DNA of 64,000 nt. Origin: Acidobacteriota bacterium (GTDB lineage Bacteria > Acidobacteriota > Holophagae > Holophagales > Holophagaceae). The DNA lies in assembly GCA_016192145.1 (NCBI GenBank), contig JACPUT010000002.1:62001-126000 (forward strand), in the 5' to 3' direction. The notes under the pieces were generated by a model. The model saw only the letters and a program-made list of their open reading frames with translations, did no database searches and was not told the origin of the DNA. Positions 1-64,000 of this stretch are shown piece after piece. Numbering within the stretch: the stretch's first letter is position 1; every line of letters starts with the position of its first letter. The position numbers were made by a program, and so were the translations under genes.

Positions 1-1296
1 CGCAGGGCGGCGCTCGGTGCCGTGGTGCTCGGCTTGGCCTTCCTGGCCTGCGGAGGCGGTGGTTCCAGCGAATCGAACGAGGCTCCTTCCATCACCAGCC
101 AACCCGTGGGCCTGAGCGTGCGGTCCACCCAGACGGCCACGTTCAGCGTCGGGGCCAAGGGGAAACCCGATCCCACCTTCCTGTGGCAGAAGGATGGAGT
201 GGATATTCCCGGGGCCGTCGGCGCCACCTTGACCCTTTCCTCGACCAACCTCCTGGATGCCGGATCCTACCGGGTGGCCGTCAAAAACTCGCTGGGCACG
301 GTGGTCAGTGATGCCGTGAACCTGGTCGTTCGCCCCACGCTGCTCTTCAACGCGCCCGCCGGGATGGCGGCCGGCATCGCCGGAACCACCTACCTTGCGA
401 ACTCAGGGGACCACACGATCTGCACGATCCAGCCGAACGGGGTCGTCACCGTCCTCGCAGGCGCCTCGGGGGAACCCGGCCACCTGGATGCCACCGGGAC
501 TAGCGCGCGCTTCAGGTGGCCGACGGGCCTGACCATCGACGGGGCCGGATCGCTCTATGTCGCCGATGGCAACAACACCATCCGGGTGGTCTCCCCCGCA
601 GGTGTGGTGACGACCTTGGCGGGGAGCCCCGATCTGTCTGGATCGGCCGACGGCACGGGCAGTGCGGCCCGCTTCGGGAACCTGCTCCAGGGCTTGACCT
701 GGGACGGCTCCGGCAATCTCCTCGTCGCGGACACCTACAACCACACCATCCGCAGGATCACACCCGCCGGGGTGGTGACGACGGTGGCCGGTCTCGCAGG
801 GCAGCCCGGCGCCACGAACGGCGCCTTGGCGGCCGCGACCTTCAACAACCCCAGCGGGATCGCGGTGAACGCGGCGGGCACCATCTTCGTCGCGGATTAC
901 GGCAACGATGCCATCCGCGCCATCACCTCGGGCGTGGTGTCCACCTTCGCGGGCATTGCGGGAACCACGGGCAGCGCCGATGGTTCCGCCACCGCCGCGA
1001 CCTTCAACCGACCCCACAGCATCGTGATCGACAGCCTCGGCCGCCTCTTCGTCTCGGATGCGCTGAACAACACCCTCCGCAAAGTGGAGACCAGCGGGAC
1101 CGTCACGACCTTCGCGGGAGTTGCTGGCAGTCTTGGCAATGTGGATGGAACCGCCACGGGCGCGAAGTTCAATCGCCCCACGAGCCTCCTCCTGCTGCCA
1201 GGTGACGGACTCCTCGTGTCGGACACGACGAACGGCCAAATCCGGCAAGTCACCTCGGCGGCCGTCGTGACCGCGCTCATCAAGACGGGGCCCTGA
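1..1296 (+). CDS. NHL-repeat/Ig-like lipoprotein, 5' end outside the window
   Basis: The frame is open from the first base of the window, and the residues before the first possible GTG start (base 22) are RRAALGA, the positive n-region of a signal peptide. The true start is therefore probably just outside. A hydrophobic stretch ends in FLAC followed by a Gly/Ser linker, a likely though imperfect lipobox. An Ig-like region follows (about residues 20-105, with a W-x-K-DG core typical of bacterial Ig domains). Then come four to five NHL/beta-propeller blades, recognisable by repeated phrases such as LYVADGNNTIR, LLVADTYNHTIR and IFVADYGNDAIR. This gives an exported surface lipoprotein with a propeller, probably for binding; no catalytic residues are evident and the ligand is unknown. 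Confidence 0.8.
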   Translation, partial: RRAALGAVVLGLAFLACGGGGSSESNEAPSITSQPVGLSVRSTQTATFSVGAKGKPDPTFLWQKDGVDIPGAVGATLTLSSTNLLDAGSYRVAVKNSLGTVVSDAVNLVVRPTLLFNAPAGMAAGIAGTTYLANSGDHTICTIQPNGVVTVLAGASGEPGHLDATGTSARFRWPTGLTIDGAGSLYVADGNNTIRVVSPAGVVTTLAGSPDLSGSADGTGSAARFGNLLQGLTWDGSGNLLVADTYNHTIRRITPAGVVTTVAGLAGQPGATNGALAAATFNNPSGIAVNAAGTIFVADYGNDAIRAITSGVVSTFAGIAGTTGSADGSATAATFNRPHSIVIDSLGRLFVSDALNNTLRKVETSGTVTTFAGVAGSLGNVDGTATGAKFNRPTSLLLLPGDGLLVSDTTNGQIRQVTSAAVVTALIKTGP

Positions 1297-1323
1297 TCGG
1301 GTCCAAGCGGAATCCCGGATTGC

Positions 1324-1357
1324 ACGCAGGAGGCGCCCCCAGGGGCGCCTCCTGCGT
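1324..1357 (+). terminator. Intrinsic terminator after the NHL lipoprotein gene
   Basis: A perfect 16-bp inverted repeat (1324-1339 with 1342-1357) with a very short loop is followed by TT. It sits 28 bases after the stop codon. The remaining sequence up to acs (about 160 bases) shows no convincing feature. Confidence 0.75.
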
Positions 1358-1519
1358 TTCAGCCGGCTGGTGGGGAATTCCCTGAGGTTGGATCTTGCCC
1401 AGGCTGGCGACCGACCCTCGGTGGAAGCTATGCTTTATCCCACTCGCCTCCTTTAAAAGCCAAGATCCACCGGAACTGGCGATTCGTCTCGAAGCCCTGT
1501 ACCCCCTGCGGAGTGGCCC

Positions 1520-3472
1520 ATGCCCCAAGATCTGTATCCCGTGAAGCCGCACATCGCGGAGCATGCCCACCTCAAGAGCATGGAGGAGTATCAGCGGCTC
1601 TACCGTCTCTCCCTCGACAATCCCGAGTGGTTCTGGGGAGAACAGGCCAAGAACCTCACCTGGTACCACCCCTGGAACCAGGTGTTCGACGCGGACTACC
1701 AGGAGGTGGACTTCGCCTGGTTTGGCGGGGGGCGCCTCAATGCCTGCTTCAATTGCGTGGACCGCCACCTGCCGGAGCGGGGCAACCAGACGGCCATCAT
1801 CTGGGCCCAGGATGAGCCCGGCGTCTACACCCACATCACCTACCGGGAACTGAAGCACCACGTCTGCCGCGTGGCGAACGTGCTGCTGGCCCACGGGGTG
1901 AAGAAGGGGGATCGGGTCTGCCTCTACCTCACGATGGTGCCGGACCTCGCCTACGCCATGCTGGCCTGCGCCCGCATCGGGGCCGTGCATTCCGTGGTCT
2001 TCGGAGGCTTCTCGGCGGAGGCCCTGCGGGATCGCATCGTGGATGCGAAGTGCAAGGTGGTGATCACGGCCAACGAGGGCTTGCGCGGCGGCAAGAAGGT
2101 ACCCCTCAAGAAGACCGTGGACCGGGCCATCGAAGGCATGTCCATGGTGGAGACGGTGCTCGTCTCCCGCCGCACGGATTCCGAAGTGGACATGCAACCG
2201 GGCCGCGACCTCTGGCTGGACGAGGAGGCCATGAAACAGCGCTCCACCTGCACCAACGCCTGGATGGGCGCCGAGGACCCCCTCTTCATCCTCTACACCT
2301 CGGGGAGCACCGGGAAGCCCAAGGGGTTGCTGCACACCACGGGTGGGTACCTGACCTACGCCGCCTTCACCCACAAGCTGGTGTTCGACTACCACCCCGG
2401 GGACATCTACTTCTGCGCCGCGGACATCGGTTGGATCACGGGCCACAGCTACATCCTCTACGGGCCCCTGGCCAACGGCGCCACCACGGTGATCTTCGAG
2501 AGCACCCCGCTCTATCCGGATCCGGGGCGCTACTGGCGCATCATCGACGATCTCGGCGTGAACATCTTCTACACGGCCCCCACGGCCCTCCGGGCCCTGA
2601 CCCAGGCCGGGGACGGGCCCGTGAAGCAGTACAAGCGTACCTCCCTCCGGGTCCTCGGCACCGTGGGAGAACCTATCAACCCCGAGGTCTGGCGCTGGTA
2701 CCACGACGTGGTGGGCGAGGGGCGCTGTGCCGTCGTGGACACCTGGTGGCAGACGGAGACGGGGGGCATCCTCATCACGCCGGTTCCGGGGGTCACGCCC
2801 ACCAAGCCGGGGTCGGCCACGCTTCCCTTCTTCGGCGTGAAGCCGGTGCTGGTGGATCCCAGCACGGGCACCGTCATCGAAGGCAACGATGTCTCCGGCG
2901 CGCTGTGCCTGGGATCACCCTGGCCAGGGCAGGCCCGCACGGTCTACGGCGACCACAAGCGCTTCAAGGAGACCTACTTCACGCAGTATCCGGGCTACTA
3001 CTTCACGGGCGATGGCGCCCGCCGCGATGAGGATGGCTACTACTGGATCACGGGCCGCATCGATGACGTCATCAATGTCTCCGGGCATCGCCTGGGCACG
3101 GCGGAAGTGGAGAGCGCGCTGGTGGCCCACGACGCCGTGGCCGAAGCCGCCGTGGTGGGCTACCCCCACCCCATCAAGGGGCAGGGCATCTACTGTTACG
3201 TGCTGCTCAACCATGGTTACGCGGCGGAGGATCGGGGGCAGCTCATCGGCGCCCTCAAAGAACAGGTGCGCCAGGCCATCGGCGCCTTCGCGGCGCCGGA
3301 TCTCATCCACATGGCCTCGGGCCTGCCCAAGACGCGTTCGGGCAAGATCATGCGCCGCATCCTGCGCAAGATCGCCGCCTCGGAGTACGACGGGATGGGG
3401 GACATCTCCACGCTGGCCGAGCCCGACGTGGTGGCGAGATTGATCGAGGAGCACCAGGCCAACCAGGCTTGA
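1520..3472 (+). CDS. acs: Acetyl-CoA synthetase (AMP-forming)
   Basis: This protein activates acetate to acetyl-CoA through acetyl-AMP in the cytoplasm. At 650 residues it has the normal length for AcsA. The ANL-family phosphate loop [11 protein letters not shown] is at residues 259-269, WWQTETGG follows in the middle of the protein, and the C-terminal [11 protein letters not shown] motif places the catalytic, acetylatable lysine at about residue 609, the same position as in the Salmonella enzyme. The start ATG follows a GGAG about 8 bases upstream. It is a single gene convergent with the phosphorylase downstream. No acetyltransferase or deacetylase gene is nearby. Confidence 0.97.
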
Positions 3473-3508
3473 GCCCGCGCTTCCCGTGGCCCAGGTGATC
3501 GGGTGAAG

Positions 3509-4324
3509 TCAGAGCGCGGCGTCCCGGATGAATCGGCGGACGAGGGCTTCGAATCGCCCCGCCGAGGCCTGGCCGGCCTCCAGGACCTCCTGGTGGGTCA
3601 GGGGCTGATCCAGGATCCCTGCGGCCATGTTGCAAAGGCAGCTGATCCCGGCGACCTTCATGCCTTCGTGGCGGGCCACGATGGCCTCGGGCACGGTGCT
3701 CATGCCCACGGCGTCCGCGCCCCAGGCGCGGAAGGCGCGGATTTCCGCGGGGGTTTCATAACTGGGACCGGTGACGCCGATGTAGACGCCTTCCTGGAGG
3801 GTCTGCCCCAGGGCCTTGGCGGCCCGGTGAAGGGTGGCCCGGAGGGCGGGATCGTAGGCGCTGGAAAGGTCCTGGAACCGGGGGCCCGGCCCCGGGTTGG
3901 GGCCGATGAGGGGATTCTGCCCCGTGAAGTTGATGTGGTCGGTGAGCACCATGAGATCCCCCACCTGATGGTTGGGGTTCAGGGCGCCGGCGGCGTTGGT
4001 GAGCAGCACGGCCTTGACGCCCAACCGGCCGTAGAGGCGCATGGGCAGGGTGACGGTGGCCAGCGGGTGGCCTTCGTAATAGTGGAAGCGGCCCGCCTGA
4101 AGCACCACCTTCCGGCCTTCCAGCTCGCAGAAGATGAGCTGACCGCTATGGCCTTCGACGCTTTGGGGTGGGAAGCCCAGCTCGGCAAAGGGGATGGCCC
4201 GGCCCGTCAGGGCCTCGGGGCTGGCGGCCAGCGCGCCCAGCCCCGAGCCCAGCACGATGGCCAGCTCGGGAATGAAGGGGGCCTTGGCTTCCAGCAGTTC
4301 GAAGGCGGTGGCGGGCATGGGCAC
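3509..4324 (-). CDS. punA: Purine nucleoside phosphorylase (trimeric, PNP class)
   Basis: This is a 271-residue enzyme of purine salvage that phosphorolyses inosine/guanosine to base and ribose-1-phosphate. It carries the class II PNP signatures: an early phosphate-binding GSGLG, GRFHYYEGHP in the middle, LTNAAGALN, and the GVTGPSYETPAE and VGMSTVPE segments that form the purine and phosphate sites. The length matches the trimeric family (about 270-290) rather than the hexameric DeoD family (about 235). It ends 36 bases from the stop of acs (convergent) and starts 1 base before the stop of the upstream lipoprotein gene, so the two may be co-transcribed. Confidence 0.94.
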   Translation of the reverse strand: MPMPATAFELLEAKAPFIPELAIVLGSGLGALAASPEALTGRAIPFAELGFPPQSVEGHSGQLIFCELEGRKVVLQAGRFHYYEGHPLATVTLPMRLYGRLGVKAVLLTNAAGALNPNHQVGDLMVLTDHINFTGQNPLIGPNPGPGPRFQDLSSAYDPALRATLHRAAKALGQTLQEGVYIGVTGPSYETPAEIRAFRAWGADAVGMSTVPEAIVARHEGMKVAGISCLCNMAAGILDQPLTHQEVLEAGQASAGRFEALVRRFIRDAAL

Positions 4325-4325
4325 C

Positions 4326-6446
4326 TCAGGCCGCGGGGACCAGCTTCACCTTCACGGTGGTATCGGGCTGGAGCGTGGTCGGGCTCAGCATCCGCACGCG
4401 CACCAACCACGTGGACTCATAGCCCGTGGGCACCTGGAACGTGAGGGGGATGCTGGTGGTGGTGGAATCCGAGAAGGTGAAGGTCGAAATGGCCATGCCA
4501 TCCGGAGTGCCGAGGCCGATGAAGGAGACCTCCACCTGCCCATTCGCCAGCGGGCCGCCGGGAAGCTCGACCGCGAACGCGTAGACCTTGGTGTGGCTCA
4601 GGGTGAACCGCGCGAAGGCGAGTTCGCCCACGGAGGTATTCCCATAGGTCCCGGCGACGGGGGTGGCCTTGGCCATGCTCAGGACCATCGGGGAGATGGG
4701 GGAACTCGCGGGCGAAGCGGGGTCGGAGATCGGGTTGGCACCCCAGGAGGTCACGAACGCGGAGAGGGGCCCAGCGCTGGGGCGAGGCCAGGGGATGTTG
4801 GAGGTGGGGACGCCCAGCTGGGTGAGCAGGTCCCGGATCACGCTGTCGGTGAAAGGCGAAGCGGTCGTAAGCCCGGGCAGGGTGGACTGCATGGCCTTCA
4901 GCTGGGGATAGAGGTTGATGGTGTCCAGGTTTCCGAAGGGCTCGATGAGCGAGACGAAGGGGGCGATGGTGGCGGGGAGGATGTTGTTCCAGTCCGCGGG
5001 AACCTCGCTTTGGGGAATGGCCTTGGCCTTGAGGGCCAGCTCCCATAGGAGGGCTGAGTAGAGGGGCGCGCAGAAGAGGTTGCGGTCGCCGGCGGGGACG
5101 GCGCTGAGATCCCGGATGTTGGTGTAGGTGACACCCGTTGAATGGGTATCGGCGATGTAGGGATTCTTCAGGATCACGGCCGCGAGGCCCTGGGGCATGC
5201 CTTCCAGGATGGCCATCTGGGCCTCCAGGTTCGAGAGGGGGGCGTCCTGGGGAAGGGGGGTGAACTTCCCCAAAGGGCTGCGTTGGCTGTAAAACCCGCT
5301 GCGGGAGACTTGCTGGAACAGGTAGGCCCTGGCCGCGAGGGTGACCAGCTTGGCCCGGTCCCAGGCGTCGTCGTTCAGGGGGCCGCCCTGGACGCTGCCG
5401 AAATAGTGGAAGGTGCCCGTGGGTGCGTCGAAGGAGGCGCTGAAACCGGTGGGCGAGGCGACCAGGGTGTTGGGGTCGATGGCCTGGCCCTCGGGATAGC
5501 TGCCCCGGTCCCATTCGACATAGGTCCCCCGGGATTCGGTTCGGCCCAGCAGGTAGTGGAGATCCAGGGTGGTGCCGGAACCCCCGGGAGTCACGGGAAC
5601 GAGGGAGCCATTGGTGCCCAGGTAGGCGGCCATGTCCACGAAGGCATCGAGGATGGAAAGGACCCGGCTTCCGGTGGGGGCAGCCTCGAGTTGCCCGGCC
5701 TTTTGGTAGCCGTTCGGGTTGCTGCCGTCGACCAACCCCTGGCTGTAGCCGGGTACGAGGCGGGGGGTGAGGGTACCGGACTGGAGACGGAAAGCGGTGT
5801 CCGCGAGGAACCAGGAATCGCCCACGCCGATGTGGAAGTTGACGACGGTCTCCGGGCTGCCCGCCGCGACCTTGGACGTCACGACGTGGTTGACTGCCGG
5901 ATCCGTGGGGGGAAGGCTGCCGTCCGGAGCCTTCCGGATGCAGTAGCGGAGCCGGTTCTGCTGGGGGAGCGTGCTGGCCATCCCGTTCGGATCCGCGACG
6001 AGGTTCACGTCCGCGGGGGTGCTGGCCGTGCCCATGTGGATGCTGCTCTGCACCTCCACCATCCACTCGAGGTCGGGATCGACGGTGAAGGAAAAGCTGC
6101 CATCCGCGTTGGCGGCCGAACCCTGGCGACCGAAGAAGATCTTGTCCTTGGTCCGGTCATCCGGGAAAAGCGGGTCGGGGACTGCGACCTTGCGGTAGAG
6201 GTTCACGGTGATGTACCGGGCGGGCAGGTTCACTTCGAACTTGGCCGGGTCGGTCTCCAATCCCGTGGGAACGCCGTTCACGTCGCGGACAAGGGGAATC
6301 CGGTCAAAGGTGACCTTGCCGCTGATCACGACGGCGCTTTCCAGGCGAGTGGGCGCATCGTTGGACTTCCCACACCCGGCCAGAGTGGCCAACAGGACTC
6401 CCCCCAGGACGAACCCGAGCTGGCGGAACGAAGGAAGAAGCGGCAT
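4326..6446 (-). CDS. Large lipoprotein of unknown function
   Basis: A 706-residue protein with a clear lipoprotein signal: a short n-region, a hydrophobic core and LAGC around residue 25, followed by KSNDAP. The mature part begins with a region resembling a carboxypeptidase-like/Ig beta sandwich (VVISGKVTFDRIPL, later ANADGSFSFTVD), which is typical of surface proteins. The middle has an FHIGVGDSWFLAD phrase and mixed alpha/beta sequence with Trp and Tyr. The C-terminus (from about residue 600) again looks like a beta sandwich. I do not recognise the family and see no catalytic motif. It directly precedes the phosphorylase gene on the same strand. Confidence 0.8.
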   Translation of the reverse strand: MPLLPSFRQLGFVLGGVLLATLAGCGKSNDAPTRLESAVVISGKVTFDRIPLVRDVNGVPTGLETDPAKFEVNLPARYITVNLYRKVAVPDPLFPDDRTKDKIFFGRQGSAANADGSFSFTVDPDLEWMVEVQSSIHMGTASTPADVNLVADPNGMASTLPQQNRLRYCIRKAPDGSLPPTDPAVNHVVTSKVAAGSPETVVNFHIGVGDSWFLADTAFRLQSGTLTPRLVPGYSQGLVDGSNPNGYQKAGQLEAAPTGSRVLSILDAFVDMAAYLGTNGSLVPVTPGGSGTTLDLHYLLGRTESRGTYVEWDRGSYPEGQAIDPNTLVASPTGFSASFDAPTGTFHYFGSVQGGPLNDDAWDRAKLVTLAARAYLFQQVSRSGFYSQRSPLGKFTPLPQDAPLSNLEAQMAILEGMPQGLAAVILKNPYIADTHSTGVTYTNIRDLSAVPAGDRNLFCAPLYSALLWELALKAKAIPQSEVPADWNNILPATIAPFVSLIEPFGNLDTINLYPQLKAMQSTLPGLTTASPFTDSVIRDLLTQLGVPTSNIPWPRPSAGPLSAFVTSWGANPISDPASPASSPISPMVLSMAKATPVAGTYGNTSVGELAFARFTLSHTKVYAFAVELPGGPLANGQVEVSFIGLGTPDGMAISTFTFSDSTTTSIPLTFQVPTGYESTWLVRVRMLSPTTLQPDTTVKVKLVPAA

Positions 6447-6495
6447 GCGTACCTCGAAAACCCGAACCTAAAAGGCTAACACGGGGCTGCCGCCG

Positions 6496-6512
6496 GGCTT
6501 CGGTTCGAAGCC
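6496..6512 (-). terminator. Possible terminator hairpin after the LysM/M23 gene
   Basis: A 7-bp perfect stem (6496-6502 with 6506-6512) with a 3-base loop lies between the end of the LysM/M23 gene and the start of the lipoprotein gene, both on the minus strand. It lacks a T run, so the call is weak. Confidence 0.35.
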
Positions 6513-6553
6513 GACGGCTCCCCAGGGTGGGATGCTTCAAACGGCGGGGAGGT

Positions 6554-7720
6554 TCAGCGGGCTCCCAGGCGCGCGTTCACGGCCTGAAGCTCCTCTGGGA
6601 TCTCCTCCTCGTCGTTCAGGAAAGGCAGGGGGTTGGTGCGGAGCCCGTGGACCTGGAGCTCGAAGTGGAGATGGGGGCCCGTGGCGTTTCCCGTGCGCCC
6701 GACTTCGGCGATCTTCTGGCCCCGGTTCACCACATCGCCCACGCTCACCAGGTTCATCCGATGGTGGGCGTAGAGGGTGACGACGCCATTGCCGTGGTCG
6801 ATCATGACGTAATTGCCGTACTGGCGATGACGGCCGGCCACGACGACCTCTCCCGCCATGGCGGAGTAGACGTCCGTGCCCTGGGGCGCGTTGAGATCCA
6901 CCCCTCGGTGGCGGCCCTTATAGCGGACGCGCTTCTTCCGGTTGTTCTTCACCCGGACCGTGCGGGACCGCATGCGGGGCCCCCAGTTGGAGCTCACGGT
7001 GCGGGTCTCCACGGGCCAGAGGAGGTCCAGGTGGTCCGGATCGGCGGGAATGAAGGCGTGGAGGGCCTCCTCCGGCTCGAGCACAGGGGCCACGATGCGG
7101 TTCAACTCCAAGGCGCGGGCGCTGGATTGGGGAACGGGCTGAGCCGGCGGAAAGGCCCCGGAGGGCTCCGGGAGCCGGGGGTGGAAGGGCAGCAGGCGCT
7201 CGAGGTGAGCCAGGCTTTGGTTCCGTGAAGCAGGCGTGGTGGGAAGGGCGGCCATGGGAGGCAGGGTGATGCCGGGTGCGGACGGGGCCGCTTCGAGGGC
7301 GGGCGCCGCCGAGGGAAGGTGGATCCGGGCGCCCGCCTTGATGCGGGTGGGCTTCAGGCCGGGGTTGGCCTCCACGAGATCGGCCACGGTAAAGCCGTGC
7401 TCCTTGGCGAGGCCATGAAGGGTCTGCCCCTTGGCCAGCACCACGGTCTCACCCGTGAGCACGGGCTTGGTGGTCGCCGCCTTGGTCGCCTTGATCCGAA
7501 GCTTGGTGCCCAAGGCCAGCTTTCCCAGGTCCTGGGAGGGGTTCAGACTCTCCAGCTGGGCGAGGCTCAGCCCGGCCTTCCGGGCGATGGCGGCGGCGGT
7601 CTCTCCCTGGCGGACCACATGGACCTCGGTGGTCGAGGCCGCGTGGCGGGGCTTCTTCTTGGCGGGGGCGGCTTGCAGGGAAAGGCTTGCAAGGGCCAGG
7701 GCAATGAGGGTGAGACGCAC
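6554..7720 (-). CDS. LysM-M23 murein endopeptidase, exported
   Basis: Cleaves or remodels peptidoglycan in the periplasm, or activates an amidase. I place the start at the GTG at 7720: it has a GGAGG four bases upstream and gives a clean signal peptide (MRLTLIALALASLSLQAA). The upstream in-frame ATG at 7735 has no comparable site. Two LysM domains lie at about residues 33-78 and 88-133, then a Pro/Ala linker. The C-terminal M23 domain (about 240-355) has all zinc ligands: H-x3-D in HRGVDL, the LYAHH histidine and the HLHFEL motif. The domain order resembles NlpD/MepM relatives. It appears to be a single gene. Confidence 0.93.
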   Translation of the reverse strand: MRLTLIALALASLSLQAAPAKKKPRHAASTTEVHVVRQGETAAAIARKAGLSLAQLESLNPSQDLGKLALGTKLRIKATKAATTKPVLTGETVVLAKGQTLHGLAKEHGFTVADLVEANPGLKPTRIKAGARIHLPSAAPALEAAPSAPGITLPPMAALPTTPASRNQSLAHLERLLPFHPRLPEPSGAFPPAQPVPQSSARALELNRIVAPVLEPEEALHAFIPADPDHLDLLWPVETRTVSSNWGPRMRSRTVRVKNNRKKRVRYKGRHRGVDLNAPQGTDVYSAMAGEVVVAGRHRQYGNYVMIDHGNGVVTLYAHHRMNLVSVGDVVNRGQKIAEVGRTGNATGPHLHFELQVHGLRTNPLPFLNDEEEIPEELQAVNARLGAR

Positions 7721-7889
7721 GAGGCCTCCATTCAAGGGAGGAAGATCCAGCTTCGCTAGGACTCCTGGGGGGTGATGCCCGAATGCAGAAAGAACGGGGG
7801 AGGTTCCTGCTAACGCGATGAACCTGACAAAAGGTTCACGTTCATTCTAACCGGAGGGGTAAGAAGTCGCGAATGAAACTATTTTCCAA

Positions 7890-8390
7890 TCAGCAATTCC
7901 AGGGGGCTTGGTTCCAGGGCCAGGTGACGGTTCCCCGTCTCCCCCCTTCCTTGAGCAGGAGCCGTACCGGACCGAGGCTCATGCGGTGGCTGACGGCCTT
8001 GAGCATGTCGTAGAGGGTGAGCAGCCCGCCGGTGACTCCGGCCAGGGCTTCCATCTCCACCCCGGTCTTTCCCGTGACTTTGACTTCCACCCGGAACCAG
8101 GCCCGACGGGACTCGGGGTCCCAGGCGTGGTCCACGGAGATGGCGTCCAGGGCCAGGGGATGGCAGAGGGGGATCAGATCCGAGGTCCGCTTGGCGCCGT
8201 TCACGGCGCCGATGCGGGCCACGGACCAGGGGTCCCCCTTGGGGCCGCCACCCCGGGCAAGGGCCTCGGTGGCCACCTCGTCCAGTTCCAGGTAGCCCAG
8301 GGCCACGGCCCGGCGGAGGGTCGGAGGCTTGTCACCGACATCCACCATGCGGGGCCTGCCTTCGGGATCCAAGTGGGTCAGCTCGGCCAT
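7890..8390 (-). CDS. moaC: Cyclic pyranopterin monophosphate synthase MoaC
   Basis: Second step of molybdenum cofactor synthesis, forming cPMP from the MoaA product. Family landmarks are LTHLDPEGRPRMVDV at the N-terminus, AKRTSDLIPLCHPL with the conserved Lys and His, and the C-terminal KTGVEMEALAGV region with TLYDMLKA. The start at 8390 is chosen because GGAGG lies four bases before it and the family begins this way; an in-frame ATG at 8438 would overlap the upstream stop but adds 16 atypical residues. It is the last gene of a minus-strand operon after the HAD phosphatase. No other moa or moe gene is in the window. Confidence 0.95.
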   Translation of the reverse strand: MAELTHLDPEGRPRMVDVGDKPPTLRRAVALGYLELDEVATEALARGGGPKGDPWSVARIGAVNGAKRTSDLIPLCHPLALDAISVDHAWDPESRRAWFRVEVKVTGKTGVEMEALAGVTGGLLTLYDMLKAVSHRMSLGPVRLLLKEGGRRGTVTWPWNQAPWNC

Positions 8391-8434
8391 GGGTCCTCCG
8401 GATTCAGGATTGATTGCCTTGAGGATGATGGGGG

Positions 8435-9091
8435 TCACCCCGCAAGCGCCAGGAGGATATCCCTGAGGGCTGGCGTGTCCGGGGCGTAGGCCAAGGGTGC
8501 GAAACCGGCCAGCACCTCGGCGGCATGGTGGCCGTGGCCCACGGCCACGGAGGGCACCCCGGCCCGCTGGGCCATCTCCAGATCGAAGCTGGTGTCCCCG
8601 ACCATGAGCAGTTCGTGGGCGGCGCGCCCCGTGAGCTGGCGGATGAGATCGAGGCTCTCGGGATGGGGCTTGCCGTGGGTGACCTCGTCCGGGGTGATGA
8701 TGGGGTCGAAGAGTCCTTCCCAGTGGAACTGCAGCAGCTGGCGGTGAAGGGGTACCCGGCGCTTGGAGGTGGCGATGGCCATGGCCTGGCCCCGCCCCTG
8801 CAATTCCCGGAGAAGTTCATCCATGCCGGGAAAGGGCCGGATGAGCTCGGCCTCGTGCTCCACGTGCCCGAAGCTGCGGTAGGCGGGGAGCACCTGCTCC
8901 ACGGTCAAGCCCAAGGGCGCGAAGGTCCGCTGGATGCCGGCCTCCACGGGGAGTCCGACGCAGTCCAGCCAGGCCTCCATGTGGTGGTGGGGCAGGCCCA
9001 GGGCATCCAGGGCATGGCGCATGCCGGCTTCGATGAGGGGGCGGCTATCCACGAGGGTGCCATCGAAATCGAAGACGATGAGGCGGGTCAT
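8435..9091 (-). CDS. HAD-family phosphatase, phosphoglycolate phosphatase-like
   Basis: 218 residues with all four HAD motifs: DFDGT at residues 8-12 (nucleophile and acid aspartates), a Ser/Thr in IATSK (motif II), the lysine of HGKPHPE (motif III) and the acidic GDTSFDLEMA (motif IV). The cap sits between motifs I and II (subclass IA), as in Gph and PpaX. Substrate cannot be assigned from sequence; phosphoglycolate or pyrophosphate are the usual alternatives. The ATG overlaps the stop of the symporter gene by four bases, so the two are translationally coupled. Confidence 0.88.
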   Translation of the reverse strand: MTRLIVFDFDGTLVDSRPLIEAGMRHALDALGLPHHHMEAWLDCVGLPVEAGIQRTFAPLGLTVEQVLPAYRSFGHVEHEAELIRPFPGMDELLRELQGRGQAMAIATSKRRVPLHRQLLQFHWEGLFDPIITPDEVTHGKPHPESLDLIRQLTGRAAHELLMVGDTSFDLEMAQRAGVPSVAVGHGHHAAEVLAGFAPLAYAPDTPALRDILLALAG

Positions 9092-10443
9092 GCCTCTCCT
9101 CCCTCCGTCTGGTCAGGCAGGGGTTCGGTTTCCGTGCCGAAGACCCCCTCCCACTTGGCGATGACGACGGAGGCGAGGCCATTGCCGATGACGTTGATCA
9201 TCGTGCGGGCCATGTCCATGACCTCGTCCACGGCCAGCAGCATGGCGATGCCCGCCTCGCCCGGCAGATGGAAGCTGGCGATGGTGGCGCTGATGATCAC
9301 GAGGGTGGCCCGGGGCACGCCCGCCACCCCCTTGGAGGTGAGCATGAAGGTGAAGACCATGGCCAGCTGGGTGCCGAGGCCCATGGCGGGGTAGGCTACG
9401 GGGTTCGCCGCGTGGGCCGCCTGGGCGATGGTGAGGCTCGCCAGCACGAGGTAGAGGGTGGAGCCGTCCAGGTTGAAGCTGTAGCCCGTGGGGATCACGA
9501 ATCCCGCCACGCGGCGGGGCACGCCGAAGCGCACGGTCTCCTCCAGCAGTTTGGGCAGGGCCGCCTCGGAACTGGCCGTGGAAAAGGCGGTGATGGCCGG
9601 ATCCTTGATCGCCTTGAGGAACGCGAAGATGCGGATGCCGAAGACCATCATCACCGGCACGAAAACGAGGACGAACAGCACGATGAGGGCGAAGTAGAGG
9701 CTTCCCACGAGGAGGCTGTACTGCTTCAGCAGGTGGCCCACGGCGCTCCAGCCCTGCACCCACTGGCCATGCACCATCTGGCCCGCGGCCATGTGGCTCA
9801 CGTTGTAGGCCATGGCCCCGAAGACGCCCAGGGGCGTGAGCATCATGACCATGTCCGTGTACTTGAACATCGTCTGCGCCACGCCGTCGAAAAAGGCGAG
9901 CACGGGCTTGCCCCGATCCCCGACCTTGGTGAGCGCGATCCCGAAGAGCGTGGCGAAGATCACCACGGGCAGGATGTCCCCCTTGGCCGCGTGGTCCACG
10001 AGGTTGGTGGGGAACATGTGCAAGGCGATGTCCCAGCCGCTCTGGGGTTTGGCGGCCGCGATCGCCGTGTGGGCCCCGAGGTCGATGGGCAGGTGGGCCC
10101 CGGGCTGCAGCCAGTTGCCGATGCCCAGCCCGATGAAGAGGGCGAGGGTCGTGACGACTTCGAAATAAAGCAGGGCCTTGCCGCCCATGCGCCCCACGGC
10201 CTTGATATCCCCCGTCTGCGCGATCCCCACCACGATGGTGGAGAAGAGCAGCGGCACGATCAGTCCCTTGATCAGGCTGATGAAGGCCTTGGAAAAGAAC
10301 TTGAAGAGGTCGTAGGCCTGGAAGCCATGGAAGGTGGGGTCCTGGTTCTGCGGGAAAAGGCCGCCCAGCAGGACGCCCAAGCCCAAGCCGAAGAAGATCC
10401 AAAAAGTACTAGACCGGTACCAGGGGCCCTTGCTCACCGACAT
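9088..10443 (-). CDS. Dicarboxylate/amino acid:cation symporter (DAACS family)
   Basis: A 451-residue inner-membrane transporter of the GltP/DctA family with eight helices and two re-entrant loops. Landmarks are the serine-rich STASSEAALP segment (HP1), the GYSFNLDGSTLYL motif in TM7 that binds cation and substrate, and the SKGVAGVPRA segment (HP2). Likely substrates are C4-dicarboxylates or glutamate/aspartate; the sequence alone does not decide. Two ATGs stand in tandem (10446, 10443); I use 10443 because GAGG lies six bases before it. First gene of the operon with the HAD phosphatase and moaC, and divergent from the zinc-ribbon gene with a 63-base shared promoter region. Confidence 0.93.
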   Translation of the reverse strand: MSVSKGPWYRSSTFWIFFGLGLGVLLGGLFPQNQDPTFHGFQAYDLFKFFSKAFISLIKGLIVPLLFSTIVVGIAQTGDIKAVGRMGGKALLYFEVVTTLALFIGLGIGNWLQPGAHLPIDLGAHTAIAAAKPQSGWDIALHMFPTNLVDHAAKGDILPVVIFATLFGIALTKVGDRGKPVLAFFDGVAQTMFKYTDMVMMLTPLGVFGAMAYNVSHMAAGQMVHGQWVQGWSAVGHLLKQYSLLVGSLYFALIVLFVLVFVPVMMVFGIRIFAFLKAIKDPAITAFSTASSEAALPKLLEETVRFGVPRRVAGFVIPTGYSFNLDGSTLYLVLASLTIAQAAHAANPVAYPAMGLGTQLAMVFTFMLTSKGVAGVPRATLVIISATIASFHLPGEAGIAMLLAVDEVMDMARTMINVIGNGLASVVIAKWEGVFGTETEPLPDQTEGGEA

Positions 10444-10506
10444 CATCCGCCTCGTCGAGAATGCTCCAGTGTCCCATGGAACCGCGCGGGGCCCGATACT
10501 GATGGA

Positions 10507-11043
10507 ATGCGATGCACCGCCTGCGACCTGGACCTGCCCGAGAACGCCCGCTTCTGCCCTTCTTGCGGGTTGCCCCAAGATTCCAGGACACGCCTGCCTG
10601 GACCGGAGGGGGCCGTGGCCACTCCAAAGCCAACCCAGCCGCTCACGGTGGAAGGCGGTGAGCGGGGGGCCTGGCGCTGGATCCTCATCCTCCTGCTCGC
10701 GCTGGAGCGGCTGGTGGCGTGGTGGGCCTTCCCCCTGGAGGATCCAAGCCGGGTGGTCGCGGAGTGGGAACCCACCTTTTTCTGGATCTACGGGCTGGCG
10801 GGATTCCTCCTCGCGGCATCCCTCCTGGCCCTTCGGAACCGCGCCGGGGGGTGGCTGGCGGGGTTGTCAGGTGTGGCCTTGCTGATCCGCAGTTGCGGGC
10901 CCCTGCTGGGGGAGAAGCCGGCCGATGGCGCCATCTGGGCGCTCATGGTCGCGAGCGCGACGCTCACCTTCGCCTTTTTCCACGAACAGAGCTGGTGGGG
11001 CCGTTCACTTGCCGTACAAGGATCCGCTTCAGAAGAGGATTGA
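10507..11043 (+). CDS. Zinc-ribbon membrane protein of unknown function
   Basis: A 178-residue protein starting with a double CxxC zinc ribbon (CTAC and CPSC within the first 25 residues). A flexible Pro/Thr linker follows, then about four hydrophobic segments (near WRWILILLLALERLVAWWAF, FFWIYGLAGFLLAASLLAL, WLAGLSGVALLIRS and the ALMVASATLTFAFF region). The N-terminal ribbon would be cytoplasmic. Such ribbon-plus-membrane proteins are common and mostly uncharacterised. The only supported ATG is at 10507. Divergent from the symporter operon and about 100 bases upstream of the TonB receptor on the same strand. Confidence 0.8.
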   Translation: MRCTACDLDLPENARFCPSCGLPQDSRTRLPGPEGAVATPKPTQPLTVEGGERGAWRWILILLLALERLVAWWAFPLEDPSRVVAEWEPTFFWIYGLAGFLLAASLLALRNRAGGWLAGLSGVALLIRSCGPLLGEKPADGAIWALMVASATLTFAFFHEQSWWGRSLAVQGSASEED

Positions 11044-11148
11044 CAGCGGAAAGAGACAGGCGCAGGCTGAGGCCCTCAATCAGCCCTTTATATCCCCCCG
11101 ATGAACCAGGAGTCGTTTGGCCCTGGCATCGCCATTTCAGGAGGTTCC

Positions 11149-14061
11149 ATGAATCGCCGTATCGCCGGCCTGGGTCGGCTCCTTCCCATGATCGTCCTGG
11201 GTGTGCCGCTCATGGCCCAGGGCACCCAGACCGCCAGCATCACTGGCGAGGTGGTGGACAAGTCGGGTGCGCCCATCGCGGGCGCGAGGGTGAAACTGAC
11301 CAGCCCCGCCCTGCAGGGTGCCCGCGAGTTCGTCACGGATGGCAACGGCCGCTTTGCGGCCCGCCTCCTGCCTCCCGGCGAATACCGGATCGTCGTGGCC
11401 AAGGAAGGTCTGGAAGTCCGCGTGCTCAACCAGCGCGTAGGCCTGGAGCAGAGCTTCAGCCCCAAGATCACCCTCACCCCCGTGGCGGGTGTGGTCGTCG
11501 AGGTGGTGGCGGCCAACGTGGCCGTGGACAAGACTGAAACCAAGTCGGCTCAGAACTACACCAAGGAGCAGATCGATACGCTGCCCGTAGGCCGTTCCAA
11601 CCTCCTGGACATCGTCTACCTCGCCCCCGGCGTGGTCGCGAACGCCAGTGAGAGCCGGGGTGGCGTCTCCATCCGCGGATCGCTGGGCACGGGCAACCTG
11701 TTCCTCGTGGATGGTCAGAACATCAACGACAATCTGTACCAGGGCCAGCGCCTCGGCATCATCTTCGACTCCATCTCCGAGACGCAGGTCCTCACGGGCG
11801 CCCTGCCTGCCGAGTACGGCGATGTGGAAGGCGGCGTGGTCAATTCCGTCACCAAGAGTGGTGGTGACGAGTTCTCTGGATCCATCCGCTGGGATCTCAG
11901 CAACCCCGGTTGGAATGCCGTGAAACCCAAGGACGATCGCGCCAGCTACGCGAACAACGTCGGCAACCAGCGCAGCTTCCAGATGGACGGCCCCATCATT
12001 AAGAGCAAGCTCTGGTTCCACGTGGGATACTTCGACGATCATCCGAATGAGGTGAAGTCGCTCGATTCCAACACCTTCTTCAACGAAGCCACCTCGACCT
12101 ACTACAGCCCGGCTGCGAAGAGCTACCAAGGGAAGACGGACGACTACCGCCGCGAGGCCAAGTTGACCTGGGCGGTGAACGAGAACCACACCGTCAGCGC
12201 CTCGTATCACAATTACAAGAACACCGCCGTGCAAAACTACGGAGCCGGTGACCTCGTCACGCTCACGAATCTGATCAAGTCGAGCGAATTCTGGAACGTG
12301 GCCTTCCGCTCCGTCTGGACGCCGAGCCTCACCAGCAGCATCCGATACGGCGAGAAGAAGTTCGCCTTCGGGCAGGTCGCGACCCCCGGGGCCAACACCA
12401 CGGATTGGATCCTCTGGAACGGGGATGATGGCCTCTCCTACCGGAACAACCTCTTCAACCCCGCGGATCCCCAGCCCGATCAGCGGGACAATCGCACCTT
12501 CAACGCCAAGTTCACCTACTTCCTAACGGCCGCCGGCAACCACCAGATCGATGCCGGCCTCGACTGGTACGAGGGCACCACCAAAGCCAGCGGTGACCAG
12601 GGTCCCGTGAGCATCGTCGGCCCCGCGGGCTCCCCCACGGCCGGCAAGCGCCTCAACCAGTGGTGGGTGGATATCGGGGACTACGATCCCGTCGCCGGTA
12701 CCGCCGCCGTCTTTGACGGGTACTTCGGCGAGTTCATCCCCGACAAGCTCACGGCGGCCACCACTGGCCTCTACCTGAACGACAAGTGGGAAGTGAACAA
12801 CCAGCTGATCCTGCAGTTGGGTGTGCGCATGGATTCCTACAGCGCCAAGGGCCAGTTCAACGGCAAGGTCCAGTCCGGCAATGCCTTCAGCCCCCGCCTG
12901 GGCGTCAAGTACGACATCTTCGGCGACTCCGCCTGGGTGGCCGGCCTCAGCTTCGCCCGCTACAACGGCCGCATGCTGGAGACGATCCTCCAGAACCGCA
13001 CCTACGTTAACAACAGCCGGTACTACGCCTTCGCCTGGACCGGACCGGCCCGCGCCACCTACGCGCAGATCCAGGATGTCAACAATTACGACTTCACGTC
13101 GGGGGGCATCGTGGATTACTCCGACGCCGCCCTCAACATCGTGATCCCCAAGAATCTGAAGCCCCAGACCGTGGATGAGTTGCAGGCGAGCATCGCCCAC
13201 ACCTTCCATTCCGCGCTATTCGGGAATGGCTACGCCAAGCTGACCCTCGTCTCCAAAAAGTGGGGCAACCTCATCGACTACCGCGCCGGCAATGATGGCC
13301 AGGTGACCGATTCCTTCGGCAATTCCTATTACCTGAAGACCTACTACAACAACTCCGACGCGACCCGCAAATACGACGCCATGGAACTCGAGCTGAACAC
13401 CACCAAGGGCGAATGGAGCCTGGGTGGCTATATCAGCTGGAGCAAGCTCCGGGGCAATTTCGTTGGGGAAGGCGCCGCGACCCCTGGCCGCGGTCAGGGC
13501 CTTAGCTCCTACACGATCCAGGATGGCGTGCAGATGTACGATCCCGCGATCCTTAACCCCGATGGCTTCCTGCCCGGGCACGTGCCCCTGCGCATGCGTT
13601 GGACGGCCGTCTACTCCTCGTCGAACGCCCTGGGCAAAGTCAACTATGGCTTCGTCTACCGGTTCGATAGCGGCCTTCATTACTCCGACTCCCGAAATAT
13701 CCGCCGCGCGGCGATCAACCCCGGCCTCAGCGGCCAGTTCGGCAGCAGTGCCACTCAGTTTCTGGGCGAGCAGGGCAATCACGTCTTTCCGGCGACCTCC
13801 TTCCTCGACTTCGGTTTCCAGCAGGACTTCGATATCGCCAAGATCGCCGGCAAGATGGTCAGCGGCTTCGCCAAGTTCGACATCAGCAATGTCCTGAACC
13901 ACCAGCAGGTGGCCAGCTTCAATACAACCTATGAATCCGTCGGTTCTGCGGGCAGTTACACGGATCCTTGGGTCAAGGGCGGTTCCTATGGCCAACCCAC
14001 TGGGGCGAACCACTACGGCGCAGCCCGCACGGTCAAGATCTCCTTCGGCGTGAAGTTCTAG
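11149..14061 (+). CDS. TonB-dependent outer-membrane receptor, Oar-like, with carboxypeptidase-regulatory N-domain
   Basis: A 970-residue outer-membrane receptor. Start at 11149 with AGGAGG six bases upstream; an earlier in-frame ATG (11101) is not supported. After the signal peptide (cut near LMAQG) comes a carboxypeptidase-like regulatory domain (SITGEVVDKSGAPIAGARV, about residues 26-105), then a plug with RGSLGTGNLFLVDGQNIND and EYGDVEGGVVNSVTKSGG, then a large barrel ending in the KISFGVKF C-terminus with terminal Phe expected for BAM recognition. This layout matches Oar-like receptors of Acidobacteriota and Myxococcota, whose substrates are often oligosaccharides or peptides; the substrate here is unknown. 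No canonical TonB box is obvious. It is monocistronic with a hairpin after it. Confidence 0.93.
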   Translation: MNRRIAGLGRLLPMIVLGVPLMAQGTQTASITGEVVDKSGAPIAGARVKLTSPALQGAREFVTDGNGRFAARLLPPGEYRIVVAKEGLEVRVLNQRVGLEQSFSPKITLTPVAGVVVEVVAANVAVDKTETKSAQNYTKEQIDTLPVGRSNLLDIVYLAPGVVANASESRGGVSIRGSLGTGNLFLVDGQNINDNLYQGQRLGIIFDSISETQVLTGALPAEYGDVEGGVVNSVTKSGGDEFSGSIRWDLSNPGWNAVKPKDDRASYANNVGNQRSFQMDGPIIKSKLWFHVGYFDDHPNEVKSLDSNTFFNEATSTYYSPAAKSYQGKTDDYRREAKLTWAVNENHTVSASYHNYKNTAVQNYGAGDLVTLTNLIKSSEFWNVAFRSVWTPSLTSSIRYGEKKFAFGQVATPGANTTDWILWNGDDGLSYRNNLFNPADPQPDQRDNRTFNAKFTYFLTAAGNHQIDAGLDWYEGTTKASGDQGPVSIVGPAGSPTAGKRLNQWWVDIGDYDPVAGTAAVFDGYFGEFIPDKLTAATTGLYLNDKWEVNNQLILQLGVRMDSYSAKGQFNGKVQSGNAFSPRLGVKYDIFGDSAWVAGLSFARYNGRMLETILQNRTYVNNSRYYAFAWTGPARATYAQIQDVNNYDFTSGGIVDYSDAALNIVIPKNLKPQTVDELQASIAHTFHSALFGNGYAKLTLVSKKWGNLIDYRAGNDGQVTDSFGNSYYLKTYYNNSDATRKYDAMELELNTTKGEWSLGGYISWSKLRGNFVGEGAATPGRGQGLSSYTIQDGVQMYDPAILNPDGFLPGHVPLRMRWTAVYSSSNALGKVNYGFVYRFDSGLHYSDSRNIRRAAINPGLSGQFGSSATQFLGEQGNHVFPATSFLDFGFQQDFDIAKIAGKMVSGFAKFDISNVLNHQQVASFNTTYESVGSAGSYTDPWVKGGSYGQPTGANHYGAARTVKISFGVKF

Positions 14062-14086
14062 CCCAAGCCCACCGCGACTAGGAAAA

Positions 14087-14115
14087 AGAGGAGGGGGCTC
14101 ATGGCCCCCTCCTCT
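14087..14115 (+). terminator. Hairpin terminator after the TonB receptor gene
   Basis: An 11-bp perfect inverted repeat (14087-14097 with 14105-14115), 7-base loop, 25 bases after the stop. It is preceded by a run of five A, which would act as a T run for transcription on the other strand, so it may be bidirectional. Confidence 0.6.
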
Positions 14116-14163
14116 CGTTACGATAGTAAAGGTATACCGGGGGTCAATCCCTGTGGAGGTTTC

Positions 14164-15306
14164 ATGGCACAGGGCGGCCGGAATTGGCTGAACACCCTCT
14201 TTCTGTGGGGAACGCTCCTCGCGGCGGCGGTGGCTCTGCCCCTGCACCTGGCCCTGAATGGCTGGAACTGGACGGAGTGGATCGTCTCCCTCTCCATGGT
14301 GTTCATCATTGGCACGGCTATCAGCGCCGGCTATCACCGCCTCTTTTCCCACCGCGCCTACCGGGCCACGGCCCCCTGGCGTGCCCTGATGCTGTTCTTC
14401 GGGGCGGCCTCCTTCGAGAACTCGGCCCTGAAGTGGTCCAGCGACCACCGCATCCACCACCGCCATGTGGACGACCCGGAGAAGGATCCCTACGCCATCG
14501 TCAACGGATTCGCCTGGGCCCATTGGGATTGGGTCATGAAGGGGCCTGACATCCCCCTCCAGGGCGTCGAGGACCTCCGCAAGGACCCCATGGTGCGGTT
14601 CCAGCACGATCACGTCTTCCTCGTGGGGGCCGTCGCGGCCTGCATTCCCCTCGTCATCGGCCTGGCCACGGGCAACTTCTGGGGCCACCTCGTGGTGGGC
14701 CTCCTCGTCCGCATCGTGCTGACCCACCACACGACCTTCCTGATCAACTCCGCCGCCCACGTGTTCGGCAGCCGCCCCTACACCGAAGAGAACAGCGCCC
14801 GGGATAACTGGTTCCTGGGTTTCCTTACCTACGGCGAGGGGTATCACAACTTCCACCACATGTGGCAGTGGGACTACCGCAACGGGGCCAAGTGGTGGCA
14901 GTACGACAGCACCAAGTGGATCCTCAATGCCCTGCGTCCCACGGGCATGGTGTATGACTTCCGCCGCGTCCCCGCCGCCGTCATGCGCCGGGCCGAGCTG
15001 GCCGTGGAGGCGCAGCGCCTGCAGGCCAAGCTCGCCGCCAAGAAGGCGGATGGCGTGGATTCCCTGCACGATCGGCTCGCCACCGCCCGCGCACGCATGG
15101 ATGCCGCCATCGCGAACATGCATGAACGTCGTGAATCCTGGGGCCGCAAGCGGCGGGAGCTCAAGGTTCTGGGCCACGCCAAGGCCGAGGCTTTCCGCAT
15201 GGCCAAGGACGAGTGGAAGCTGGCCATGGCCCGCCAGAAGGCCGAGCTGGCCGAAGCCTGGGCCGAGTGGAAGGCCACGCGACAAGCCGTCCTCGCCGCT
15301 GCCTAG
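14164..15306 (+). CDS. Acyl-CoA/fatty acid delta-9-type desaturase with charged C-terminal extension
   Basis: A membrane di-iron desaturase that introduces a double bond in acyl chains. Start at 14164 with GGAGG seven bases upstream. All three histidine boxes are present: HRLFSH (58-63), HRIHH (95-99) and HNFHH (228-232), with paired helices between them. The family core ends near residue 265. A further ~110 residues (about 270-380) are almost entirely Ala, Arg, Lys and Glu in heptad-like pattern and predict a long helix or coiled coil, which is unusual for the family. The gene is flanked by hairpins on both sides and looks monocistronic. Confidence 0.93.
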   Translation: MAQGGRNWLNTLFLWGTLLAAAVALPLHLALNGWNWTEWIVSLSMVFIIGTAISAGYHRLFSHRAYRATAPWRALMLFFGAASFENSALKWSSDHRIHHRHVDDPEKDPYAIVNGFAWAHWDWVMKGPDIPLQGVEDLRKDPMVRFQHDHVFLVGAVAACIPLVIGLATGNFWGHLVVGLLVRIVLTHHTTFLINSAAHVFGSRPYTEENSARDNWFLGFLTYGEGYHNFHHMWQWDYRNGAKWWQYDSTKWILNALRPTGMVYDFRRVPAAVMRRAELAVEAQRLQAKLAAKKADGVDSLHDRLATARARMDAAIANMHERRESWGRKRRELKVLGHAKAEAFRMAKDEWKLAMARQKAELAEAWAEWKATRQAVLAAA

Positions 15307-15320
15307 AGTCTGCGCCACAC

Positions 15321-15353
15321 CGTCACGGCCCCCTGTTTCCGGGGGCCGTGACG
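15321..15353 (+). terminator. Hairpin terminator after the desaturase gene
   Basis: A perfect 13-bp inverted repeat (15321-15333 with 15341-15353) and 7-base loop, 14 bases after the stop codon. There is no strong T run. Confidence 0.6.
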
Positions 15354-15425
15354 CGTTAGGGAGACTGCCCCTTCGAGGGACGGAGGGCCCATGGGATACT
15401 GGCGTGTTCGCTCTTTGGAGGTTCC

Positions 15426-16847
15426 ATGGCCCAGTTCGACGTGATCGTGATCGGTTCCGGCCCCGGCGGGTACATCGCCGCCGTGCGCGCGGGCCAGCTG
15501 GGGCTCACGGCCGCCATCGTGGAGAAGGATCCCTCCGGCCTGGGAGGCACCTGCCTCCGCCGGGGCTGCATCCCCGCCAAGACCTGGCTGGAGACGGCCC
15601 ACCGCCTGGAGCAGATGCAGGATTCCGCTGACTACGGCATCGATGGCGTGGATCCCAAGTCCCTCCGGGCCAACCTCGAAAACATCGTCAAGCGCAAGAA
15701 CCGCATCGTGCTGAAGAACGGCAAGGGCATCGAGTACTTGATGAAGAAGAACAAGGTGCAGGTCATCAAAGGTTTCGGCAAGCTGCTGGGCGGCGGCCAG
15801 GTGCAGGTGACCGGGGAAACGGGGGCTGAACTCCACACCGCCAAGAAGATCATCCTCGCCACGGGGTCCGTGCCCCGGGAGCTGCCGGGCTTGGAGACGG
15901 ATGGCGTGCGCGTGCTCAACAGCGACCACATCCTGGACCTGAAGACCCTGCCCGAGCACCTCGTCATCCTCGGCGCCGGCGCCATCGGCGTGGAGTTCGC
16001 CTCCACCTTCGCCCGGTTGGGCTCCAAGGTCACCCTCGTGGAACTGGCCGACCAGGTCCTCCCCATCGAGGATCACGAGGTGGGCAAGGAGCTGGAGAAG
16101 ATCCTCGCCAAGTCCTACAAGATGGACATCCGCGTGAAGACGAAGATCGCGAGCATCGAGCGCGGTGCGGACAAGGTGGTCTGCCACCTCGAAGGCGAGA
16201 AGCCCGGCGTGGTGGAGTGCAGCCACCTCCTCGTGGCCGTGGGCCGCGGCCCCGTCACCGCCAGCCTCGGGTTGGAGGCCACCCAGGCCAAGGTGGATCG
16301 GGGCTTCGTGGAGATCGACGGCTTCATGCAGACCTCCGAGCCTGGCCTTTACGCCATCGGCGATATCGTGCGCACCCCCATGCTCGCCCACGTGGCCTCC
16401 GACGAGGGCATCGTCGCCGCCGAGCACATCGCCCAGTCCCTGGGCAACAAGGACGTGCACCCCCACCCCATCAACTACGACCGCGTGCCTGGCTGCACCT
16501 ACTGCGACCCCGAGGTGGGCTCCATCGGCCTCACAGAGAATAAGGCCCGCGAGAAGGGCAAAGACGTGCAGGTCGGCGTCTTCCCCTTCATGCCCATGGC
16601 CAAGGCCAATATCGTGGGCGAGCCCCACGGCTTCATCAAGATCGTGGCCGACAAGACCTACGGCGAGATCCTGGGCATCCACATCATCGGCCCCAAGGCG
16701 ACCGAGCTCGTGAGCTCCAGCGTCGCCCTCCTCGGCGGCGAGTACACGGTGAACGAACTCATCAACACCATGTACCCCCACCCCACCCTCAACGAGGTGT
16801 TCCCCGAGGCGGCCCGCGCCGTTCACGGGCGTGCGTTGAATATGTAG
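15426..16847 (+). CDS. lpdA: Dihydrolipoyl dehydrogenase (E3)
   Basis: 473-residue flavoprotein that reoxidises dihydrolipoamide in 2-oxoacid dehydrogenase complexes or the glycine cleavage system. FAD-binding GSGPGG at 11-15, redox-active disulfide GTCLRRGCIP (C43, C48), NAD-binding GAGAIGVEFAS in the middle, the second FAD motif YAIGDI, and the C-terminal interface HPHPTLNEVFPEA with the catalytic His-Glu pair. The residues between the redox cysteines are LRRG rather than the usual LNVG. A GGAGG lies before the ATG. There is no lipoyl domain, and no E1 or E2 gene is adjacent, so it may serve complexes encoded elsewhere. Confidence 0.95.
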   Translation: MAQFDVIVIGSGPGGYIAAVRAGQLGLTAAIVEKDPSGLGGTCLRRGCIPAKTWLETAHRLEQMQDSADYGIDGVDPKSLRANLENIVKRKNRIVLKNGKGIEYLMKKNKVQVIKGFGKLLGGGQVQVTGETGAELHTAKKIILATGSVPRELPGLETDGVRVLNSDHILDLKTLPEHLVILGAGAIGVEFASTFARLGSKVTLVELADQVLPIEDHEVGKELEKILAKSYKMDIRVKTKIASIERGADKVVCHLEGEKPGVVECSHLLVAVGRGPVTASLGLEATQAKVDRGFVEIDGFMQTSEPGLYAIGDIVRTPMLAHVASDEGIVAAEHIAQSLGNKDVHPHPINYDRVPGCTYCDPEVGSIGLTENKAREKGKDVQVGVFPFMPMAKANIVGEPHGFIKIVADKTYGEILGIHIIGPKATELVSSSVALLGGEYTVNELINTMYPHPTLNEVFPEAARAVHGRALNM

Positions 16848-16855
16848 AGGGGTAG

Positions 16856-16950
16856 GAACAGGATGGACAGGGTTAACAGGATGAAAAGCGTCGGGCCTAC
16901 GGTCCTCCCATCCTGTTCATCTTGGCTTTTCATCCTGTCCATCCTGTTCA
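16856..16950. repeat. Iterated-unit palindrome (9-base unit family) overlapping a start codon
   Basis: An imperfect inverted repeat. The left arm (16856-16889) reads GAACAGGATGGACAGG then AACAGGATGAAAAGC, and both blocks recur in reverse complement in the right arm (about 16912-16950). Each arm is built from repeats of a unit close to GGATGAACA. It begins 8 bases after the lpdA stop and covers the start and signal-peptide codons of the next gene. Confidence 0.75.
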
Positions 16951-17354
16951 GCTCGCTGCCGGGTTGGGCCCAGTCCCAAGGCCGCCTCGTCTACCGCACC
17001 CGCGCCGGCCGCGCCGTCACCTTCCAGGTGGTGGATGGCGGCCACCCCGCCCTGATCTCCCTCCAGCGGGAGCAGGGCGACGCGGAGACGCTGCGCCAGT
17101 TCGTGCTGGTGCACAGCGGGCCCGAGAAGCTGATCGACGCGGGGGCCCTGCCGCAGCAGGAGCAGGCGCCTGCGGCGTGGAAGGTGAGCCACAAGGAGAC
17201 CCGTGTGTTGCTCAAGGGCCGGGAAGCCACCTACTGGCGCTACACGCCGGGCCTGGTGCTGCCCGTGCGCTTCAAGGCCCTGAAGGCGGAGTGGGCCTTG
17301 ATGGCGGCGGAGCTGCCTCCGAAGATGATGGTGGAACGGGGAGAACAGCGATGA
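16863..17354 (+). CDS. Small exported protein of unknown function
   Basis: 163 residues. An N-terminal signal peptide with hydrophobic core WLFILSILFSSL and a probable cut after PGWA is followed by a compact domain of about 125 residues with no recognised motif (alternating beta-like sequence, one HSGPEKLIDAG phrase). The ATG at 16863 has AGGA five bases upstream; an alternative ATG is at 16881. The first ~30 codons lie inside the palindromic repeat at 16856-16950, and the hydrophobic core is read from its right arm. The stop overlaps the ATG of the following gene by four bases, so both are coupled. Function unknown. Confidence 0.7.
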   Translation: MDRVNRMKSVGPTVLPSCSSWLFILSILFSSLPGWAQSQGRLVYRTRAGRAVTFQVVDGGHPALISLQREQGDAETLRQFVLVHSGPEKLIDAGALPQQEQAPAAWKVSHKETRVLLKGREATYWRYTPGLVLPVRFKALKAEWALMAAELPPKMMVERGEQR

Positions 17355-17803
17355 AGATGTTCGAGCGCAGCGCGGCGATGACCGGGTGGTTCGATCAGTA
17401 CGCGAAGGACCACACGCACATCCTCACCCACCGGACTCACGCCCTCTGCATCCCGCTCATCGTGTTCACCGCCATGGGCTTCCTGCACCAGATCCCGGGC
17501 CGCTATCCGGTAGGGGGCGTGCCCATGGGCTGGGCGGAGCTGCTGCTCTCCCTGGTCGTGTTCTTCTACGCCCAGCACGACCTCAAGCTGGCCCTCGTGG
17601 CGGGGCCCCTGGGCGCCCTGATGTGCGTGGGGGCGAGTTTCATCTCCTGGCCCATCCACCTCGCCATCGCCGTTCCCGCCTGGATCCTGCAGCTGGCGGG
17701 CCACTGGGTGTGGGAGAAGAACCAGCCCAGCTTCGCCACGAACCTCGTGCAGCTGCTCATCGGGCCTGCATACTTCCTGGATGGGCTCTTCAAGAAGGGG
17801 TGA
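17351..17803 (+). CDS. Mpo1-like/DUF962 integral membrane protein
   Basis: 150 residues with an N-terminal THILTHRTHALCIPLI segment, four hydrophobic helices, AQHDLKLAL in the middle and HWVWEKNQPSF near the end. This is the pattern of the DUF962/Mpo1-like family. The yeast member Mpo1 is an Fe(II)-dependent dioxygenase acting on 2-hydroxy fatty acids; the conserved histidines are present here, but the bacterial role is not established. The ATG overlaps the preceding stop. Its own stop codon is directly adjacent to the stop of the kinase gene on the other strand, leaving no intergenic base. Confidence 0.85.
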   Translation: MKMFERSAAMTGWFDQYAKDHTHILTHRTHALCIPLIVFTAMGFLHQIPGRYPVGGVPMGWAELLLSLVVFFYAQHDLKLALVAGPLGALMCVGASFISWPIHLAIAVPAWILQLAGHWVWEKNQPSFATNLVQLLIGPAYFLDGLFKKG

Positions 17804-19180
17804 TCAGCGCTCGGCTTCAAGCCCCTTGAGCAACCGCTCCCGCAGGGCCGGGGGCAGGCGCTTCCGGCGCTGGTCGCCTTCGATCATGGCGCTGTAGGTG
17901 TCGTTGCCCAGGAGCTGCATGGGTGTGACGCCGCGGTCGCGCGCCTCGCCGAGCACTTCGCCGAAGCGCACGAGGTCGTTGTCCTTGTAGTGGGCGACGA
18001 GCAGCAGGGCCAGGATGTCGGGGTCCGTGGCGTCCTTGGGGCTGGCCTCCAGCACCGTCTCCAGGATGTGGATGGCCTCCCGGGGGCGGCTGTCCAGGGC
18101 GCGCTCCGCTTCCCGGAGGAGGTTGTCGTAGCTGCGCGGGGCCTTGGCAGGCTTGAGGCCGGGCAGCCTTCCGCCCTGGCTGAGCCAGAGCCCGGTGCCG
18201 CCCAGGCTCAACAGGAGGAGGGCGGCGGCGATCCAGAGGCCCTTGCGGGATGGCTTCGGGACGGAGGCCAGGGCTTCGGTGGCCACCCGGGGCGCCGTGG
18301 TGGCATGGGGATCCACCCGCTGCAGGGCCGTGGTGGCGTCTTCGGCGGGGGCCCAGCGCGGATCCAACGCCGAGCGGAGGCTGCGGGCCAGGTCCAGCAG
18401 GCTGGGGAAGCGGGCGATGGGATCCTTGGCGAGAGCGCGGCCCAGGACGCCCCGCAGGGCCGGGCTGAGGCCCTCCAGGTGGACGGCGTCCAGGTCCTTG
18501 GGGGCGTCGTGGATGATGTGGTAGACGACGGCGCCCGTGGTGTCGCCCTGGAAGGGGCGCTCGCCGCTGAGCCCCTCGAAGAGCAGCACGCCCACGCTGA
18601 ACTGATCGCTGGCGGCCGTGGCCTGGGCGGTGCGCAGGTACTCGGGCGCCATGTAGGCGAGGGTGCCCACCACCTGACCCGTCTGCGTGAACTCGGCCCC
18701 GCTGATCTTCGCCACGCCGAAGTCGAGGATCTTGGCCACGGGCCTGCCCTCGTCGCGGCTCACCATGATGTTGGCGGGCTTGATATCGCGGTGGATGATG
18801 CCCTGCTTGTGGGCGTGGTGCAGGCCCTCGCAGACCTGGGCCACCACCTCCACGAGATCGCCCCGGCTCAAGGAGCGATGGGAGAGCAGATCCGCGAGGC
18901 TCTCGCCCTCCACGAACTCCTGCACGAGGTAGAGGAGGTCGCCCTCCCTGCCGAATTCAAAGACGGTGACGACGCCCGGGTGCTTGAGCCGGGCCGCGGC
19001 TTGGGCCTCGCGCTCGAACCGGGCCACCACGTCGCCGCCCATGCTCACGCCCACCAGCTCCGGGCGGATGGTCTTCAACGCCACCTCCCGGCCCAGGGCC
19101 GGATCCCGCGCCAGGTACACCTCCCCCATGGCCCCCCGGCCCAGGGGGCGGAGGATCTGAAAGCGGCCGAGGGTGTCCAT
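17804..19180 (-). CDS. Membrane-anchored Ser/Thr protein kinase
   Basis: 458 residues. A complete eukaryotic-like kinase domain fills residues 7-270: Gly-rich GRGAMGEVY, ATP-binding lysine in VALK (K36), catalytic HRDIKPAN (130-137), DFG (153-155) and MAPE (177-180). One transmembrane helix lies at about 314-333, and an extracytoplasmic C-terminal domain of about 110 residues looks helical and TPR-like (ALDSRPREAIHILETVLEASP). There are no PASTA repeats. The kinase faces the cytoplasm and the C-terminal part could sense the periplasm. No phosphatase gene is adjacent; the CPBP gene lies 12 bases upstream on the same strand, so they are probably co-transcribed. Confidence 0.93.
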   Translation of the reverse strand: MDTLGRFQILRPLGRGAMGEVYLARDPALGREVALKTIRPELVGVSMGGDVVARFEREAQAAARLKHPGVVTVFEFGREGDLLYLVQEFVEGESLADLLSHRSLSRGDLVEVVAQVCEGLHHAHKQGIIHRDIKPANIMVSRDEGRPVAKILDFGVAKISGAEFTQTGQVVGTLAYMAPEYLRTAQATAASDQFSVGVLLFEGLSGERPFQGDTTGAVVYHIIHDAPKDLDAVHLEGLSPALRGVLGRALAKDPIARFPSLLDLARSLRSALDPRWAPAEDATTALQRVDPHATTAPRVATEALASVPKPSRKGLWIAAALLLLSLGGTGLWLSQGGRLPGLKPAKAPRSYDNLLREAERALDSRPREAIHILETVLEASPKDATDPDILALLLVAHYKDNDLVRFGEVLGEARDRGVTPMQLLGNDTYSAMIEGDQRRKRLPPALRERLLKGLEAER

Positions 19181-19192
19181 GGGGACATCTTC

Positions 19193-19771
19193 TCAGTTCA
19201 GGTGCCTCCAGAGCCACGCGAAGCTGAGGGCGTTCAGCAGGCTGTGCCCGAGGATCACGAGGCCGAGCCCGCCGCTCCAGCGGGCGGCGGAGCGGGCCGC
19301 CACCCCCCCCAGGGCCGTGTAGGCGAAGGCCAGGGGCGCGGCCACCCATCCGAAGACGAGTCCGTTGGCGACGAAGTGATGCAGGCCGAAGGCGGCGCCG
19401 TGCTGGAAATCGTTCCACCGGGGGCGGGCCCGGGGCAGGGCGTGGCGCCAGTAGACTTCCTCGCAGATGGAATTCACGGTGAGCGTGTAACCCACGTAGC
19501 TGGCGAAGCCCCCGGGCCAGTGGGCCAGGAAGGTCTGCGCTCCGGCCACGGGCAGGGGTGGACCGGGGCGCTGGAGGAGCCAGGGCACCGCGAGGGCGGT
19601 GGCGGCCAGGGGCAAGAGAGTCCAGCGGGGGATCCGGCCCAGCCGGGGGCGCGGGTGGCGGGCGGCGGCGTGGAGGCAGAGCGCGTGGTAGCCCAGCAGG
19701 GTCACCCAGGGCAGGTGCGGCAGCAGGGCGAGGGTGCCCCCGATCCACAGCGCCGGCACCCAGAAGGGCAT
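19193..19771 (-). CDS. CPBP-family intramembrane metalloprotease
   Basis: 192 residues, strongly hydrophobic with about six helices. The three CPBP/Abi motifs are present: EEVYWRHAL (the EExxxR glutamates), the HGAAFGLHH region, and HSLLNALSF near the C-terminus. Family members are Rce1-like proteases or have scaffold roles such as bacteriocin immunity; the target here is unknown. It sits directly upstream of the Ser/Thr kinase gene and downstream of the TonB receptor gene, all on the minus strand. Confidence 0.83.
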   Translation of the reverse strand: MPFWVPALWIGGTLALLPHLPWVTLLGYHALCLHAAARHPRPRLGRIPRWTLLPLAATALAVPWLLQRPGPPLPVAGAQTFLAHWPGGFASYVGYTLTVNSICEEVYWRHALPRARPRWNDFQHGAAFGLHHFVANGLVFGWVAAPLAFAYTALGGVAARSAARWSGGLGLVILGHSLLNALSFAWLWRHLN

Positions 19772-19850
19772 CGCGTCACCTCCCCGTTACCCGGTGGTTC
19801 CAGGGTGGTCCCATCGGCGGGGAATGCCAGGGGATGAATCGGGCCCCTGC

Positions 19851-21986
19851 CTACTTGAACCAGGAATCCAGGTTCATCCCCAGCCGCAGGAGGATCCACC
19901 GCCCCGGCTGGGGGTAGGGGAAGGTCGTGCTGCCGCCCTGCCGGTAGGTGCGATCCAGGAGGTTCCAGGCCCGGAGTTCGAGGTGGGATCCGGTCCCGGC
20001 GAGGCCCTCCCAGCGCAGGCCCGCATCCAGCGTGGTCACGGCGGGTTCGCTGTGGCCCGGGTCGCGGTAGCTCACGGCGGGGCTCGGCACGGGGCCCGTG
20101 TTGGCCGGGAAGGAGATGTCGATGGGGGCCCGCTGGCGGGAGCTGTGATGCACCTGGAGGTTGGCCCACATGGCCTGGCTGCCCACCTCCACCAGCTTGC
20201 CGTCCAGCACCACGTGAGCGGAAAGCGGGGGCACGTGGTCGATGCGGCCGTCCCCGGCCCCGATGGAATGGGCCTCGATCACCCGCTGCCAGCTGAGCGT
20301 GGCGCGGGCCTGGAAGCGGCTCCTCAGGTGGCCTGCCTCCAGCTCCGCGCCCCAGGTGCGCATGCGGCCCGCGTTCGTGTAAATCGGCTCCGAAGGCAGC
20401 GCCTGGTTGTTCCGGAAGATGACGTCCCGGAAGGTGTTGTGGAAGAGGTTGAAGGCGAGGCGCTTCTCCCCGTCGGGGCTCGTCCAGCTGGGGGTGATCT
20501 GGAAGGCCTCCAGGTGCTCGGGCTTCAGATCCACGGCCCCCCGGTAGCTGGCGAGGCTGTTGTAGCGATACCAGTAGGGGGCATCCACGAAGCTGCGCGC
20601 GTAGCTCACCTTCAGCTCCGCGTCGGCGGTGGGCAGCCAGATCCAGGCGAGGCGGGGGCTCAGATCCGAGACCGGGTCGCCCTTGTGCCGGTGTTTCCGA
20701 TCGAGGCGCAGGCCCACGTTGAAGATGTGCGCCGCGGAGGCGTGGTGCTTCACCTGAGCGAAGGCGCTGAGCGTCTGCTCCGATCCGGGTTCCAGCAGCG
20801 GCGTCGCGGTGGAATCCCCGAAGGCGGTCCACTGGCCGTTGGTGCCCCGGGGGAAAGCGCTGGAGCGGAGGTCCAGGTAATCCACCTCCGCGCCCAGGAG
20901 GAGGGAGCCATCGCCCACGGCATCCTCGTAGGGCCGGATCAGTTCCATCCGGGCCGTCTGGCTCCGTTCGTTCCAGGAAGGCATGGCGAAGCTGCGGGTG
21001 GCGGGATCGGTGACGATGACGGCGCGCAGCTCATTCGCGTCGAGCCCCAAGTGCAGGTTCAAGGCCCAGGCGCCCAGGTCCCGCTGAAGGGTGGCGCCCA
21101 GGTGCTGGCTGAGGCTGCCCAGGCCGGGGCCCTCGCCCTGGAGGAGCCGGTACTGGCCGTACTCGTAGACTTCGCCCGTGACGCCGCCGCCGGAGAAGGG
21201 CTCCACGTAGTGGCTGTAGCGCTGGTTGGCGAGCAGCGTCACCGAACCGAGCCGATAGGTGAACCCGAGGTCGTAGCTGGGGCGATCCTTGAAGGCGTAG
21301 AGGAGGGCGTTGCCATCCTTGGGAAGGCGGCTCCGGTCCTCCGCGGTGGGGACGGGGCGGGCCTCCCCTTCGTTGCCGTACCACTGCCCCCAGAAGAGGA
21401 GTTCCTGGTCGCCCGGCTGGTCGTGCCCCGCTACGACGCTGAGGAGGCGCTGGCCATGGTTCCCCGAGCCGAGGGTGACCTGCGTGCCCTCCACCTCCCA
21501 GGGGCGCTTGGTGACGAGGTTCACCACGGCGGTGAGGGCCACGTTGCCGTAGAGGCTGGAGCCGGGCCCCCGCAGCACCTCCACCCGGGCCAGCCGATCC
21601 AGCGAGATGCTCCAGTCGGGGCCGGCCATGGCATAGGCCCGCGAGTTGAGCCGGTGCCCGTTGAGCATCACGAGGATCTTCTGCTGGGAACTCGCGTAGG
21701 CCCCGTGCATGGCGACGTTGGGCTCGTTCTGATCCTCCACGGCGGTCACGCCGGGCACGAAGGCCACGAGCAGATCCTTCAGGGTGCGGGCCCCCGAGCG
21801 CTGGATCATCTCCGCCGTGATCACGGTGACGGGCACCGGAGCTTCCCGCACGGATTCAGGCCGCCGGGAGGAGCTCTCCACCCGCGTCGCCATCAGCGCC
21901 TTGAAGGCCTCCAGGCGGTTGGGGGCCTCTTGGGCGCTCAGGCTGGCGAGGAGGAACAGCGGGAGGGACCCGCGGCGGATCGGCAT
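19851..21986 (-). CDS. TonB-dependent receptor, vitamin B12/siderophore-type
   Basis: 711 residues. A signal peptide (SLPLFLLASLSAQEAP) follows the ATG at 21986; the sequence before this ATG lacks a clear ribosome site, so the start is uncertain. The plug begins with PVPVTVITAEMIQRSGARTL, continues with RGPGSSLYGNVALTAVVNLVT, and is followed by a 22-strand-type barrel. The C-terminus LRLGMNLDSWFK carries an aromatic residue near the end but finishes on Lys. Unlike the receptor at 11149 it has no N-terminal regulatory domain and resembles BtuB/CirA-type transporters. Substrate not determined; a neighbouring metal-ATPase gene makes a metal chelate possible but unproven. Confidence 0.92.
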   Translation of the reverse strand: MPIRRGSLPLFLLASLSAQEAPNRLEAFKALMATRVESSSRRPESVREAPVPVTVITAEMIQRSGARTLKDLLVAFVPGVTAVEDQNEPNVAMHGAYASSQQKILVMLNGHRLNSRAYAMAGPDWSISLDRLARVEVLRGPGSSLYGNVALTAVVNLVTKRPWEVEGTQVTLGSGNHGQRLLSVVAGHDQPGDQELLFWGQWYGNEGEARPVPTAEDRSRLPKDGNALLYAFKDRPSYDLGFTYRLGSVTLLANQRYSHYVEPFSGGGVTGEVYEYGQYRLLQGEGPGLGSLSQHLGATLQRDLGAWALNLHLGLDANELRAVIVTDPATRSFAMPSWNERSQTARMELIRPYEDAVGDGSLLLGAEVDYLDLRSSAFPRGTNGQWTAFGDSTATPLLEPGSEQTLSAFAQVKHHASAAHIFNVGLRLDRKHRHKGDPVSDLSPRLAWIWLPTADAELKVSYARSFVDAPYWYRYNSLASYRGAVDLKPEHLEAFQITPSWTSPDGEKRLAFNLFHNTFRDVIFRNNQALPSEPIYTNAGRMRTWGAELEAGHLRSRFQARATLSWQRVIEAHSIGAGDGRIDHVPPLSAHVVLDGKLVEVGSQAMWANLQVHHSSRQRAPIDISFPANTGPVPSPAVSYRDPGHSEPAVTTLDAGLRWEGLAGTGSHLELRAWNLLDRTYRQGGSTTFPYPQPGRWILLRLGMNLDSWFK

Positions 21987-22109
21987 GGGGTGGGCCCGGG
22001 GAGGCTCGGAAAAGAAGGTGGAAGGGGATGGAGTGGCTCCAATGTACCTCAAGGAACGCGAAGCCCCCGGGGGAATGCGCCGGAGATGCGGGGCCCTGGA
22101 TCGAGGCCC

Positions 22110-23228
22110 TCAGGCCCAGCCGAACGTGAGCTTGCGGAGGGCCCGGGCGGCCGTGCCCCGGTAGGTGGCCTCCCCCATGAGGACCTCCGCCATGATCCGT
22201 GGCCCCCGGGGATGCTTCACCCCCACGCGCCAGGCCAGTTCGGGCGCAGCGTAGAAGGCCCGGGCCAGGCGCCGGGCCCACAGCATGTCGGCCCCCAGCG
22301 TCTCCGCCATCACGCGGGAATATTCGGCCAGCGGGTTTTCAGTGCGTGTGGCGAGCAGGGTCTCCGCGGCCTTGAGGCCGCTCCAGATGGCGGGCCGGAT
22401 GCCCTCGGCGGTGAGCGGGTCCACCACGCCGGCGGCCTCCCCGATGACGAGGGCGTGGTCCGTGTGCAGGGGGCGATCCCCATCCCAAAGCAGGATGGGA
22501 TGGGCCATGCGGTGGCAGTCGGCGAGCCGCAGATCGAAGCCCCGGAGGTAGCCCTCCAGCCGCGCATCCAGGGAGCCCTCGGGCTTGCCACGGAAGGCCC
22601 CGATGCCGCAGCTCTGGCCATCGGCCTTGGGGAAGTTCCAGAGGTAGCCCGTCTTCACGGTGCCGAAATCCAGATGCACGATGTCGGGGGCCACTGGTGG
22701 AACGGGGCTCTCCACTTCGATGGCCCCGGCCAAGGCCCGCGTGGCGGGCTTCAGGCCCAGGAGCTTGGCCGTCACGCCCAGGGCCCCATCGGCCGCCACG
22801 ACGATGCGGGCGCGGTGCACGCCTCGAGAGGTGGCGAGGTGCCAGGCCTCGCCCTCCCGGGTGAGGGTTTTCAATGCGGAGTCCGCCTCGAAGGCCACGC
22901 CTGCGGCCACGGCCTGATCGACCAGCAGCTGATCGAAGATCTCCCGGCGCACCATCCAGAGCAGATCCCGGCCGAGGTCCAGTTCCACGGCATCCTCATC
23001 CGCCTTCCAGGTGAACCGGACCTTCGTAGGGCGCAGCGAGATGGCGGGGGAGAAATCGAAGGGCAGCCACCGGCCCACCTGGGGGCTCACGCCGCCGCCA
23101 CAGGGCTTCACCCGGGGGAAGGGCGCCTTGTCGAGCAGCAACACGGACTTGCCCCCGCGGGCCAAGGCCCAGGCGCACACGGAGCCCGCGGGGCCGGCCC
23201 CGACGATGGCGACGTCGTGGATCGTCAT
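22110..23228 (-). CDS. Geranylgeranyl reductase-family FAD-dependent oxidoreductase
   Basis: 372 residues. The start at 23228 puts the Rossmann motif DVAIVGAGPAGS at residues 5-16. A conserved PFPRVKPCGGGVSP segment follows, then ALVIGEAAGVVDPLTAEGI, the second FAD-contacting motif typical of the GGR/ChlP group. Family members reduce isoprenoid chains (lipid, quinone or chlorophyll side chains) or act as halogenase-like monooxygenases. In a non-phototrophic bacterium a role on menaquinone or membrane isoprenoids is plausible inference. On the minus strand between the P-type ATPase and the TonB receptor genes; 109 bases separate it from the ATPase stop. Confidence 0.88.
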   Translation of the reverse strand: MTIHDVAIVGAGPAGSVCAWALARGGKSVLLLDKAPFPRVKPCGGGVSPQVGRWLPFDFSPAISLRPTKVRFTWKADEDAVELDLGRDLLWMVRREIFDQLLVDQAVAAGVAFEADSALKTLTREGEAWHLATSRGVHRARIVVAADGALGVTAKLLGLKPATRALAGAIEVESPVPPVAPDIVHLDFGTVKTGYLWNFPKADGQSCGIGAFRGKPEGSLDARLEGYLRGFDLRLADCHRMAHPILLWDGDRPLHTDHALVIGEAAGVVDPLTAEGIRPAIWSGLKAAETLLATRTENPLAEYSRVMAETLGADMLWARRLARAFYAAPELAWRVGVKHPRGPRIMAEVLMGEATYRGTAARALRKLTFGWA

Positions 23229-23337
23229 CGGGCGGTCCCCATGGCCGCGGTGGGCATTTTCCCAGGGCCTGAGGGAAATCTTGATCGGGCTGGGGTATCC
23301 ATTTCGCCTGGGTTCATCCATTCAGCATAGGACGCTC

Positions 23338-25794
23338 TCAAGCTTCGAGGTCGCGCCGCCGCCCTTCGAGGCTCAGCCTGCGCCCGCTGTTCAGCACCAC
23401 GCTGAGGCTGCTGGCCATCATGGCCGTGGCGGCGAGGATGGGGTGCACGTGGCCGCCGAGGGCGAGGGGGATGAGCGCCAGGTTGTAGCCGAAGGCCCAC
23501 AGCAGGTTCTGGCGGATGCGGGAGACGGCGAGGCGGCCCAGCTTCAGGAAGGTGGGGATGCGGCGCAGGTCCCGATGCACGAGCACGAGGCCCGCGCTCT
23601 CCAGGGCCACGGAGGCGCCGCTGCCCAGGGCGATGCCGAGGTCCGCCTGGGAGAGGGCGACGGCGTCATTGATGCCGTCGCCCACCATGGCGGCGGGGCC
23701 CACGGTGGCCTGGATGCGGGCGAGGTGGTCGGCCTTCTCCTGGGGCAGGGCCCCCCCGATGACGCAGCGGGGCTCGATGCCCACCTGCGCGGCCACCTTG
23801 AGGCAGGTTTCCAGGCGATCGCCGCTGAGCAGCCAGGGTTCGACCTTCAGGGCCTTGAGCATGCGCAGGGCCTGGGCGGCTTCGGGACGCACCTGATCGC
23901 CCAGGGCGAAGAGGGCGAGGGGCCGCGGGCCATGCGCGAGGATGACGAGCGATCCCTCCAGGCCATCCCCCGCGAGCCAGGCTTCGGAGACCGCCACGCC
24001 CATTTCCTTGAGCCACCCGGGGCGGCCGATGCGCAGGGGCTGGCCCTGCAGGACGCCCTCCACGCCGAGGCCCGCCCGTACGCGGCGGTCGGCCACCTCA
24101 GGCAGGGCCTCCCCTTTGTCTTGCAGGCGGGTCATCCCCTCCCGGAAAAGGCGCTCCGCCAGCGGATGGGTGCTGATCTCCTCCAGGGCGGCGGCCAGGG
24201 CGAAGGCGCGGTGCTCATCAAGGCCGTCGAGGCGAAGCCCCAGCAGCTCCAGCTTGCCCGTGGTGAGGGTGCCCGTCTTGTCGAAGACCACGGCCCTGAC
24301 CTTCGGCGCCGCTTCCAGCACCTCGCCACCCTTGAGCAGGATGCCGCGCCGCGCGCATTCGCCCACGGCCTGGATGAGCACCATGGGCGTGGCGAGGCCC
24401 AGGGCGCAGGGGCAGGCCACCACGAGCACGGCCACGCCCGCCATGAGGGCCTGCGTGGACGTCGCCTGCTGGGCGAAGGCCAAGAGCCCCGCCAGCAGGG
24501 CCAGGGCGAGCACCGTCGGCATGAAGATGGCGGCGATCTTGTCGGCGAGGAGTTGCAGCGGGGGCTTGGCGGAGAGGGTTTGCCGCACCCGCTGCACCAC
24601 CTGGGCCAGCAGGGTGGATTCGCCCACCTGGCGGGCCTCCAGCTCCAGGGTGCCATCCTGCAGCAGCGTGCCCGCGAGCACGTCCTGGCCTTCGGCGATG
24701 GCGATGGGGCGGGGCTCGCCCGTGAGGCTGCTGGTGTCGAGCCAGCCTTCGCCGGCGAGCACGCGGCCATCCACGGGAATGCGCTCGCCCGTCTTCACGC
24801 GCAGGCGATCGCCGGGCTGGACTTGGGTTTGGGGGACTTCCTGCCAGGTGCCCTCCATCCACTTCTCCGCGCCCTTGGTGCTGAGGTGGAGGAGGCCCTG
24901 CACGGCCCGCTGGGCCTTGCGCTTGCTGCCCTTTTCGAGGGCCCGACCGATGACGAGGAGGCTCACGAGCATGGAGGCGGTGTCGAAGTACACGTGGTGG
25001 CTCTTCATCACGAGCATCGTGTAGAGGCTCACGAAGAAGGCCATGACCGCCCCGAAGCCCACGAGGCTATCGGTGTTGGGGCTGCCCAGGCGCACGCGCC
25101 GCCAGCCGCTCACGAGGATGGGCCAGCCGCAGTAGAGGAGGACGGGCAGGGCGGAGAGTCCCGTGACGTAGGTGAAGACGCCGCGGATGTCGTCGGGGAT
25201 GGGGTTGGGCTCGTAGACCCGCTCCATGAAGACGAGCTCGCTGAGCCAGTTCCGCCCCCCATCGTGGGCGAAGGCCGCGTACATCACCATGGCGTTCATC
25301 ATGGCATTGGCACCGAGCACGATGGCCAGCACGAGGCGGATGGCGGCGTGGAGGTCCGGCGCGTCGTCGTCCGCGTGCTGCAGTTCCTTGGCGCCGAAGC
25401 CGTACTTCGCCAGGTGGGGCCCCAGCTCATCCTTGCGCACCACGCTGGGCGCGAAGAGCACCTGCGCCACCTCGGACACCGGCTCCACCACGGCCTTCAC
25501 GACGCCGGGCCGGCTTTGCAGCAGCCCCTCCACCAGCGGCGCGCAGGAGCCGCAGGCGATGCCCTCCACCTTCAGCCATACCTCGTTGTAGGGCCCCGGG
25601 GGCAGTTCCGCCGCGCCCTCGCCCCCCTTGAAACGCGGCCCCTGCTTCGCGGCTTCCTCGGGGCCGAGGATCTCGAAGACCTGCGCGCAGCCCGGGCAGC
25701 AGAAGGCGAAGGCCTGGCCGTGGACGAGCCGCTCCGTGCGCCCCTCGTGGATGGGGGAGAGGCAGAGGTCGCAGTGGGCCTTGGGAGCGGTCAC
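23338..25794 (-). CDS. Heavy-metal P1B-type ATPase, FixI/CopA-like
   Basis: 818-residue inner-membrane metal pump. The N-terminus has a cysteine-rich metal site (C8, C11, C32, C33, C36) followed by a heavy-metal-associated domain whose CxxC is C81-C84 (GIACGSC). Then come the P-type ATPase signatures: TGE in the actuator (358-360), the intramembrane CPC at 461-463, DKTGT with phosphorylated D505, THPLA, and GDGINDA. The extra N-terminal cysteine module is typical of the FixI/CcoI/CopA2 group that supplies copper to cbb3 oxidase, but no ccoNOP, ccoS or ccoG gene is nearby. It could therefore be assembly or efflux. It precedes the GGR-like gene on the minus strand. Confidence 0.93.
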   Translation of the reverse strand: MTAPKAHCDLCLSPIHEGRTERLVHGQAFAFCCPGCAQVFEILGPEEAAKQGPRFKGGEGAAELPPGPYNEVWLKVEGIACGSCAPLVEGLLQSRPGVVKAVVEPVSEVAQVLFAPSVVRKDELGPHLAKYGFGAKELQHADDDAPDLHAAIRLVLAIVLGANAMMNAMVMYAAFAHDGGRNWLSELVFMERVYEPNPIPDDIRGVFTYVTGLSALPVLLYCGWPILVSGWRRVRLGSPNTDSLVGFGAVMAFFVSLYTMLVMKSHHVYFDTASMLVSLLVIGRALEKGSKRKAQRAVQGLLHLSTKGAEKWMEGTWQEVPQTQVQPGDRLRVKTGERIPVDGRVLAGEGWLDTSSLTGEPRPIAIAEGQDVLAGTLLQDGTLELEARQVGESTLLAQVVQRVRQTLSAKPPLQLLADKIAAIFMPTVLALALLAGLLAFAQQATSTQALMAGVAVLVVACPCALGLATPMVLIQAVGECARRGILLKGGEVLEAAPKVRAVVFDKTGTLTTGKLELLGLRLDGLDEHRAFALAAALEEISTHPLAERLFREGMTRLQDKGEALPEVADRRVRAGLGVEGVLQGQPLRIGRPGWLKEMGVAVSEAWLAGDGLEGSLVILAHGPRPLALFALGDQVRPEAAQALRMLKALKVEPWLLSGDRLETCLKVAAQVGIEPRCVIGGALPQEKADHLARIQATVGPAAMVGDGINDAVALSQADLGIALGSGASVALESAGLVLVHRDLRRIPTFLKLGRLAVSRIRQNLLWAFGYNLALIPLALGGHVHPILAATAMMASSLSVVLNSGRRLSLEGRRRDLEA

Positions 25795-25803
25795 GCCGCG
25801 CGC

Positions 25804-26910
25804 CTAGCTTTCCGTCTTCAGCGTTTTCGCCAGAAGCTGGGTGCGGATGAAGCCGTCCAGGTCGCCGTCCAGCACCTTTTGCGTCTGGCTCGTCTCGTGG
25901 CTGGTGCGATGGTCCTTGACCATCTGGTAGGGCTGGAGGACGTAACTGCGGATCTGGCTGCCCCAGGCCACGTCGGCCTTATCGCCGCTGGCGGCGGCCA
26001 CCTTGTCCTCGAATTTCTGGCGCTCCAGCTCGTAGAGGCGTCCCTGGAGCACCTTCATGGCGGTCGCGCGGTTCTTGATCTGGCTTCGCTCGTTCTGGCA
26101 GCTGACGACGATGCCCGTGGGCAAGTGGGTGAAGCGCACGGCGGATTCCGTGCGGTTCACGTGCTGGCCGCCGGCGCCGCTGGCGCGGAACACGTCGATC
26201 TTCAGATCCTTGTCGGGGATCTCCAGATCGATGGTGTCGTCCAGCTCGGGGCTCACGTAGACGGCGGCGAAGCTCGTGTGGCGGCGCTTGGCGGAGTCGA
26301 AGGGGCTGATGCGCACGAGGCGGTGCACGCCCGCCTCGGCCCGGAGGTAGCCGTAGGCGTAGGGGGCCTCCACGGAGAAGGTGGCGCCCTTGATACCGGC
26401 CTCCTCCCCCTCCTGCTGGTCGAGGATCTCCGTCTTCCAGCCCTTGGATTCGCAGAAGCGCAGGTACATGCGCAGGAGCATGGCGGCCCAGTCCTGGCTC
26501 TCGGTGCCGCCGGCGCCGGCGCTGATGCTCACGATGGCGTTGTTGGGATCCAGATCGCCGCTGAGCATCATGCGGAGCTCGGCGTCTTCGATGTCCTGCC
26601 GGAGGGAGGCCTCCAGGGTCTCGGCCTCGGCGTGCATGCCCGCATCATCCCGGGCCAGCTCCAGGGCGGTCTCGAGATCCTCCAGGCCGCCGTTCAGCTT
26701 CTTGGCGAGGGCGATGCCATCCATGAGGACGCCCCGCTGCTTGAGGATGGGACGGGCGGCGTCGGGGTCATCCCAGAAGCCGGGGGCCAGGGTGCGCTCC
26801 TCGATCTGCTCCAGCTCCAGCTTCTTGCGCTCGGGGTCCAGGTGGTTCACGAGCTGGGCCACCCGGGGCTGAAGCTCATTCTTGGCGCGAACCAGGCTAT
26901 CAAAATCCAT
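25804..26910 (-). CDS. prfB: Peptide chain release factor 2
   Basis: 368 residues that release peptides at UGA and UAA. The SPF anticodon-like tripeptide (in RISPFDS) and the catalytic GGQ (in SGAGGQHVNRT) are intact. The start is set at the ATG at 26910 (MDFDSLV); an upstream in-frame ATG at 26982 lies inside a repeat element and adds unrelated residues. The reading frame is continuous: the in-frame UGA and +1 frameshift site found near codon 26 in many bacteria are absent. The stop lies 9 bases before the start of the ATPase gene, so they may share a transcript. Confidence 0.95.
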   Translation of the reverse strand: MDFDSLVRAKNELQPRVAQLVNHLDPERKKLELEQIEERTLAPGFWDDPDAARPILKQRGVLMDGIALAKKLNGGLEDLETALELARDDAGMHAEAETLEASLRQDIEDAELRMMLSGDLDPNNAIVSISAGAGGTESQDWAAMLLRMYLRFCESKGWKTEILDQQEGEEAGIKGATFSVEAPYAYGYLRAEAGVHRLVRISPFDSAKRRHTSFAAVYVSPELDDTIDLEIPDKDLKIDVFRASGAGGQHVNRTESAVRFTHLPTGIVVSCQNERSQIKNRATAMKVLQGRLYELERQKFEDKVAAASGDKADVAWGSQIRSYVLQPYQMVKDHRTSHETSQTQKVLDGDLDGFIRTQLLAKTLKTES

Positions 26911-26920
26911 GCAGCATCCT

Positions 26921-27191
26921 AGGAGCGTAACCAAGTAGCCGAAGGGACCGCGCTGGAGAACCAGCCTAGTGCCCCAAGGCAACCGAGCGAAGGTGGTGCG
27001 GGTTCACCACTGAGTGAGGTTAACGAAGGGGCGCGACGGCTGGTGCTCCAGCCCGAAGGGTTGAATCCAAAGGGGCTTGACCCGGCGTCGGGCTGCTTGG
27101 ACGATGAACCCGCATCGCCCTTCGCAGCCCTCCTTGTCTGAAGCCCCTTTGGATTCAACGCGGTTTCCTTCGGTTACTTGGTTACGCTCCT
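26921..27191. repeat. 271-bp non-coding element with terminal and nested inverted repeats
   Basis: The ends are near-perfect 26-base inverted repeats: 26921-26946 and 27166-27191 differ at about one position plus one extra base (AGGAGCGTAACCAAGTA at the left edge). Inside is a second pair, perfect over 18 bases (27061-27078 with 27141-27158), and a third, weaker pair (about 26951-26966 with 27039-27054). An open frame of 79 codons on the minus strand (27158-26919) has a Ser/Pro/Gly-rich product with no domain and probably follows from the element's base composition. It begins 11 bases upstream of prfB. Together with the palindrome at 27224 it fills the 429-base gap between prfB and the hydrolase. 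Confidence 0.75.
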
Positions 27192-27223
27192 GTGCCTGGG
27201 GGACAGGCAACCTTTCATTCTAG

Positions 27224-27325
27224 GGGCTCTGGCCTCTGGGCTCTAGGCTCTTGCTGCCGCCGACCCGCCCAGAGCATCGGCTGGGTCGCGGTCAGCAAGA
27301 GCCCAAAGCCGGGAGCCCAAAGCCC
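27224..27325. repeat. Iterated-unit palindrome, copy A (GGCTCTG unit)
   Basis: Two 43-base arms (27224-27266 and 27283-27325) are imperfect reverse complements with a 16-base centre. Each arm consists of repeats near GGCTCTG/GGCTTTG followed by a GCTG...GACCC inner end. The left arm is nearly identical in sequence to that of copy B at 42255. Most mismatches are C/T or A/G, so G-U pairs would keep an RNA stem. It ends 14 bases before the start of the hydrolase gene. Confidence 0.8.
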
Positions 27326-27339
27326 GTTAGACTAATCGG

Positions 27340-28302
27340 ATGCCCGAATATCATCCGCTCCTGCCCGCGGACCTGGAGCCCACGATGCGGGGGTTCCTGA
27401 AGGGCCATGCGGGGGCGGATCTGGCCTACTGCCGCTGGGAGCACGCCCAGCCCAAGGGGCGCGTGGTCATCTGCCATGGCTACGGGGAGCACGGCGAGCG
27501 CTATCGCCACATCGCCCATTGGCTGCACCACCTGGGCTGGTCCGTGTCGGCCATGGACCACAAGGGCTTCGGCCGCTCCAGCGGCATCCGGGGCGATGCG
27601 GACGCGGGGATCCGGGGCTTCGTGGATGACTTCGCCCTCTTCCTCCGTCAGGAGCGCCGCTACGACGCCGCCCGGACGGGGGCGCCCCCGCGCGTGAAGG
27701 ATGGCGTGCCCCTGCCCCCCCTGGCGGTCTGCCCGCAGATCGTCCTGGCCCACAGCTTTGGGGGCCTGGTGGCCCTGCTGACGCTGCTCTGGCACGCGGA
27801 CACCCTGGATGGCCTGATCCTGAGCAGCCCGGCCATCAGCCTGCGCAAGGGCTCCCGGGCCTGGCAGGCCCTGGGGAAGCTGCTGGTCTGGCTCATCCCC
27901 CATCGCCCCTTGAACATCGGGGGCAACAAGCACGACGTCTGTTCGGATCCCGTCCTCGTCCAGCGGTACCTCGCGGATGCCCTCTGCCATAAGTGGGCGA
28001 CGCCTGCCTATGGCGAAGCGCTTGCCGAGGGGCGGCGGGAGTTGCTGACGCTGGGCCAGGAACTGGAAAAGCCCATCCTCCTGCTCGATGCCACGGATGA
28101 CTGCGTGGTGGATGCCGAAGTGGCGAATCCCCTCTGGGACGCGGTCCATCCTGGCATCCTGGAGAGGCACCGGATGGAGGGCTTCAAGCACGAGGTCTTC
28201 CACGACAAGCGCAGGGCCGAGGCCCAGGAGCTGGTCGAGGCCTGGATGACCCGAGTCGCCTCCGCCTGGAACCCCGGGGCCCCCGCCCGCACGCATGCAT
28301 GA
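27340..28302 (+). CDS. Alpha/beta hydrolase, monoacylglycerol lipase/lysophospholipase-like
   Basis: 320 residues. Serine hydrolase of the Hydrolase_4 group: an N-terminal oxyanion-side CHGYGEHGERYRHIA, nucleophile S139 in the elbow AHSFGG, an acid in LLDATDD and a final histidine in FKHEVFHD. This arrangement and the HGYGEH phrase match bacterial monoglyceride lipases and lysophospholipase L2 relatives. An insertion (about residues 108-130, Pro/Arg rich) sits before the nucleophile strand. No signal peptide. The palindrome copy A occupies the upstream region and the ATG lacks a strong ribosome site. The downstream bamD gene begins at or just after its stop. Confidence 0.88.
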   Translation: MPEYHPLLPADLEPTMRGFLKGHAGADLAYCRWEHAQPKGRVVICHGYGEHGERYRHIAHWLHHLGWSVSAMDHKGFGRSSGIRGDADAGIRGFVDDFALFLRQERRYDAARTGAPPRVKDGVPLPPLAVCPQIVLAHSFGGLVALLTLLWHADTLDGLILSSPAISLRKGSRAWQALGKLLVWLIPHRPLNIGGNKHDVCSDPVLVQRYLADALCHKWATPAYGEALAEGRRELLTLGQELEKPILLLDATDDCVVDAEVANPLWDAVHPGILERHRMEGFKHEVFHDKRRAEAQELVEAWMTRVASAWNPGAPARTHA

Positions 28303-28313
28303 TGGAGTACTCG

Positions 28314-29252
28314 ATGAAGGTTGGTTTGAAGCAAGCGATTCCCGCCCTGACCCTGGCCCTGCTGGCCGTGGGTCTCGGTTGCCGGAAGGCGAAAAAGGTG
28401 CCCGGCCAGACGGGGATCACGGCGGCCCAGCTCCTCACCGAGGGGGATGCCCTCCTCAAGCGGGGGAAGTGGTCCGAAGGGCGCCAGAAGCTCCGGGTGC
28501 TGGAGGAGAACCTCCCGGGCACGGCCGAGTACCCCGCCGCGAAGCTGCTCCTCGCCGATAGCTTCTTCTTCCAGGGGACGTCGAGCTACCCCGAGGCGGC
28601 GGTGGAGTACCAGAGCTTCCTCAACTACTTCCCCAAGCATGAGCGGAGGCCCTACGCCCTCTACCACCTGGCCCTCTGCCACTACGCCAGCATCGAGAGC
28701 GCCGAGCGCGATCAGTCCAACACCAACAAGGCCATCGAGGCCTTCAAGCTGATCCTCGAAGAGGCGCCCGGCAGCCCCTACGTGCCCGAGGTCCGCAACA
28801 AGCTCGTGCAGTGCTGGCGGCGCATCGCGGAGCACGAAGTGCTCGTGGGCATCTTCTACGTCAACTCCTACCACTACGAGGGCGCGGAACAGCGGCTGAA
28901 GAACGCGCTGGAGACCTATCCGGATTTCCTGGATCGGGAGCGCACCTACTACTACCTGGGCGAGGCCCTCCGCCGGAAGTTCGTGTCCGGTCACTCGATC
29001 GAGAAGTTCTACAAGGCCTACCTGGCGAAACTGGGCCGGGGCGAGACCCCCGTGCTCACCCCCGAGGAGTTGAAGGACTACCAGAAGCAGGTCCTGGAGT
29101 TCGGGAATGCGGAGGTCAAGCGCTACCGCGAGGAGTCGAAGACCTACTACCAGAAGCTCGTGGAGTCCTACCCCGGCACCGAGTGGGCCCGCCGGGCCCA
29201 TGATCGGCTGCTGGAAATGGGCACCGTCGTGAAGGAAGGCCTGGACGCTTAG
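28314..29252 (+). CDS. bamD: Outer-membrane assembly lipoprotein BamD-like
   Basis: 312 residues. Start at 28314 with GGAG seven bases upstream gives the signal peptide MKVGLKQAIPALTLALLAVG ending LGC, a lipoprotein-type cut. An ATG at 28299 overlapping the preceding stop is an alternative. The mature protein is made of TPR-like helical pairs with the BamD-type pattern (YPAAKLLLADSFFFQG, YPEAAVEYQSFLNYFPKH, ALYHLALCHY, SPYVPEVRNKL). BamD is the essential partner of BamA in inserting barrel proteins such as those encoded in this window. It is longer than the E. coli protein (about 245) because of a C-terminal helical extension. Confidence 0.88.
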   Translation: MKVGLKQAIPALTLALLAVGLGCRKAKKVPGQTGITAAQLLTEGDALLKRGKWSEGRQKLRVLEENLPGTAEYPAAKLLLADSFFFQGTSSYPEAAVEYQSFLNYFPKHERRPYALYHLALCHYASIESAERDQSNTNKAIEAFKLILEEAPGSPYVPEVRNKLVQCWRRIAEHEVLVGIFYVNSYHYEGAEQRLKNALETYPDFLDRERTYYYLGEALRRKFVSGHSIEKFYKAYLAKLGRGETPVLTPEELKDYQKQVLEFGNAEVKRYREESKTYYQKLVESYPGTEWARRAHDRLLEMGTVVKEGLDA

Positions 29253-29260
29253 GGACCGTT

Positions 29261-29291
29261 CCAAATCACCTGTGCATTTCAGGTGATTTGG
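29261..29291 (+). terminator. Intrinsic terminator after bamD
   Basis: A perfect 12-bp inverted repeat (29261-29272 with 29280-29291), 7-base loop, eight bases after the stop codon. It is AT-rich compared with its surroundings. Confidence 0.7.
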
Positions 29292-29351
29292 CTATGGCCC
29301 CTTATGTCGACCCACCATCGCAAGGATTAGATTTTTTGGGAGGGAGACCTG

Positions 29352-30353
29352 ATGCGTCTGAGTACCCTCGGCCTCGGGACCTACCTCGGTGACGAGGGTC
29401 CCGAGGCCGATGCGCGTTACGCCGAGGCGGCGACACGCTTTCGGGCCCTGGGCGGTAACGTGTTCGATACCGCCGCGAACTACCGGGGCGGGCGCTCCGA
29501 GCGGGCCCTGGGGATGGCCTTCGCGGCCTTCGAGCGGGATTCCTATTTCGTGTCCACGAAGGCGGGCTACCTCCCCATGGGGGATGGCGTCACGGTGGAA
29601 TCGCCCAAGGAGTGGTTCCACCGGGTGCTCATCGAACCCGGCATCCTGCGGCCCGAGGAACTCATCGATGGCTGCCATTCCCTGGCGCCCCGCTACCTCG
29701 CCCATCAGCTGGGCGTGAGCCTGGAGGCCCTGGGCGTGGCCTCGGTGGACCTCTTCCACCTCCACAATCCCGAACACGCCCGGCCTCGCCTGGGACCCCG
29801 CGTCTTCGAGGAGGTGCTGCTCGATGCCTTCCGGGCCTGTGAGGCCCTGGTGGCCGAGGGCAAGACGAAGGACTACGGCGTGGCCACCTGGAGCGGCTTC
29901 CGCGTGATGCCCGACCGTCCTGATCATCTGAGCCTGGAGCGGCTGCTGCAGCTGGCGGAGCAGGCCGGGGGGCGGGACCACCACTTCCGCTGGATCCAGC
30001 TGCCCCTGAACCTGGGCATGGCCGAGGCCCACCTCGTCGCCACCCAGTCCTTCGGCGGCCGCATGCTGACGCCGCTGGCCGCGGCCCAAGCCGCGGGGCT
30101 GCAGGTGCAGACGAGCGCCTCCATGCTCCAGGCCCGGGTGCTGCCGCAGATCGCGGAGCAGGTGGAGGCCTTGCGGGAGCTCTTCCCGGGCTGCGAGTCC
30201 CCGGCCCAGATGGCCCTGCAGTTCACGCGCTCCTGTCCCGGGGTGACCGTGGCCCTCTGCGGCATGGGGCGGGTGGCCCACGTGGAGGAGAACGCGAAGG
30301 TGCTGGGTCTGCCACCCCTGGCGCCGGCGGCCTTGGCGGCGCTCTTTGGCTGA
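29352..30353 (+). CDS. Aldo/keto reductase
   Basis: 333 residues with an AKR TIM-barrel outline: N-terminal LGLGTYLG, NVFDTAANYRGGRSE (catalytic Asp and Tyr), VSTKAGY (catalytic Lys), VDLFHLHNPE (the usual catalytic His position) and a C-terminal AMALQFTRSCPGVTVALCGMG cofactor-binding segment. NADP(H)-dependent carbonyl reduction is expected; the substrate is unknown. A GGGAGG precedes the ATG. It ends 69 bases upstream of arsR on the same strand, but the arsR promoter and operator lie between, so it is probably not part of the arsenic operon. Confidence 0.88.
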   Translation: MRLSTLGLGTYLGDEGPEADARYAEAATRFRALGGNVFDTAANYRGGRSERALGMAFAAFERDSYFVSTKAGYLPMGDGVTVESPKEWFHRVLIEPGILRPEELIDGCHSLAPRYLAHQLGVSLEALGVASVDLFHLHNPEHARPRLGPRVFEEVLLDAFRACEALVAEGKTKDYGVATWSGFRVMPDRPDHLSLERLLQLAEQAGGRDHHFRWIQLPLNLGMAEAHLVATQSFGGRMLTPLAAAQAAGLQVQTSASMLQARVLPQIAEQVEALRELFPGCESPAQMALQFTRSCPGVTVALCGMGRVAHVEENAKVLGLPPLAPAALAALFG

Positions 30354-30377
30354 TTCCAAAAAAATCGAATTAACCCC

Positions 30378-30405
30378 TTGCGGCCTATTTCGAAAATTGT
30401 AGAAT
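30378..30405 (+). promoter_or_regulatory. Putative promoter of the ars operon
   Basis: TTGCGG (30378-30383) and TAGAAT (30400-30405) are separated by 16 bases, resembling -35 and -10 hexamers. The palindrome-like site at 30386-30397 lies in the spacer, where a bound repressor would block RNA polymerase. Confidence 0.5.
30386..30397. promoter_or_regulatory. Putative ArsR operator 1
   Basis: TATTTCGAAAAT, centred on TTCGAA, recurs exactly at 30744-30755 before arsI. An AT-rich dyad inside a promoter spacer, directly upstream of an arsR gene, fits an autoregulated ArsR site. Confidence 0.55.
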
Positions 30406-30422
30406 CAATTCAGGAGGACACC

Positions 30423-30728
30423 ATGACCACGCCCCTGGAAGCCCACGCCGAGGCCCTCGCGGCCCTGGGGCATCCCGTGCGCCTGGCCATCCTCCGCTGC
30501 GTGGTGCGGGGCCCCGAGGAGGGCACGCCGGCCGGCGAGATCCAAGCATCCGTGAAGATCCCCGCCTCGACCCTGAGCCACCACCTCGCCACCCTCAGCA
30601 GCGCCGGCCTCGTGCAGGCGGAGCGCCAGGGCACCTTCCTCCGCTACCGCGCCGACTTCGGCACCCTCCGGGCCCTCACGGAGTTCATCTGGAAGGATTG
30701 CTGCGGGAGCGGGAATACCTGCTGCTGA
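30423..30728 (+). CDS. arsR: ArsR-family arsenic-responsive repressor
   Basis: 101-residue winged-helix repressor. AGGAGG lies before the ATG at 30423. The helix-turn-helix is around residues 36-64 (PASTLSHHLATLSSAGL), followed by the beta wing AERQGTFLRYRA. The classic metal motif ELCVCDL of E. coli R773 ArsR is absent. Instead two cysteine pairs stand at the very C-terminus (C93, C94, C100, C101), like the C-terminal As(III) site of the Acidithiobacillus-type ArsR. It should release DNA on binding trivalent arsenic, inorganic or organic. First gene of the ars operon; the likely operator is in its promoter and again after its stop. Confidence 0.93.
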   Translation: MTTPLEAHAEALAALGHPVRLAILRCVVRGPEEGTPAGEIQASVKIPASTLSHHLATLSSAGLVQAERQGTFLRYRADFGTLRALTEFIWKDCCGSGNTCC

Positions 30729-30743
30729 GTTTTTTTGGATCTA

Positions 30744-30755
30744 TATTTCGAAAAT
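30744..30755. promoter_or_regulatory. Putative ArsR operator 2, between arsR and arsI
   Basis: An exact second copy of TATTTCGAAAAT, 16 bases after the arsR stop and 25 bases before the arsI start. It lies in a short AT-rich gap that stands out from the GC-rich surroundings. Suggests a second repressor-controlled start for arsI and later genes. Confidence 0.5.
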
Positions 30756-30779
30756 ACCAAAACCATCAAAGGAACTTCC

Positions 30780-31286
30780 ATGAACGGCATCCTCAAACCC
30801 CACATCTCCCTGAATGTCTCCAACCTCGAGGCCTCCGTGGCCTTCTACGCCCGGTTCTTCCACACCCTGCCCCTGAAGCGGCGACCCGGCTACGCCAAGT
30901 TCGACCTTCACGAGCCCGCGCTGAACCTGGCCTTGGTCGAAGCCCCACCGACCGGGGTGAACGTGAATCACTTCGGCGTGCAGGTGGCTTCCTCCAAGGA
31001 GGTCGAGACCGCCCGCCAGCGCCTGGAGCAGATCGGCCTGTTGGACCTCGTGGAAACGGGCACCACCTGCTGCTTCGCCAAGCAGGACAAGGTGTGGGCC
31101 GTGGATCCCGATGGCAACCGCTGGGAGATCTTCACGGTGCTGGAGGATGCGGAGGTCATGCGCGGGGAAGCTTTCGCCTGCTGCGTGGGGTCCGCCCCCT
31201 CCACCTGCGACACGCCCACCGCTTGCGTCACGGAAACGGCGACCACCGGCTCCTGTGGCTGCGGGCCTAATCCACCTCGGAGGTGA
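30780..31286 (+). CDS. arsI: ArsI-type C-As lyase with cysteine-rich tail
   Basis: 168-residue vicinal-oxygen-chelate dioxygenase that splits the carbon-arsenic bond of trivalent organoarsenicals to give As(III). The Fe(II) ligands are in place (H8, H64, E116), as is the vicinal cysteine pair C97-C98 in TTCCFAKQDKVW that binds the arsenical in ArsI. CadI relatives share the fold, but the ars context supports ArsI. The C-terminal ~40 residues add seven or more cysteines (ACCVGS, STCDTP, TACVTE, GSCGCG). The start at 30780 replaces an upstream in-frame codon that would encode part of the operator region. Its stop is two bases before arsM. Confidence 0.9.
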   Translation: MNGILKPHISLNVSNLEASVAFYARFFHTLPLKRRPGYAKFDLHEPALNLALVEAPPTGVNVNHFGVQVASSKEVETARQRLEQIGLLDLVETGTTCCFAKQDKVWAVDPDGNRWEIFTVLEDAEVMRGEAFACCVGSAPSTCDTPTACVTETATTGSCGCGPNPPRR

Positions 31287-31288
31287 TC

Positions 31289-32116
31289 ATGAATTCCATC
31301 CACGACACCGTGAAAGAAGCCTACGGCCGCATCGCCAAGGGAGCCTCCTCCTGTTGCGGTCCCGTCTCCTCCTGCTGCGGCGGAGGCGGCGAAGCGGACG
31401 CCCTCGCCCAGGCCGTGGGCTACTCCGCCGACCAACTGGCGGCCATCCCCGAGGGCGCCAATCTCGGCCTCTCCTGCGGCAATCCCACGGCCCTGGCGGA
31501 GCTGAAGCCCGGCGAGGTGGTGCTGGACCTGGGCAGCGGGGCGGGCCTCGACGTGTTCATCGCCGCCGCCAAGGTGGGCGCCACGGGCCACGTCCACGGC
31601 GTGGACATGACCAAGGAGATGGTGATGAAGGCCCGCCAGAACGCGGCCGCCTTCCGCCGCCGCACGGAGCTGGACAACGTGACCTTCCACCACGCGCAGA
31701 TCGAAGCCATCCCGCTGCCGGATGCCTCCGTGGACGTCGTCATCTCCAATTGCGTACTGAACCTCAGCCCGGACCAGCCCGCCGTGTGGCGCGAGATCGC
31801 TCGTGTGCTGAAGCCCGGGGGCCGCGTGAGCATCTCCGACATCGTGCTGCGCCAGCCCCTGCCGGAGTCCGTGAAGGACATGGTGGAGGCCTACGTGGGC
31901 TGCATCGCCGGGGCCCAGCTGCTGTCGGATATCGAGGGCTGGGTGAAGGCCGCGGGCCTCGCGGACTGGCGCGTGGAGGCCAAGGATGCGGCCTTCGCCG
32001 GCATGATGGATAGCGGCGATCCCCTCTACCAATCGATCCTGGCGGCCCTGCCCGCAGGCGTGAAGCCCGGCGACTACGCCACCAGTGCCATCCTCCACGC
32101 CGTGAAGCCCCGATGA
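31289..32116 (+). CDS. arsM: Arsenite S-adenosylmethionine methyltransferase
   Basis: 275 residues. Methylates As(III) with SAM to mono-, di- and trimethylarsenicals. SAM motif VLDLGSGAGLDVF at 78-90. The three conserved As-binding cysteines are present: C63 (LSCGNP), C155 (SNCVLNL) and C205 (VGCIAGAQ). The N-terminus also has the vicinal pairs C22-C23 and C29-C30 (SSCCGP, SSCCGG). A strong GGAGGTGATC stands before the ATG at 31289, and the arsI stop lies within it, so translation is coupled. Product arsenicals could be exported by the ArsP encoded next. Confidence 0.95.
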   Translation: MNSIHDTVKEAYGRIAKGASSCCGPVSSCCGGGGEADALAQAVGYSADQLAAIPEGANLGLSCGNPTALAELKPGEVVLDLGSGAGLDVFIAAAKVGATGHVHGVDMTKEMVMKARQNAAAFRRRTELDNVTFHHAQIEAIPLPDASVDVVISNCVLNLSPDQPAVWREIARVLKPGGRVSISDIVLRQPLPESVKDMVEAYVGCIAGAQLLSDIEGWVKAAGLADWRVEAKDAAFAGMMDSGDPLYQSILAALPAGVKPGDYATSAILHAVKPR

Positions 32117-33135
32117 TCGCCTTCCTCCGCCGTGGGGGCTGGGTGCTCCCGGCCCTGCTGCTCTGGGCCGGGGCCTACGCCCTGCTCCTCCCCGCGGCGG
32201 AGGCCCTGACGTCCCGCGTGCTCGGCCTGGATCTGAAGAGCCATCTGGGGTCGTCAGTGGCCTTCTTCCTCTACGACGCCCCCAAGGTGGCGATGCTGCT
32301 CTCCCTCGTGGTCTTCGGCGTGACCTTCATCCAGACGTGGATTAGGCCCGAGGCCGCCCGGGAGGCCCTGCGGGGCCGGCGCGAAGGGGTGGGGACTGTG
32401 CTCGCCGCGGGCCTGGGCATCGTCACGCCCTTCTGCTCCTGCTCCGCCGTGCCCCTCTTCATCGGCTTCGTGCGGGCCGGGATCCCCTTGGGCGTCACCT
32501 TCTCCTACCTCATCGCCGCGCCCATGGTGAACGAGGTGGCCCTCCTGCTCCTCCTCGCCACCTTCGGGTGGAAGATCGCCCTTCTCTACGCGGCCACGGG
32601 CGTCACGGTGGCCCTCCTCGCGGGTTGGACCTTGGGGCGGTTGAACCTCGATCCCCACCTGGAGGATTGGGTGCGGGCCCTGCCGCCCCACGCGGAAGGC
32701 GGCGCGGACTACCGGCCCACGCTCGCGGATCGCCTGGACGAGTCCCGCATCGCGGTGAAGGACATCCTCGCCAAGGTTTGGCCCTACCTGCTCCTGGGCA
32801 TCGGCGTGGGTGCCCTCATCCACGGCTACGTGCCCGAGGCCTTCCTCGTGAAGGTCCTGGGCCGCGGGGCCTGGTGGAGCGTGCCCCTGGCCGTGCTCAT
32901 CGGCATCCCCCTCTACGCCAACGCCGCCACCATCCTGCCCGTGGTGCAGGCCCTGCTCGCCAAGGGCGCGGCCCTGGGGCCGGTGCTGGCCTTCATGATG
33001 GCGGTGACGGGCCTCTCGCTGCCGGAGACCATCCTCCTCCGCAAGGTGCTCAAGCCCCGCCTCATCGCCACCTTCATCGGCGTCGTCACCTGCGGCATCC
33101 TCGCCGTGGGCTTCCTCTTCCTCGCCCTCTTCTAG
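32113..33135 (+). CDS. arsP: ArsP-type organoarsenical permease (DUF318/UPF0718)
   Basis: 340-residue inner-membrane permease with about eight helices and the diagnostic TPFCSCSAVPLF motif (around residues 104-115), whose cysteines are needed for transport of trivalent methyl- and aromatic arsenicals in characterised ArsP. A second conserved IPLYANAATILPVVQAL segment lies near residue 268. The ATG overlaps the arsM stop by four bases, which ties methylation to efflux. Length is typical. No alternative start looks better. Confidence 0.9.
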   Translation: MIAFLRRGGWVLPALLLWAGAYALLLPAAEALTSRVLGLDLKSHLGSSVAFFLYDAPKVAMLLSLVVFGVTFIQTWIRPEAAREALRGRREGVGTVLAAGLGIVTPFCSCSAVPLFIGFVRAGIPLGVTFSYLIAAPMVNEVALLLLLATFGWKIALLYAATGVTVALLAGWTLGRLNLDPHLEDWVRALPPHAEGGADYRPTLADRLDESRIAVKDILAKVWPYLLLGIGVGALIHGYVPEAFLVKVLGRGAWWSVPLAVLIGIPLYANAATILPVVQALLAKGAALGPVLAFMMAVTGLSLPETILLRKVLKPRLIATFIGVVTCGILAVGFLFLALF

Positions 33136-33143
33136 GAGTCCCC

Positions 33144-33386
33144 ATGCGCCTCGAAATCCTCGGCACCGGCTGCGCCAAGTGCAAGCTCCTCACGGAGCGC
33201 ACGGAGGAGGCGGCGAAGGCCACGGGCCTCCCCTTCGAACTCGTGAAGGTCACGGAGATCCAGGACATCCTCGCCACGGGCGTCTCCAGCACGCCGGCCC
33301 TGCGGGTGGATGGCAAGATCGCCGTGCAGGGCCACGTGCCCACCGTTTCGGCCCTCCAGGGCCTCCTCCGGGAAGGCCGGGGATGA
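33144..33386 (+). CDS. Small thioredoxin-like protein (TM0996/MTH895 type)
   Basis: 80 residues: a minimal thioredoxin fold with active site GTGCAKC (C10, C13) near the N-terminus, the cis-proline region SSTPALRVDGKIAVQG, and no other domain. Starts at the ATG at 33144 with GGAG five bases upstream, eight bases after arsP, and ends in a four-base overlap with arsC. Such redox proteins often accompany DUF318 permeases. Because the next gene encodes a thioredoxin-dependent arsenate reductase, it may be its reductant or deliver thiol-bound arsenic to ArsP; both are inference. Confidence 0.88.
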   Translation: MRLEILGTGCAKCKLLTERTEEAAKATGLPFELVKVTEIQDILATGVSSTPALRVDGKIAVQGHVPTVSALQGLLREGRG

Positions 33387-33802
33387 AACTCCTATTCCTC
33401 TGCACCGGAAACAGCTGCCGCTCCCAGATGGGGGAGATCCTCCTGCGCCGCCTGCGGCCGGAGTGGACCGTCCTCAGCGCGGGCGTGGAGGCCCACGGCC
33501 TGAATCCCCGCATGCAGGTCGTCATGGCGGAAACGGGCGAGCTGCCCTCGGACCTCCGGTCCAAGACGCTGGACGATCTGGCGGTGGAGGGGCATCCGCT
33601 CGCCTCCTTCGACGTGGTGCTGACGCTCTGCGGCGATGCTTTGGATCGCTGCCCCGTGCTGCCGAAGGCCATCGCCCACGAGCACTGGGGCCTGCCCGAT
33701 CCCGCCAAGGCCACGGGGACGGAAGATGAGATCCTGAACCGGTTCCGCGCCGTGCGCGACGACCTCCACCACCGCCTCGCGACCTTCGCGGCCTCCCACT
33801 GA
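33383..33802 (+). CDS. arsC: Arsenate reductase, thioredoxin-coupled LMW-phosphatase type
   Basis: 139 residues that reduce As(V) to As(III). The phosphatase loop CTGNSCRS starts at C7, and the two extra redox cysteines C83 and C90 ([10 protein letters not shown]) match the Cys10/Cys82/Cys89 relay of the Staphylococcus pI258 enzyme, so thioredoxin rather than glutaredoxin is the expected reductant. GLPDP near residue 105 supplies the general acid aspartate. Coupled by ATGA overlap to the small thioredoxin-like gene. Confidence 0.94.
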
Positions 33803-33822
33803 ATCCCCCGGAGTACAGCATC

Positions 33823-34899
33823 ATGACCGGACCCAAGCGCCTGGCCTTTCTCGACCGTTACCTCACGTTCTGGATCTTCGTGGCCATGGGCCTGGGCATC
33901 GCCTTGGGCCGCTTCGTGCCCGGTTTCAACCAGGCCTTGAACGCCTGGAACACGGGCACCATCAGCGTGCCGCTGGCCATCGGCCTCGTGCTGATGATGT
34001 ACCCGCCCCTGGCCAAGGTGCGCTACGAGGAACTGCATCGCGTCCTGGAAAACCGAAAGGTGCTCCTGCTGAGCCTCTTCCAGAACTGGGTGCTGGGGCC
34101 CCTGCTCATGTTCGGGCTCGCCGTGCTCTTCCTGCGGGACCGGCCGGAGCTCATGCTCGGCCTCATCCTCATCGGCCTCGCCCGCTGCATCGCCATGGTC
34201 ATCGTGTGGAACGACCTGGCCGAGGGGGACACGGAATACTGCGCGGGCCTCGTGGCCTTCAACTCCATCTTCCAGGTGCTCTTCTTCAGCGTGTACGCCT
34301 GGGTCTTCGCCACCGTGCTGCCCAAGGTGCTGGGCCTCCAGGGCGCCGTGGTGAACATCACCATCGGTGAGATCGCGAAGAGCGTCTTCATCTACCTGGG
34401 CATCCCCTTCATCGCCGGGTTCCTCACCCGCTTCCTCCTGGGGAAGGCCAAGGGCCTGGACTGGTACCACCGGGAGTTCATCCCCCGCATCAGCCCGATG
34501 ACGCTCGTGGCCCTGCTCTTCACCATCGTCGCCATGTTCAGCCTCCAGGGCGCGCGCATCGTGGCGAATCCCGGCGACGTGCTGCGGGTGGCCGTGCCCC
34601 TGCTCATCTACTTCGGTGTGATGTTCCTGGCGAGCTTCTGGATGTCGAAGCTGGCGGGAGCCACCTACCCGCAATCGGCCACGCTGAGCTTCACGGCGGC
34701 CTCCAACAACTTCGAGCTGGCCATCGCCGTAGCCGTGGCCACCTTCGGCCTGGGGCATGGCGCCGCCTTCGCCGCCGTCATCGGCCCCCTGGTGGAGGTG
34801 CCCGCCCTCATCGGGCTGGTGGGGGTCTCCCTCTGGCTCCGCAAGAAGGGGTTCCCCGAGTCCAAGGCCGGAATCGGGGCGGCGGGGTGTTGCCCGTGA
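33823..34899 (+). CDS. acr3: Arsenite efflux transporter, ACR3 family
   Basis: 358-residue inner-membrane carrier of ten helices that exports As(III). The essential cysteine in [13 protein letters not shown] (C122) is present, with the conserved [15 protein letters not shown] segment near residue 290. The last residues are GAAGCCP, an added vicinal cysteine pair. Follows arsC by 20 bases with GGAG upstream. Ends the recognisable ars operon. Confidence 0.95.
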
Positions 34900-34927
34900 T
34901 GCCGCGGGAAGGCGCGAAGGGGTGAGC

Positions 34928-35473
34928 ATGCACCTCCTGGCCATCAGCCCCGGCGAAGGCTTCGATCCCATTCGATGGGCGCCGGTGCTGGAGAGTGGCA
35001 TCGACGGGTTCCTCATCCGGGAACCTGGCCTGGGCCCGGAGGCCCTTCGCCAAGCCGCCACCTGGTGCCGCCAACAGGCCCCGGGGGTGAAGGTATGGGT
35101 GCGGGGCCTGGCGGTGGCGGGCTGTGGCCTCCACCTTCCCGAGGGGGAGGGCGGGGTCCCCCGGGGCCTGGCCCTGAGCCGACCCCTGCACGATGAAGGA
35201 GGTTGGGCGGATCGTTCCCAAGCCCAGCAGGTGCTCGTCTCGCCGATCTTCCCCACCCCCGGGAAGGGGCCCGCCTGGGGGATCCCGCGGCTCCACCGGT
35301 TCCTGGGCGCCCTCCCGGCGGAGGGCCCCCGGCTCCTGGCGTTGGGCGGCGTGACTCCCGGGCTCGCCAGGGGGCTCCGGCACCCCCGCCTCGACGGCAT
35401 CGCCGCCATCCGGGCCTTCTGGGCCGGAGACCCCCAGGCCACGGTGGCGGCCTTCCGCGCCGCCTGGGTCTGA
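34928..35473 (+). CDS. Thiamine phosphate synthase superfamily protein, TenI-like and possibly not a synthase
   Basis: 181 residues, a short TIM barrel of the ThiE/TenI family. Matching segments: GFLIREPGLGPEALR (phosphate/substrate strand), GLHLPEG in place of the ThiE GVHLGQED, ALSRPLHD (the TenI-like S-x-x-x-H), VSPIFPTPGKGP and LALGGVTPG with GIAAIRAFW at the end. The N-D pair that binds Mg in ThiE is missing, and a segment before GLHLPE is shortened. TenI-type thiazole tautomerase or an inactive relative is therefore more likely than a true ThiE. It follows acr3 by 28 bases on the same strand, so read-through from the ars operon is possible. Convergent with the receiver gene. Confidence 0.75.
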   Translation: MHLLAISPGEGFDPIRWAPVLESGIDGFLIREPGLGPEALRQAATWCRQQAPGVKVWVRGLAVAGCGLHLPEGEGGVPRGLALSRPLHDEGGWADRSQAQQVLVSPIFPTPGKGPAWGIPRLHRFLGALPAEGPRLLALGGVTPGLARGLRHPRLDGIAAIRAFWAGDPQATVAAFRAAWV

Positions 35474-35480
35474 GCCGGGA

Positions 35481-35888
35481 TCAGCCCCGGCCCAGGTGCT
35501 TGGCGAGCATGGCGGCCAAGACCTGCAGATCGATGGGTTTGGATAGGAAGTCGTCCATTCCGCACGCGCGGCAGAGGGCCATGTCGGCCTCGGTGCTGGA
35601 GGCCGTGAGGGCGATGATGGGCGTTCGGGATCCGGCCTCCCCTTCCCGGTAACGCCGGGTGGCCTCCCAGCCGTCCATGCCGGGCATCTCGCAATCCATG
35701 AGCACGAGGTCGTAGGGGGCCGTGGCCAGGCGCTCCAGGGCCACGGCGCCACCCGCCACCACGTCGGCCCGGAGGCCCAGCGCCGCGAGGAGGCTCGAGA
35801 CCACGAGCTGGTTGAGGGCGCTGTCATCCACCACGAGCACGCGGCCCGTGCCGCACCCCTCACCCGGGTCCCGTGGATCCTCAGCCAT
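35481..35888 (-). CDS. Stand-alone response-regulator receiver protein
   Basis: 135 residues, essentially one REC domain: acidic pocket D21-D22, phosphorylated D65 in LVLMDCEMPGMDGWEA, T95 in ALTAS and K117 in SKPID. This style (MDCEMPGMDG, SKPI) is typical of receivers attached to or paired with hybrid kinases. No output domain is present, so it acts by protein contact. Start at 35888 with GGGGGAG upstream. No kinase is adjacent; its partner must be elsewhere. Convergent with the TenI-like gene, seven bases between stops. Confidence 0.9.
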   Translation of the reverse strand: MAEDPRDPGEGCGTGRVLVVDDSALNQLVVSSLLAALGLRADVVAGGAVALERLATAPYDLVLMDCEMPGMDGWEATRRYREGEAGSRTPIIALTASSTEADMALCRACGMDDFLSKPIDLQVLAAMLAKHLGRG

Positions 35889-36014
35889 GCTCCCCCATCG
35901 GCCAGTGGGGGGCCCGCCCTGAAGTTGCGGGGGGCCGGGAGCGTGCCCAAATAACCCGTGGCTTCCCGTCGTTCCTTGGACACGCTCCCGGGAGATCGGT
36001 CCTAGACTCACCCT

Positions 36015-37436
36015 ATGTTCAGGGATCTGCGCGAACGCATCACGCCCACCCGCCGCTTGCTGGCCTGGGTGCTCCTCGCCCTGCTGGTGGCGCTTGGGGC
36101 CCTCATGCTGCCTCGCCTTTACCAGCACCCCTCCGTGATCCGGGGGGCGGACCTCCTCTTCTGGGCGGCCGTGGCCTACGCGGGGGTCCGCCTCCTCACC
36201 TTCTGGCTGCTGGACCCCCTCCTGCGGCAACGCCAGAACGCCACGCCGGGCTTCGCCCGAGACCTCATCGTCGTGCTGCTGTGGGTCTTCGCCGTGGGCG
36301 GCATTCTCCGGGAAGTGGTGGGGATCTCCCTGGGGCAGCTGTTGGGGACGGGCGCCCTGGCCGCGGCCATCGTGGGCCTCAGCCTCCAGCAGACCCTGGG
36401 CAACCTCTTCGCCGGCATCAGCCTCCACCTCGATCCCGCCTTCCAGGAGGGGGATTGGATCGAGATCACGGGCAACCTCCGGCCCGGCGGCGGGCGCGAC
36501 ACCTACGTGGCCGAGGTGGTGGGCATGACTTGGCGCACCGTGCAGCTGCGCACGGAGAACGGGGACATGGACATCTTCCCCAACCAGGTGATCGCCCAGG
36601 CCGTGGTGACGAACCTCTACGTGCCCTCGGGGCTTCACCGGCGCACCATGAAGGTGGTGGTGGAGCCACACCCGCTGCTCCACCAGGCCTTGAACAAGCT
36701 GGCGGTCGCCATGGCGGGGGTTCCCCACGTCATGGCCAACCGGCCGGAGGTCGTCGTGCACAGCCTGGATCTGGGGGGGGCCGTATTGGAGGCCCGCTTC
36801 TGGACCCTGGGATTCCGGCATGGCCGGGCGGCCACCTACCAGGTGAGCCGGATGCTCGCCACGGTGCTCCCCCGGGAGGGGTTCAGCCTGCTGGGGCCCC
36901 ATGGCGCCACGACCTCCCACCCGCCGGTGGAGGTGATCGACCCCCACCTCATGGGGGAGCTGGTGCGCCTGCTCAAGCTGCCCGCCCACTGGAGCGAGGA
37001 CCTCCTGCCCCACATCCGCCTCCGCACCCTCGCCCCGGGGGAGGGCGTCATCCGGGAGGGGGACCCGGGCGAGAGCCTCTTCGCCGTGGTGTCCGGCGTG
37101 CTCCACGTGGTGAAGGCCGAGGAGCGCGAGGATCCCTATCACGGGCTGTTCTGGCGGATCCTGGCCGAGCTTCACGCCGGGAACTGGTTCGGCGAGCACA
37201 GCCTGCTCACGGGGGCCCCGCGCAGCGCCACCATCGTGGCCGCCACGGAGGCCCGGGTGGTGGAGATCCCGAAGGCGGGCTTCGAGGAAAGCCTCCGCCG
37301 GGAGCCGGAGGTGCTGGAGCGGCTCATGGATCTGATGGAGCGCCGCAGCGAGCAACGCGCCGGGGAGACGGCCTCGCCGGAGCGGCGGCGGGAGAACTGG
37401 AAGGTCCAAATCAAGGCTTGGTTCGGATTGGGGTAA
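36015..37436 (+). CDS. MscS-family channel with C-terminal cyclic-nucleotide-binding domain
   Basis: 473 residues. Three N-terminal transmembrane helices (about residues 16-35, 44-66 and 82-105) lead to the MscS pore helix TGALAAAIVGLSLQQTLGNLFAG. The beta domain (DWIEITG, WRTVQLRTENGDMDIFPN) and MscS C-terminal region follow. From about residue 335 there is a complete cNMP-binding fold with GEGVIREGDPGESLFAVVSG and the phosphate-binding cassette FGEHSLLTGAPRSATI. The layout matches cyclic-nucleotide-gated MscS relatives (bCNG). It would couple a nucleotide signal to an ion or osmolyte channel in the inner membrane. Monocistronic, with 126 bases before it shared with the divergent receiver gene. 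Confidence 0.93.
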   Translation: MFRDLRERITPTRRLLAWVLLALLVALGALMLPRLYQHPSVIRGADLLFWAAVAYAGVRLLTFWLLDPLLRQRQNATPGFARDLIVVLLWVFAVGGILREVVGISLGQLLGTGALAAAIVGLSLQQTLGNLFAGISLHLDPAFQEGDWIEITGNLRPGGGRDTYVAEVVGMTWRTVQLRTENGDMDIFPNQVIAQAVVTNLYVPSGLHRRTMKVVVEPHPLLHQALNKLAVAMAGVPHVMANRPEVVVHSLDLGGAVLEARFWTLGFRHGRAATYQVSRMLATVLPREGFSLLGPHGATTSHPPVEVIDPHLMGELVRLLKLPAHWSEDLLPHIRLRTLAPGEGVIREGDPGESLFAVVSGVLHVVKAEEREDPYHGLFWRILAELHAGNWFGEHSLLTGAPRSATIVAATEARVVEIPKAGFEESLRREPEVLERLMDLMERRSEQRAGETASPERRRENWKVQIKAWFGLG

Positions 37437-37499
37437 GGGGAGCCCCCGCTGGGGCCGAGGAGAAGGTTCCAGGCCTTACACTTTGAACCGGAGGGCAAG

Positions 37500-37733
37500 A
37501 TGGACGCGCACGAGGATCTGCCGGAACTGGTGGGCGAACTGGGTGAGGCCCTCGTCCGGTCCCTGACGGAGGATCCGGAGTGCCGGGCCCTGGCTCAGCG
37601 CGTGAGGGCCCTGGGCTTCAACATCACCCTCAGCCTGGAGGCCTCCCCCATGGGTTCGCCCGTGGAGGAGGATCCCGCTTGGTCCGAGGAGGACAAGCGG
37701 ATGATGAAGTTTTTCCGGATCTCCCTCGATTGA
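37500..37733 (+). CDS. Small acidic protein of unknown function, coupled to rlmN
   Basis: 77 residues, acidic, no signal or membrane segment. Predicted helices at both ends flank a central GFNITLSLEASP strand. No family recognised. A CCGGAGG stands eight bases before the ATG. Its last codons end in a TTGA overlap with the rlmN start, so rlmN translation probably depends on it. Codon use matches neighbouring genes, which argues it is real. Confidence 0.7.
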   Translation: MDAHEDLPELVGELGEALVRSLTEDPECRALAQRVRALGFNITLSLEASPMGSPVEEDPAWSEEDKRMMKFFRISLD

Positions 37734-38833
37734 GCGCCCTCTGGGATCTCCCGGCCCCCGAGCGGGCCCCTGAAGGCGCGCCCAATGCCGCAGGCCTGGG
37801 GCGCGCCGCGCTGAAGGCCTTGGCCGCTTCCTTCGGCGAACCCGCTTTCCGGGGCGATCAGCTCTTCGAGGGGATCTACGCCAAGGGCTGGATGGAGTGG
37901 TCCGCCTTCACCCACCTGCCCAAGAAGTTGCGTGAACGCCTGCAGGCGGAGGTGCGGCTGGCGTGGCCTCGCATCACCCAGAGCCTGGCCAGCGAGGACC
38001 ACAGCACCAAGCACGGCTTCGAGCTGGAGGATGGCAAGCAGGTGGAGGGCGTGCACATGCCCTACAAGGACCGCACCACCCTCTGCCTCTCCAGCCAGGT
38101 GGGCTGCGCCATGGCGTGCACCTTCTGCGCCACGGGTCAGATGGGCATCCTCCGCAACCTCAGCGCCGCGGAGATCGTGGGCCAGGTGATGGCGATGCTG
38201 GCGCATCACGGCCGCCCCGTGGGCTCGGATGGCGAACCGGATCCCTTGAACCTGGTGTTCATGGGCATGGGCGAGCCCCTGCACAACCTGGATCACGTCA
38301 TGGCCGCCTTCGCGATCCTCACGGACCCCAAGGGCCTCGCCCTCAGCCCCAAGCGCATCACGGTCTCCACCTCCGGCCTCGTGAGCGGCATCGAGCGCAT
38401 GGGGGCCTTCGCCCGGCGGCCGCGCCTGGCGTTGAGCCTCAACGCCACCACGGACGAGTACCGCTCCCGGATCATGCCCGTGAACAAGGCCTGGGATATG
38501 GAAGCCCTCGCCGCGGCCCTCGGCGCGTTCCCGGTTCAGAGCGGCGAGCGCATCACGCTGGAATATGTGCTCCTGAAGGGCGTCACGGACAGCCTCGAGG
38601 ATGGCCGGAGGCTCGCGGCCTACGCGAAGCGGTTCCCCTCGAAGGTGAACCTCATCCCCTTCAACCCCCACGAGGGCAGCGGCTACGAGGCGCCCGCCGA
38701 GGCCCGCATCCAGGAGCTCTGCCGGATCCTCATCCAGGAGGGCGTCATCGTCAGCGTGCGCCGCAGCCGGGGCCAGGATGTGGCCGGGGCCTGCGGGCAG
38801 CTGGTGAAGGAAGGGCAGGGGCGGCCGCGGTGA
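37730..38833 (+). CDS. rlmN: 23S rRNA/tRNA adenine-C2 methyltransferase RlmN
   Basis: 367-residue radical SAM enzyme that methylates A2503 of 23S rRNA and A37 of some tRNAs. Iron-sulfur cluster cysteines C126, C130, C133 (CAMACTFC), the LVFMGMGEPLHN motif, and a C-terminal resolving cysteine in DVAGACGQL. I place the start at TTG 37730, in four-base overlap with the preceding small gene. No ATG or GTG nearby keeps the N-terminal domain (QLFEGIYAKGW), and the first internal ATG would remove it. The stop shares one base with the next start. Confidence 0.94.
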   Translation: MSALWDLPAPERAPEGAPNAAGLGRAALKALAASFGEPAFRGDQLFEGIYAKGWMEWSAFTHLPKKLRERLQAEVRLAWPRITQSLASEDHSTKHGFELEDGKQVEGVHMPYKDRTTLCLSSQVGCAMACTFCATGQMGILRNLSAAEIVGQVMAMLAHHGRPVGSDGEPDPLNLVFMGMGEPLHNLDHVMAAFAILTDPKGLALSPKRITVSTSGLVSGIERMGAFARRPRLALSLNATTDEYRSRIMPVNKAWDMEALAAALGAFPVQSGERITLEYVLLKGVTDSLEDGRRLAAYAKRFPSKVNLIPFNPHEGSGYEAPAEARIQELCRILIQEGVIVSVRRSRGQDVAGACGQLVKEGQGRPR

Positions 38834-39417
38834 TGCCGTTCCCGTCCCCCCCTCCGATCCAGGCGCCGAGCCCCGAACCGGCGCTCGTGGAGATCGGGCG
38901 GAGCGGATTCGAGATGGAAGGCACCCCTTTCAGCCGGGCGCGGCTCTCCCTGGACGTGGCGGGGTTCCGGAGGGCCATGGCGGGCCCGGGCCGGCCCGGT
39001 GAGACCGGCATGGCCAAGGCGCTGCGGTTGCTCCGGGAGGGCAGGGTCCGCTTCCACATCTGGCAGGAGTGGGAGATCGCCGTGAGCGGCGCCCGCCGAA
39101 AGGAATTCAACCTCCTCGTGGTGAAGGGGGTGTGGCCCCGGAATGTGCCCAAGGCCATGAAGCCGGATCTGGAGCGGTACCTGAAGTTCGCCGAACGCGA
39201 TGCGGACATCGGCCAGCACTGGCAGTTCGATGGCGGCGGTGGCCGGCCCCTTCGGGCCCGCTACAACGATGACCCCTGGATCGAGCTGGGGCGGGGGTCC
39301 ATGACGGCCCTCATCGTGGGGCTCTACTTCGAAGGGCCGGACACGGTGCCTGGCACCCGCCGCGATTTCCGGGAGGCGTTGCAGTTCCTCCTATCGCCCC
39401 GCCCCGAGCCAAACTGA
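38833..39417 (+). CDS. Conserved-looking cytoplasmic protein of unknown function
   Basis: 194 residues starting in a TGATG overlap with rlmN. A Pro-rich first 20 residues is followed by a globular domain with several Trp, an FHIWQEWEIAVSG segment and IGQHWQFDGGGG near residue 132. No motif I can tie to a known family, no signal peptide and no membrane helix. Its position suggests co-expression with rlmN. Convergent with the aldehyde dehydrogenase gene. Confidence 0.7.
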   Translation: MPFPSPPPIQAPSPEPALVEIGRSGFEMEGTPFSRARLSLDVAGFRRAMAGPGRPGETGMAKALRLLREGRVRFHIWQEWEIAVSGARRKEFNLLVVKGVWPRNVPKAMKPDLERYLKFAERDADIGQHWQFDGGGGRPLRARYNDDPWIELGRGSMTALIVGLYFEGPDTVPGTRRDFREALQFLLSPRPEPN

Positions 39418-39439
39418 CGGGGGCCGGCCTGCGGCGTGA

Positions 39440-40843
39440 TCACTCCAACCAGCGCAGCATCCGGAAGGCCAACCGCTTGAAGGCCCCGGCATAGGGCGGG
39501 CGGAAGAGGCGGATGGGTTCCAAGGGCCCTTGGCGCAGCACGGCCCGCGCATGGCTGAAGGCCCAGAACCCGTGCTCCCCATGGTAGGCGCCGAGGCCGG
39601 AAGGGCCCCGGCCCCCGAAGGGCAGGTGGGGGTTGGCCAGGTGGAGGATCGTCTGCCCGAGCCCCGTGCCGCCGGCGCGGGTGCGACGGATCCAAGCCTG
39701 CTCCTCCACCTTCGTGCCCGCGAACACGTAGAGCGACAGGGGCTCGTCCAAGGCGCGGAGCACGGCCAGGGCCTCGGCATCGGCACGGTAGCTCAGCACG
39801 GGCAGCAGGGGGCCGAAGATCTCCTCGCGCATGAGCGGGTGATCCAAGGGCACCCCCGTGAGCACCGTGGGGGCCACTCGCCGGCGGATCGGATCCAGGC
39901 CGCCCCCGATGACCACCTTCGCCCCGGCCGCCTGGGCGCCCTCCAGGAGGGCCTTCTGCCGGGCGAAGGCGGCCTCATCCACGAGGCTGCAGTAGTCGGC
40001 GTTGCCGAGGGGGGTGGCTCCGGCCTGGGCCGTGAACTGGGCCTCCAGGTGGGCGAGGAAGGGCTGGACCACGTCTCTATGGATGAGGAGGTAGTCCGGG
40101 GCCACGCAGGTCTGGCCCGCGTTCAGGAGCTTGCCCCAGGCGATGCGGGCCGCCGCCTGTTCGAGGTCGGCGGAAGCCGTGATGATGGCCGGGCTCTTGC
40201 CGCCCAACTCCAAGGTGACGGGGGTCAGGTGCTTCGCCGCGGCGGCCATGACGCGTTGGCCGATGCGGGTGCTGCCCGTGAAGAACACGTGGTTCCAGGG
40301 CAGCTCCAACAGCGCCTCCGCGACCTCGGGACCGCCCGTGGCCACATCCACCTCCCCGTCGGGGAAGGCCTCCCGCAGGAGGGCCACCAGCGCCGCTTCC
40401 GTGGCGGGGGTCTTCTCCGAGGGCTTGAGCATCACGGCATTCCCCGCGGCGAGGGCGGCCACGAGGGGGCCCAGGAGGAGGAAGATCGGATAGTTCCAAG
40501 GGGCCAGCACGAGCACGACCCCCTTCGGCTCGGGTTGGATCCAGGCGCGGGTGCCCAGGAGGCTCAGGGGCGTGCCCACGGGACGGGACCTGCTCCACCG
40601 CTTCACGCGGCGCCGGGCGTGGCGGATCTCCGCGCCGGTGGGGTGCAGCTCGATGAGTTCGGATTCCATGGGGTGCCGACCCAGATCCTTCGCGAGGGCC
40701 GCGGCCAGCCGCTCCCGGTGGGCGTCGAAGACCCGGGCGAGGCGTGCGAGGCGGGCCTTCCGGGCGGCGCCATCCTCCAGGGCCAGGGCCGCGGCCCGAA
40801 CCTGCAGCGCTTCAAATCGGGAGGAGAGTGAACCAGGAGTCAC
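39440..40843 (-). CDS. Aldehyde dehydrogenase, ALDH3 (fatty/coniferyl aldehyde) type
   Basis: 467 residues. Oxidises aldehydes with NAD(P). APWNYP (cofactor entry), KPSEKTP, FTGSTRIGQ (nucleotide loop), LELGGKSP with the general-base Glu, and NAGQTCVAPDY with the catalytic Cys; the APDY version after the cysteine is typical of the class 3 branch. The C-terminus PFGGRGPSGLGAYHGEHGFWAFSH is also class 3-like, and a basic/hydrophobic tail (FKRLAFRMLRWLE) could touch membrane. The frame has no suitable ATG near the N-terminus, so the GTG at 40843 is used; its ribosome site is weak and the exact start is uncertain. Divergent from the exoD-like gene. Confidence 0.9.
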   Translation of the reverse strand: MTPGSLSSRFEALQVRAAALALEDGAARKARLARLARVFDAHRERLAAALAKDLGRHPMESELIELHPTGAEIRHARRRVKRWSRSRPVGTPLSLLGTRAWIQPEPKGVVLVLAPWNYPIFLLLGPLVAALAAGNAVMLKPSEKTPATEAALVALLREAFPDGEVDVATGGPEVAEALLELPWNHVFFTGSTRIGQRVMAAAAKHLTPVTLELGGKSPAIITASADLEQAAARIAWGKLLNAGQTCVAPDYLLIHRDVVQPFLAHLEAQFTAQAGATPLGNADYCSLVDEAAFARQKALLEGAQAAGAKVVIGGGLDPIRRRVAPTVLTGVPLDHPLMREEIFGPLLPVLSYRADAEALAVLRALDEPLSLYVFAGTKVEEQAWIRRTRAGGTGLGQTILHLANPHLPFGGRGPSGLGAYHGEHGFWAFSHARAVLRQGPLEPIRLFRPPYAGAFKRLAFRMLRWLE

Positions 40844-40879
40844 GGCGCCAGGATAGCCTCTTGGGAGCGGATCCCCTCC

Positions 40880-41476
40880 ATGCCCGATACCCAAGAGCCC
40901 CTCTTCCTCGCGCTCCAGCAACTGCTGGACGAGGATGGATCCGTTTCCATCGGGGAACTGCTGGATCGGGCCGGAGAGCAGACCTACGGGTTCGCGATCC
41001 TCCTGGTGGGCCTGCTGACCTTCATCCCCGCCGTGGCCAATGTCGTGAACCTCGCCACCATGGCCCTGGGCGCGCAGATGATGTGGGGCCAGCCCCATCC
41101 CTGGATCCCCGCCCGGCTGCAGGCGCATGAGATGCACCGGGGGAAGATCAAGGCGCTGTTGGCCCAGGTGGAGCGCTACATCCACCTGCTGGGGTCCCGG
41201 CATACGCCCCGCCGGAAGCTGGAGGGACGGGGCCTGGGTCTGCTCCTGATCTGGACGGGCTTCCTCGCCGCCCTGCCGGTGGTGCTGCCCGCGGCCAACG
41301 TGCTCCCCGCCATCGGCATCGTCCTCATCGGCGTGGCCCTCCTGGAGGAGTGGCCCTTCCTGGCCTGGCTCGGCGGGGCCTTCAGCCTGATGACGACCCT
41401 CTACTTCGCGGTGTTCTTCCAGCAGATCCTCCACTGGGGGATCAAGGTCTTCAATGCCTTCTGGGGCCGGGCATGA
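40880..41476 (+). CDS. ExoD-family membrane protein
   Basis: 198 residues. Matches the ExoD family: an N-terminal soluble helix (VSIGELLDRAGEQTYGFAILLVGLLTFIP), several hydrophobic helices, an amphipathic centre with QAHEMHRGKIKALLAQVERYI, and two C-terminal membrane segments. ExoD influences exopolysaccharide output in rhizobia and its biochemical role is unknown. It overlaps trmD by four bases (ATGA), an arrangement that probably only reflects a shared transcript. Confidence 0.85.
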   Translation: MPDTQEPLFLALQQLLDEDGSVSIGELLDRAGEQTYGFAILLVGLLTFIPAVANVVNLATMALGAQMMWGQPHPWIPARLQAHEMHRGKIKALLAQVERYIHLLGSRHTPRRKLEGRGLGLLLIWTGFLAALPVVLPAANVLPAIGIVLIGVALLEEWPFLAWLGGAFSLMTTLYFAVFFQQILHWGIKVFNAFWGRA

Positions 41477-42276
41477 GGATCGACGTCCTCACGCTGCTTC
41501 CCGAGTACTTCGAGGCCGCGCGCCTGGGGGTGACGGGGCGGGCCTTCCGCGAACTGGGGCATGGCCTCCACACCCACAGCTTCCGCCCCTTTTCCGGTAA
41601 CGCCCATGGCCATGTGGATGCCCCGCCCTATGGCGGCGGTCCCGGCATGGTGCTGCGGCCGGAGGTGCTGCAGCAGACCCTGGCCTCGGTGCCCCGGGAG
41701 GGGCGCGGCCTGGTGATCCACTTCAGCCCCGCGGCCCCGCCCCTGGATCACGAGGCCGTGGTGGACCTGGCCTCTTTCGACCAGCTCATCCTCGTCTGCA
41801 GCCGCTTCGAAGGCCTGGATCACCGGGCCGTGGAGGCCTGCATCGATCGGGAGTACAAGGTGGGCGAGGCGGTCCTCAGCGGGGGGGAGCTGCCGGCCCT
41901 CGTGCTCATCGACGCCGTGGCCCGGTGGCTGCCCGGGGTGTTGGGCAACACGGAAAGCGCCGGGGCGGACAGCTTCGCCACCGGGCTCCTGGACCATCCC
42001 CACTTCACCCGGCCCGAGGTCTTCGAGGGGCGGCCCGTGCCCGAGGTGCTCAAGGGGGGCAACCACGAGGCCATCCGCCTCTGGCGCCTCCGGGAGGCCA
42101 TGGCCCGCACCCGGGACCGCCGCCCGGACCTGTGGAGCGCCTTTCTGAGGGATCGCCTCCATGAGCTGCCCAGATCCGAACAGTGGTGCGCCTGGCAGGT
42201 GGAACACCCGGAGGATTGGGACGCGGCCAAGCCCAAAAGGTGGAAGGGGTTCAAGGCTTTGGACTCTGGGCTTTAG
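41473..42276 (+). CDS. trmD: tRNA (guanine37-N1)-methyltransferase TrmD
   Basis: 267-residue SPOUT methyltransferase that makes m1G37 and prevents frameshifting. N-terminal MRIDVLTLLPEYF, YGGGPGMVL near residue 54, and the trefoil-knot SAM site CSRFEGLDHR...VGEAVLSGGELPALVLIDAV. GVLGNTESAGADSF and the DRRPDLW region complete the fold. The last seven residues (KALDSGL) and the stop codon are read from the left arm of palindrome copy B, so the natural C-terminus was probably different before its insertion. Upstream of rplS, as in many bacteria; rpsP and rimM are not adjacent. Confidence 0.95.
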   Translation: MRIDVLTLLPEYFEAARLGVTGRAFRELGHGLHTHSFRPFSGNAHGHVDAPPYGGGPGMVLRPEVLQQTLASVPREGRGLVIHFSPAAPPLDHEAVVDLASFDQLILVCSRFEGLDHRAVEACIDREYKVGEAVLSGGELPALVLIDAVARWLPGVLGNTESAGADSFATGLLDHPHFTRPEVFEGRPVPEVLKGGNHEAIRLWRLREAMARTRDRRPDLWSAFLRDRLHELPRSEQWCAWQVEHPEDWDAAKPKRWKGFKALDSGL

Positions 42277-42355
42277 GCTCTGGCTGCCGCCGACCCATCC
42301 GATCGCTCCCGCTGGGTCGAGCTCAGCCAGAGCCTAAAGCCCAGAGCCCAGAGCC
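42255..42355. repeat. Iterated-unit palindrome, copy B (GGCTCTG unit)
   Basis: 43-base arms (42255-42297 and 42313-42355) match as reverse complements at about 36 positions, with a 15-base centre. Arms are repeats of GGCTTTG/GGCTCTG ending GCTG...CGACCCA. The left arm is almost the same sequence as copy A. It includes the trmD stop codon and could also end trmD transcription. Confidence 0.85.
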
Positions 42356-42368
42356 CCCCAACGATCCC

Positions 42369-42396
42369 TTGAATTCCAAGGCCATTCCGATACACT
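42369..42396 (+). promoter_or_regulatory. Putative rplS promoter
   Basis: TTGAAT (42369-42374) and TACACT (42391-42396) with a 16-base spacer, each matching four of six consensus bases, 80 bases before the rplS start and just after palindrome copy B. Confidence 0.45.
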
Positions 42397-42475
42397 CATC
42401 CGTTCACCCCGCTTCGGGGCTTCGAGCCATGTCCGCCCACCTGGGTCGTTCGACCGCTGGCCCACAGGAGAATCC

Positions 42476-42826
42476 ATGAACATCATCGATAAGCTGGAGC
42501 AGAGCCTGCTCCGCAAGGACCTTCCCAAGATCGGCCCCGGCGACACCGTGAAGGTGCACGTGAAGGTGCGCGAGGGAGAGAAGGAGCGCATCCAGATCTT
42601 CCAGGGCACCGTCATCGGCATCAAGGGCGGTGGCATGCGCGCCTCCTTCACCGTGCGCAAGATCGCGTCCGGCGTGGGCGTCGAGCGCATCTTCCCCCTG
42701 AACAGCCCCATCGTCGACAAGCTCGAAGTGCTGCGCCACAACAAGGTGCGCCGCGCCAAGCTGTACTTCCTCCGCGCGAAGCTCGGCAAGGCCGGCCGCC
42801 TCAAGGAAATCCGCCAGGACGCCTGA
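42476..42826 (+). CDS. rplS: 50S ribosomal protein L19
   Basis: 116 residues, full-length L19, located at the 30S-50S interface. Family phrases: the [24 protein letters not shown] region, [12 protein letters not shown], and the C-terminal [14 protein letters not shown] lies a few bases before the ATG. Own promoter candidate upstream and a strong hairpin downstream, so probably monocistronic. Confidence 0.97.
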
Positions 42827-42845
42827 TCCCACCGTTCAGACGCGA

Positions 42846-42873
42846 AAGAAGGCGCCCCCCGGGGCGCCTTCTT
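42846..42873 (+). terminator. Intrinsic terminator after rplS
   Basis: A perfect 13-bp stem (42846-42858 with 42861-42873) with a very short loop, 19 bases after the stop. Confidence 0.75.
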
Positions 42874-42930
42874 CGTTCAGCCGGCAATTCAGGCATCCTG
42901 GAAGGGCCCCAAGGCCCCATAGGAGTTTCC

Positions 42931-43455
42931 ATGCGCACTTCCCTACTCGCGTTCGCCCTCGCTTCCACCGCGATCATGGCCCAAGACGTCAAGCTGGGTG
43001 TCCAGGCCCAGGCCAACCTGCCCATGGGCGATCTGAAGGACGCCGTGGACAGCAAGGTCGGCGTGGGCGTCGGCGTTCACGCCCAGTTCCCCCTCGGCAA
43101 TGGCATGGCCATCCGGGCTCGTGGGGACTTCAACACCTGGCCCGAGACCGACGTTTTCCCCGCCAAGAACAAGGTCTCCAACCTCAACCTGGGTGGTGAT
43201 TTCCTCTTCTTTGTCGAAGGCAAGGACACCTCGGGCGTCTACTTCCTCGGCGGCCTCTCCATGGTTCGGTGGTCCTACGAAGTGAAGGTCGCCGGCGTGA
43301 AGCGCAACTACGATTCCACCCACCTCGGCCTCTCCATGGGCCTGGGCTACCAGTGGAACAGCACCTTCGGCACCGAAGCCCGCTTCGTGCACAGCAGCCT
43401 GGGAAGCGGCCTCAACGGCGACACCTTCAGCGTGGGCGCCACCCTGAAGTTCTGA
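42931..43455 (+). CDS. Small outer-membrane beta-barrel protein, paralog 1
   Basis: 174 residues. A signal peptide (MRTSLLAFALASTAIMAQ) is followed by alternating hydrophobic strands, a pattern of about eight strands as in OmpA/OmpW-like barrels, and a terminal Phe (VGATLKF) for BAM recognition. Shares the early phrase LKDAVDSKVG and the central FFVEGKDTSGVYF with the next gene. TAGGAG stands before the ATG. Function unknown; probably structural or adhesive. Confidence 0.83.
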   Translation: MRTSLLAFALASTAIMAQDVKLGVQAQANLPMGDLKDAVDSKVGVGVGVHAQFPLGNGMAIRARGDFNTWPETDVFPAKNKVSNLNLGGDFLFFVEGKDTSGVYFLGGLSMVRWSYEVKVAGVKRNYDSTHLGLSMGLGYQWNSTFGTEARFVHSSLGSGLNGDTFSVGATLKF

Positions 43456-43477
43456 GCTCGGATCGACCGTATCGAAT

Positions 43478-43495
43478 GGGGCCCTTCGGGGCCCC
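43478..43495 (+). terminator. Terminator hairpin with UUCG loop
   Basis: A 7-bp G+C stem (43478-43484 with 43489-43495) closed by a TTCG tetraloop and followed by TTT, 23 bases after the barrel gene stop. The remaining ~190 bases to the next gene show nothing I can support. Confidence 0.75.
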
Positions 43496-43691
43496 TTTCC
43501 GTGTTGCAGCATCCGACAGGCGTGTTTCATTCCTGCAACGCCTAAGGTCGCCACCCCATCAGGTCTTGGGAGATCGCGAAGGGGGGGATGCCATGAAACC
43601 CAAGGAACTCTGGTTGCATCGTGTTGCGATATAAACCTTGGCACCTCAAGTGCATAAACAGGTCGGCCCCGGATGGGCCCAAGGAGTTTTC

Positions 43692-44225
43692 ATGAAGCTG
43701 CGTTCCCTCGCCCTCGCCACCCTCGCCCTCGCGGGCAGCGCCCTCGCCGCCCAGGAAGGCCCCCGCTTCGGCGTGCAGGCGACCCTCAACCAGCCCCAGA
43801 GCGATTTGAAGGATGCCGTGGATAGCAAGCTCGGTTTCGGCATCGGCGGCCATGTCTTCGTGGACCTCGGCCAGGGCCATGCCCTGCGCCCGCGCCTCGA
43901 TTACCTGTGGTTCCCCGAATACGACCTCGGAGGCGCCACCCTCAAGGTGAACAACCTCGCCTTGGGTGCGGATTACCTGTACTTCGTGGAAGGCAAGACG
44001 GAAGGTGTCTACTTCACCGCGGGCCTCTCCGCGAACCGTTGGAAGGCGGAAGCCAATGCGGCGGGGTTCGGGAACAGCTCTGAAAGCACCACGAAGCTCG
44101 GCCTCGCCGCGGGCCTGGGCTACCAGTTCAACAAGGCCGTCGGCGCCGAGCTGCGCTACCAGAAGGGCAAGGCCTGGGAAGGCGACTTCGACTTCATCCA
44201 GGCGGGCGTGAGCTTCCGCTTCTAA
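43692..44225 (+). CDS. Small outer-membrane beta-barrel protein, paralog 2
   Basis: 177 residues. AAGGAG before the ATG at 43692; signal peptide MKLRSLALATLALAGSALAA. Mature barrel-like pattern with SDLKDAVDSKLGFGIGG, YFVEGKTEGVYF and GLGYQFNKAVGAE, all paralleled in the preceding gene, ending AGVSFRF with C-terminal Phe. Arose by tandem duplication, now strongly diverged. It has its own upstream region, so the two may be regulated differently. Confidence 0.83.
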   Translation: MKLRSLALATLALAGSALAAQEGPRFGVQATLNQPQSDLKDAVDSKLGFGIGGHVFVDLGQGHALRPRLDYLWFPEYDLGGATLKVNNLALGADYLYFVEGKTEGVYFTAGLSANRWKAEANAAGFGNSSESTTKLGLAAGLGYQFNKAVGAELRYQKGKAWEGDFDFIQAGVSFRF

Positions 44226-44238
44226 ATCTTTTCACCCC

Positions 44239-44274
44239 TAACCAAACGGGCCGCATTCGCGGCCCGTTTGGTTA
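44239..44274. terminator. Bidirectional terminator between barrel gene and ubiD
   Basis: A perfect 16-bp stem (44239-44254 with 44259-44274) with a 4-base loop. It lies between convergent genes and its right edge contains the ubiD stop codon, so it serves both transcripts. Confidence 0.8.
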
Positions 44275-45741
44275 GAAACCGTACTCCTTCCACCGCCGCT
44301 CGATGCGCCCGAGGACCTCGTCGGGGAAGGTGAGATCCCGCGGCCACTCCCGCTTGTAGTCGTCGAAGGGCTTGTTCTTGCGGGTGGCGTCGATGCCCAC
44401 CTTGCTGCCGAAGGCGAAGCGGTCGGAAGCATGATCCAGAACATCGAGGGGGCCGTCGGTGAAAAGCATGTCGCGGCGGGGATCCACGTTGGAGGTGATG
44501 CGGAAGAGCACTTCCCTCAGATCGTGGGGATCGATGTCCTCGTCCACCACGACGACGCACTTGGTGAACATGATCTGGCCCGTGCCCCAGATGGCGCTCA
44601 TCACCTTTTGCGCGTGGCCGGGGTATTCCTTCCTCATGGAGACGATGACGAGGTTGTGGAAGGCCCCGGCGGCGGGGAGGTGCATGTCCCGCACTTCGGG
44701 CAGCACCATGCGGAGCAGCGGCAGGAAGATGCGTTCCGTGGCGTAGCCCAGCCACTCGTCCTCCTGGGGGGGACGCCCCACGATGGTGGCGGGGAAGATG
44801 GGTTCCTTCTTCATCGTGATGGCCGTGACGTGAAGCACCGGATAGTCGTCGGCGAGGCTGTAATAGCCCGTGTGGTCGCCGAAGGGGCCCTCGCGGCGCA
44901 GCTCGCCGGGGTTCACGTAGCCCTCGATGACGAGCTCGGAGTCCGCGGGCACTTCCAGGTCATTCGTCACGCACTTCACCATCTCGATGCCCGAGCCCCG
45001 GAGGAAGCCCGCGAACATCACCTCGCTGATGAAGGGGGGCAGGGGGGCCGTGGCGCAGTAGGTGAGGTTGGGATCGCCGCCGAAGCTCACAGCCACGGGC
45101 ATCTTCTCGTCCTTGCCATAGCCGTGGCGGTTGCGGGCGCCGTCGTGGTGGAGCTGCGTGTGGAAGCCCAGCGTCGTGTCGTCGTAGACCTGCAGGCGGT
45201 AGAGGCCCATGTTGCGGTGGCCCGTCTCCGCGTTGCGGGTGTGGCTCATGCCCAAGGTGATGAAGGGGCCGCCATCCTCGGGCCAGGTGGTGAGCACGGG
45301 CAGTTCCGTGAGCTTGATCTGATCGCCCGTGAGCACCACCTCCTGGCAGGCGCCCTTCTTCACCGTCTTGGGCATCCAGTTGCCCACCTCGGCGAGCATG
45401 GGCAGCTTGGCGAGCTTGTCAAAGAACCCGAGGCCCGGCTTGGGCATGGCCTCCTTGATGAGGCCCTCGATGCGATCGGCCACGGCGTCGATGCCCCGGG
45501 CCTCCTGCTCCACCCCCAGGGCCATGGCCATGCGGCGCTTGGACCCATAGGCGTTCATGAGCACCGGCATGCGGTGGCCCTTCACATGCTCGAAGAGGAG
45601 GGCCTTGCCGCCCCCGGGCTCCTTGGAAACCCGGTCGGCGATGGCGCCCATTTCCAGATGGGGATCCACCTCCACCTTCACCCGGTGGAGCTCTCCGGCG
45701 GATTCGAGCTGCTTGAGGAAGGCGCGGAGGTCGTGGGCCAT
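44272..45741 (-). CDS. ubiD: UbiD-family prenylated-FMN-dependent decarboxylase
   Basis: 489 residues, close to the E. coli UbiD length. LVIEGYVNPGELRREGPFGDHTGYYS holds the conserved Glu/Arg/Glu region of the active site. The N-terminal domain (DLRAFLKQLESAGELHRV) and the middle segment MGLYRLQVYDDTTLGFH match the family. It decarboxylates an aromatic acid, in this lineage probably in menaquinone synthesis or aromatic metabolism; requires prenyl-FMN from UbiX, which is not in the window. ATG at 45741. Divergent from the histidine kinase gene with 78 bases between. Confidence 0.92.
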   Translation of the reverse strand: MAHDLRAFLKQLESAGELHRVKVEVDPHLEMGAIADRVSKEPGGGKALLFEHVKGHRMPVLMNAYGSKRRMAMALGVEQEARGIDAVADRIEGLIKEAMPKPGLGFFDKLAKLPMLAEVGNWMPKTVKKGACQEVVLTGDQIKLTELPVLTTWPEDGGPFITLGMSHTRNAETGHRNMGLYRLQVYDDTTLGFHTQLHHDGARNRHGYGKDEKMPVAVSFGGDPNLTYCATAPLPPFISEVMFAGFLRGSGIEMVKCVTNDLEVPADSELVIEGYVNPGELRREGPFGDHTGYYSLADDYPVLHVTAITMKKEPIFPATIVGRPPQEDEWLGYATERIFLPLLRMVLPEVRDMHLPAAGAFHNLVIVSMRKEYPGHAQKVMSAIWGTGQIMFTKCVVVVDEDIDPHDLREVLFRITSNVDPRRDMLFTDGPLDVLDHASDRFAFGSKVGIDATRKNKPFDDYKREWPRDLTFPDEVLGRIERRWKEYGF

Positions 45742-45819
45742 AGCCTCTAGTTTGCCATCCCCCACCCTTCGTCGGCTTTTCCTGGCCTGGACAGCGGGGA
45801 GCGCCCCATCCTGGGGGGC

Positions 45820-46782
45820 ATGACCCGGCTCTGGACGCTCCTCCCCCGCACCCTGCTCATGGGCCTGGGCCTGGGGACCCTCCTGTGGGCCGTGAAATTG
45901 TCGGGCGACTTCCGGGTCTCCGTGACCATCTGCACCATCTTCGCCGTGGTCATGTGGTGCGGCTTCGAGCTGTTCCATGGCTGGTACCAGCCCCGGCCGG
46001 GCCGCCCCCCGGAGCGGGAGGCCCTGCGATCCATGGGGGTCGTCAGCTTGATGTACACGGTCATGCTGGCCCTTTGCGTGGGGCTCATCCGGCTGACGAC
46101 GGGGGTCGACCTGCTCATCCACCCCGCCGTGGCGGCCATGACCTTCGCCATCGGCTTCGCCATCACCAACTTCATGATGGCCAAGCACGCCCTCGTGCAC
46201 GTGCTGGAGGCGGAGGGCGCGCGGGCCCAGGCCGAGGCCCGGGCGGGCCTGCTGGCCCTGCAGGCCCAGCTGCAGCCCCACACCCTCTTCAACGCCCTCA
46301 ACACCATCGCCGCCCTCATCCCCGAGGAGCCCGCCAAGGCCGAGGCCGCCACGGAGGCCCTCTCCCGCCTCCTGCGGCGCATCATGAGCGCCCTGGAGCA
46401 GGAGCGCTGGACCCTGGCCGAGGAGTTTTCCGTGTTGGAGGATCTCCTGGCCCTGGAGCGACTGCGCTTCGGCGCCCGCCTGGACACGAAGCTGGAGCTG
46501 GCCCCGGAGGATGCTGGGCGCGAAGTCCCTCCCCTGCTGCTGCTGCCCCTCGTGGAAAACGCCCTCAAACACGGCTTCCGGCCCAAGGTGGGCACCTGCC
46601 ACCTCCGCGTGGACGCTACGGGAGGGCGGGTGCGCATCGCGGACGATGGTGTGGGCCGGGATCCGGCGGCCCCGGAGGGCCTCGGCGTCCGCACGGTGCG
46701 GGAACGCCTGGAGGCGCTGGGGGGCAGGTTGGCCTGGCCCGAAACCGGTGTCGGGTGCGCCGTGGAGGTCACGCTTCCATGA
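45820..46782 (+). CDS. LytS/YehU-type sensor histidine kinase
   Basis: 320 residues. Four predicted membrane helices in the first ~125 residues, a short helical linker, then a His_kinase domain with the phosphorylated His in QPHTLFNALNTI (H154; family usual is NPHFLFN, so Phe is replaced by Thr here) and an ATPase part with PLVENALKHGF and a short DDGVG. No periplasmic sensor domain. Overlaps the LytTR regulator gene by four bases (ATGA), its certain partner. Confidence 0.93.
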   Translation: MTRLWTLLPRTLLMGLGLGTLLWAVKLSGDFRVSVTICTIFAVVMWCGFELFHGWYQPRPGRPPEREALRSMGVVSLMYTVMLALCVGLIRLTTGVDLLIHPAVAAMTFAIGFAITNFMMAKHALVHVLEAEGARAQAEARAGLLALQAQLQPHTLFNALNTIAALIPEEPAKAEAATEALSRLLRRIMSALEQERWTLAEEFSVLEDLLALERLRFGARLDTKLELAPEDAGREVPPLLLLPLVENALKHGFRPKVGTCHLRVDATGGRVRIADDGVGRDPAAPEGLGVRTVRERLEALGGRLAWPETGVGCAVEVTLP

Positions 46783-47525
46783 AGACCTACGCCCTGGTTG
46801 AAGACGAGCCCCCGGCCCGGGCGCGGCTCAAGCGCCTGGTGCAGGAGCTGGCGCCGGCGGCCACCTGCCTCTTCGAGGCGGCGGACGGTCTGGAAGCCAT
46901 GGCCTGCCTGCGCTCCCGGAAGCCGGATCTCCTCTTCCTCGATATCGAATTTCCGCCGGAGGGGGCCTTCGGCCTGTTGCGGAAGGCCAAGGCGGAAGGC
47001 CTGGCGTTGCCGCCCATCGCCTTCGTGACGGCCTTCGACCGCTACGCGGTGGAAGCCTTCCGCTGGGCCGCCTGCGACTACCTCATGAAGCCCGTGGCGC
47101 GGGAGCAGCTGCAGGAGACGCTGGCGCGCATTCAACCTCCCGCTCTCGACCCCGCGCCCCTGCTCTCGGCCCTGGAGGCCGTGCAGGGGAACCGCGTGCC
47201 CGAGCGCTTCACGGTGCTCGTGAAGGGGCGCCTGCGGGTGCTCGCCTGGGCGGACGTGACGCACCTGCGCACGGAGAACCGCCTCCTCTTCGTCCACACC
47301 GCCGAAGGGCGCTTCGTGCTGGATCGCACGCTGGATGAACTGGAGGCCCTGCTGGTCACGCGCTTCCAGCGCACGCACCGCTCGGCCATGGTGGCCCTGG
47401 ACGCGGTGAAGGAGCTGGAAGTGGAAGCGGGCGGCTTCGGCGAGCTGGCCCTCAAGGATGGATCGCGCATTCCCGTGAGCCGGGATCGCATGGCGGAAGT
47501 GCGGCGGCGGCTCGGAAAGCGCTGA
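46779..47525 (+). CDS. LytTR-family response regulator
   Basis: 248 residues. Receiver with acidic E8-D9, phosphorylated D55 in LFLDIEFPPEGAFG (a variant of the usual DIxMP) and K104 in YLMKPV. A LytTR DNA-binding domain occupies residues about 140-245 (RFTVLVKGRLRVLAWADVTHLRTENRLLFVHT, FQRTHRSAMVAL). Binds direct repeats upstream of targets; the TPR-like and receptor genes just downstream are likely targets by position. Coupled to the kinase. Confidence 0.94.
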   Translation: MKTYALVEDEPPARARLKRLVQELAPAATCLFEAADGLEAMACLRSRKPDLLFLDIEFPPEGAFGLLRKAKAEGLALPPIAFVTAFDRYAVEAFRWAACDYLMKPVAREQLQETLARIQPPALDPAPLLSALEAVQGNRVPERFTVLVKGRLRVLAWADVTHLRTENRLLFVHTAEGRFVLDRTLDELEALLVTRFQRTHRSAMVALDAVKELEVEAGGFGELALKDGSRIPVSRDRMAEVRRRLGKR

Positions 47526-47629
47526 CGGCCCTTCGTCGCTTCCCCGCCGCCTTTCGTGCGTCGAGCCCGCCCCGCGCAAGTGCCGGATCCAACCCTGGGT
47601 TCAGCGCCTGACTGCGCTGGAGCCCTCCG

Positions 47630-48370
47630 ATGCGACACTTCGTCCTCTTCTCCCTCTTGACCCTCAGCCTCGCCGCCCAGGAGGTCCCCTCGGCGCCGGT
47701 GGCCGCCGCCGCGCCGGCTCCGACCTTGGCCCGGCGGGCCCAGGCCCTGCCACGCCTCTCCACCGAGGCCGTGCGCCAGCTCCAGGGTGAGCTGGCCCTC
47801 GCCACGGAGCCGGGCAAGGCCTATGCGGAATCCCTGGCGGCCTACACGCTGGTGAGCCACACGCGGGGGCAGGACGCCAAGGGCGCCGAGGCCCTGCTGG
47901 ATCGCACCCTCGCGAGCCTGAAGCCCCGCCGGGATGCGGAGAGCCTCGCCCTTCACGCCGCCTGCCTCGGATTGAAGATGGGTTTCTCCCCCAGCTCCGG
48001 CATGGTGCTCGGGCCCCGGGCCGCGGGCCTGCTGGCGGAGGCCCGCGAGCTGGCCCCGGCCAATCCCCGGGTGCTCACCTTCCAGGGCATCAACCTCCTG
48101 CACACGCCCGCCTTCTTCGGCGGCGGCGCCAAGGCGGCCCTGCCCGTGCTGCAGGCGGCGGTGAAGGCCGCCCAGGCCGAAGTCGCGCCCACGGATCCCT
48201 GGGCCCCCACCTGGGGCCGGGCCGAGAGCCTCGCCTGGCTGGCCATGGCGGAGATCGAGGCTGGTGAGCTGGCATCCGCGAAGGCCCACGTGGACCAGTC
48301 CCTGGCCGTGGATCCCACCTATGGCTTCGTGCGCGCCGTCGTGGCGCCCCGGCTGAAGGGCGCCCAGTGA
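47630..48370 (+). CDS. Exported TPR-like protein of unknown function
   Basis: 246 residues. Signal peptide MRHFVLFSLLTLSLAAQ with cut near AAQEV, an Ala/Pro linker, then helical pairs consistent with TPR-like repeats (AYAESLAAYTLVSHTRG, AESLALHAACLGLKMG, AESLAWLAMAEIEAGELASAKAHVDQSLAVDP). A FFGGGAKAALPVLQAAV phrase is common in periplasmic TPR proteins. Overlaps the receptor gene by four bases (GTGA), so it is probably a periplasmic partner of that receptor. The 104-base gap after the regulator gene may hold its own promoter; I see none clearly. Confidence 0.82.
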   Translation: MRHFVLFSLLTLSLAAQEVPSAPVAAAAPAPTLARRAQALPRLSTEAVRQLQGELALATEPGKAYAESLAAYTLVSHTRGQDAKGAEALLDRTLASLKPRRDAESLALHAACLGLKMGFSPSSGMVLGPRAAGLLAEARELAPANPRVLTFQGINLLHTPAFFGGGAKAALPVLQAAVKAAQAEVAPTDPWAPTWGRAESLAWLAMAEIEAGELASAKAHVDQSLAVDPTYGFVRAVVAPRLKGAQ

Positions 48371-50484
48371 TCCATGCGGCGCTCATCCAGGCGGCCCTGG
48401 AGCTCTCCGGTGTCGTGCTTGGCCCGGGCAATCGCCCCGTGGCCGGGGCCGTGGTGGAGGGCGGTGGCCGCTCCGTGAAGACGGATGCGGCGGGCCGCTT
48501 CCGCTTCGTTGCCGGCGAGCCCCTTCAACTGCGCATCAGCACCCCGGGGCTGGAGCCGCAGACACGGCAGGCCCACCCGGGCCAGTCCCTCGTGGTGCTG
48601 CTCCAGCCCCAGGCCATGGCCGTGGTGGAGGTGACCGAAGGCAGCGGCTACACGAGCCAGGAAGGCGCCACCTCCTCCCTCTCCCGCATGGACATCTACA
48701 CCACGCCTGGCGCCGCGGCGGACGTCTTCCAGGCGGTGAAGGGCCTGCCCGGCGTGAGCAACGCCTCCGAGGGCGCGGAGCTCTTCGTGCGCGGGGGCAA
48801 GCCCGATGAGGTGGGCATCTTCCTCAACGGGGGCCGCCTGGCCCGGCCCTTCCACCACCCCAGCACCCAGGGCGGCATCTTCTCCGCCGTGGATACGGCC
48901 CTCGTGACCAAGGTGGGCTTCGTGCCGGGCGGCTTCTCGGCCCGCTATGGCGATGCGCTGTCCGCGGTGCTGGACCTCTCCACGGAAGTCGAGGAGCCCC
49001 GCACCGGCGGCAGCCTGCTGCTGGCCATTCCCACCCAGGGCCTCATGGCGGAAGCGAAGGTGGCGGGCGCGGCCCTGCGGGGGTCCGTGCGCCGGGCCTC
49101 CCCGGAGCTGCTGGACAGGTGGTATGGCCTCGCGCCCTCCTTCGAAGAGAGCCCCGAAAACCTGGACGCGCAGGTGGGCTGGCAGCAGGACCTGGGCCCC
49201 GGCCGCTTGCAGCTCACGGCCCTGGGTTCCAGGAGCCACCTGGGCGTGGACACGCGCATCGGCAACCAGATGGGCACCTACCTCAACCAAAGCCACAGTG
49301 CCTACGGCGCGGCCCAGTGGCGCCAGGCCCTGGGCGACTCGGGCTCCCTGCTGCTGGTGGCCTCCCGCAACGCCTTCGCCCAGGCCTGGAGCTTTGGAGG
49401 GTGGGGCATCGATGCCCACGAAGCCACGGATCACGGCCGAGTGGAGGTCACCCAGGTCCTGGGCCCCGCGCACACCCTGGAGGGAGGCTTGGAGGCCACG
49501 CGCCTCCATCGCACGCCAGAGGGGCGGGTGCCCTTCGACCTCGCCAACTGGAACCCGGGGGCCCCGGCCCGCACCTTCGCCTACGCCTTCGAGGGGCGCC
49601 GGGAGGGGGCCTACCTCACGTGGCGTTGGCAGCTGGCCCCGGCCTGGGGCTTCTCCCTGGGGGGCCGAAGGGACCGCTACCGCCTTCCGGATGAGATCAC
49701 CCGGGATCTGCGGGGGACGCTCAGCTACCTCCTGCAGGAGGGGGTGACCCTCCGGGCCAGCTGGGGCACCTTCCACCAGGCCCCCGGCCCCGAGCAGCTG
49801 GATCCCTACGCCGGGAACCCGGAGCTGAAGGTGCAGCGGGCCACCCACGCCCTCCTTTCCTTGGATGCGGCCTGGAAGGGAACCGCGGACTGGAACCTGC
49901 GGGTGGAACTCTACCGGAAGGACTACGACCGCCTCGTGGTGGAGGACCCCGCCCTTCGCTACCTTTCCTCGGGCAGGGGCTACGCCCGAGGCCTGGACCT
50001 CTTCCTCAAGGCCCGGCGGGGAACTTGGCGGGGTTGGGTGGGCTACGGGTACCTGGACACCCGACGCAAGGAGGGCAAGCAGTTCGACCTGGGACCCGTT
50101 CCCACCAGCGTGCCCCACAACCTCACGGCCGTCGCCCAATGGAATCCCCAGCCTGGATGGGAGTGGGCCATCTCCTGGCGCTACGCCACCGGAGCCCCCA
50201 TCACCCCCATCCTGGGCGGCACGCCCAATGGCAGCACCTTCGACCCCATCGAGGGGCCCCGCTACGGGGACCGCCTCCCCCTGTACCACCGGGCCGACCT
50301 GCGGCTAACCCGGCTCCTGGCCTGGAAGGGGCTCCGCATCGCGGCCTTCGCCGAGGTCATGAACCTCCTGGACCGCCACAACGCCTCCGCCTACAGCTAC
50401 AGCGCGGATTTCAGCCGCCGCAGCCCCGAGGAGAGCTATTTCAGCCGCCGGATCCTCGTGGCGGGGGCGAGTCTGAGCTGGTGA
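48367..50484 (+). CDS. TonB-dependent receptor with regulatory-like N-domain
   Basis: 705 residues from a GTG start that overlaps the upstream stop. A short hydrophobic leader (IHAALIQAALELSG) is followed by a carboxypeptidase-like domain (GVVLGPGNRPVAGAVVEGGG...TDAAGRFRF), a plug (GAAADVFQAVKGLPGVSN, ELFVRGGKPDEVGIFLNGGRL, RYGDALSAVLDL) and a barrel ending ILVAGASLSW. The terminal Trp is an accepted aromatic BAM signal. The leader is weak for a signal peptide, so the true start may differ. Fourth gene of a two-component/TPR/receptor cluster, suggesting regulated uptake of one nutrient. Confidence 0.92.
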   Translation: MIHAALIQAALELSGVVLGPGNRPVAGAVVEGGGRSVKTDAAGRFRFVAGEPLQLRISTPGLEPQTRQAHPGQSLVVLLQPQAMAVVEVTEGSGYTSQEGATSSLSRMDIYTTPGAAADVFQAVKGLPGVSNASEGAELFVRGGKPDEVGIFLNGGRLARPFHHPSTQGGIFSAVDTALVTKVGFVPGGFSARYGDALSAVLDLSTEVEEPRTGGSLLLAIPTQGLMAEAKVAGAALRGSVRRASPELLDRWYGLAPSFEESPENLDAQVGWQQDLGPGRLQLTALGSRSHLGVDTRIGNQMGTYLNQSHSAYGAAQWRQALGDSGSLLLVASRNAFAQAWSFGGWGIDAHEATDHGRVEVTQVLGPAHTLEGGLEATRLHRTPEGRVPFDLANWNPGAPARTFAYAFEGRREGAYLTWRWQLAPAWGFSLGGRRDRYRLPDEITRDLRGTLSYLLQEGVTLRASWGTFHQAPGPEQLDPYAGNPELKVQRATHALLSLDAAWKGTADWNLRVELYRKDYDRLVVEDPALRYLSSGRGYARGLDLFLKARRGTWRGWVGYGYLDTRRKEGKQFDLGPVPTSVPHNLTAVAQWNPQPGWEWAISWRYATGAPITPILGGTPNGSTFDPIEGPRYGDRLPLYHRADLRLTRLLAWKGLRIAAFAEVMNLLDRHNASAYSYSADFSRRSPEESYFSRRILVAGASLSW

Positions 50485-50496
50485 TGGGGGCGCAAA

Positions 50497-50596
50497 GGTC
50501 CCTGGTCCTTAGTCCTTGGTCCCTAGCTGGCTCCGACCCACCCGATGGGTCGGAATCTGGCTTTTGCCAAGGACCAGGGACCAGGGACCAAGGACC
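50497..50596. repeat. Iterated-unit palindrome, copy C (GGTCCTT unit)
   Basis: The outer arms (about 50497-50525 and 50568-50596) are repeats of GGTCCTT/GGTCCCT and their reverse complements. The centre is a tight palindrome, CCGACCCA-CCCGA-TGGGTCGG (about 50533-50553). Its outer unit differs from copies A, B and D, but the GACCC...GGGTC core is shared, and the inner right side GGGTCGGAATC is identical to copy D. It starts 12 bases after the receptor gene stop. Confidence 0.8.
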
Positions 50597-50722
50597 CAAT
50601 CCACGATTTGCCCTTGAACCACCTGCCATCCCGTGGCAATCTGATCGACCTTGCTGGCTCCGGGCCTTGAAGTGCATCCCCCTGGGATCGCCGCCCGTCA
50701 CCGCTCAACTTCAGAGGCAATC

Positions 50723-51034
50723 ATGTACGCAGTCATTCAGACCGGTGGCAAGCAGTACCGCGTGTCCGAGGGCGATATCCTCCGCGTGGAGACGCTCGAA
50801 GCCGACATCAAGGCGAAGGTGACCTTCGACCAGGTGCTCTTCGTGGACAAGAACGGCGATCTGCTCGTGGGCCAGCCCACCGTGAAGGGCGCCACCGTCG
50901 AGGCCGAGGTCGTCACCCACGATCGCGCCAAGAAGGTGCTCATCTTCAAGAAGCGCCGCACCACCACCTATCAGCGCACCCAGGGCCACCGTCAGGGGTT
51001 CACGGAAGTGCGCATCAAGAGCATCAAGGCTTAA
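50723..51034 (+). CDS. rplU: 50S ribosomal protein L21
   Basis: 103 residues, full length. Begins MYAVIQTGGKQYRV and contains VTFDQVLFVDK and the C-terminal HRQGFTEVRIKSI. First gene of the rplU-rpmA-obgE cluster, 13 bases before rpmA. About 125 bases between copy C and the ATG form its leader; no clear promoter or known leader element is visible there. Confidence 0.97.
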   Translation: MYAVIQTGGKQYRVSEGDILRVETLEADIKAKVTFDQVLFVDKNGDLLVGQPTVKGATVEAEVVTHDRAKKVLIFKKRRTTTYQRTQGHRQGFTEVRIKSIKA

Positions 51035-51047
51035 GGAGAGGTGACCC

Positions 51048-51308
51048 ATGGCTCACAAAAAAGGCGTAGGCTCCACCCGTAACGGCCGCGATTCCCATTC
51101 CCAGCGCCTCGGCGTCAAGGAATTCGGCGGCGAGCAGGTCACTGCCGGTTCCATCCTCGTTCGTCAGCGCGGCACCAAGTTCCGCCCCGGCGTCAACGTG
51201 GGCATCGGCAAGGACCACACCCTCTTCGCCCTGGTGCACGGGAAGGTGCGCTTCCAGGACAAGGGCCGCTCCGGCCGCTTCATCCACATCGATCCCGTCG
51301 AGGCCTAA
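51048..51308 (+). CDS. rpmA: 50S ribosomal protein L27
   Basis: 86 residues, beginning [16 protein letters not shown] and containing [24 protein letters not shown]. The N-terminus reaches the peptidyl transferase centre. There is no extra N-terminal leader of the Firmicutes type that would need cleavage. A GGAGAGG stands before the ATG. A strong terminator follows. Confidence 0.97.
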
Positions 51309-51328
51309 TCGGTCCTCGAAACCACCAG

Positions 51329-51360
51329 CGCGCAGTCTCCCACCGGGGCTGCGCGTTTTT
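51329..51360 (+). terminator. Intrinsic terminator after rpmA
   Basis: A stem of about 11 pairs including G-U pairs (51329-51339 with 51345-51355) is followed directly by TTTTT, the best U run in the window. It separates rplU-rpmA from obgE and ends three bases before palindrome copy D. Confidence 0.85.
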
Positions 51361-51363
51361 ATT

Positions 51364-53102
<1,739 letters not shown>

Positions 53103-53118
53103 CCCGCCTGAGGTGTTG

Positions 53119-53499
53119 ATGTCCCTTGATAGTCGGTTGAGCGCTGTCGTCGAAGCCGCGCGATCCAAGAAGGCCCTCCGGATCCGCTTGCTGGATGTGA
53201 AGGATGCCTGCAGCTTCACCGAAACCCTCGCCTTCATGAGCGGCAGCAGCGACCGCCAGAACCGCGCCGTCGCCGATGCCGTAGAGGACGCCCTGCGCCC
53301 CCTGGGCCACCGCGTTTTCTCCAGCGAAGGCCACGCCATGGGCAACTGGATCCTCCTCGACTTCGGGGATCTTGTGGTGCACGTCATGGATGAAGAAACC
53401 CGCGCCCACTACAACCTGGAAGGCCTCTGGAAGGAGGGCCGGGAGCTCGAGCTGCCCCCGGAAACCCACCCCGTCCTGGGCGCCGGCCCCAACTCCTGA
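53119..53499 (+). CDS. rsfS: Ribosomal silencing factor RsfS
   Basis: 126 residues. Binds L14 and blocks subunit joining under starvation. Family landmarks: KDACSFTETLAFMSGSSDRQNRAVADAV and the GNWILLDFGDLVVHVMDEETRAHYNLEGLW segment. The start at 53119 has GAGGTG five bases upstream; an in-frame GTG at 53083 lies inside nadD and is less likely. Confidence 0.95.
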   Translation: MSLDSRLSAVVEAARSKKALRIRLLDVKDACSFTETLAFMSGSSDRQNRAVADAVEDALRPLGHRVFSSEGHAMGNWILLDFGDLVVHVMDEETRAHYNLEGLWKEGRELELPPETHPVLGAGPNS

Positions 53500-53521
53500 T
53501 CCCAACCTCTGCGGAGATGCG

Positions 53522-54772
53522 ATGAGCGACCACCACAATCCATTCGAAGCCATGCAGGCCCGCCTCAAGGTGGCCGCCGAGCTCTACGGGCTGGAAGACG
53601 CCCTCTTCAAAGTGTTCATGGCGCCCAGCCGCTCCATGATCGTGAGCCTCCCCGTGATGATGGACGACGGCCACTGGGAGGTTTTCCAGGGCTACCGCGT
53701 GCAGCACAACGTGGCCCGCGGCCCCGCCAAGGGCGGCATCCGCTACGACAAGAACGTCACCCTCGACGAGGTCAAGGCGCTGAGCGCCTGGATGACGTGG
53801 AAGTGCGCCGTGGTGGACGTGCCCTTCGGCGGCGGCAAGGGCGGCATCATCTGCGATCCCACGAAGATGAGCCAGGGCGAGCTGGAGCGGCTCACCCGCC
53901 GCTACATCGCCGAGATCATGGACATCATCGGCCCCGACCGCGACGTGCCCGCTCCCGACATGGGCACCAACGCCCAGACCATGGCCTGGGTGCTGGACAC
54001 CTACTCCATGCACGTGCGCAGCACCTCCAACGCCGTCGTCACGGGCAAGCCCCTGGGCATCGGCGGCTCCCTGGGCCGCAACGAGGCCACGGGCCGCGGC
54101 GTGCTCATCGTGGCCCGCGAAGCCATGCAGCGCCTGGGCAAGCACCTGGCCGGCGCCACCGTGGCCGTGCAGGGCTTCGGCAACGTGGGCAGCCAGTCCG
54201 CCCGCCTCCTCCATGAGGCGGGGGCCCGCGTCATCGCCGTGAGCGACGTCTCCGGCGCCATCAAGAACGACCGCGGCCTCGACATCCACGCGCTCATGAA
54301 GCACGTGGCCGAGACCAAGGGCGTGGCCGGCTTCAAGGGCGGCGAGGCCATGGAACCCGCCGAGCTGCTCACCCTGCCCGTGGACGTGCTCGTCCCCGGC
54401 GCCATGGAGAACCAGATCACCGAGGACAACGCCGCCAAGATCAAGGCCAAGGTCATCGTGGAGGGCGCCAACGGCCCCACCACCCCCGAGGCGGATCCCA
54501 TCCTCCTGGACAACGGCGTCCTCGTGGTGCCCGACATCCTCGCCAACGCCGGCGGCGTGACCGTCTCCTACTTCGAGTGGGTGCAGAACCGCCAGGGCTT
54601 CTACTGGCGCGAGCGCGAGGTCAACGAGCGCCTCGTGGAGTACATGGTGCACGCCTTCCAGCAGGTCTTCGCCACCACCGACAAATACAAGACGAACCCC
54701 CGCATCGGCGCCTACATCCTGGCGCTGGACAAGGTTTCGCAGGCCATGCACTACCGCGGTTTCTACGCCTGA
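53522..54772 (+). CDS. gdhA: Glutamate dehydrogenase
   Basis: 416-residue hexameric-type GDH. Substrate-binding RGPAKGGIRYDKN and the catalytic lysine in VDVPFGGGKGG, DVPAPDMGTNAQTMAW, and the Rossmann VAVQGFGNVGSQSA. Length and sequence fit the NAD-type small GDH of bacteria and archaea. Links 2-oxoglutarate and ammonia to glutamate. It follows rsfS by 22 bases and closes the cluster before a strong hairpin. Confidence 0.96.
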   Translation: MSDHHNPFEAMQARLKVAAELYGLEDALFKVFMAPSRSMIVSLPVMMDDGHWEVFQGYRVQHNVARGPAKGGIRYDKNVTLDEVKALSAWMTWKCAVVDVPFGGGKGGIICDPTKMSQGELERLTRRYIAEIMDIIGPDRDVPAPDMGTNAQTMAWVLDTYSMHVRSTSNAVVTGKPLGIGGSLGRNEATGRGVLIVAREAMQRLGKHLAGATVAVQGFGNVGSQSARLLHEAGARVIAVSDVSGAIKNDRGLDIHALMKHVAETKGVAGFKGGEAMEPAELLTLPVDVLVPGAMENQITEDNAAKIKAKVIVEGANGPTTPEADPILLDNGVLVVPDILANAGGVTVSYFEWVQNRQGFYWREREVNERLVEYMVHAFQQVFATTDKYKTNPRIGAYILALDKVSQAMHYRGFYA

Positions 54773-54796
54773 GGTTCGGCATCCGGTCCTGGCAAT

Positions 54797-54816
54797 GGGG
54801 CGCCTTCGGGCGCCCC
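54797..54816. terminator. Terminator hairpin with UUCG loop after gdhA
   Basis: A perfect 8-bp stem (54797-54804 with 54809-54816) and TTCG tetraloop between convergent genes. Same design as the hairpin at 43478. Confidence 0.75.
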
Positions 54817-54824
54817 TTCGCTTG

Positions 54825-56330
54825 TCACTTGGCCACCATCTGCGGGCTCGGCAGGCGCGTGGCCCGGGGCCGCTCCAGCACCTGGATGGCCTTGAATGCC
54901 CGCGGTCCCGTCGGGCCCGGGACGCGCTGCTCTCCAAGGCGCAGCAGCATGCCACCGGGCAGCACGATGAGGTGCCCATCTTCCAGCAGGCCCGCGTCCG
55001 TATATGTGAACCCCGCCCGGGCCAGCACCTGCAGCCGGAACCCGCCCTCGTGGGGGAAGCGGAGCACCACGAGGTCGTCCTTCTCTCCGAAATAGTCCTT
55101 CAGGGAGGCGATCTCCCCCTCGGTGGGCCAGAGGTCGAGGTCGGGTTTGCCATCCGGGGTGCCCGCCTTCAGGTCGGGCTCCAGTTGCACCATGATGTCG
55201 TCGAAGGCCTTCCGTTCGGCTTGGGCGAACACGAGCTCCACGGCCAGGGGGTTGAGGGCCTTCCAGGCTTGTTCCAGTTGGCGTGCGGCGACGGGAACCG
55301 CTTCCGCATCCCGGGATCCATGCTCCGACACCCGGACCGTGAGGGTGTCGATGGTGCAGTGGATCCGGCCCTGGGGCGTTGATTCGAGATGGGCGAGGCT
55401 CCGCCAGGTCCCCACGTTCAAGAGGCGATGCACCAGGGCGGTGCCCTCCACGGAATACGACAGGGTCCTGCGCGGAAGGGCCTCCTCCTGGCCGATCCCG
55501 CTGGCTTCCCACCCCCCGCCATTCACGGTGATCCGCTTCGGGTCGGGCCGGAAGGCCACCATTTCACATCCGGGCTGCTGGAGGTGGCGGGCATCCAGGA
55601 AGGCGATTCCAAGGGCCTCCTCCAGGCCTTGGGCGGCCGTTTTCACCGAGGCCAGTCGTGCCTCGAAGCCCGTGAGCACCTCCGGCCGGAGGCCCACCGC
55701 GGCGAGAGCCTGGGTGAGTTCCGCGGCCCAGACCGCCGCTGGCAGGCCGGAGGCTTTGTGTGCGTGCTCGAGCCCCGTGGTGGCTCTGAGGAAGGTCGCG
55801 CGAAGGGCTTCCAGGCCGGCCTCATCCCGCGCGGCGGGGCGTTCCCTCCCGTAGGCACCCATGAGCTCGGCGAGTTCCCCTTCCAGGAAGCTCTGGCGAT
55901 CCGCATCCGGATTGCCCTCGCCGTTCGCCAGCCAATCCAGGGCCTGCCGCGTCCGCGCCAATTCGCCCAGGAGCTTCAGATAGGCTCGGCTGGGGCGGAA
56001 GGGCAGGGAGGCATGTTTCCGCAGCCCGGAGGCCAGGGCGGCCACTTCCGTCTCCAGGGCGGATTGACGCTCGAAGAGGCGCTTTTGCCGGGCCTGCGCC
56101 ACGAAGGCGAAGAGGCCCAGGCCCAACCCGAGGAAGAGGCAGAGGCCCGTCCCCAGCCAGAATTTGTCCACCCTCCTCCAGGACCGGGCGAGGGCCTTGC
56201 GAAAGCTCGGCTTGGGCGAGGGTCGATCCCCCGGGCCCGCCTCGGGAAGGCCGCGGGGGGTGGGGGGCCCCTCCGGGGGGCCCTTCTCCGCCGCGGCGCG
56301 GTTCTTCGCCTTTTGGCCTCCTCCCGTCAT
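54825..56330 (-). CDS. Membrane-anchored protein of unknown function
   Basis: 501 residues from the ATG at 56330 (an ATG at 56420 is possible; neither has a strong ribosome site). A basic Pro-rich cytoplasmic start leads to one transmembrane helix (WLGTGLCLFLGLGLGLFAFV, about residues 55-75), then a charged helical region that predicts coiled coil (FERQSALETEVAALASGLRKH), then a large soluble part, presumably periplasmic. That part has FEARLASVKTAAQGLEEA, a middle beta-rich region and a C-terminal GGMLLRLGEQRVPGP. No known motif. Downstream of the acyltransferase gene on the minus strand. Confidence 0.72.
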   Translation of the reverse strand: MTGGGQKAKNRAAAEKGPPEGPPTPRGLPEAGPGDRPSPKPSFRKALARSWRRVDKFWLGTGLCLFLGLGLGLFAFVAQARQKRLFERQSALETEVAALASGLRKHASLPFRPSRAYLKLLGELARTRQALDWLANGEGNPDADRQSFLEGELAELMGAYGRERPAARDEAGLEALRATFLRATTGLEHAHKASGLPAAVWAAELTQALAAVGLRPEVLTGFEARLASVKTAAQGLEEALGIAFLDARHLQQPGCEMVAFRPDPKRITVNGGGWEASGIGQEEALPRRTLSYSVEGTALVHRLLNVGTWRSLAHLESTPQGRIHCTIDTLTVRVSEHGSRDAEAVPVAARQLEQAWKALNPLAVELVFAQAERKAFDDIMVQLEPDLKAGTPDGKPDLDLWPTEGEIASLKDYFGEKDDLVVLRFPHEGGFRLQVLARAGFTYTDAGLLEDGHLIVLPGGMLLRLGEQRVPGPTGPRAFKAIQVLERPRATRLPSPQMVAK

Positions 56331-56460
56331 GTGGATCCCACCCCCCGCGCGAAAGGCGCATGCCTTCCTGATCGGCGGGGGGCTTTGGGACAGGAGTCTG
56401 GCGGGCCTGTCGCGGTTCATCGCCGGCCCTGCACCTTCGCTTGGGACCGGCTGGGCGGAT

Positions 56461-57564
56461 TCAGGCCACGTCGGGCTCGGCGCCGAGCGGAGTCTTCGCG
56501 GGCCGGGCCATGCCGCGATTCGGGAATCGGGTCCAAGCCGGGCGGGCGAAGAGGAAGGCCAGGCGGGTGCCTCGGGTCGCCCAGAACAGGCCAAGGGCGC
56601 ACAGCACGCTCAGCGCGGCGGCCGCCAGGCCGAGGGTGCCCCGATCCAGGAAGGCCCCGGCCCGGCGCGCCAGGGCGAGTGAGACCAGCATGGGCAGGTA
56701 GAACCCCAGGTAGATCACGAGGGATTGCTGGCCGAGGTAGCGCAGCCAGGCCGTTCCCCGGGTCTTCATGAGGAGGGATCCGGCCGTGATGACCCCGATG
56801 GCCCCGAGAATCCCCAGCCCCAGGGAGAACCCGCGCCCGGAGGCGTACCCCTTGAGGACGAGGGCCTCGTTCACCAGGGCCCAGAGGGCGATGCCTGCGA
56901 GGCCCCAACCCGGTCGGGCCTGGGCCCGGGCGGCGAGGTTGAAGAAGCTGGGGGCGAAGCGGTAGCCGACGTAGAAGAACACGAACCGCTCACAGAAGTG
57001 GGCGATCAGGGTGGGGCGGATCCCGTGGGGCGCCTCGATCTGCAGGGCGCAGGCGAGGGGGAGGACGATCCAGGTCGGGACCTTCCGCAGCAGCCGCGAA
57101 ACGAGGAAGAGGATCGGCAGGAGTTGGATGAACCAGAGCATGGCGAAGGGCTCCACCAGCTTGTGGAGCAGGGATCCCGAATCCTCCTCGCCCCTGAAGA
57201 GCCCCACCTCCAGGGCCACGATCCGGGCGGCATAAAAGATGACGGACCAGAGCAGGAAGAAGTACAGGTAGTGGACGACCTTCGAATCCAGGTAGCGCTT
57301 CCAGGGGCGATCCACCATCCGGCTGAGGAAGAGGCCGGATAGGAGGAAGAAGTCGGGCATCCGGAACGGCTGCGCGAAGTCCGCCCAGTACTGCAGCCAG
57401 CCGCTGCCACCGGTCGGATGGAGCTTGTTGACCGCGTAGAGGGTGACGACCCCGATCATGCAAATGCCCTTCGCGTAGTCCACCCACCCGATGCGGGGGG
57501 CGGATTCGGGAGGGGCGCCCGGGAGGGCGGCTTCCTGGGTCAGGAGCGCATCGGATGTAGTCAT
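56461..57564 (-). CDS. Acyltransferase-3 family membrane protein
   Basis: 367 residues with about ten membrane helices. Begins cytoplasmic, then IGWVDYAKGICMIGVVTLYAVNKL and DFFLLSGLFLSR, the standard start of the OpgC/OafA-type acyltransferase-3 family. The usual catalytic His in the first helix region is replaced here: the conserved R-x10-H pattern is not obvious, so activity is uncertain. Members O-acetylate or succinylate surface glycans and lipids. Start ATG 57564; a TTG at 57597 is an alternative. Confidence 0.82.
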   Translation of the reverse strand: MTTSDALLTQEAALPGAPPESAPRIGWVDYAKGICMIGVVTLYAVNKLHPTGGSGWLQYWADFAQPFRMPDFFLLSGLFLSRMVDRPWKRYLDSKVVHYLYFFLLWSVIFYAARIVALEVGLFRGEEDSGSLLHKLVEPFAMLWFIQLLPILFLVSRLLRKVPTWIVLPLACALQIEAPHGIRPTLIAHFCERFVFFYVGYRFAPSFFNLAARAQARPGWGLAGIALWALVNEALVLKGYASGRGFSLGLGILGAIGVITAGSLLMKTRGTAWLRYLGQQSLVIYLGFYLPMLVSLALARRAGAFLDRGTLGLAAAALSVLCALGLFWATRGTRLAFLFARPAWTRFPNRGMARPAKTPLGAEPDVA

Positions 57565-57675
57565 GGGTATCAGCCTAGGGTTTGGAAAGCTTATCAATCC
57601 TTAGGCAAAATGGTTAAAAAAAGGCATGCGCGTTCAAACACCCAGGTTGATGAGCTCGCGTCCCGGGCGAGGCCG

Positions 57676-60156
57676 TTAGAACAACCGCAGGGCCGCGATG
57701 TAGCCGTTGACCGTCTTCACGCCCGGGATATCGCTCTGGAGGCCGATGCCCAAGTCCACTCGGAAGGTGGTGAACCAGCCCCAGCCGGGCAGGTCGCCGC
57801 CCACCTTGAGGCCCGAGAAGCTGTAGTACTTCTGATCATCCAGGCTCCGGGCGCGGGCGTACTGCAGGCCCAGGGTGAGGCGGATCCGGGGGCCCGTGGG
57901 GACGGCGATATCCGCCGCGCCGCGCAGGATGCGGTCCGCCGCGAGGGCGTTGGCGCGGATGCCGGAGACGGCGCCGCCACCGAAGGCCCCACCCACCTGC
58001 AGGCTGTTGAAGCGGTCGAAGTTGCGGCCCCCGTCGAGGCCCGCCTGCAGCTTGAGCCAGGTGCGGGTGCCCAGCTCGACGCTCTGGCCCATCGTGCCGC
58101 CCCAGCGGGTGAAGCGGCCGCCCTCGGGAATGGCGTGGAGCTCCGTGGGCGCGCCGAAGGTGCCCTCGGGCCGCCGGCCCCACCCGTGGTAGCCGCGCAG
58201 CTGGAAGCCCGCGCCGAGCCAGGAGGCGGAGAGGCGCCCTTCCCGGGTCCAGCCGCTGGGCGGCAGCAGGTAGCCGGGCGTCTCGTACTTTTCATCCCGG
58301 GGGCGGCTGTACTTGTCGTAGTCGAAGATGGCGTCCGCTTCCAGGTGGAAGCCCGCGCCCAGTTCCCGGCTCAGGCCCGTGCGGAAGTTCCCGAAGAGGT
58401 GGCCCACCGCGTCCTGGTTCAGGAGCTTGCCGTCCTTCACGGGCCGTTCATCGGATTTGAGGAAGAGGGCCGTGCCGCTGAAGGAGGCGTCCAGCCCCAG
58501 GGGCAGTCGGGGCACCACCAGGCTCGCGGTGTTGAAGATGCCGGCGATGAGGGCCGTGTACTGGATATCGCGGTTGAAGGCGTTGAAGTCGAAGAGTGCG
58601 AGGCCGCCCAGGGGCAGCACGGGCGGCGTGAGCCCTGGATCCACGAGCAGGACGCCCGCGATGGCGCGGCCGCTCGTCTTGGGCCGTTCCTCCACCTTGC
58701 GGGTGCCATCCGCCTGTCGGGTGAAGTAACGCACCCCTTCGGGCGTCTGGCGCAGCATCGTCTCCTTGGAGGCGCGCACGGTGGCCCGGGCCTCCTGGAA
58801 GCCCTCCGCGTTCACCTTCGGATCCTTGAAGTGGAAGTGGCGGCGCACTTGCGCCACCCCGCCCGTGGCGCGGAGCCAGCGCTCGAAGGTGCGGATGTCC
58901 ACCGCCCGCCAAGTGCCGCCGAAGTCGCCGTAGGTGATCTCCATGCGTTCGCTCTTCACGACGCCGGGCAGGCCGGAGCGCTCGCGCGTTTCCCGCTGGA
59001 TGCGACCGCTGGCCTCTTCGACGACAAGCTCTCCGGAGGGCAGGCCGACCTCCTCGCTCACGGGCTCGTAGTTCAAGCGGCGCAGGCCCGGGCCGGCGCT
59101 GCCGCCATCGGTGTAGCGGAACCGCTCCTGCAGGCCCAGGGCGGTGGGGAGGGCCATGGAGGTGCGGGCTTCGACCAGGGGCAGCTGCACCTCACCGCGG
59201 ATGTTGGCCTTCACGCCATTGAAGCGGACTTCCTTCTGCAGCAGTTCCGGCTCCTCGCCCTGGGCCTCGAAGTAGCCGAAGGTGAAGCCCAGCTCGCCAT
59301 CGTCCCCCCGGGTGGCCTGGAATCGCAGATCGAGTTCCACTTCGGCTTGGAGATTCCGCAGGGAAGCTCGGCCCCGCAGGGATTCCGCCCGCATCTTCGC
59401 CAGGAGGGCACCCACCTCGTAGGGCTTGGCGGCGCTGACGCTCACTTCCGTGCGCCCCTTGACCAGGGGGGTGCCGACCCAGGCCTCCCCCTCGAAGCGC
59501 CAGCGGCGGCCCACGGGCCCGCGGTGCACCGTGAGGTCGGCGGGCCCGCCTTCCACTTCATAGGCCTCCGGGCCCAGCTCCGCCGCCAGCCGGGCACCGG
59601 GGCCTCCGGCGGGGAGCACGAGGCGGCCTCCGTCCCCGAGCAGCGTCGCGGCCTGCCCCTTGGGATCCTCGGGCATCCAGAGCACCCAAGGACGGCCGGG
59701 GAAGCCACCCATGGCCTCCGTGAGGCGATCCCGCCAGGCCCGGGGAACTGCGCCCAGCTCCTCGGGCAGGAGGGCCCCGCCATCCACGGCCCCCCAGGCC
59801 GCCTCGTCCAGCAGCGGCTGGTCCCCGAAGTCGGGGCCGACGTACAGGTCCACCTCCGGGCGCCAGGCCCGGAGGGCCTGGGCGGCAGCCAATAGCAAGG
59901 CCGTGCGGCCAGGCCCCTGGGGCAGGCGCAAGCGCAGCGCCGGGGCCCCCGCCAGGGGCTCCAGGAGGGGCTGCCAGGCCCGGCGGCTGGCCTCTACTTG
60001 GGCGGGATCCCGGGGATCCGCAGGGATCAGGCGGCCGGCATCGACCTGGCGCAGGTCGAAATCCACGGGTTTCGGCGTGCCCACCCGGATGAGCGGCAGT
60101 TCGCCTGCGGCCAGGGCGCAGACGAGGGCGGGAACCAAGGGCAAGGCGATGCGCAC
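57676..60156 (-). CDS. Large two-part outer-membrane protein of unknown function
   Basis: 826 residues. Signal peptide MRIALPLVPALVCALAA. Residues about 25-215 look like a globular alpha/beta domain ([48 protein letters not shown]). A middle portion (about 220-500) is beta-rich with a phrase VSVSAAKPYEVGALLAKM, and from about 510 to the end are long amphipathic strands ending GYIAALRLF with terminal Phe, a barrel. No family recognised. Starts about 50 bases from the divergent GspF-like gene. Confidence 0.78.
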   Translation of the reverse strand: MRIALPLVPALVCALAAGELPLIRVGTPKPVDFDLRQVDAGRLIPADPRDPAQVEASRRAWQPLLEPLAGAPALRLRLPQGPGRTALLLAAAQALRAWRPEVDLYVGPDFGDQPLLDEAAWGAVDGGALLPEELGAVPRAWRDRLTEAMGGFPGRPWVLWMPEDPKGQAATLLGDGGRLVLPAGGPGARLAAELGPEAYEVEGGPADLTVHRGPVGRRWRFEGEAWVGTPLVKGRTEVSVSAAKPYEVGALLAKMRAESLRGRASLRNLQAEVELDLRFQATRGDDGELGFTFGYFEAQGEEPELLQKEVRFNGVKANIRGEVQLPLVEARTSMALPTALGLQERFRYTDGGSAGPGLRRLNYEPVSEEVGLPSGELVVEEASGRIQRETRERSGLPGVVKSERMEITYGDFGGTWRAVDIRTFERWLRATGGVAQVRRHFHFKDPKVNAEGFQEARATVRASKETMLRQTPEGVRYFTRQADGTRKVEERPKTSGRAIAGVLLVDPGLTPPVLPLGGLALFDFNAFNRDIQYTALIAGIFNTASLVVPRLPLGLDASFSGTALFLKSDERPVKDGKLLNQDAVGHLFGNFRTGLSRELGAGFHLEADAIFDYDKYSRPRDEKYETPGYLLPPSGWTREGRLSASWLGAGFQLRGYHGWGRRPEGTFGAPTELHAIPEGGRFTRWGGTMGQSVELGTRTWLKLQAGLDGGRNFDRFNSLQVGGAFGGGAVSGIRANALAADRILRGAADIAVPTGPRIRLTLGLQYARARSLDDQKYYSFSGLKVGGDLPGWGWFTTFRVDLGIGLQSDIPGVKTVNGYIAALRLF

Positions 60157-60204
60157 GAAACCTCCGAGGGCTCTTCAGCTTAAGATGGGGATCAGAGACC
60201 GCCC

Positions 60205-61392
60205 ATGCGATTCACCGTGAAGTTCACAACCGCCGCTGGCGAGGTCCTGCTCCGGGACTTCGACGCCGAGACCGCCGAGGCCGTCAAGCGCCTCGTGTTG
60301 GCGGAGGGCGGTTTCCCCCTCGAGGTGAAGCGGACGGAGGGGCTCTTCCAGCGCCGCCGTCAGATCAAGGCGGAATCCCTCATCCTCTTCAACCAGGAGC
60401 TGCTGGCGCTGCTGAAGGCGGGCATTCCCCTCCTGCAGGCCCTGGAACTGCTGGTGGGCCACGGCAAGGATGCGGATCTGCGGGCCGCCCTGGACGTGGT
60501 GGTGGAGCGGCTCAAGCAGGGCATGGCCTTCAGCGAAGCCCTCGACCAGGCGGGCGGCTTCCCCTCCGTGTACATGAGCAACGTGGTGGCGGGCGAGCGC
60601 AGCGGCGCCATGGCCGAGGTGATCGGGCGCTGGCTGGCCTTCCAGAAGTTCAGCCAGCAGAGCCGCCGCCGCATCACGGAGGCGCTCATCTACCCCGCCT
60701 TCCTCGTGGTGGTGCTGGTGATCGCCCTGGGCGTGATGTTCAACGTGGTGCTGCCGAAGTTCGCCGACTTCTACGCCAGTGGCGATACGGAGATGCCCGC
60801 CATCACCCAGGCCCTGCTGGCCGTGGGCAACCTCTTCCGCTCCACCCTGTGGCTGCAGGGCGTGCTCGTGGTGGCGCTCGCCTTCGTGGCCCGTTGGATG
60901 GTGGTGACGGTGCAGGGGCGGCGGGCCCTGGAGCGGGGGCTCCTCGCGGTGCCCCGCGTCGGCACCCTCGTGCGCATGTACCACTCCTCCGTCTTCTGCC
61001 GCACCCTCGGCGTGCTGCTGGCCGGCGGCCTGCCCGCCGTGCCCGCCCTCGAAGTCGTGCAGCGCACCAGCCCCAGCGAGCGCATGAAGGCCAACCTCAT
61101 CACCGTCATCGAGACCGTGCGCGCGGGCCAGAGCCTCCACTTCAGCCTCGATCAGGCCAGGATCCTCGATCCCCTCGCCGTCGAGATGGTGCGCGTCGGC
61201 GAGCAGAGCAGCGCCCTCCCCGAAATGCTCGATCACGTGGCCGACTTCTTCGATCAGGAAGTGGAAAAGGCCACCGCCGCCGTCACCAGCCTCATCGGAC
61301 CCGCCCTCATCCTATTCATGGGCGTGATCGTGCTGACCTTGCTGTTGGCGGTGTACGTACCGCTCTTCAATGCGGGCAACGTGGTGCGATAG
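60205..61392 (+). CDS. Type II secretion/type IV pilus F (GspF/PilC) inner-membrane protein
   Basis: 395 residues with two copies of the T2SF helical domain, the first starting AESLILFNQELLALLKAGIPLLQALELL and the second FCRTLGVLLAGGLPAVPALEVV. Membrane helices lie at about 165-190, 218-240 and the C-terminus (ALILFMGVIVLTLLLAVYVPLF). Platform protein for assembly of pilins or pseudopilins. None of the usual partners (E/PilB ATPase, G/pilin, PilT) is adjacent, so it serves a complex encoded elsewhere. Short, without the longer N-terminal part of PilC. Confidence 0.92.
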   Translation: MRFTVKFTTAAGEVLLRDFDAETAEAVKRLVLAEGGFPLEVKRTEGLFQRRRQIKAESLILFNQELLALLKAGIPLLQALELLVGHGKDADLRAALDVVVERLKQGMAFSEALDQAGGFPSVYMSNVVAGERSGAMAEVIGRWLAFQKFSQQSRRRITEALIYPAFLVVVLVIALGVMFNVVLPKFADFYASGDTEMPAITQALLAVGNLFRSTLWLQGVLVVALAFVARWMVVTVQGRRALERGLLAVPRVGTLVRMYHSSVFCRTLGVLLAGGLPAVPALEVVQRTSPSERMKANLITVIETVRAGQSLHFSLDQARILDPLAVEMVRVGEQSSALPEMLDHVADFFDQEVEKATAAVTSLIGPALILFMGVIVLTLLLAVYVPLFNAGNVVR

Positions 61393-61419
61393 TCATCCTG
61401 GGCGGGTCGACGCCCGACA

Positions 61420-62022
61420 ATGAGGGTTTCAGGTGTCAGCTTAGGGATGAGGGTGGTCGTTTCACAGCGTGAGCGCCGGGGGCTGTGCCTAGTCGCAGCC
61501 CTATTGATCATGCCTCCCCTGGGCGAAGGCGACCATTCGGCCGCCCCCCAGGGCATCCGGTTCGAAGAGTACGAGACCCGTGCCGCCTTCCTCCTCTCCC
61601 TGGCCAAGTTCACGGAGTGGCCGGAGGAGGCCTTGCCCGCGGGGGACCCCCTTTCCATCGGGATCGTGGGCGACAGCCCCATGGCGCCGGCGCTGGAGGC
61701 GCTGGGCCAAGGAACGCTGTTGGGGCGGAAGCTGGTCATCCGGAGATTTCGCAACGCCTTCGAAGTTCAACCTTGCCACATCCTGTATTTCACTTCGGGG
61801 GAGGAGCGCTTCCTTCCCAATCTGCGAACGAAGTTGGCGGCCCAGGGCGTGCTCACCATCGGTGAGACGAGTTTTTTCCTTGGCTACGGCGGGGCCCTGC
61901 ACCTTTTCAGCGAAGATGGCCGCCTCCGATTCGTCCTCAATCGCGCCGCCCTCGATCAATCCCACCTCCGCGTGGCGGTGCAGGTGCAACGCCTCGCCAA
62001 GCAAGTCATCAATCAACCCTAG
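61420..62022 (+). CDS. YfiR-like periplasmic regulator (DUF4154)
   Basis: 200 residues. N-terminal basic-hydrophobic leader (start 61420, alternative 61447; neither has a strong ribosome site). Mature domain matches the YfiR/DUF4154 fold: YETRAAFLLSLAKFTEWPEEA at the start, LSIGIVGDSP, ILYFTSGEE, VLTIGETSFFL and FVLNRAALDQSHLRVAVQVQRLAK at the end. In Pseudomonas YfiR is a periplasmic inhibitor that binds the CHASE8-type sensor domain of the cyclase YfiN. The next gene, 6 bases on, encodes a kinase with a CHASE8-like region, so a similar partnership is expected. Confidence 0.9.
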   Translation: MRVSGVSLGMRVVVSQRERRGLCLVAALLIMPPLGEGDHSAAPQGIRFEEYETRAAFLLSLAKFTEWPEEALPAGDPLSIGIVGDSPMAPALEALGQGTLLGRKLVIRRFRNAFEVQPCHILYFTSGEERFLPNLRTKLAAQGVLTIGETSFFLGYGGALHLFSEDGRLRFVLNRAALDQSHLRVAVQVQRLAKQVINQP

Positions 62023-62028
62023 GTCCCC

Positions 62029-64000
62029 GTGAAAATCCTCCAACTGAGCTCCCTGCGCCGGAAATTGATCCTCGTGATCATGCTGACGGTGGGCCTTGCC
62101 CTGCTTTTGGCGGTGACGGCATTCGTCAGCATCGAGATCCGGGGATTTCGCGCCTCCGCCCAGCGGGAATTGCAGATCCTCGCCGACGTGCTGGGCGAGG
62201 GGAGCACGGCGGCCCTTGAATTCAAGGAACCCACGGATGCCGCCCACCTGCTCTCCACGCTGCGGGTGCATCACCGGATTTCCCAAGCCGCCATTGTCGA
62301 CGTGAGGGGCCAGCTGTTCGCGTCCTATCAGCGGGAGGGCGTGGCCAAGCCCATTCTCCCGGCCCACCTGCCTTCGAACACCTTCGTGTTCGAAGGAGAC
62401 CACCTCTGGCTCACGAGCCCCATCCACCATGCGGGGGATCACCTGGGCACCCTCTACCTGCGGTCGGATCGCACGGAGCTGAACCAGCGCCTGCGCTGGG
62501 TGCTGGCCGGGGGCCTGCTGGGCACCCTCCTCATCGGCTCAGCGGCCCTCCTCCTCGCCATGCGAATGGGCCGAGTCGTCTCCGAGCCCATCCTCCACCT
62601 CACAGAGGCGGCCCGCGGCATGGCCAAGCGGCAGGGCCCCGGAGTGCGGGTTCAACGCGAGACCGAGGATGAGGTCGGCATGCTCGTGGACGCCTTCAAC
62701 GACATGTTGGACCAGCTGGGCGAACGCCAGGCGCGCCTGGTGGAAGCCCAGCATCTCGCCCATCTCGGGAATTGGGCCTTTGATCCCGTGGCCCAGCACT
62801 CGGAGTGGTCGGAGGAGACCTTCCACATCTTCGGACTGGACCCCGCGGGACCCGTGCCCGATGATGCCGCCTTCCAGGCCCTCGTCCATCCCGAGGATCG
62901 GGCCAAGCTGGCGACCGCCCTGGACCGGGCGATGGCGGAGGGGGGGCGCTTCGAGATGGATCATCGGGTGCTCCGAGGGGAGGGCGCCGTGGGATGGGTA
63001 CACGTCTCGGGGGCCTGCTTCGAGGGCCCCGGGGGGCGGACCGTCCTGCGAGGCACCGTCATCGACATCACCGAACGAAAGCAGTCCGAGGCCGCCTTGC
63101 TGCAAGGGCAGAAGCTGGAGAGCCTGGGCGTCCTCACCGGTGGCATCGCCCACGATTTCAACAACCTGCTTGCGGCCCTGCAGGGTTTCCTCGACATCGT
63201 CCGCCTGGAATTGCCCCACGGCACCTCGGCCGAGACCTTCCTCGACAAGGCCGATCGGGTGATCGTCCGGGCCTCCGAGCTCATCCGCCAGATGCTCGCC
63301 TACTCCGGCAGGGCCAAATTCCAGGTGCGCCCCTTCGATCTGAGCCACCTCGTGGAAGAGATGGGCCACCTGCTCGCCGTCTCCATCTCCAAGAAGGTGG
63401 AGCTCCGGGTGCGGGTCGGCGAAAACCTGCCCGCCGTCGTGGGCGACACGGCGCAGATCCAGCAGGTGATCATGAACCTCGTGATCAACGCGAGCGACGC
63501 GCTCCAGGGCAAGGAGGGCATCATCCGGGTGAACACCCGTTGCGAGTGGCTGGATGCGGAAAGCCTGATCGCCACGTACTCGGGGCAGGCCATGGAGCCG
63601 GGCCTCTACGTCGTGCTGGAGGTGGAGGACAACGGACATGGCATGGACGCCGACACCATGACCCGCATCTTCGACCCCTTCTTCACGACCAAGTTCACGG
63701 GGCGGGGCTTGGGGCTGGCGGCGATGCTCGGCATCGTGAAGGGGCACCGGGGAGGCATCAAGGTCTACAGCGAGGTGGGCCGCGGGACCGCCTTCAAGGT
63801 CCTCTTCCCCGCCTCGCCCGATGCGGCGGCGAGGCCGGAGGACTTCGCGGACGTGGGGGATTACAAGGGCTCCGGCAAGGTGCTCATCGTGGATGATGAA
63901 CCCGACCTCCTGATCACCACGGCGGCAGCCTTCGAGCACCTGGGCTTCGAAGCGGTGCTCGCCTCCAACGGCCTGGAGGGGGTGGGCCGGGTGAGGGAGC
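62029..64000 (+). CDS. CHASE8-HAMP-PAS hybrid histidine kinase, 3' end outside the window
   Basis: GTG start; frame open to the last base (657 codons). TM1 at about residues 13-35, a periplasmic domain (about 36-150) with STAALEFKEPTDAAHLLSTL and ISQAAIVDVRGQLFASY, typical of the CHASE8 sensor of YfiN-type proteins, TM2 around 160-183, HAMP next, a PAS domain (about 235-350, ending TVIDITERK), then HisKA with phospho-acceptor His in GGIAHDFNNLL (H375), HATPase boxes (NLVINASDAL, VEDNGHGM, FTTKFTGRGLGLAA), and the start of a receiver (VLIVDDEPDLLIT, about residue 617 on). The rest of the receiver is beyond the window. Confidence 0.92.
   Translation, partial: MKILQLSSLRRKLILVIMLTVGLALLLAVTAFVSIEIRGFRASAQRELQILADVLGEGSTAALEFKEPTDAAHLLSTLRVHHRISQAAIVDVRGQLFASYQREGVAKPILPAHLPSNTFVFEGDHLWLTSPIHHAGDHLGTLYLRSDRTELNQRLRWVLAGGLLGTLLIGSAALLLAMRMGRVVSEPILHLTEAARGMAKRQGPGVRVQRETEDEVGMLVDAFNDMLDQLGERQARLVEAQHLAHLGNWAFDPVAQHSEWSEETFHIFGLDPAGPVPDDAAFQALVHPEDRAKLATALDRAMAEGGRFEMDHRVLRGEGAVGWVHVSGACFEGPGGRTVLRGTVIDITERKQSEAALLQGQKLESLGVLTGGIAHDFNNLLAALQGFLDIVRLELPHGTSAETFLDKADRVIVRASELIRQMLAYSGRAKFQVRPFDLSHLVEEMGHLLAVSISKKVELRVRVGENLPAVVGDTAQIQQVIMNLVINASDALQGKEGIIRVNTRCEWLDAESLIATYSGQAMEPGLYVVLEVEDNGHGMDADTMTRIFDPFFTTKFTGRGLGLAAMLGIVKGHRGGIKVYSEVGRGTAFKVLFPASPDAAARPEDFADVGDYKGSGKVLIVDDEPDLLITTAAAFEHLGFEAVLASNGLEGVGRVRE

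Follow-up and report, generated by a model that had tools for sequence, protein, structure and literature searches.

A dispersed palindrome apparently provides the start codon and the greater part of the predicted export signal of a Holophagaceae gene

The palindrome and the reading frame that opens inside it

The window, that is, the entire analysed stretch of 64,000 nucleotides from a genome of the acidobacterial family Holophagaceae, carries a gene for a predicted exported protein between an oxidoreductase gene and an Mpo1-like gene, with a palindrome of iterated 9-bp units at the upstream junction (Table 1). The palindrome begins 8 nt behind the stop codon of the upstream gene (16845-16847), and the ATG at 16863 lies 15 nt behind the same stop. 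The ORF 16863-17354 opens with MDRVNRMKSVGPTVLPSCSSWLFILSILFSSLPGWAQ, inside the left arm, and its residues 1-29 are encoded by the element; the inverted repeat that the earlier note had seen over the N-terminal codons of this gene is therefore real.

Table 1. Features of the locus, in window coordinates
Feature	Position	Strand	Evidence
Pyridine-nucleotide-disulphide oxidoreductase (dihydrolipoamide dehydrogenase type), upstream	15426..16847	+	PF07992 5.4e-66, PF02852 1.9e-33
8-nt intergenic remnant AGGGGTAG, possible Shine-Dalgarno AGGGG	16848..16855	+	sequence
Dispersed palindromic element, 9-bp iterated units, gene-less copy	16856..16950	.	arm pairing, unit counts, RNA fold
Left arm: ATG 16863 and ATG 16881, purine-rich tract ahead of each, n-region MDRVNRMK	16856..16889	+	sequence
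Right arm, read ATC-CTG-Tnn as SCSSWLFILSILF, hydrophobic core	16908..16950	+	translation, hydropathy
c-region SSLPGWA outside the repeat; predicted cleavage after 16970 (GWA↓QSQ)	16950..16970	+	aligns with ortholog xxAQ
Mature domain (predicted export), beta-rich, without Pfam family	16971..17354	+	ortholog alignment, AlphaFold model
Mpo1-like gene, downstream	17351..17803	+	PF06127 1.6e-15; similar translation in locus L032

The arms pair in two registers, 16864-16889 with 16925-16950 (26 nt, 85% complementary) and 16856-16879 with 16926-16949 (24 nt, 88% complementary), at a distance of 35-46 nt and without a gene between them. The 9-bp unit reads ACAGGATNN in the left arm and ATCCTGTNN in the right arm. 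Two adjacent units (ATCCTGTNNATCCTGT, up to two mismatches) are matched four times in the window, always within 16856-16950, compared with a mean of 0.16 in shuffles, none of 100 of which reached four matches. The RNA of 16830-16975 (146 nt) has a folding energy of -61.6 kcal/mol, whereas shuffles average -46.9 (z -3.65), and none of 200 shuffles folded as well.

Translation confirms that the right arm, read in frame, gives SCSSWLFILSILFS with the hydrophobic core LFILSILF (this frame encodes ILS/ILF), as the earlier note had it. That note can be refined in that the left arm, whose frame encodes Arg and Lys, also contributes the start codons and the basic stretch MDRVNRMK. By layout and hydropathy only, the N-terminus has the organization of a Sec signal peptide, with this stretch as n-region, the core and a site GWA↓Q; the 10-residue Kyte-Doolittle maximum of the core is 2.36, within the 2.04-3.28 of eight ortholog leaders. 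At 36 aa the leader is long, and Gly and Pro stand between its n- and h-regions. The predicted cleavage site follows the rule of small residues at positions -3 and -1. It does lie beyond the repeat, as previously proposed, but seven residues past its edge rather than just after it, and the c-region is probably the remnant of an old signal peptide.

Between the upstream stop and codon +26 behind the element, ATG 16863 (TAGGA 5 nt ahead) and ATG 16881 (AGGG 8 nt ahead) are the only in-frame ATG, GTG or TTG codons, so that both usable canonical starts belong to the left arm. Translation from a site behind the repeat, which the earlier note had named as one of two observations that would speak against its reading, would have to begin at the next such codon, 26 codons beyond the element and inside the conserved first strands of the orthologs and the structural model. 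The AlphaFold model is confident from about residue 40, with a pLDDT of about 49-56 for residues 1-30. The exported protein had no match among Pfam families; a search of PDB folds returned nothing at E < 0.001, and an NCBIfam match (E 0.088) was discarded as being at chance level, far under the cut-off.

Dispersal of the palindromes and their association with GxxExxY genes

The earlier note took the repeat to be mobile or dispersed, and its dispersal is borne out both within the genome and far beyond it. When up to one mismatch is allowed, the double-unit pattern has 45 matches in the 19 contigs (3.8 Mb) of the genome itself, compared with none for the reversed control; these form 17 clusters, 16 of which were judged by eye to be elements, whereas the remaining one (L056) is a chance match in which ATCCTGTTCATCCTGAGCATC arises by coding alone inside a membrane-protein-like ORF. 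Exact triple units occur in four of 77 genomes of the family, nine times in the own genome and once or twice in each of three others. Across GTDB genomes, the full palindrome was found in at least 119 stretches of bacterial and archaeal DNA; the hosts among the matches listed include Methanoperedens and other archaea, Chloroflexi, Planctomycetes, Spirosoma, Pyrinomonadaceae and Thioalkalivibrio.

The design rule proposed earlier, a palindrome of iterated short units with unrelated units in different families, recurs in this genome, in particular next to genes of the GxxExxY family (TIGR04256 / PF13366 PDDEXK_3). All five GxxExxY genes of the genome have adjoining iterated-unit palindromes, which surround the gene at four loci (L063, L064, L065, L066) and lie directly upstream of it at the fifth (L062). 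At L063/L054 (C7:472181-472742), the palindrome shares its 9-bp unit with the one at 16856-16950 of the window; the enclosed gene matches TIGR04256 with an E-value of 5.3e-41, and its ORF has a possible start in the left arm (MNRMDRIQGR).

This association was followed in 34 GxxExxY loci, the five from the own genome and the rest from a phylum-wide search, 30 of which were usable. When the 150-nt flanks of each gene were compared with 360 position-shifted controls in the same loci, inverted arms exceeded the 95th percentile of the controls in 25 of the 30 loci and the control maximum in 19. Among those 25, the stop codon precedes or coincides with the right arm in 21, and in 12 the left arm contains or adjoins a start codon. 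The units of these loci (L062-L095) include CACAGAG, GACGCGAAT, CGCAGATGA and AACAGGATG, among others. Cross-pairing of flanks between loci had also been tried as a control but was too harsh because the loci share units, and was replaced by the position-shifted controls; under cross-pairing, L063 fell short of significance (p 0.083). L062 has no flanking arms under either control and has a complete palindrome upstream instead. A test for periodicity gave a weak signal, with 12 of 30 loci at the 99% level on either side.

Given that one copy of the 9-bp palindrome encloses a GxxExxY gene and that inverted arms flank 25 of 30 such genes, the most fitting reading of the palindrome at 16856-16950, as far as sequence comparison goes, is that of a GxxExxY-type element in a gene-less copy. 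The position of these genes suggests that the GxxExxY protein may mobilise the palindromes. A wider reading is tentative and somewhat less likely than not: GxxExxY (PDDEXK_3) proteins might act as the enzymes of mobile palindromes with iterated 7-10-bp units, which would make up a large and so far undescribed class in bacteria and archaea, the arms of which, with ATG and basic residues on one side and a nearly stop-free other side, would be selected or predisposed for translation, such that gene-less copies would time and again provide start codons, inserts in frame, tails and, in the window case, a complete start/n-region/h-region module of a signal peptide. Searches of the open-access literature brought up no description of iterated palindromes with GxxExxY genes inside them; the passages of PMC12085832, PMC8934634 and PMC9756366 that name the family do not describe palindromes, and the occurrence of a unit string in an unrelated thyroid-cancer paper was set aside as chance.

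Several other palindromes were noticed in passing. Three more iterated-unit palindromes lie in the window at 27224-27325, 42255-42355 and 50497-50589, with outer units resembling GGCTCTGG and GGTCCCTGG and a shared inner core CCGACCC/GGGTCG; a 13-mer resembling this core (up to one mismatch) occurs 42 times in the genome, compared with 11 for the reversed control. A 25-nt inverted repeat, AGGAGCGTAACCAAGTAGCCGAAGG (26921-27191; 96% complementary, arms 221 nt apart), looks like another short element beside the palindrome at 27224. Elsewhere, elements are nested (L057, 2074-2501), with the 9-bp palindrome around a ACACGGAGG/ACACAGAGG palindrome and a GCCGCCGACCCA core innermost, and a Deltaproteobacteria contig carries a series of five palindromes spaced 112 nt apart (L098, 77-592).

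Origin of the fused leader and competing explanations

The exported protein was found in 13 of the 60 genomes searched, including the own genome. The N-terminus is readable in all 12 relatives, and in each the leader is short, ordinary and unrelated to the repeat (MKLLAAFLLACATLSAQ in a same-genus genome and MYFRVCLLAVCLSAAVRGYE in another genus, for example), in agreement with the expectation of the earlier note that orthologs without the repeat should differ in their leaders. The same leader without a palindrome, which would have pointed the other way, was found in none of the 12, nor does any of them have a palindrome at the leader; the fused leader was seen in one genome only. The same-genus relative has the same genes on either side, and its copy of the gene starts with GTG 1 nt behind the upstream stop; in relative L042 the gene starts 8 nt behind the stop, after the gap GGAGCATT. 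The junctions of the relatives are free of the palindrome, and sequence divergence there obscures any target site. The residues that follow the element, SSLPGWAQSQGRLVY, align with xxAQ..G.L.Y of the orthologs, and the mature region aligns along its entire length with 11 of them. Given the ordinary, palindrome-free leaders in 12 of 12 relatives and the same neighbours in the same-genus relative, the repeat is a derived insertion that has taken the place of the n- and h-regions. Most simply, it would have inserted at the old start or among the first codons of the signal peptide; the former n- and h-regions would then have been lost, and the c-region and cleavage site kept.

The explanation that we consider probable for the case as a whole is that a gene-less element inserted here and took over the start as well as the n- and h-regions of the predicted leader. 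Under this scenario, the palindrome would have inserted at the 5' end of a gene for an exported protein directly behind the lpd-type gene, displacing the original start codon with the n- and h-regions and leaving the c-region and cleavage site in place. In one arm, each AACAGGATG unit offers an ATG, with the AGG-rich tract of the preceding unit upstream of it, and encodes a peptide that contains Arg (NRM/DRM); the ILx repeats come from the frame ATC-CTG-Tnn of the other arm. With the arms in the right relative frame, the palindrome would constitute a ready-made start, n-region and hydrophobic core, the period-9 code being what allows one palindrome to serve as such a module and the near absence of stops in period 9 being what makes the takeover possible. 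Translation, perhaps coupled to the upstream stop, would then be followed by Sec export and cleavage. The recruitment of a repeat as export signal and start region, as originally suggested, is supported for the predicted leader by its derived state and by the two usable starts, both in the left arm.

Such a takeover needs no rare coincidence, as judged from 125 distinct GTDB elements, each read in its two orientations: in 90 of these 250 element orientations, the frame of a left-arm ATG is open through the right arm, and in 34 such a frame ends in the hydrophobic ILx reading. In the own genome, the elements at L050 and L061 fuse in frame with the next gene, which in both cases keeps its own start 4-6 codons later. 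The upstream ORF at L050 (1240-2159) reads into the left arm and ends in ...EQDGQDIQDEGAPSEAEPEPDQP; its tail QDGQDIQDEGAPSEAEPEPDQP derives from the left arm and spacer. Elsewhere, a palindrome lies in frame inside the gene for the large chain of carbamoyl-phosphate synthase (L207, 1437-1484), where Pfam domains flank it, and another lies within a different long ORF (L139, 918-969), with N6_N4_Mtase ahead of the element. This element is therefore often fused in frame; what sets the window case apart is that the fusion provides the only start and the hydrophobic core. A second signal-peptide case was sought among the 43 ILx-frame start positions in the 250 orientations, 40 of which were listed; the four ORFs among these 40 that extend at least 75 residues past the element have no Pfam family, and no second convincing case emerged.

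The ease of fusion also feeds the main competing explanation, namely that the insertion broke the gene and that the ORF is a chance in-frame fusion, hardly or not translated, in a young pseudogene. Among the own elements, taken in one orientation each, a frame from a left-arm or spacer ATG passes the element in 12 of 13, and the lack of a Pfam family leaves no catalytic residues to check. Furthermore, the strong hairpin pairs both start codons, so that initiation may be poor and the gene silenced or decaying: to open the start region, with about 15 nt to each side, takes 30.0 kcal/mol at ATG 16863 and 27.0 kcal/mol at ATG 16881, compared with 6.7-21.0 in nine orthologs. Given this hairpin, translation may be coupled to the ribosome terminating upstream, may set in while the right arm is still to be transcribed, or may be weak; the remaining option is a dying gene. 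Against decay, the ORF is open to its normal end without frameshift or stop, the mature region is aligned throughout, the right arm is in the one hydrophobic frame of three, and the cleavage region continues in frame; we therefore regard a pseudogene as unlikely, albeit as deserving serious weight.

The same hairpin could make the palindrome mainly a regulatory RNA device that sits between cotranscribed genes and attenuates the downstream one, with the coding use secondary. This fits the observation that 12 of the 16 own elements lie, by crude ORF calls, no more than 25 nt from the stop codon of a flanking gene, where a stem-loop could act on mRNA ends; the relatives, however, have no such palindrome at the junction, and this reading appears improbable. 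That an ordinary signal peptide merely resembles the repeat through convergence or low complexity, as happens by coding alone at L056, is highly improbable, given the presence of both arms, the 9-bp register and the palindrome, the like copies at about 15 other sites and the unrelated ortholog leaders that already contradict it.

Known palindromic elements and significance of the fusion

Rickettsia palindromic elements (RPEs), reportedly treated by Ogata et al. 2000, are mostly internal to genes. They are palindromes inserted in frame in protein genes, with a size given as about 105-150 bp (PMC10969869). The insertions of the 9-bp family inside the carbamoyl-phosphate synthase gene and the long ORF resemble them, whereas the window element forms an N-terminal leader and belongs to a class present in bacteria and archaea. 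REP/BIME sequences are likewise short dispersed palindromes near gene ends, the REPs being put at 20-40 bp (PMC3733652), but lack iterated 9-bp arms. The likeness to GxxExxY elements lies in the copy of this 9-bp palindrome that encloses such a gene in the same genome, and the difference in the missing gene between the arms of the window copy.

The closest precedent is RU-2/YAPL in Yersinia YPO1552, where, in the account of Delihas 2007 (PMC2759123; also PMC2229807), the repeat lies in a gene with a SignalP-predicted leader and the leaders of relatives are unrelated to it. The window case shares with RU-2 a dispersed repeat over the N-terminus in frame and unrelated ortholog leaders. It differs from RU-2, a 168-bp element that PMC2759123 presents in its description without iterated 9-bp units, in supplying the start codon together with the n- and h-regions, and in that a repeat-free relative with the same neighbourhood is at hand. 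A repeat-derived signal peptide therefore has precedent; what is new here is the other element class, the complete start/n-region/h-region module and the clean before/after comparison.

Signal peptides turn over among orthologs, and repeats are one possible source of new ones, of which clear before/after cases seem rare. The window case keeps its neighbours, mature protein and cleavage region, whereas its start codon, n-region and core are derived from the repeat. Through their link to GxxExxY genes, these otherwise puzzling palindromes acquire a candidate source, and a widespread nuclease-like family that is uncharacterised acquires a candidate role.
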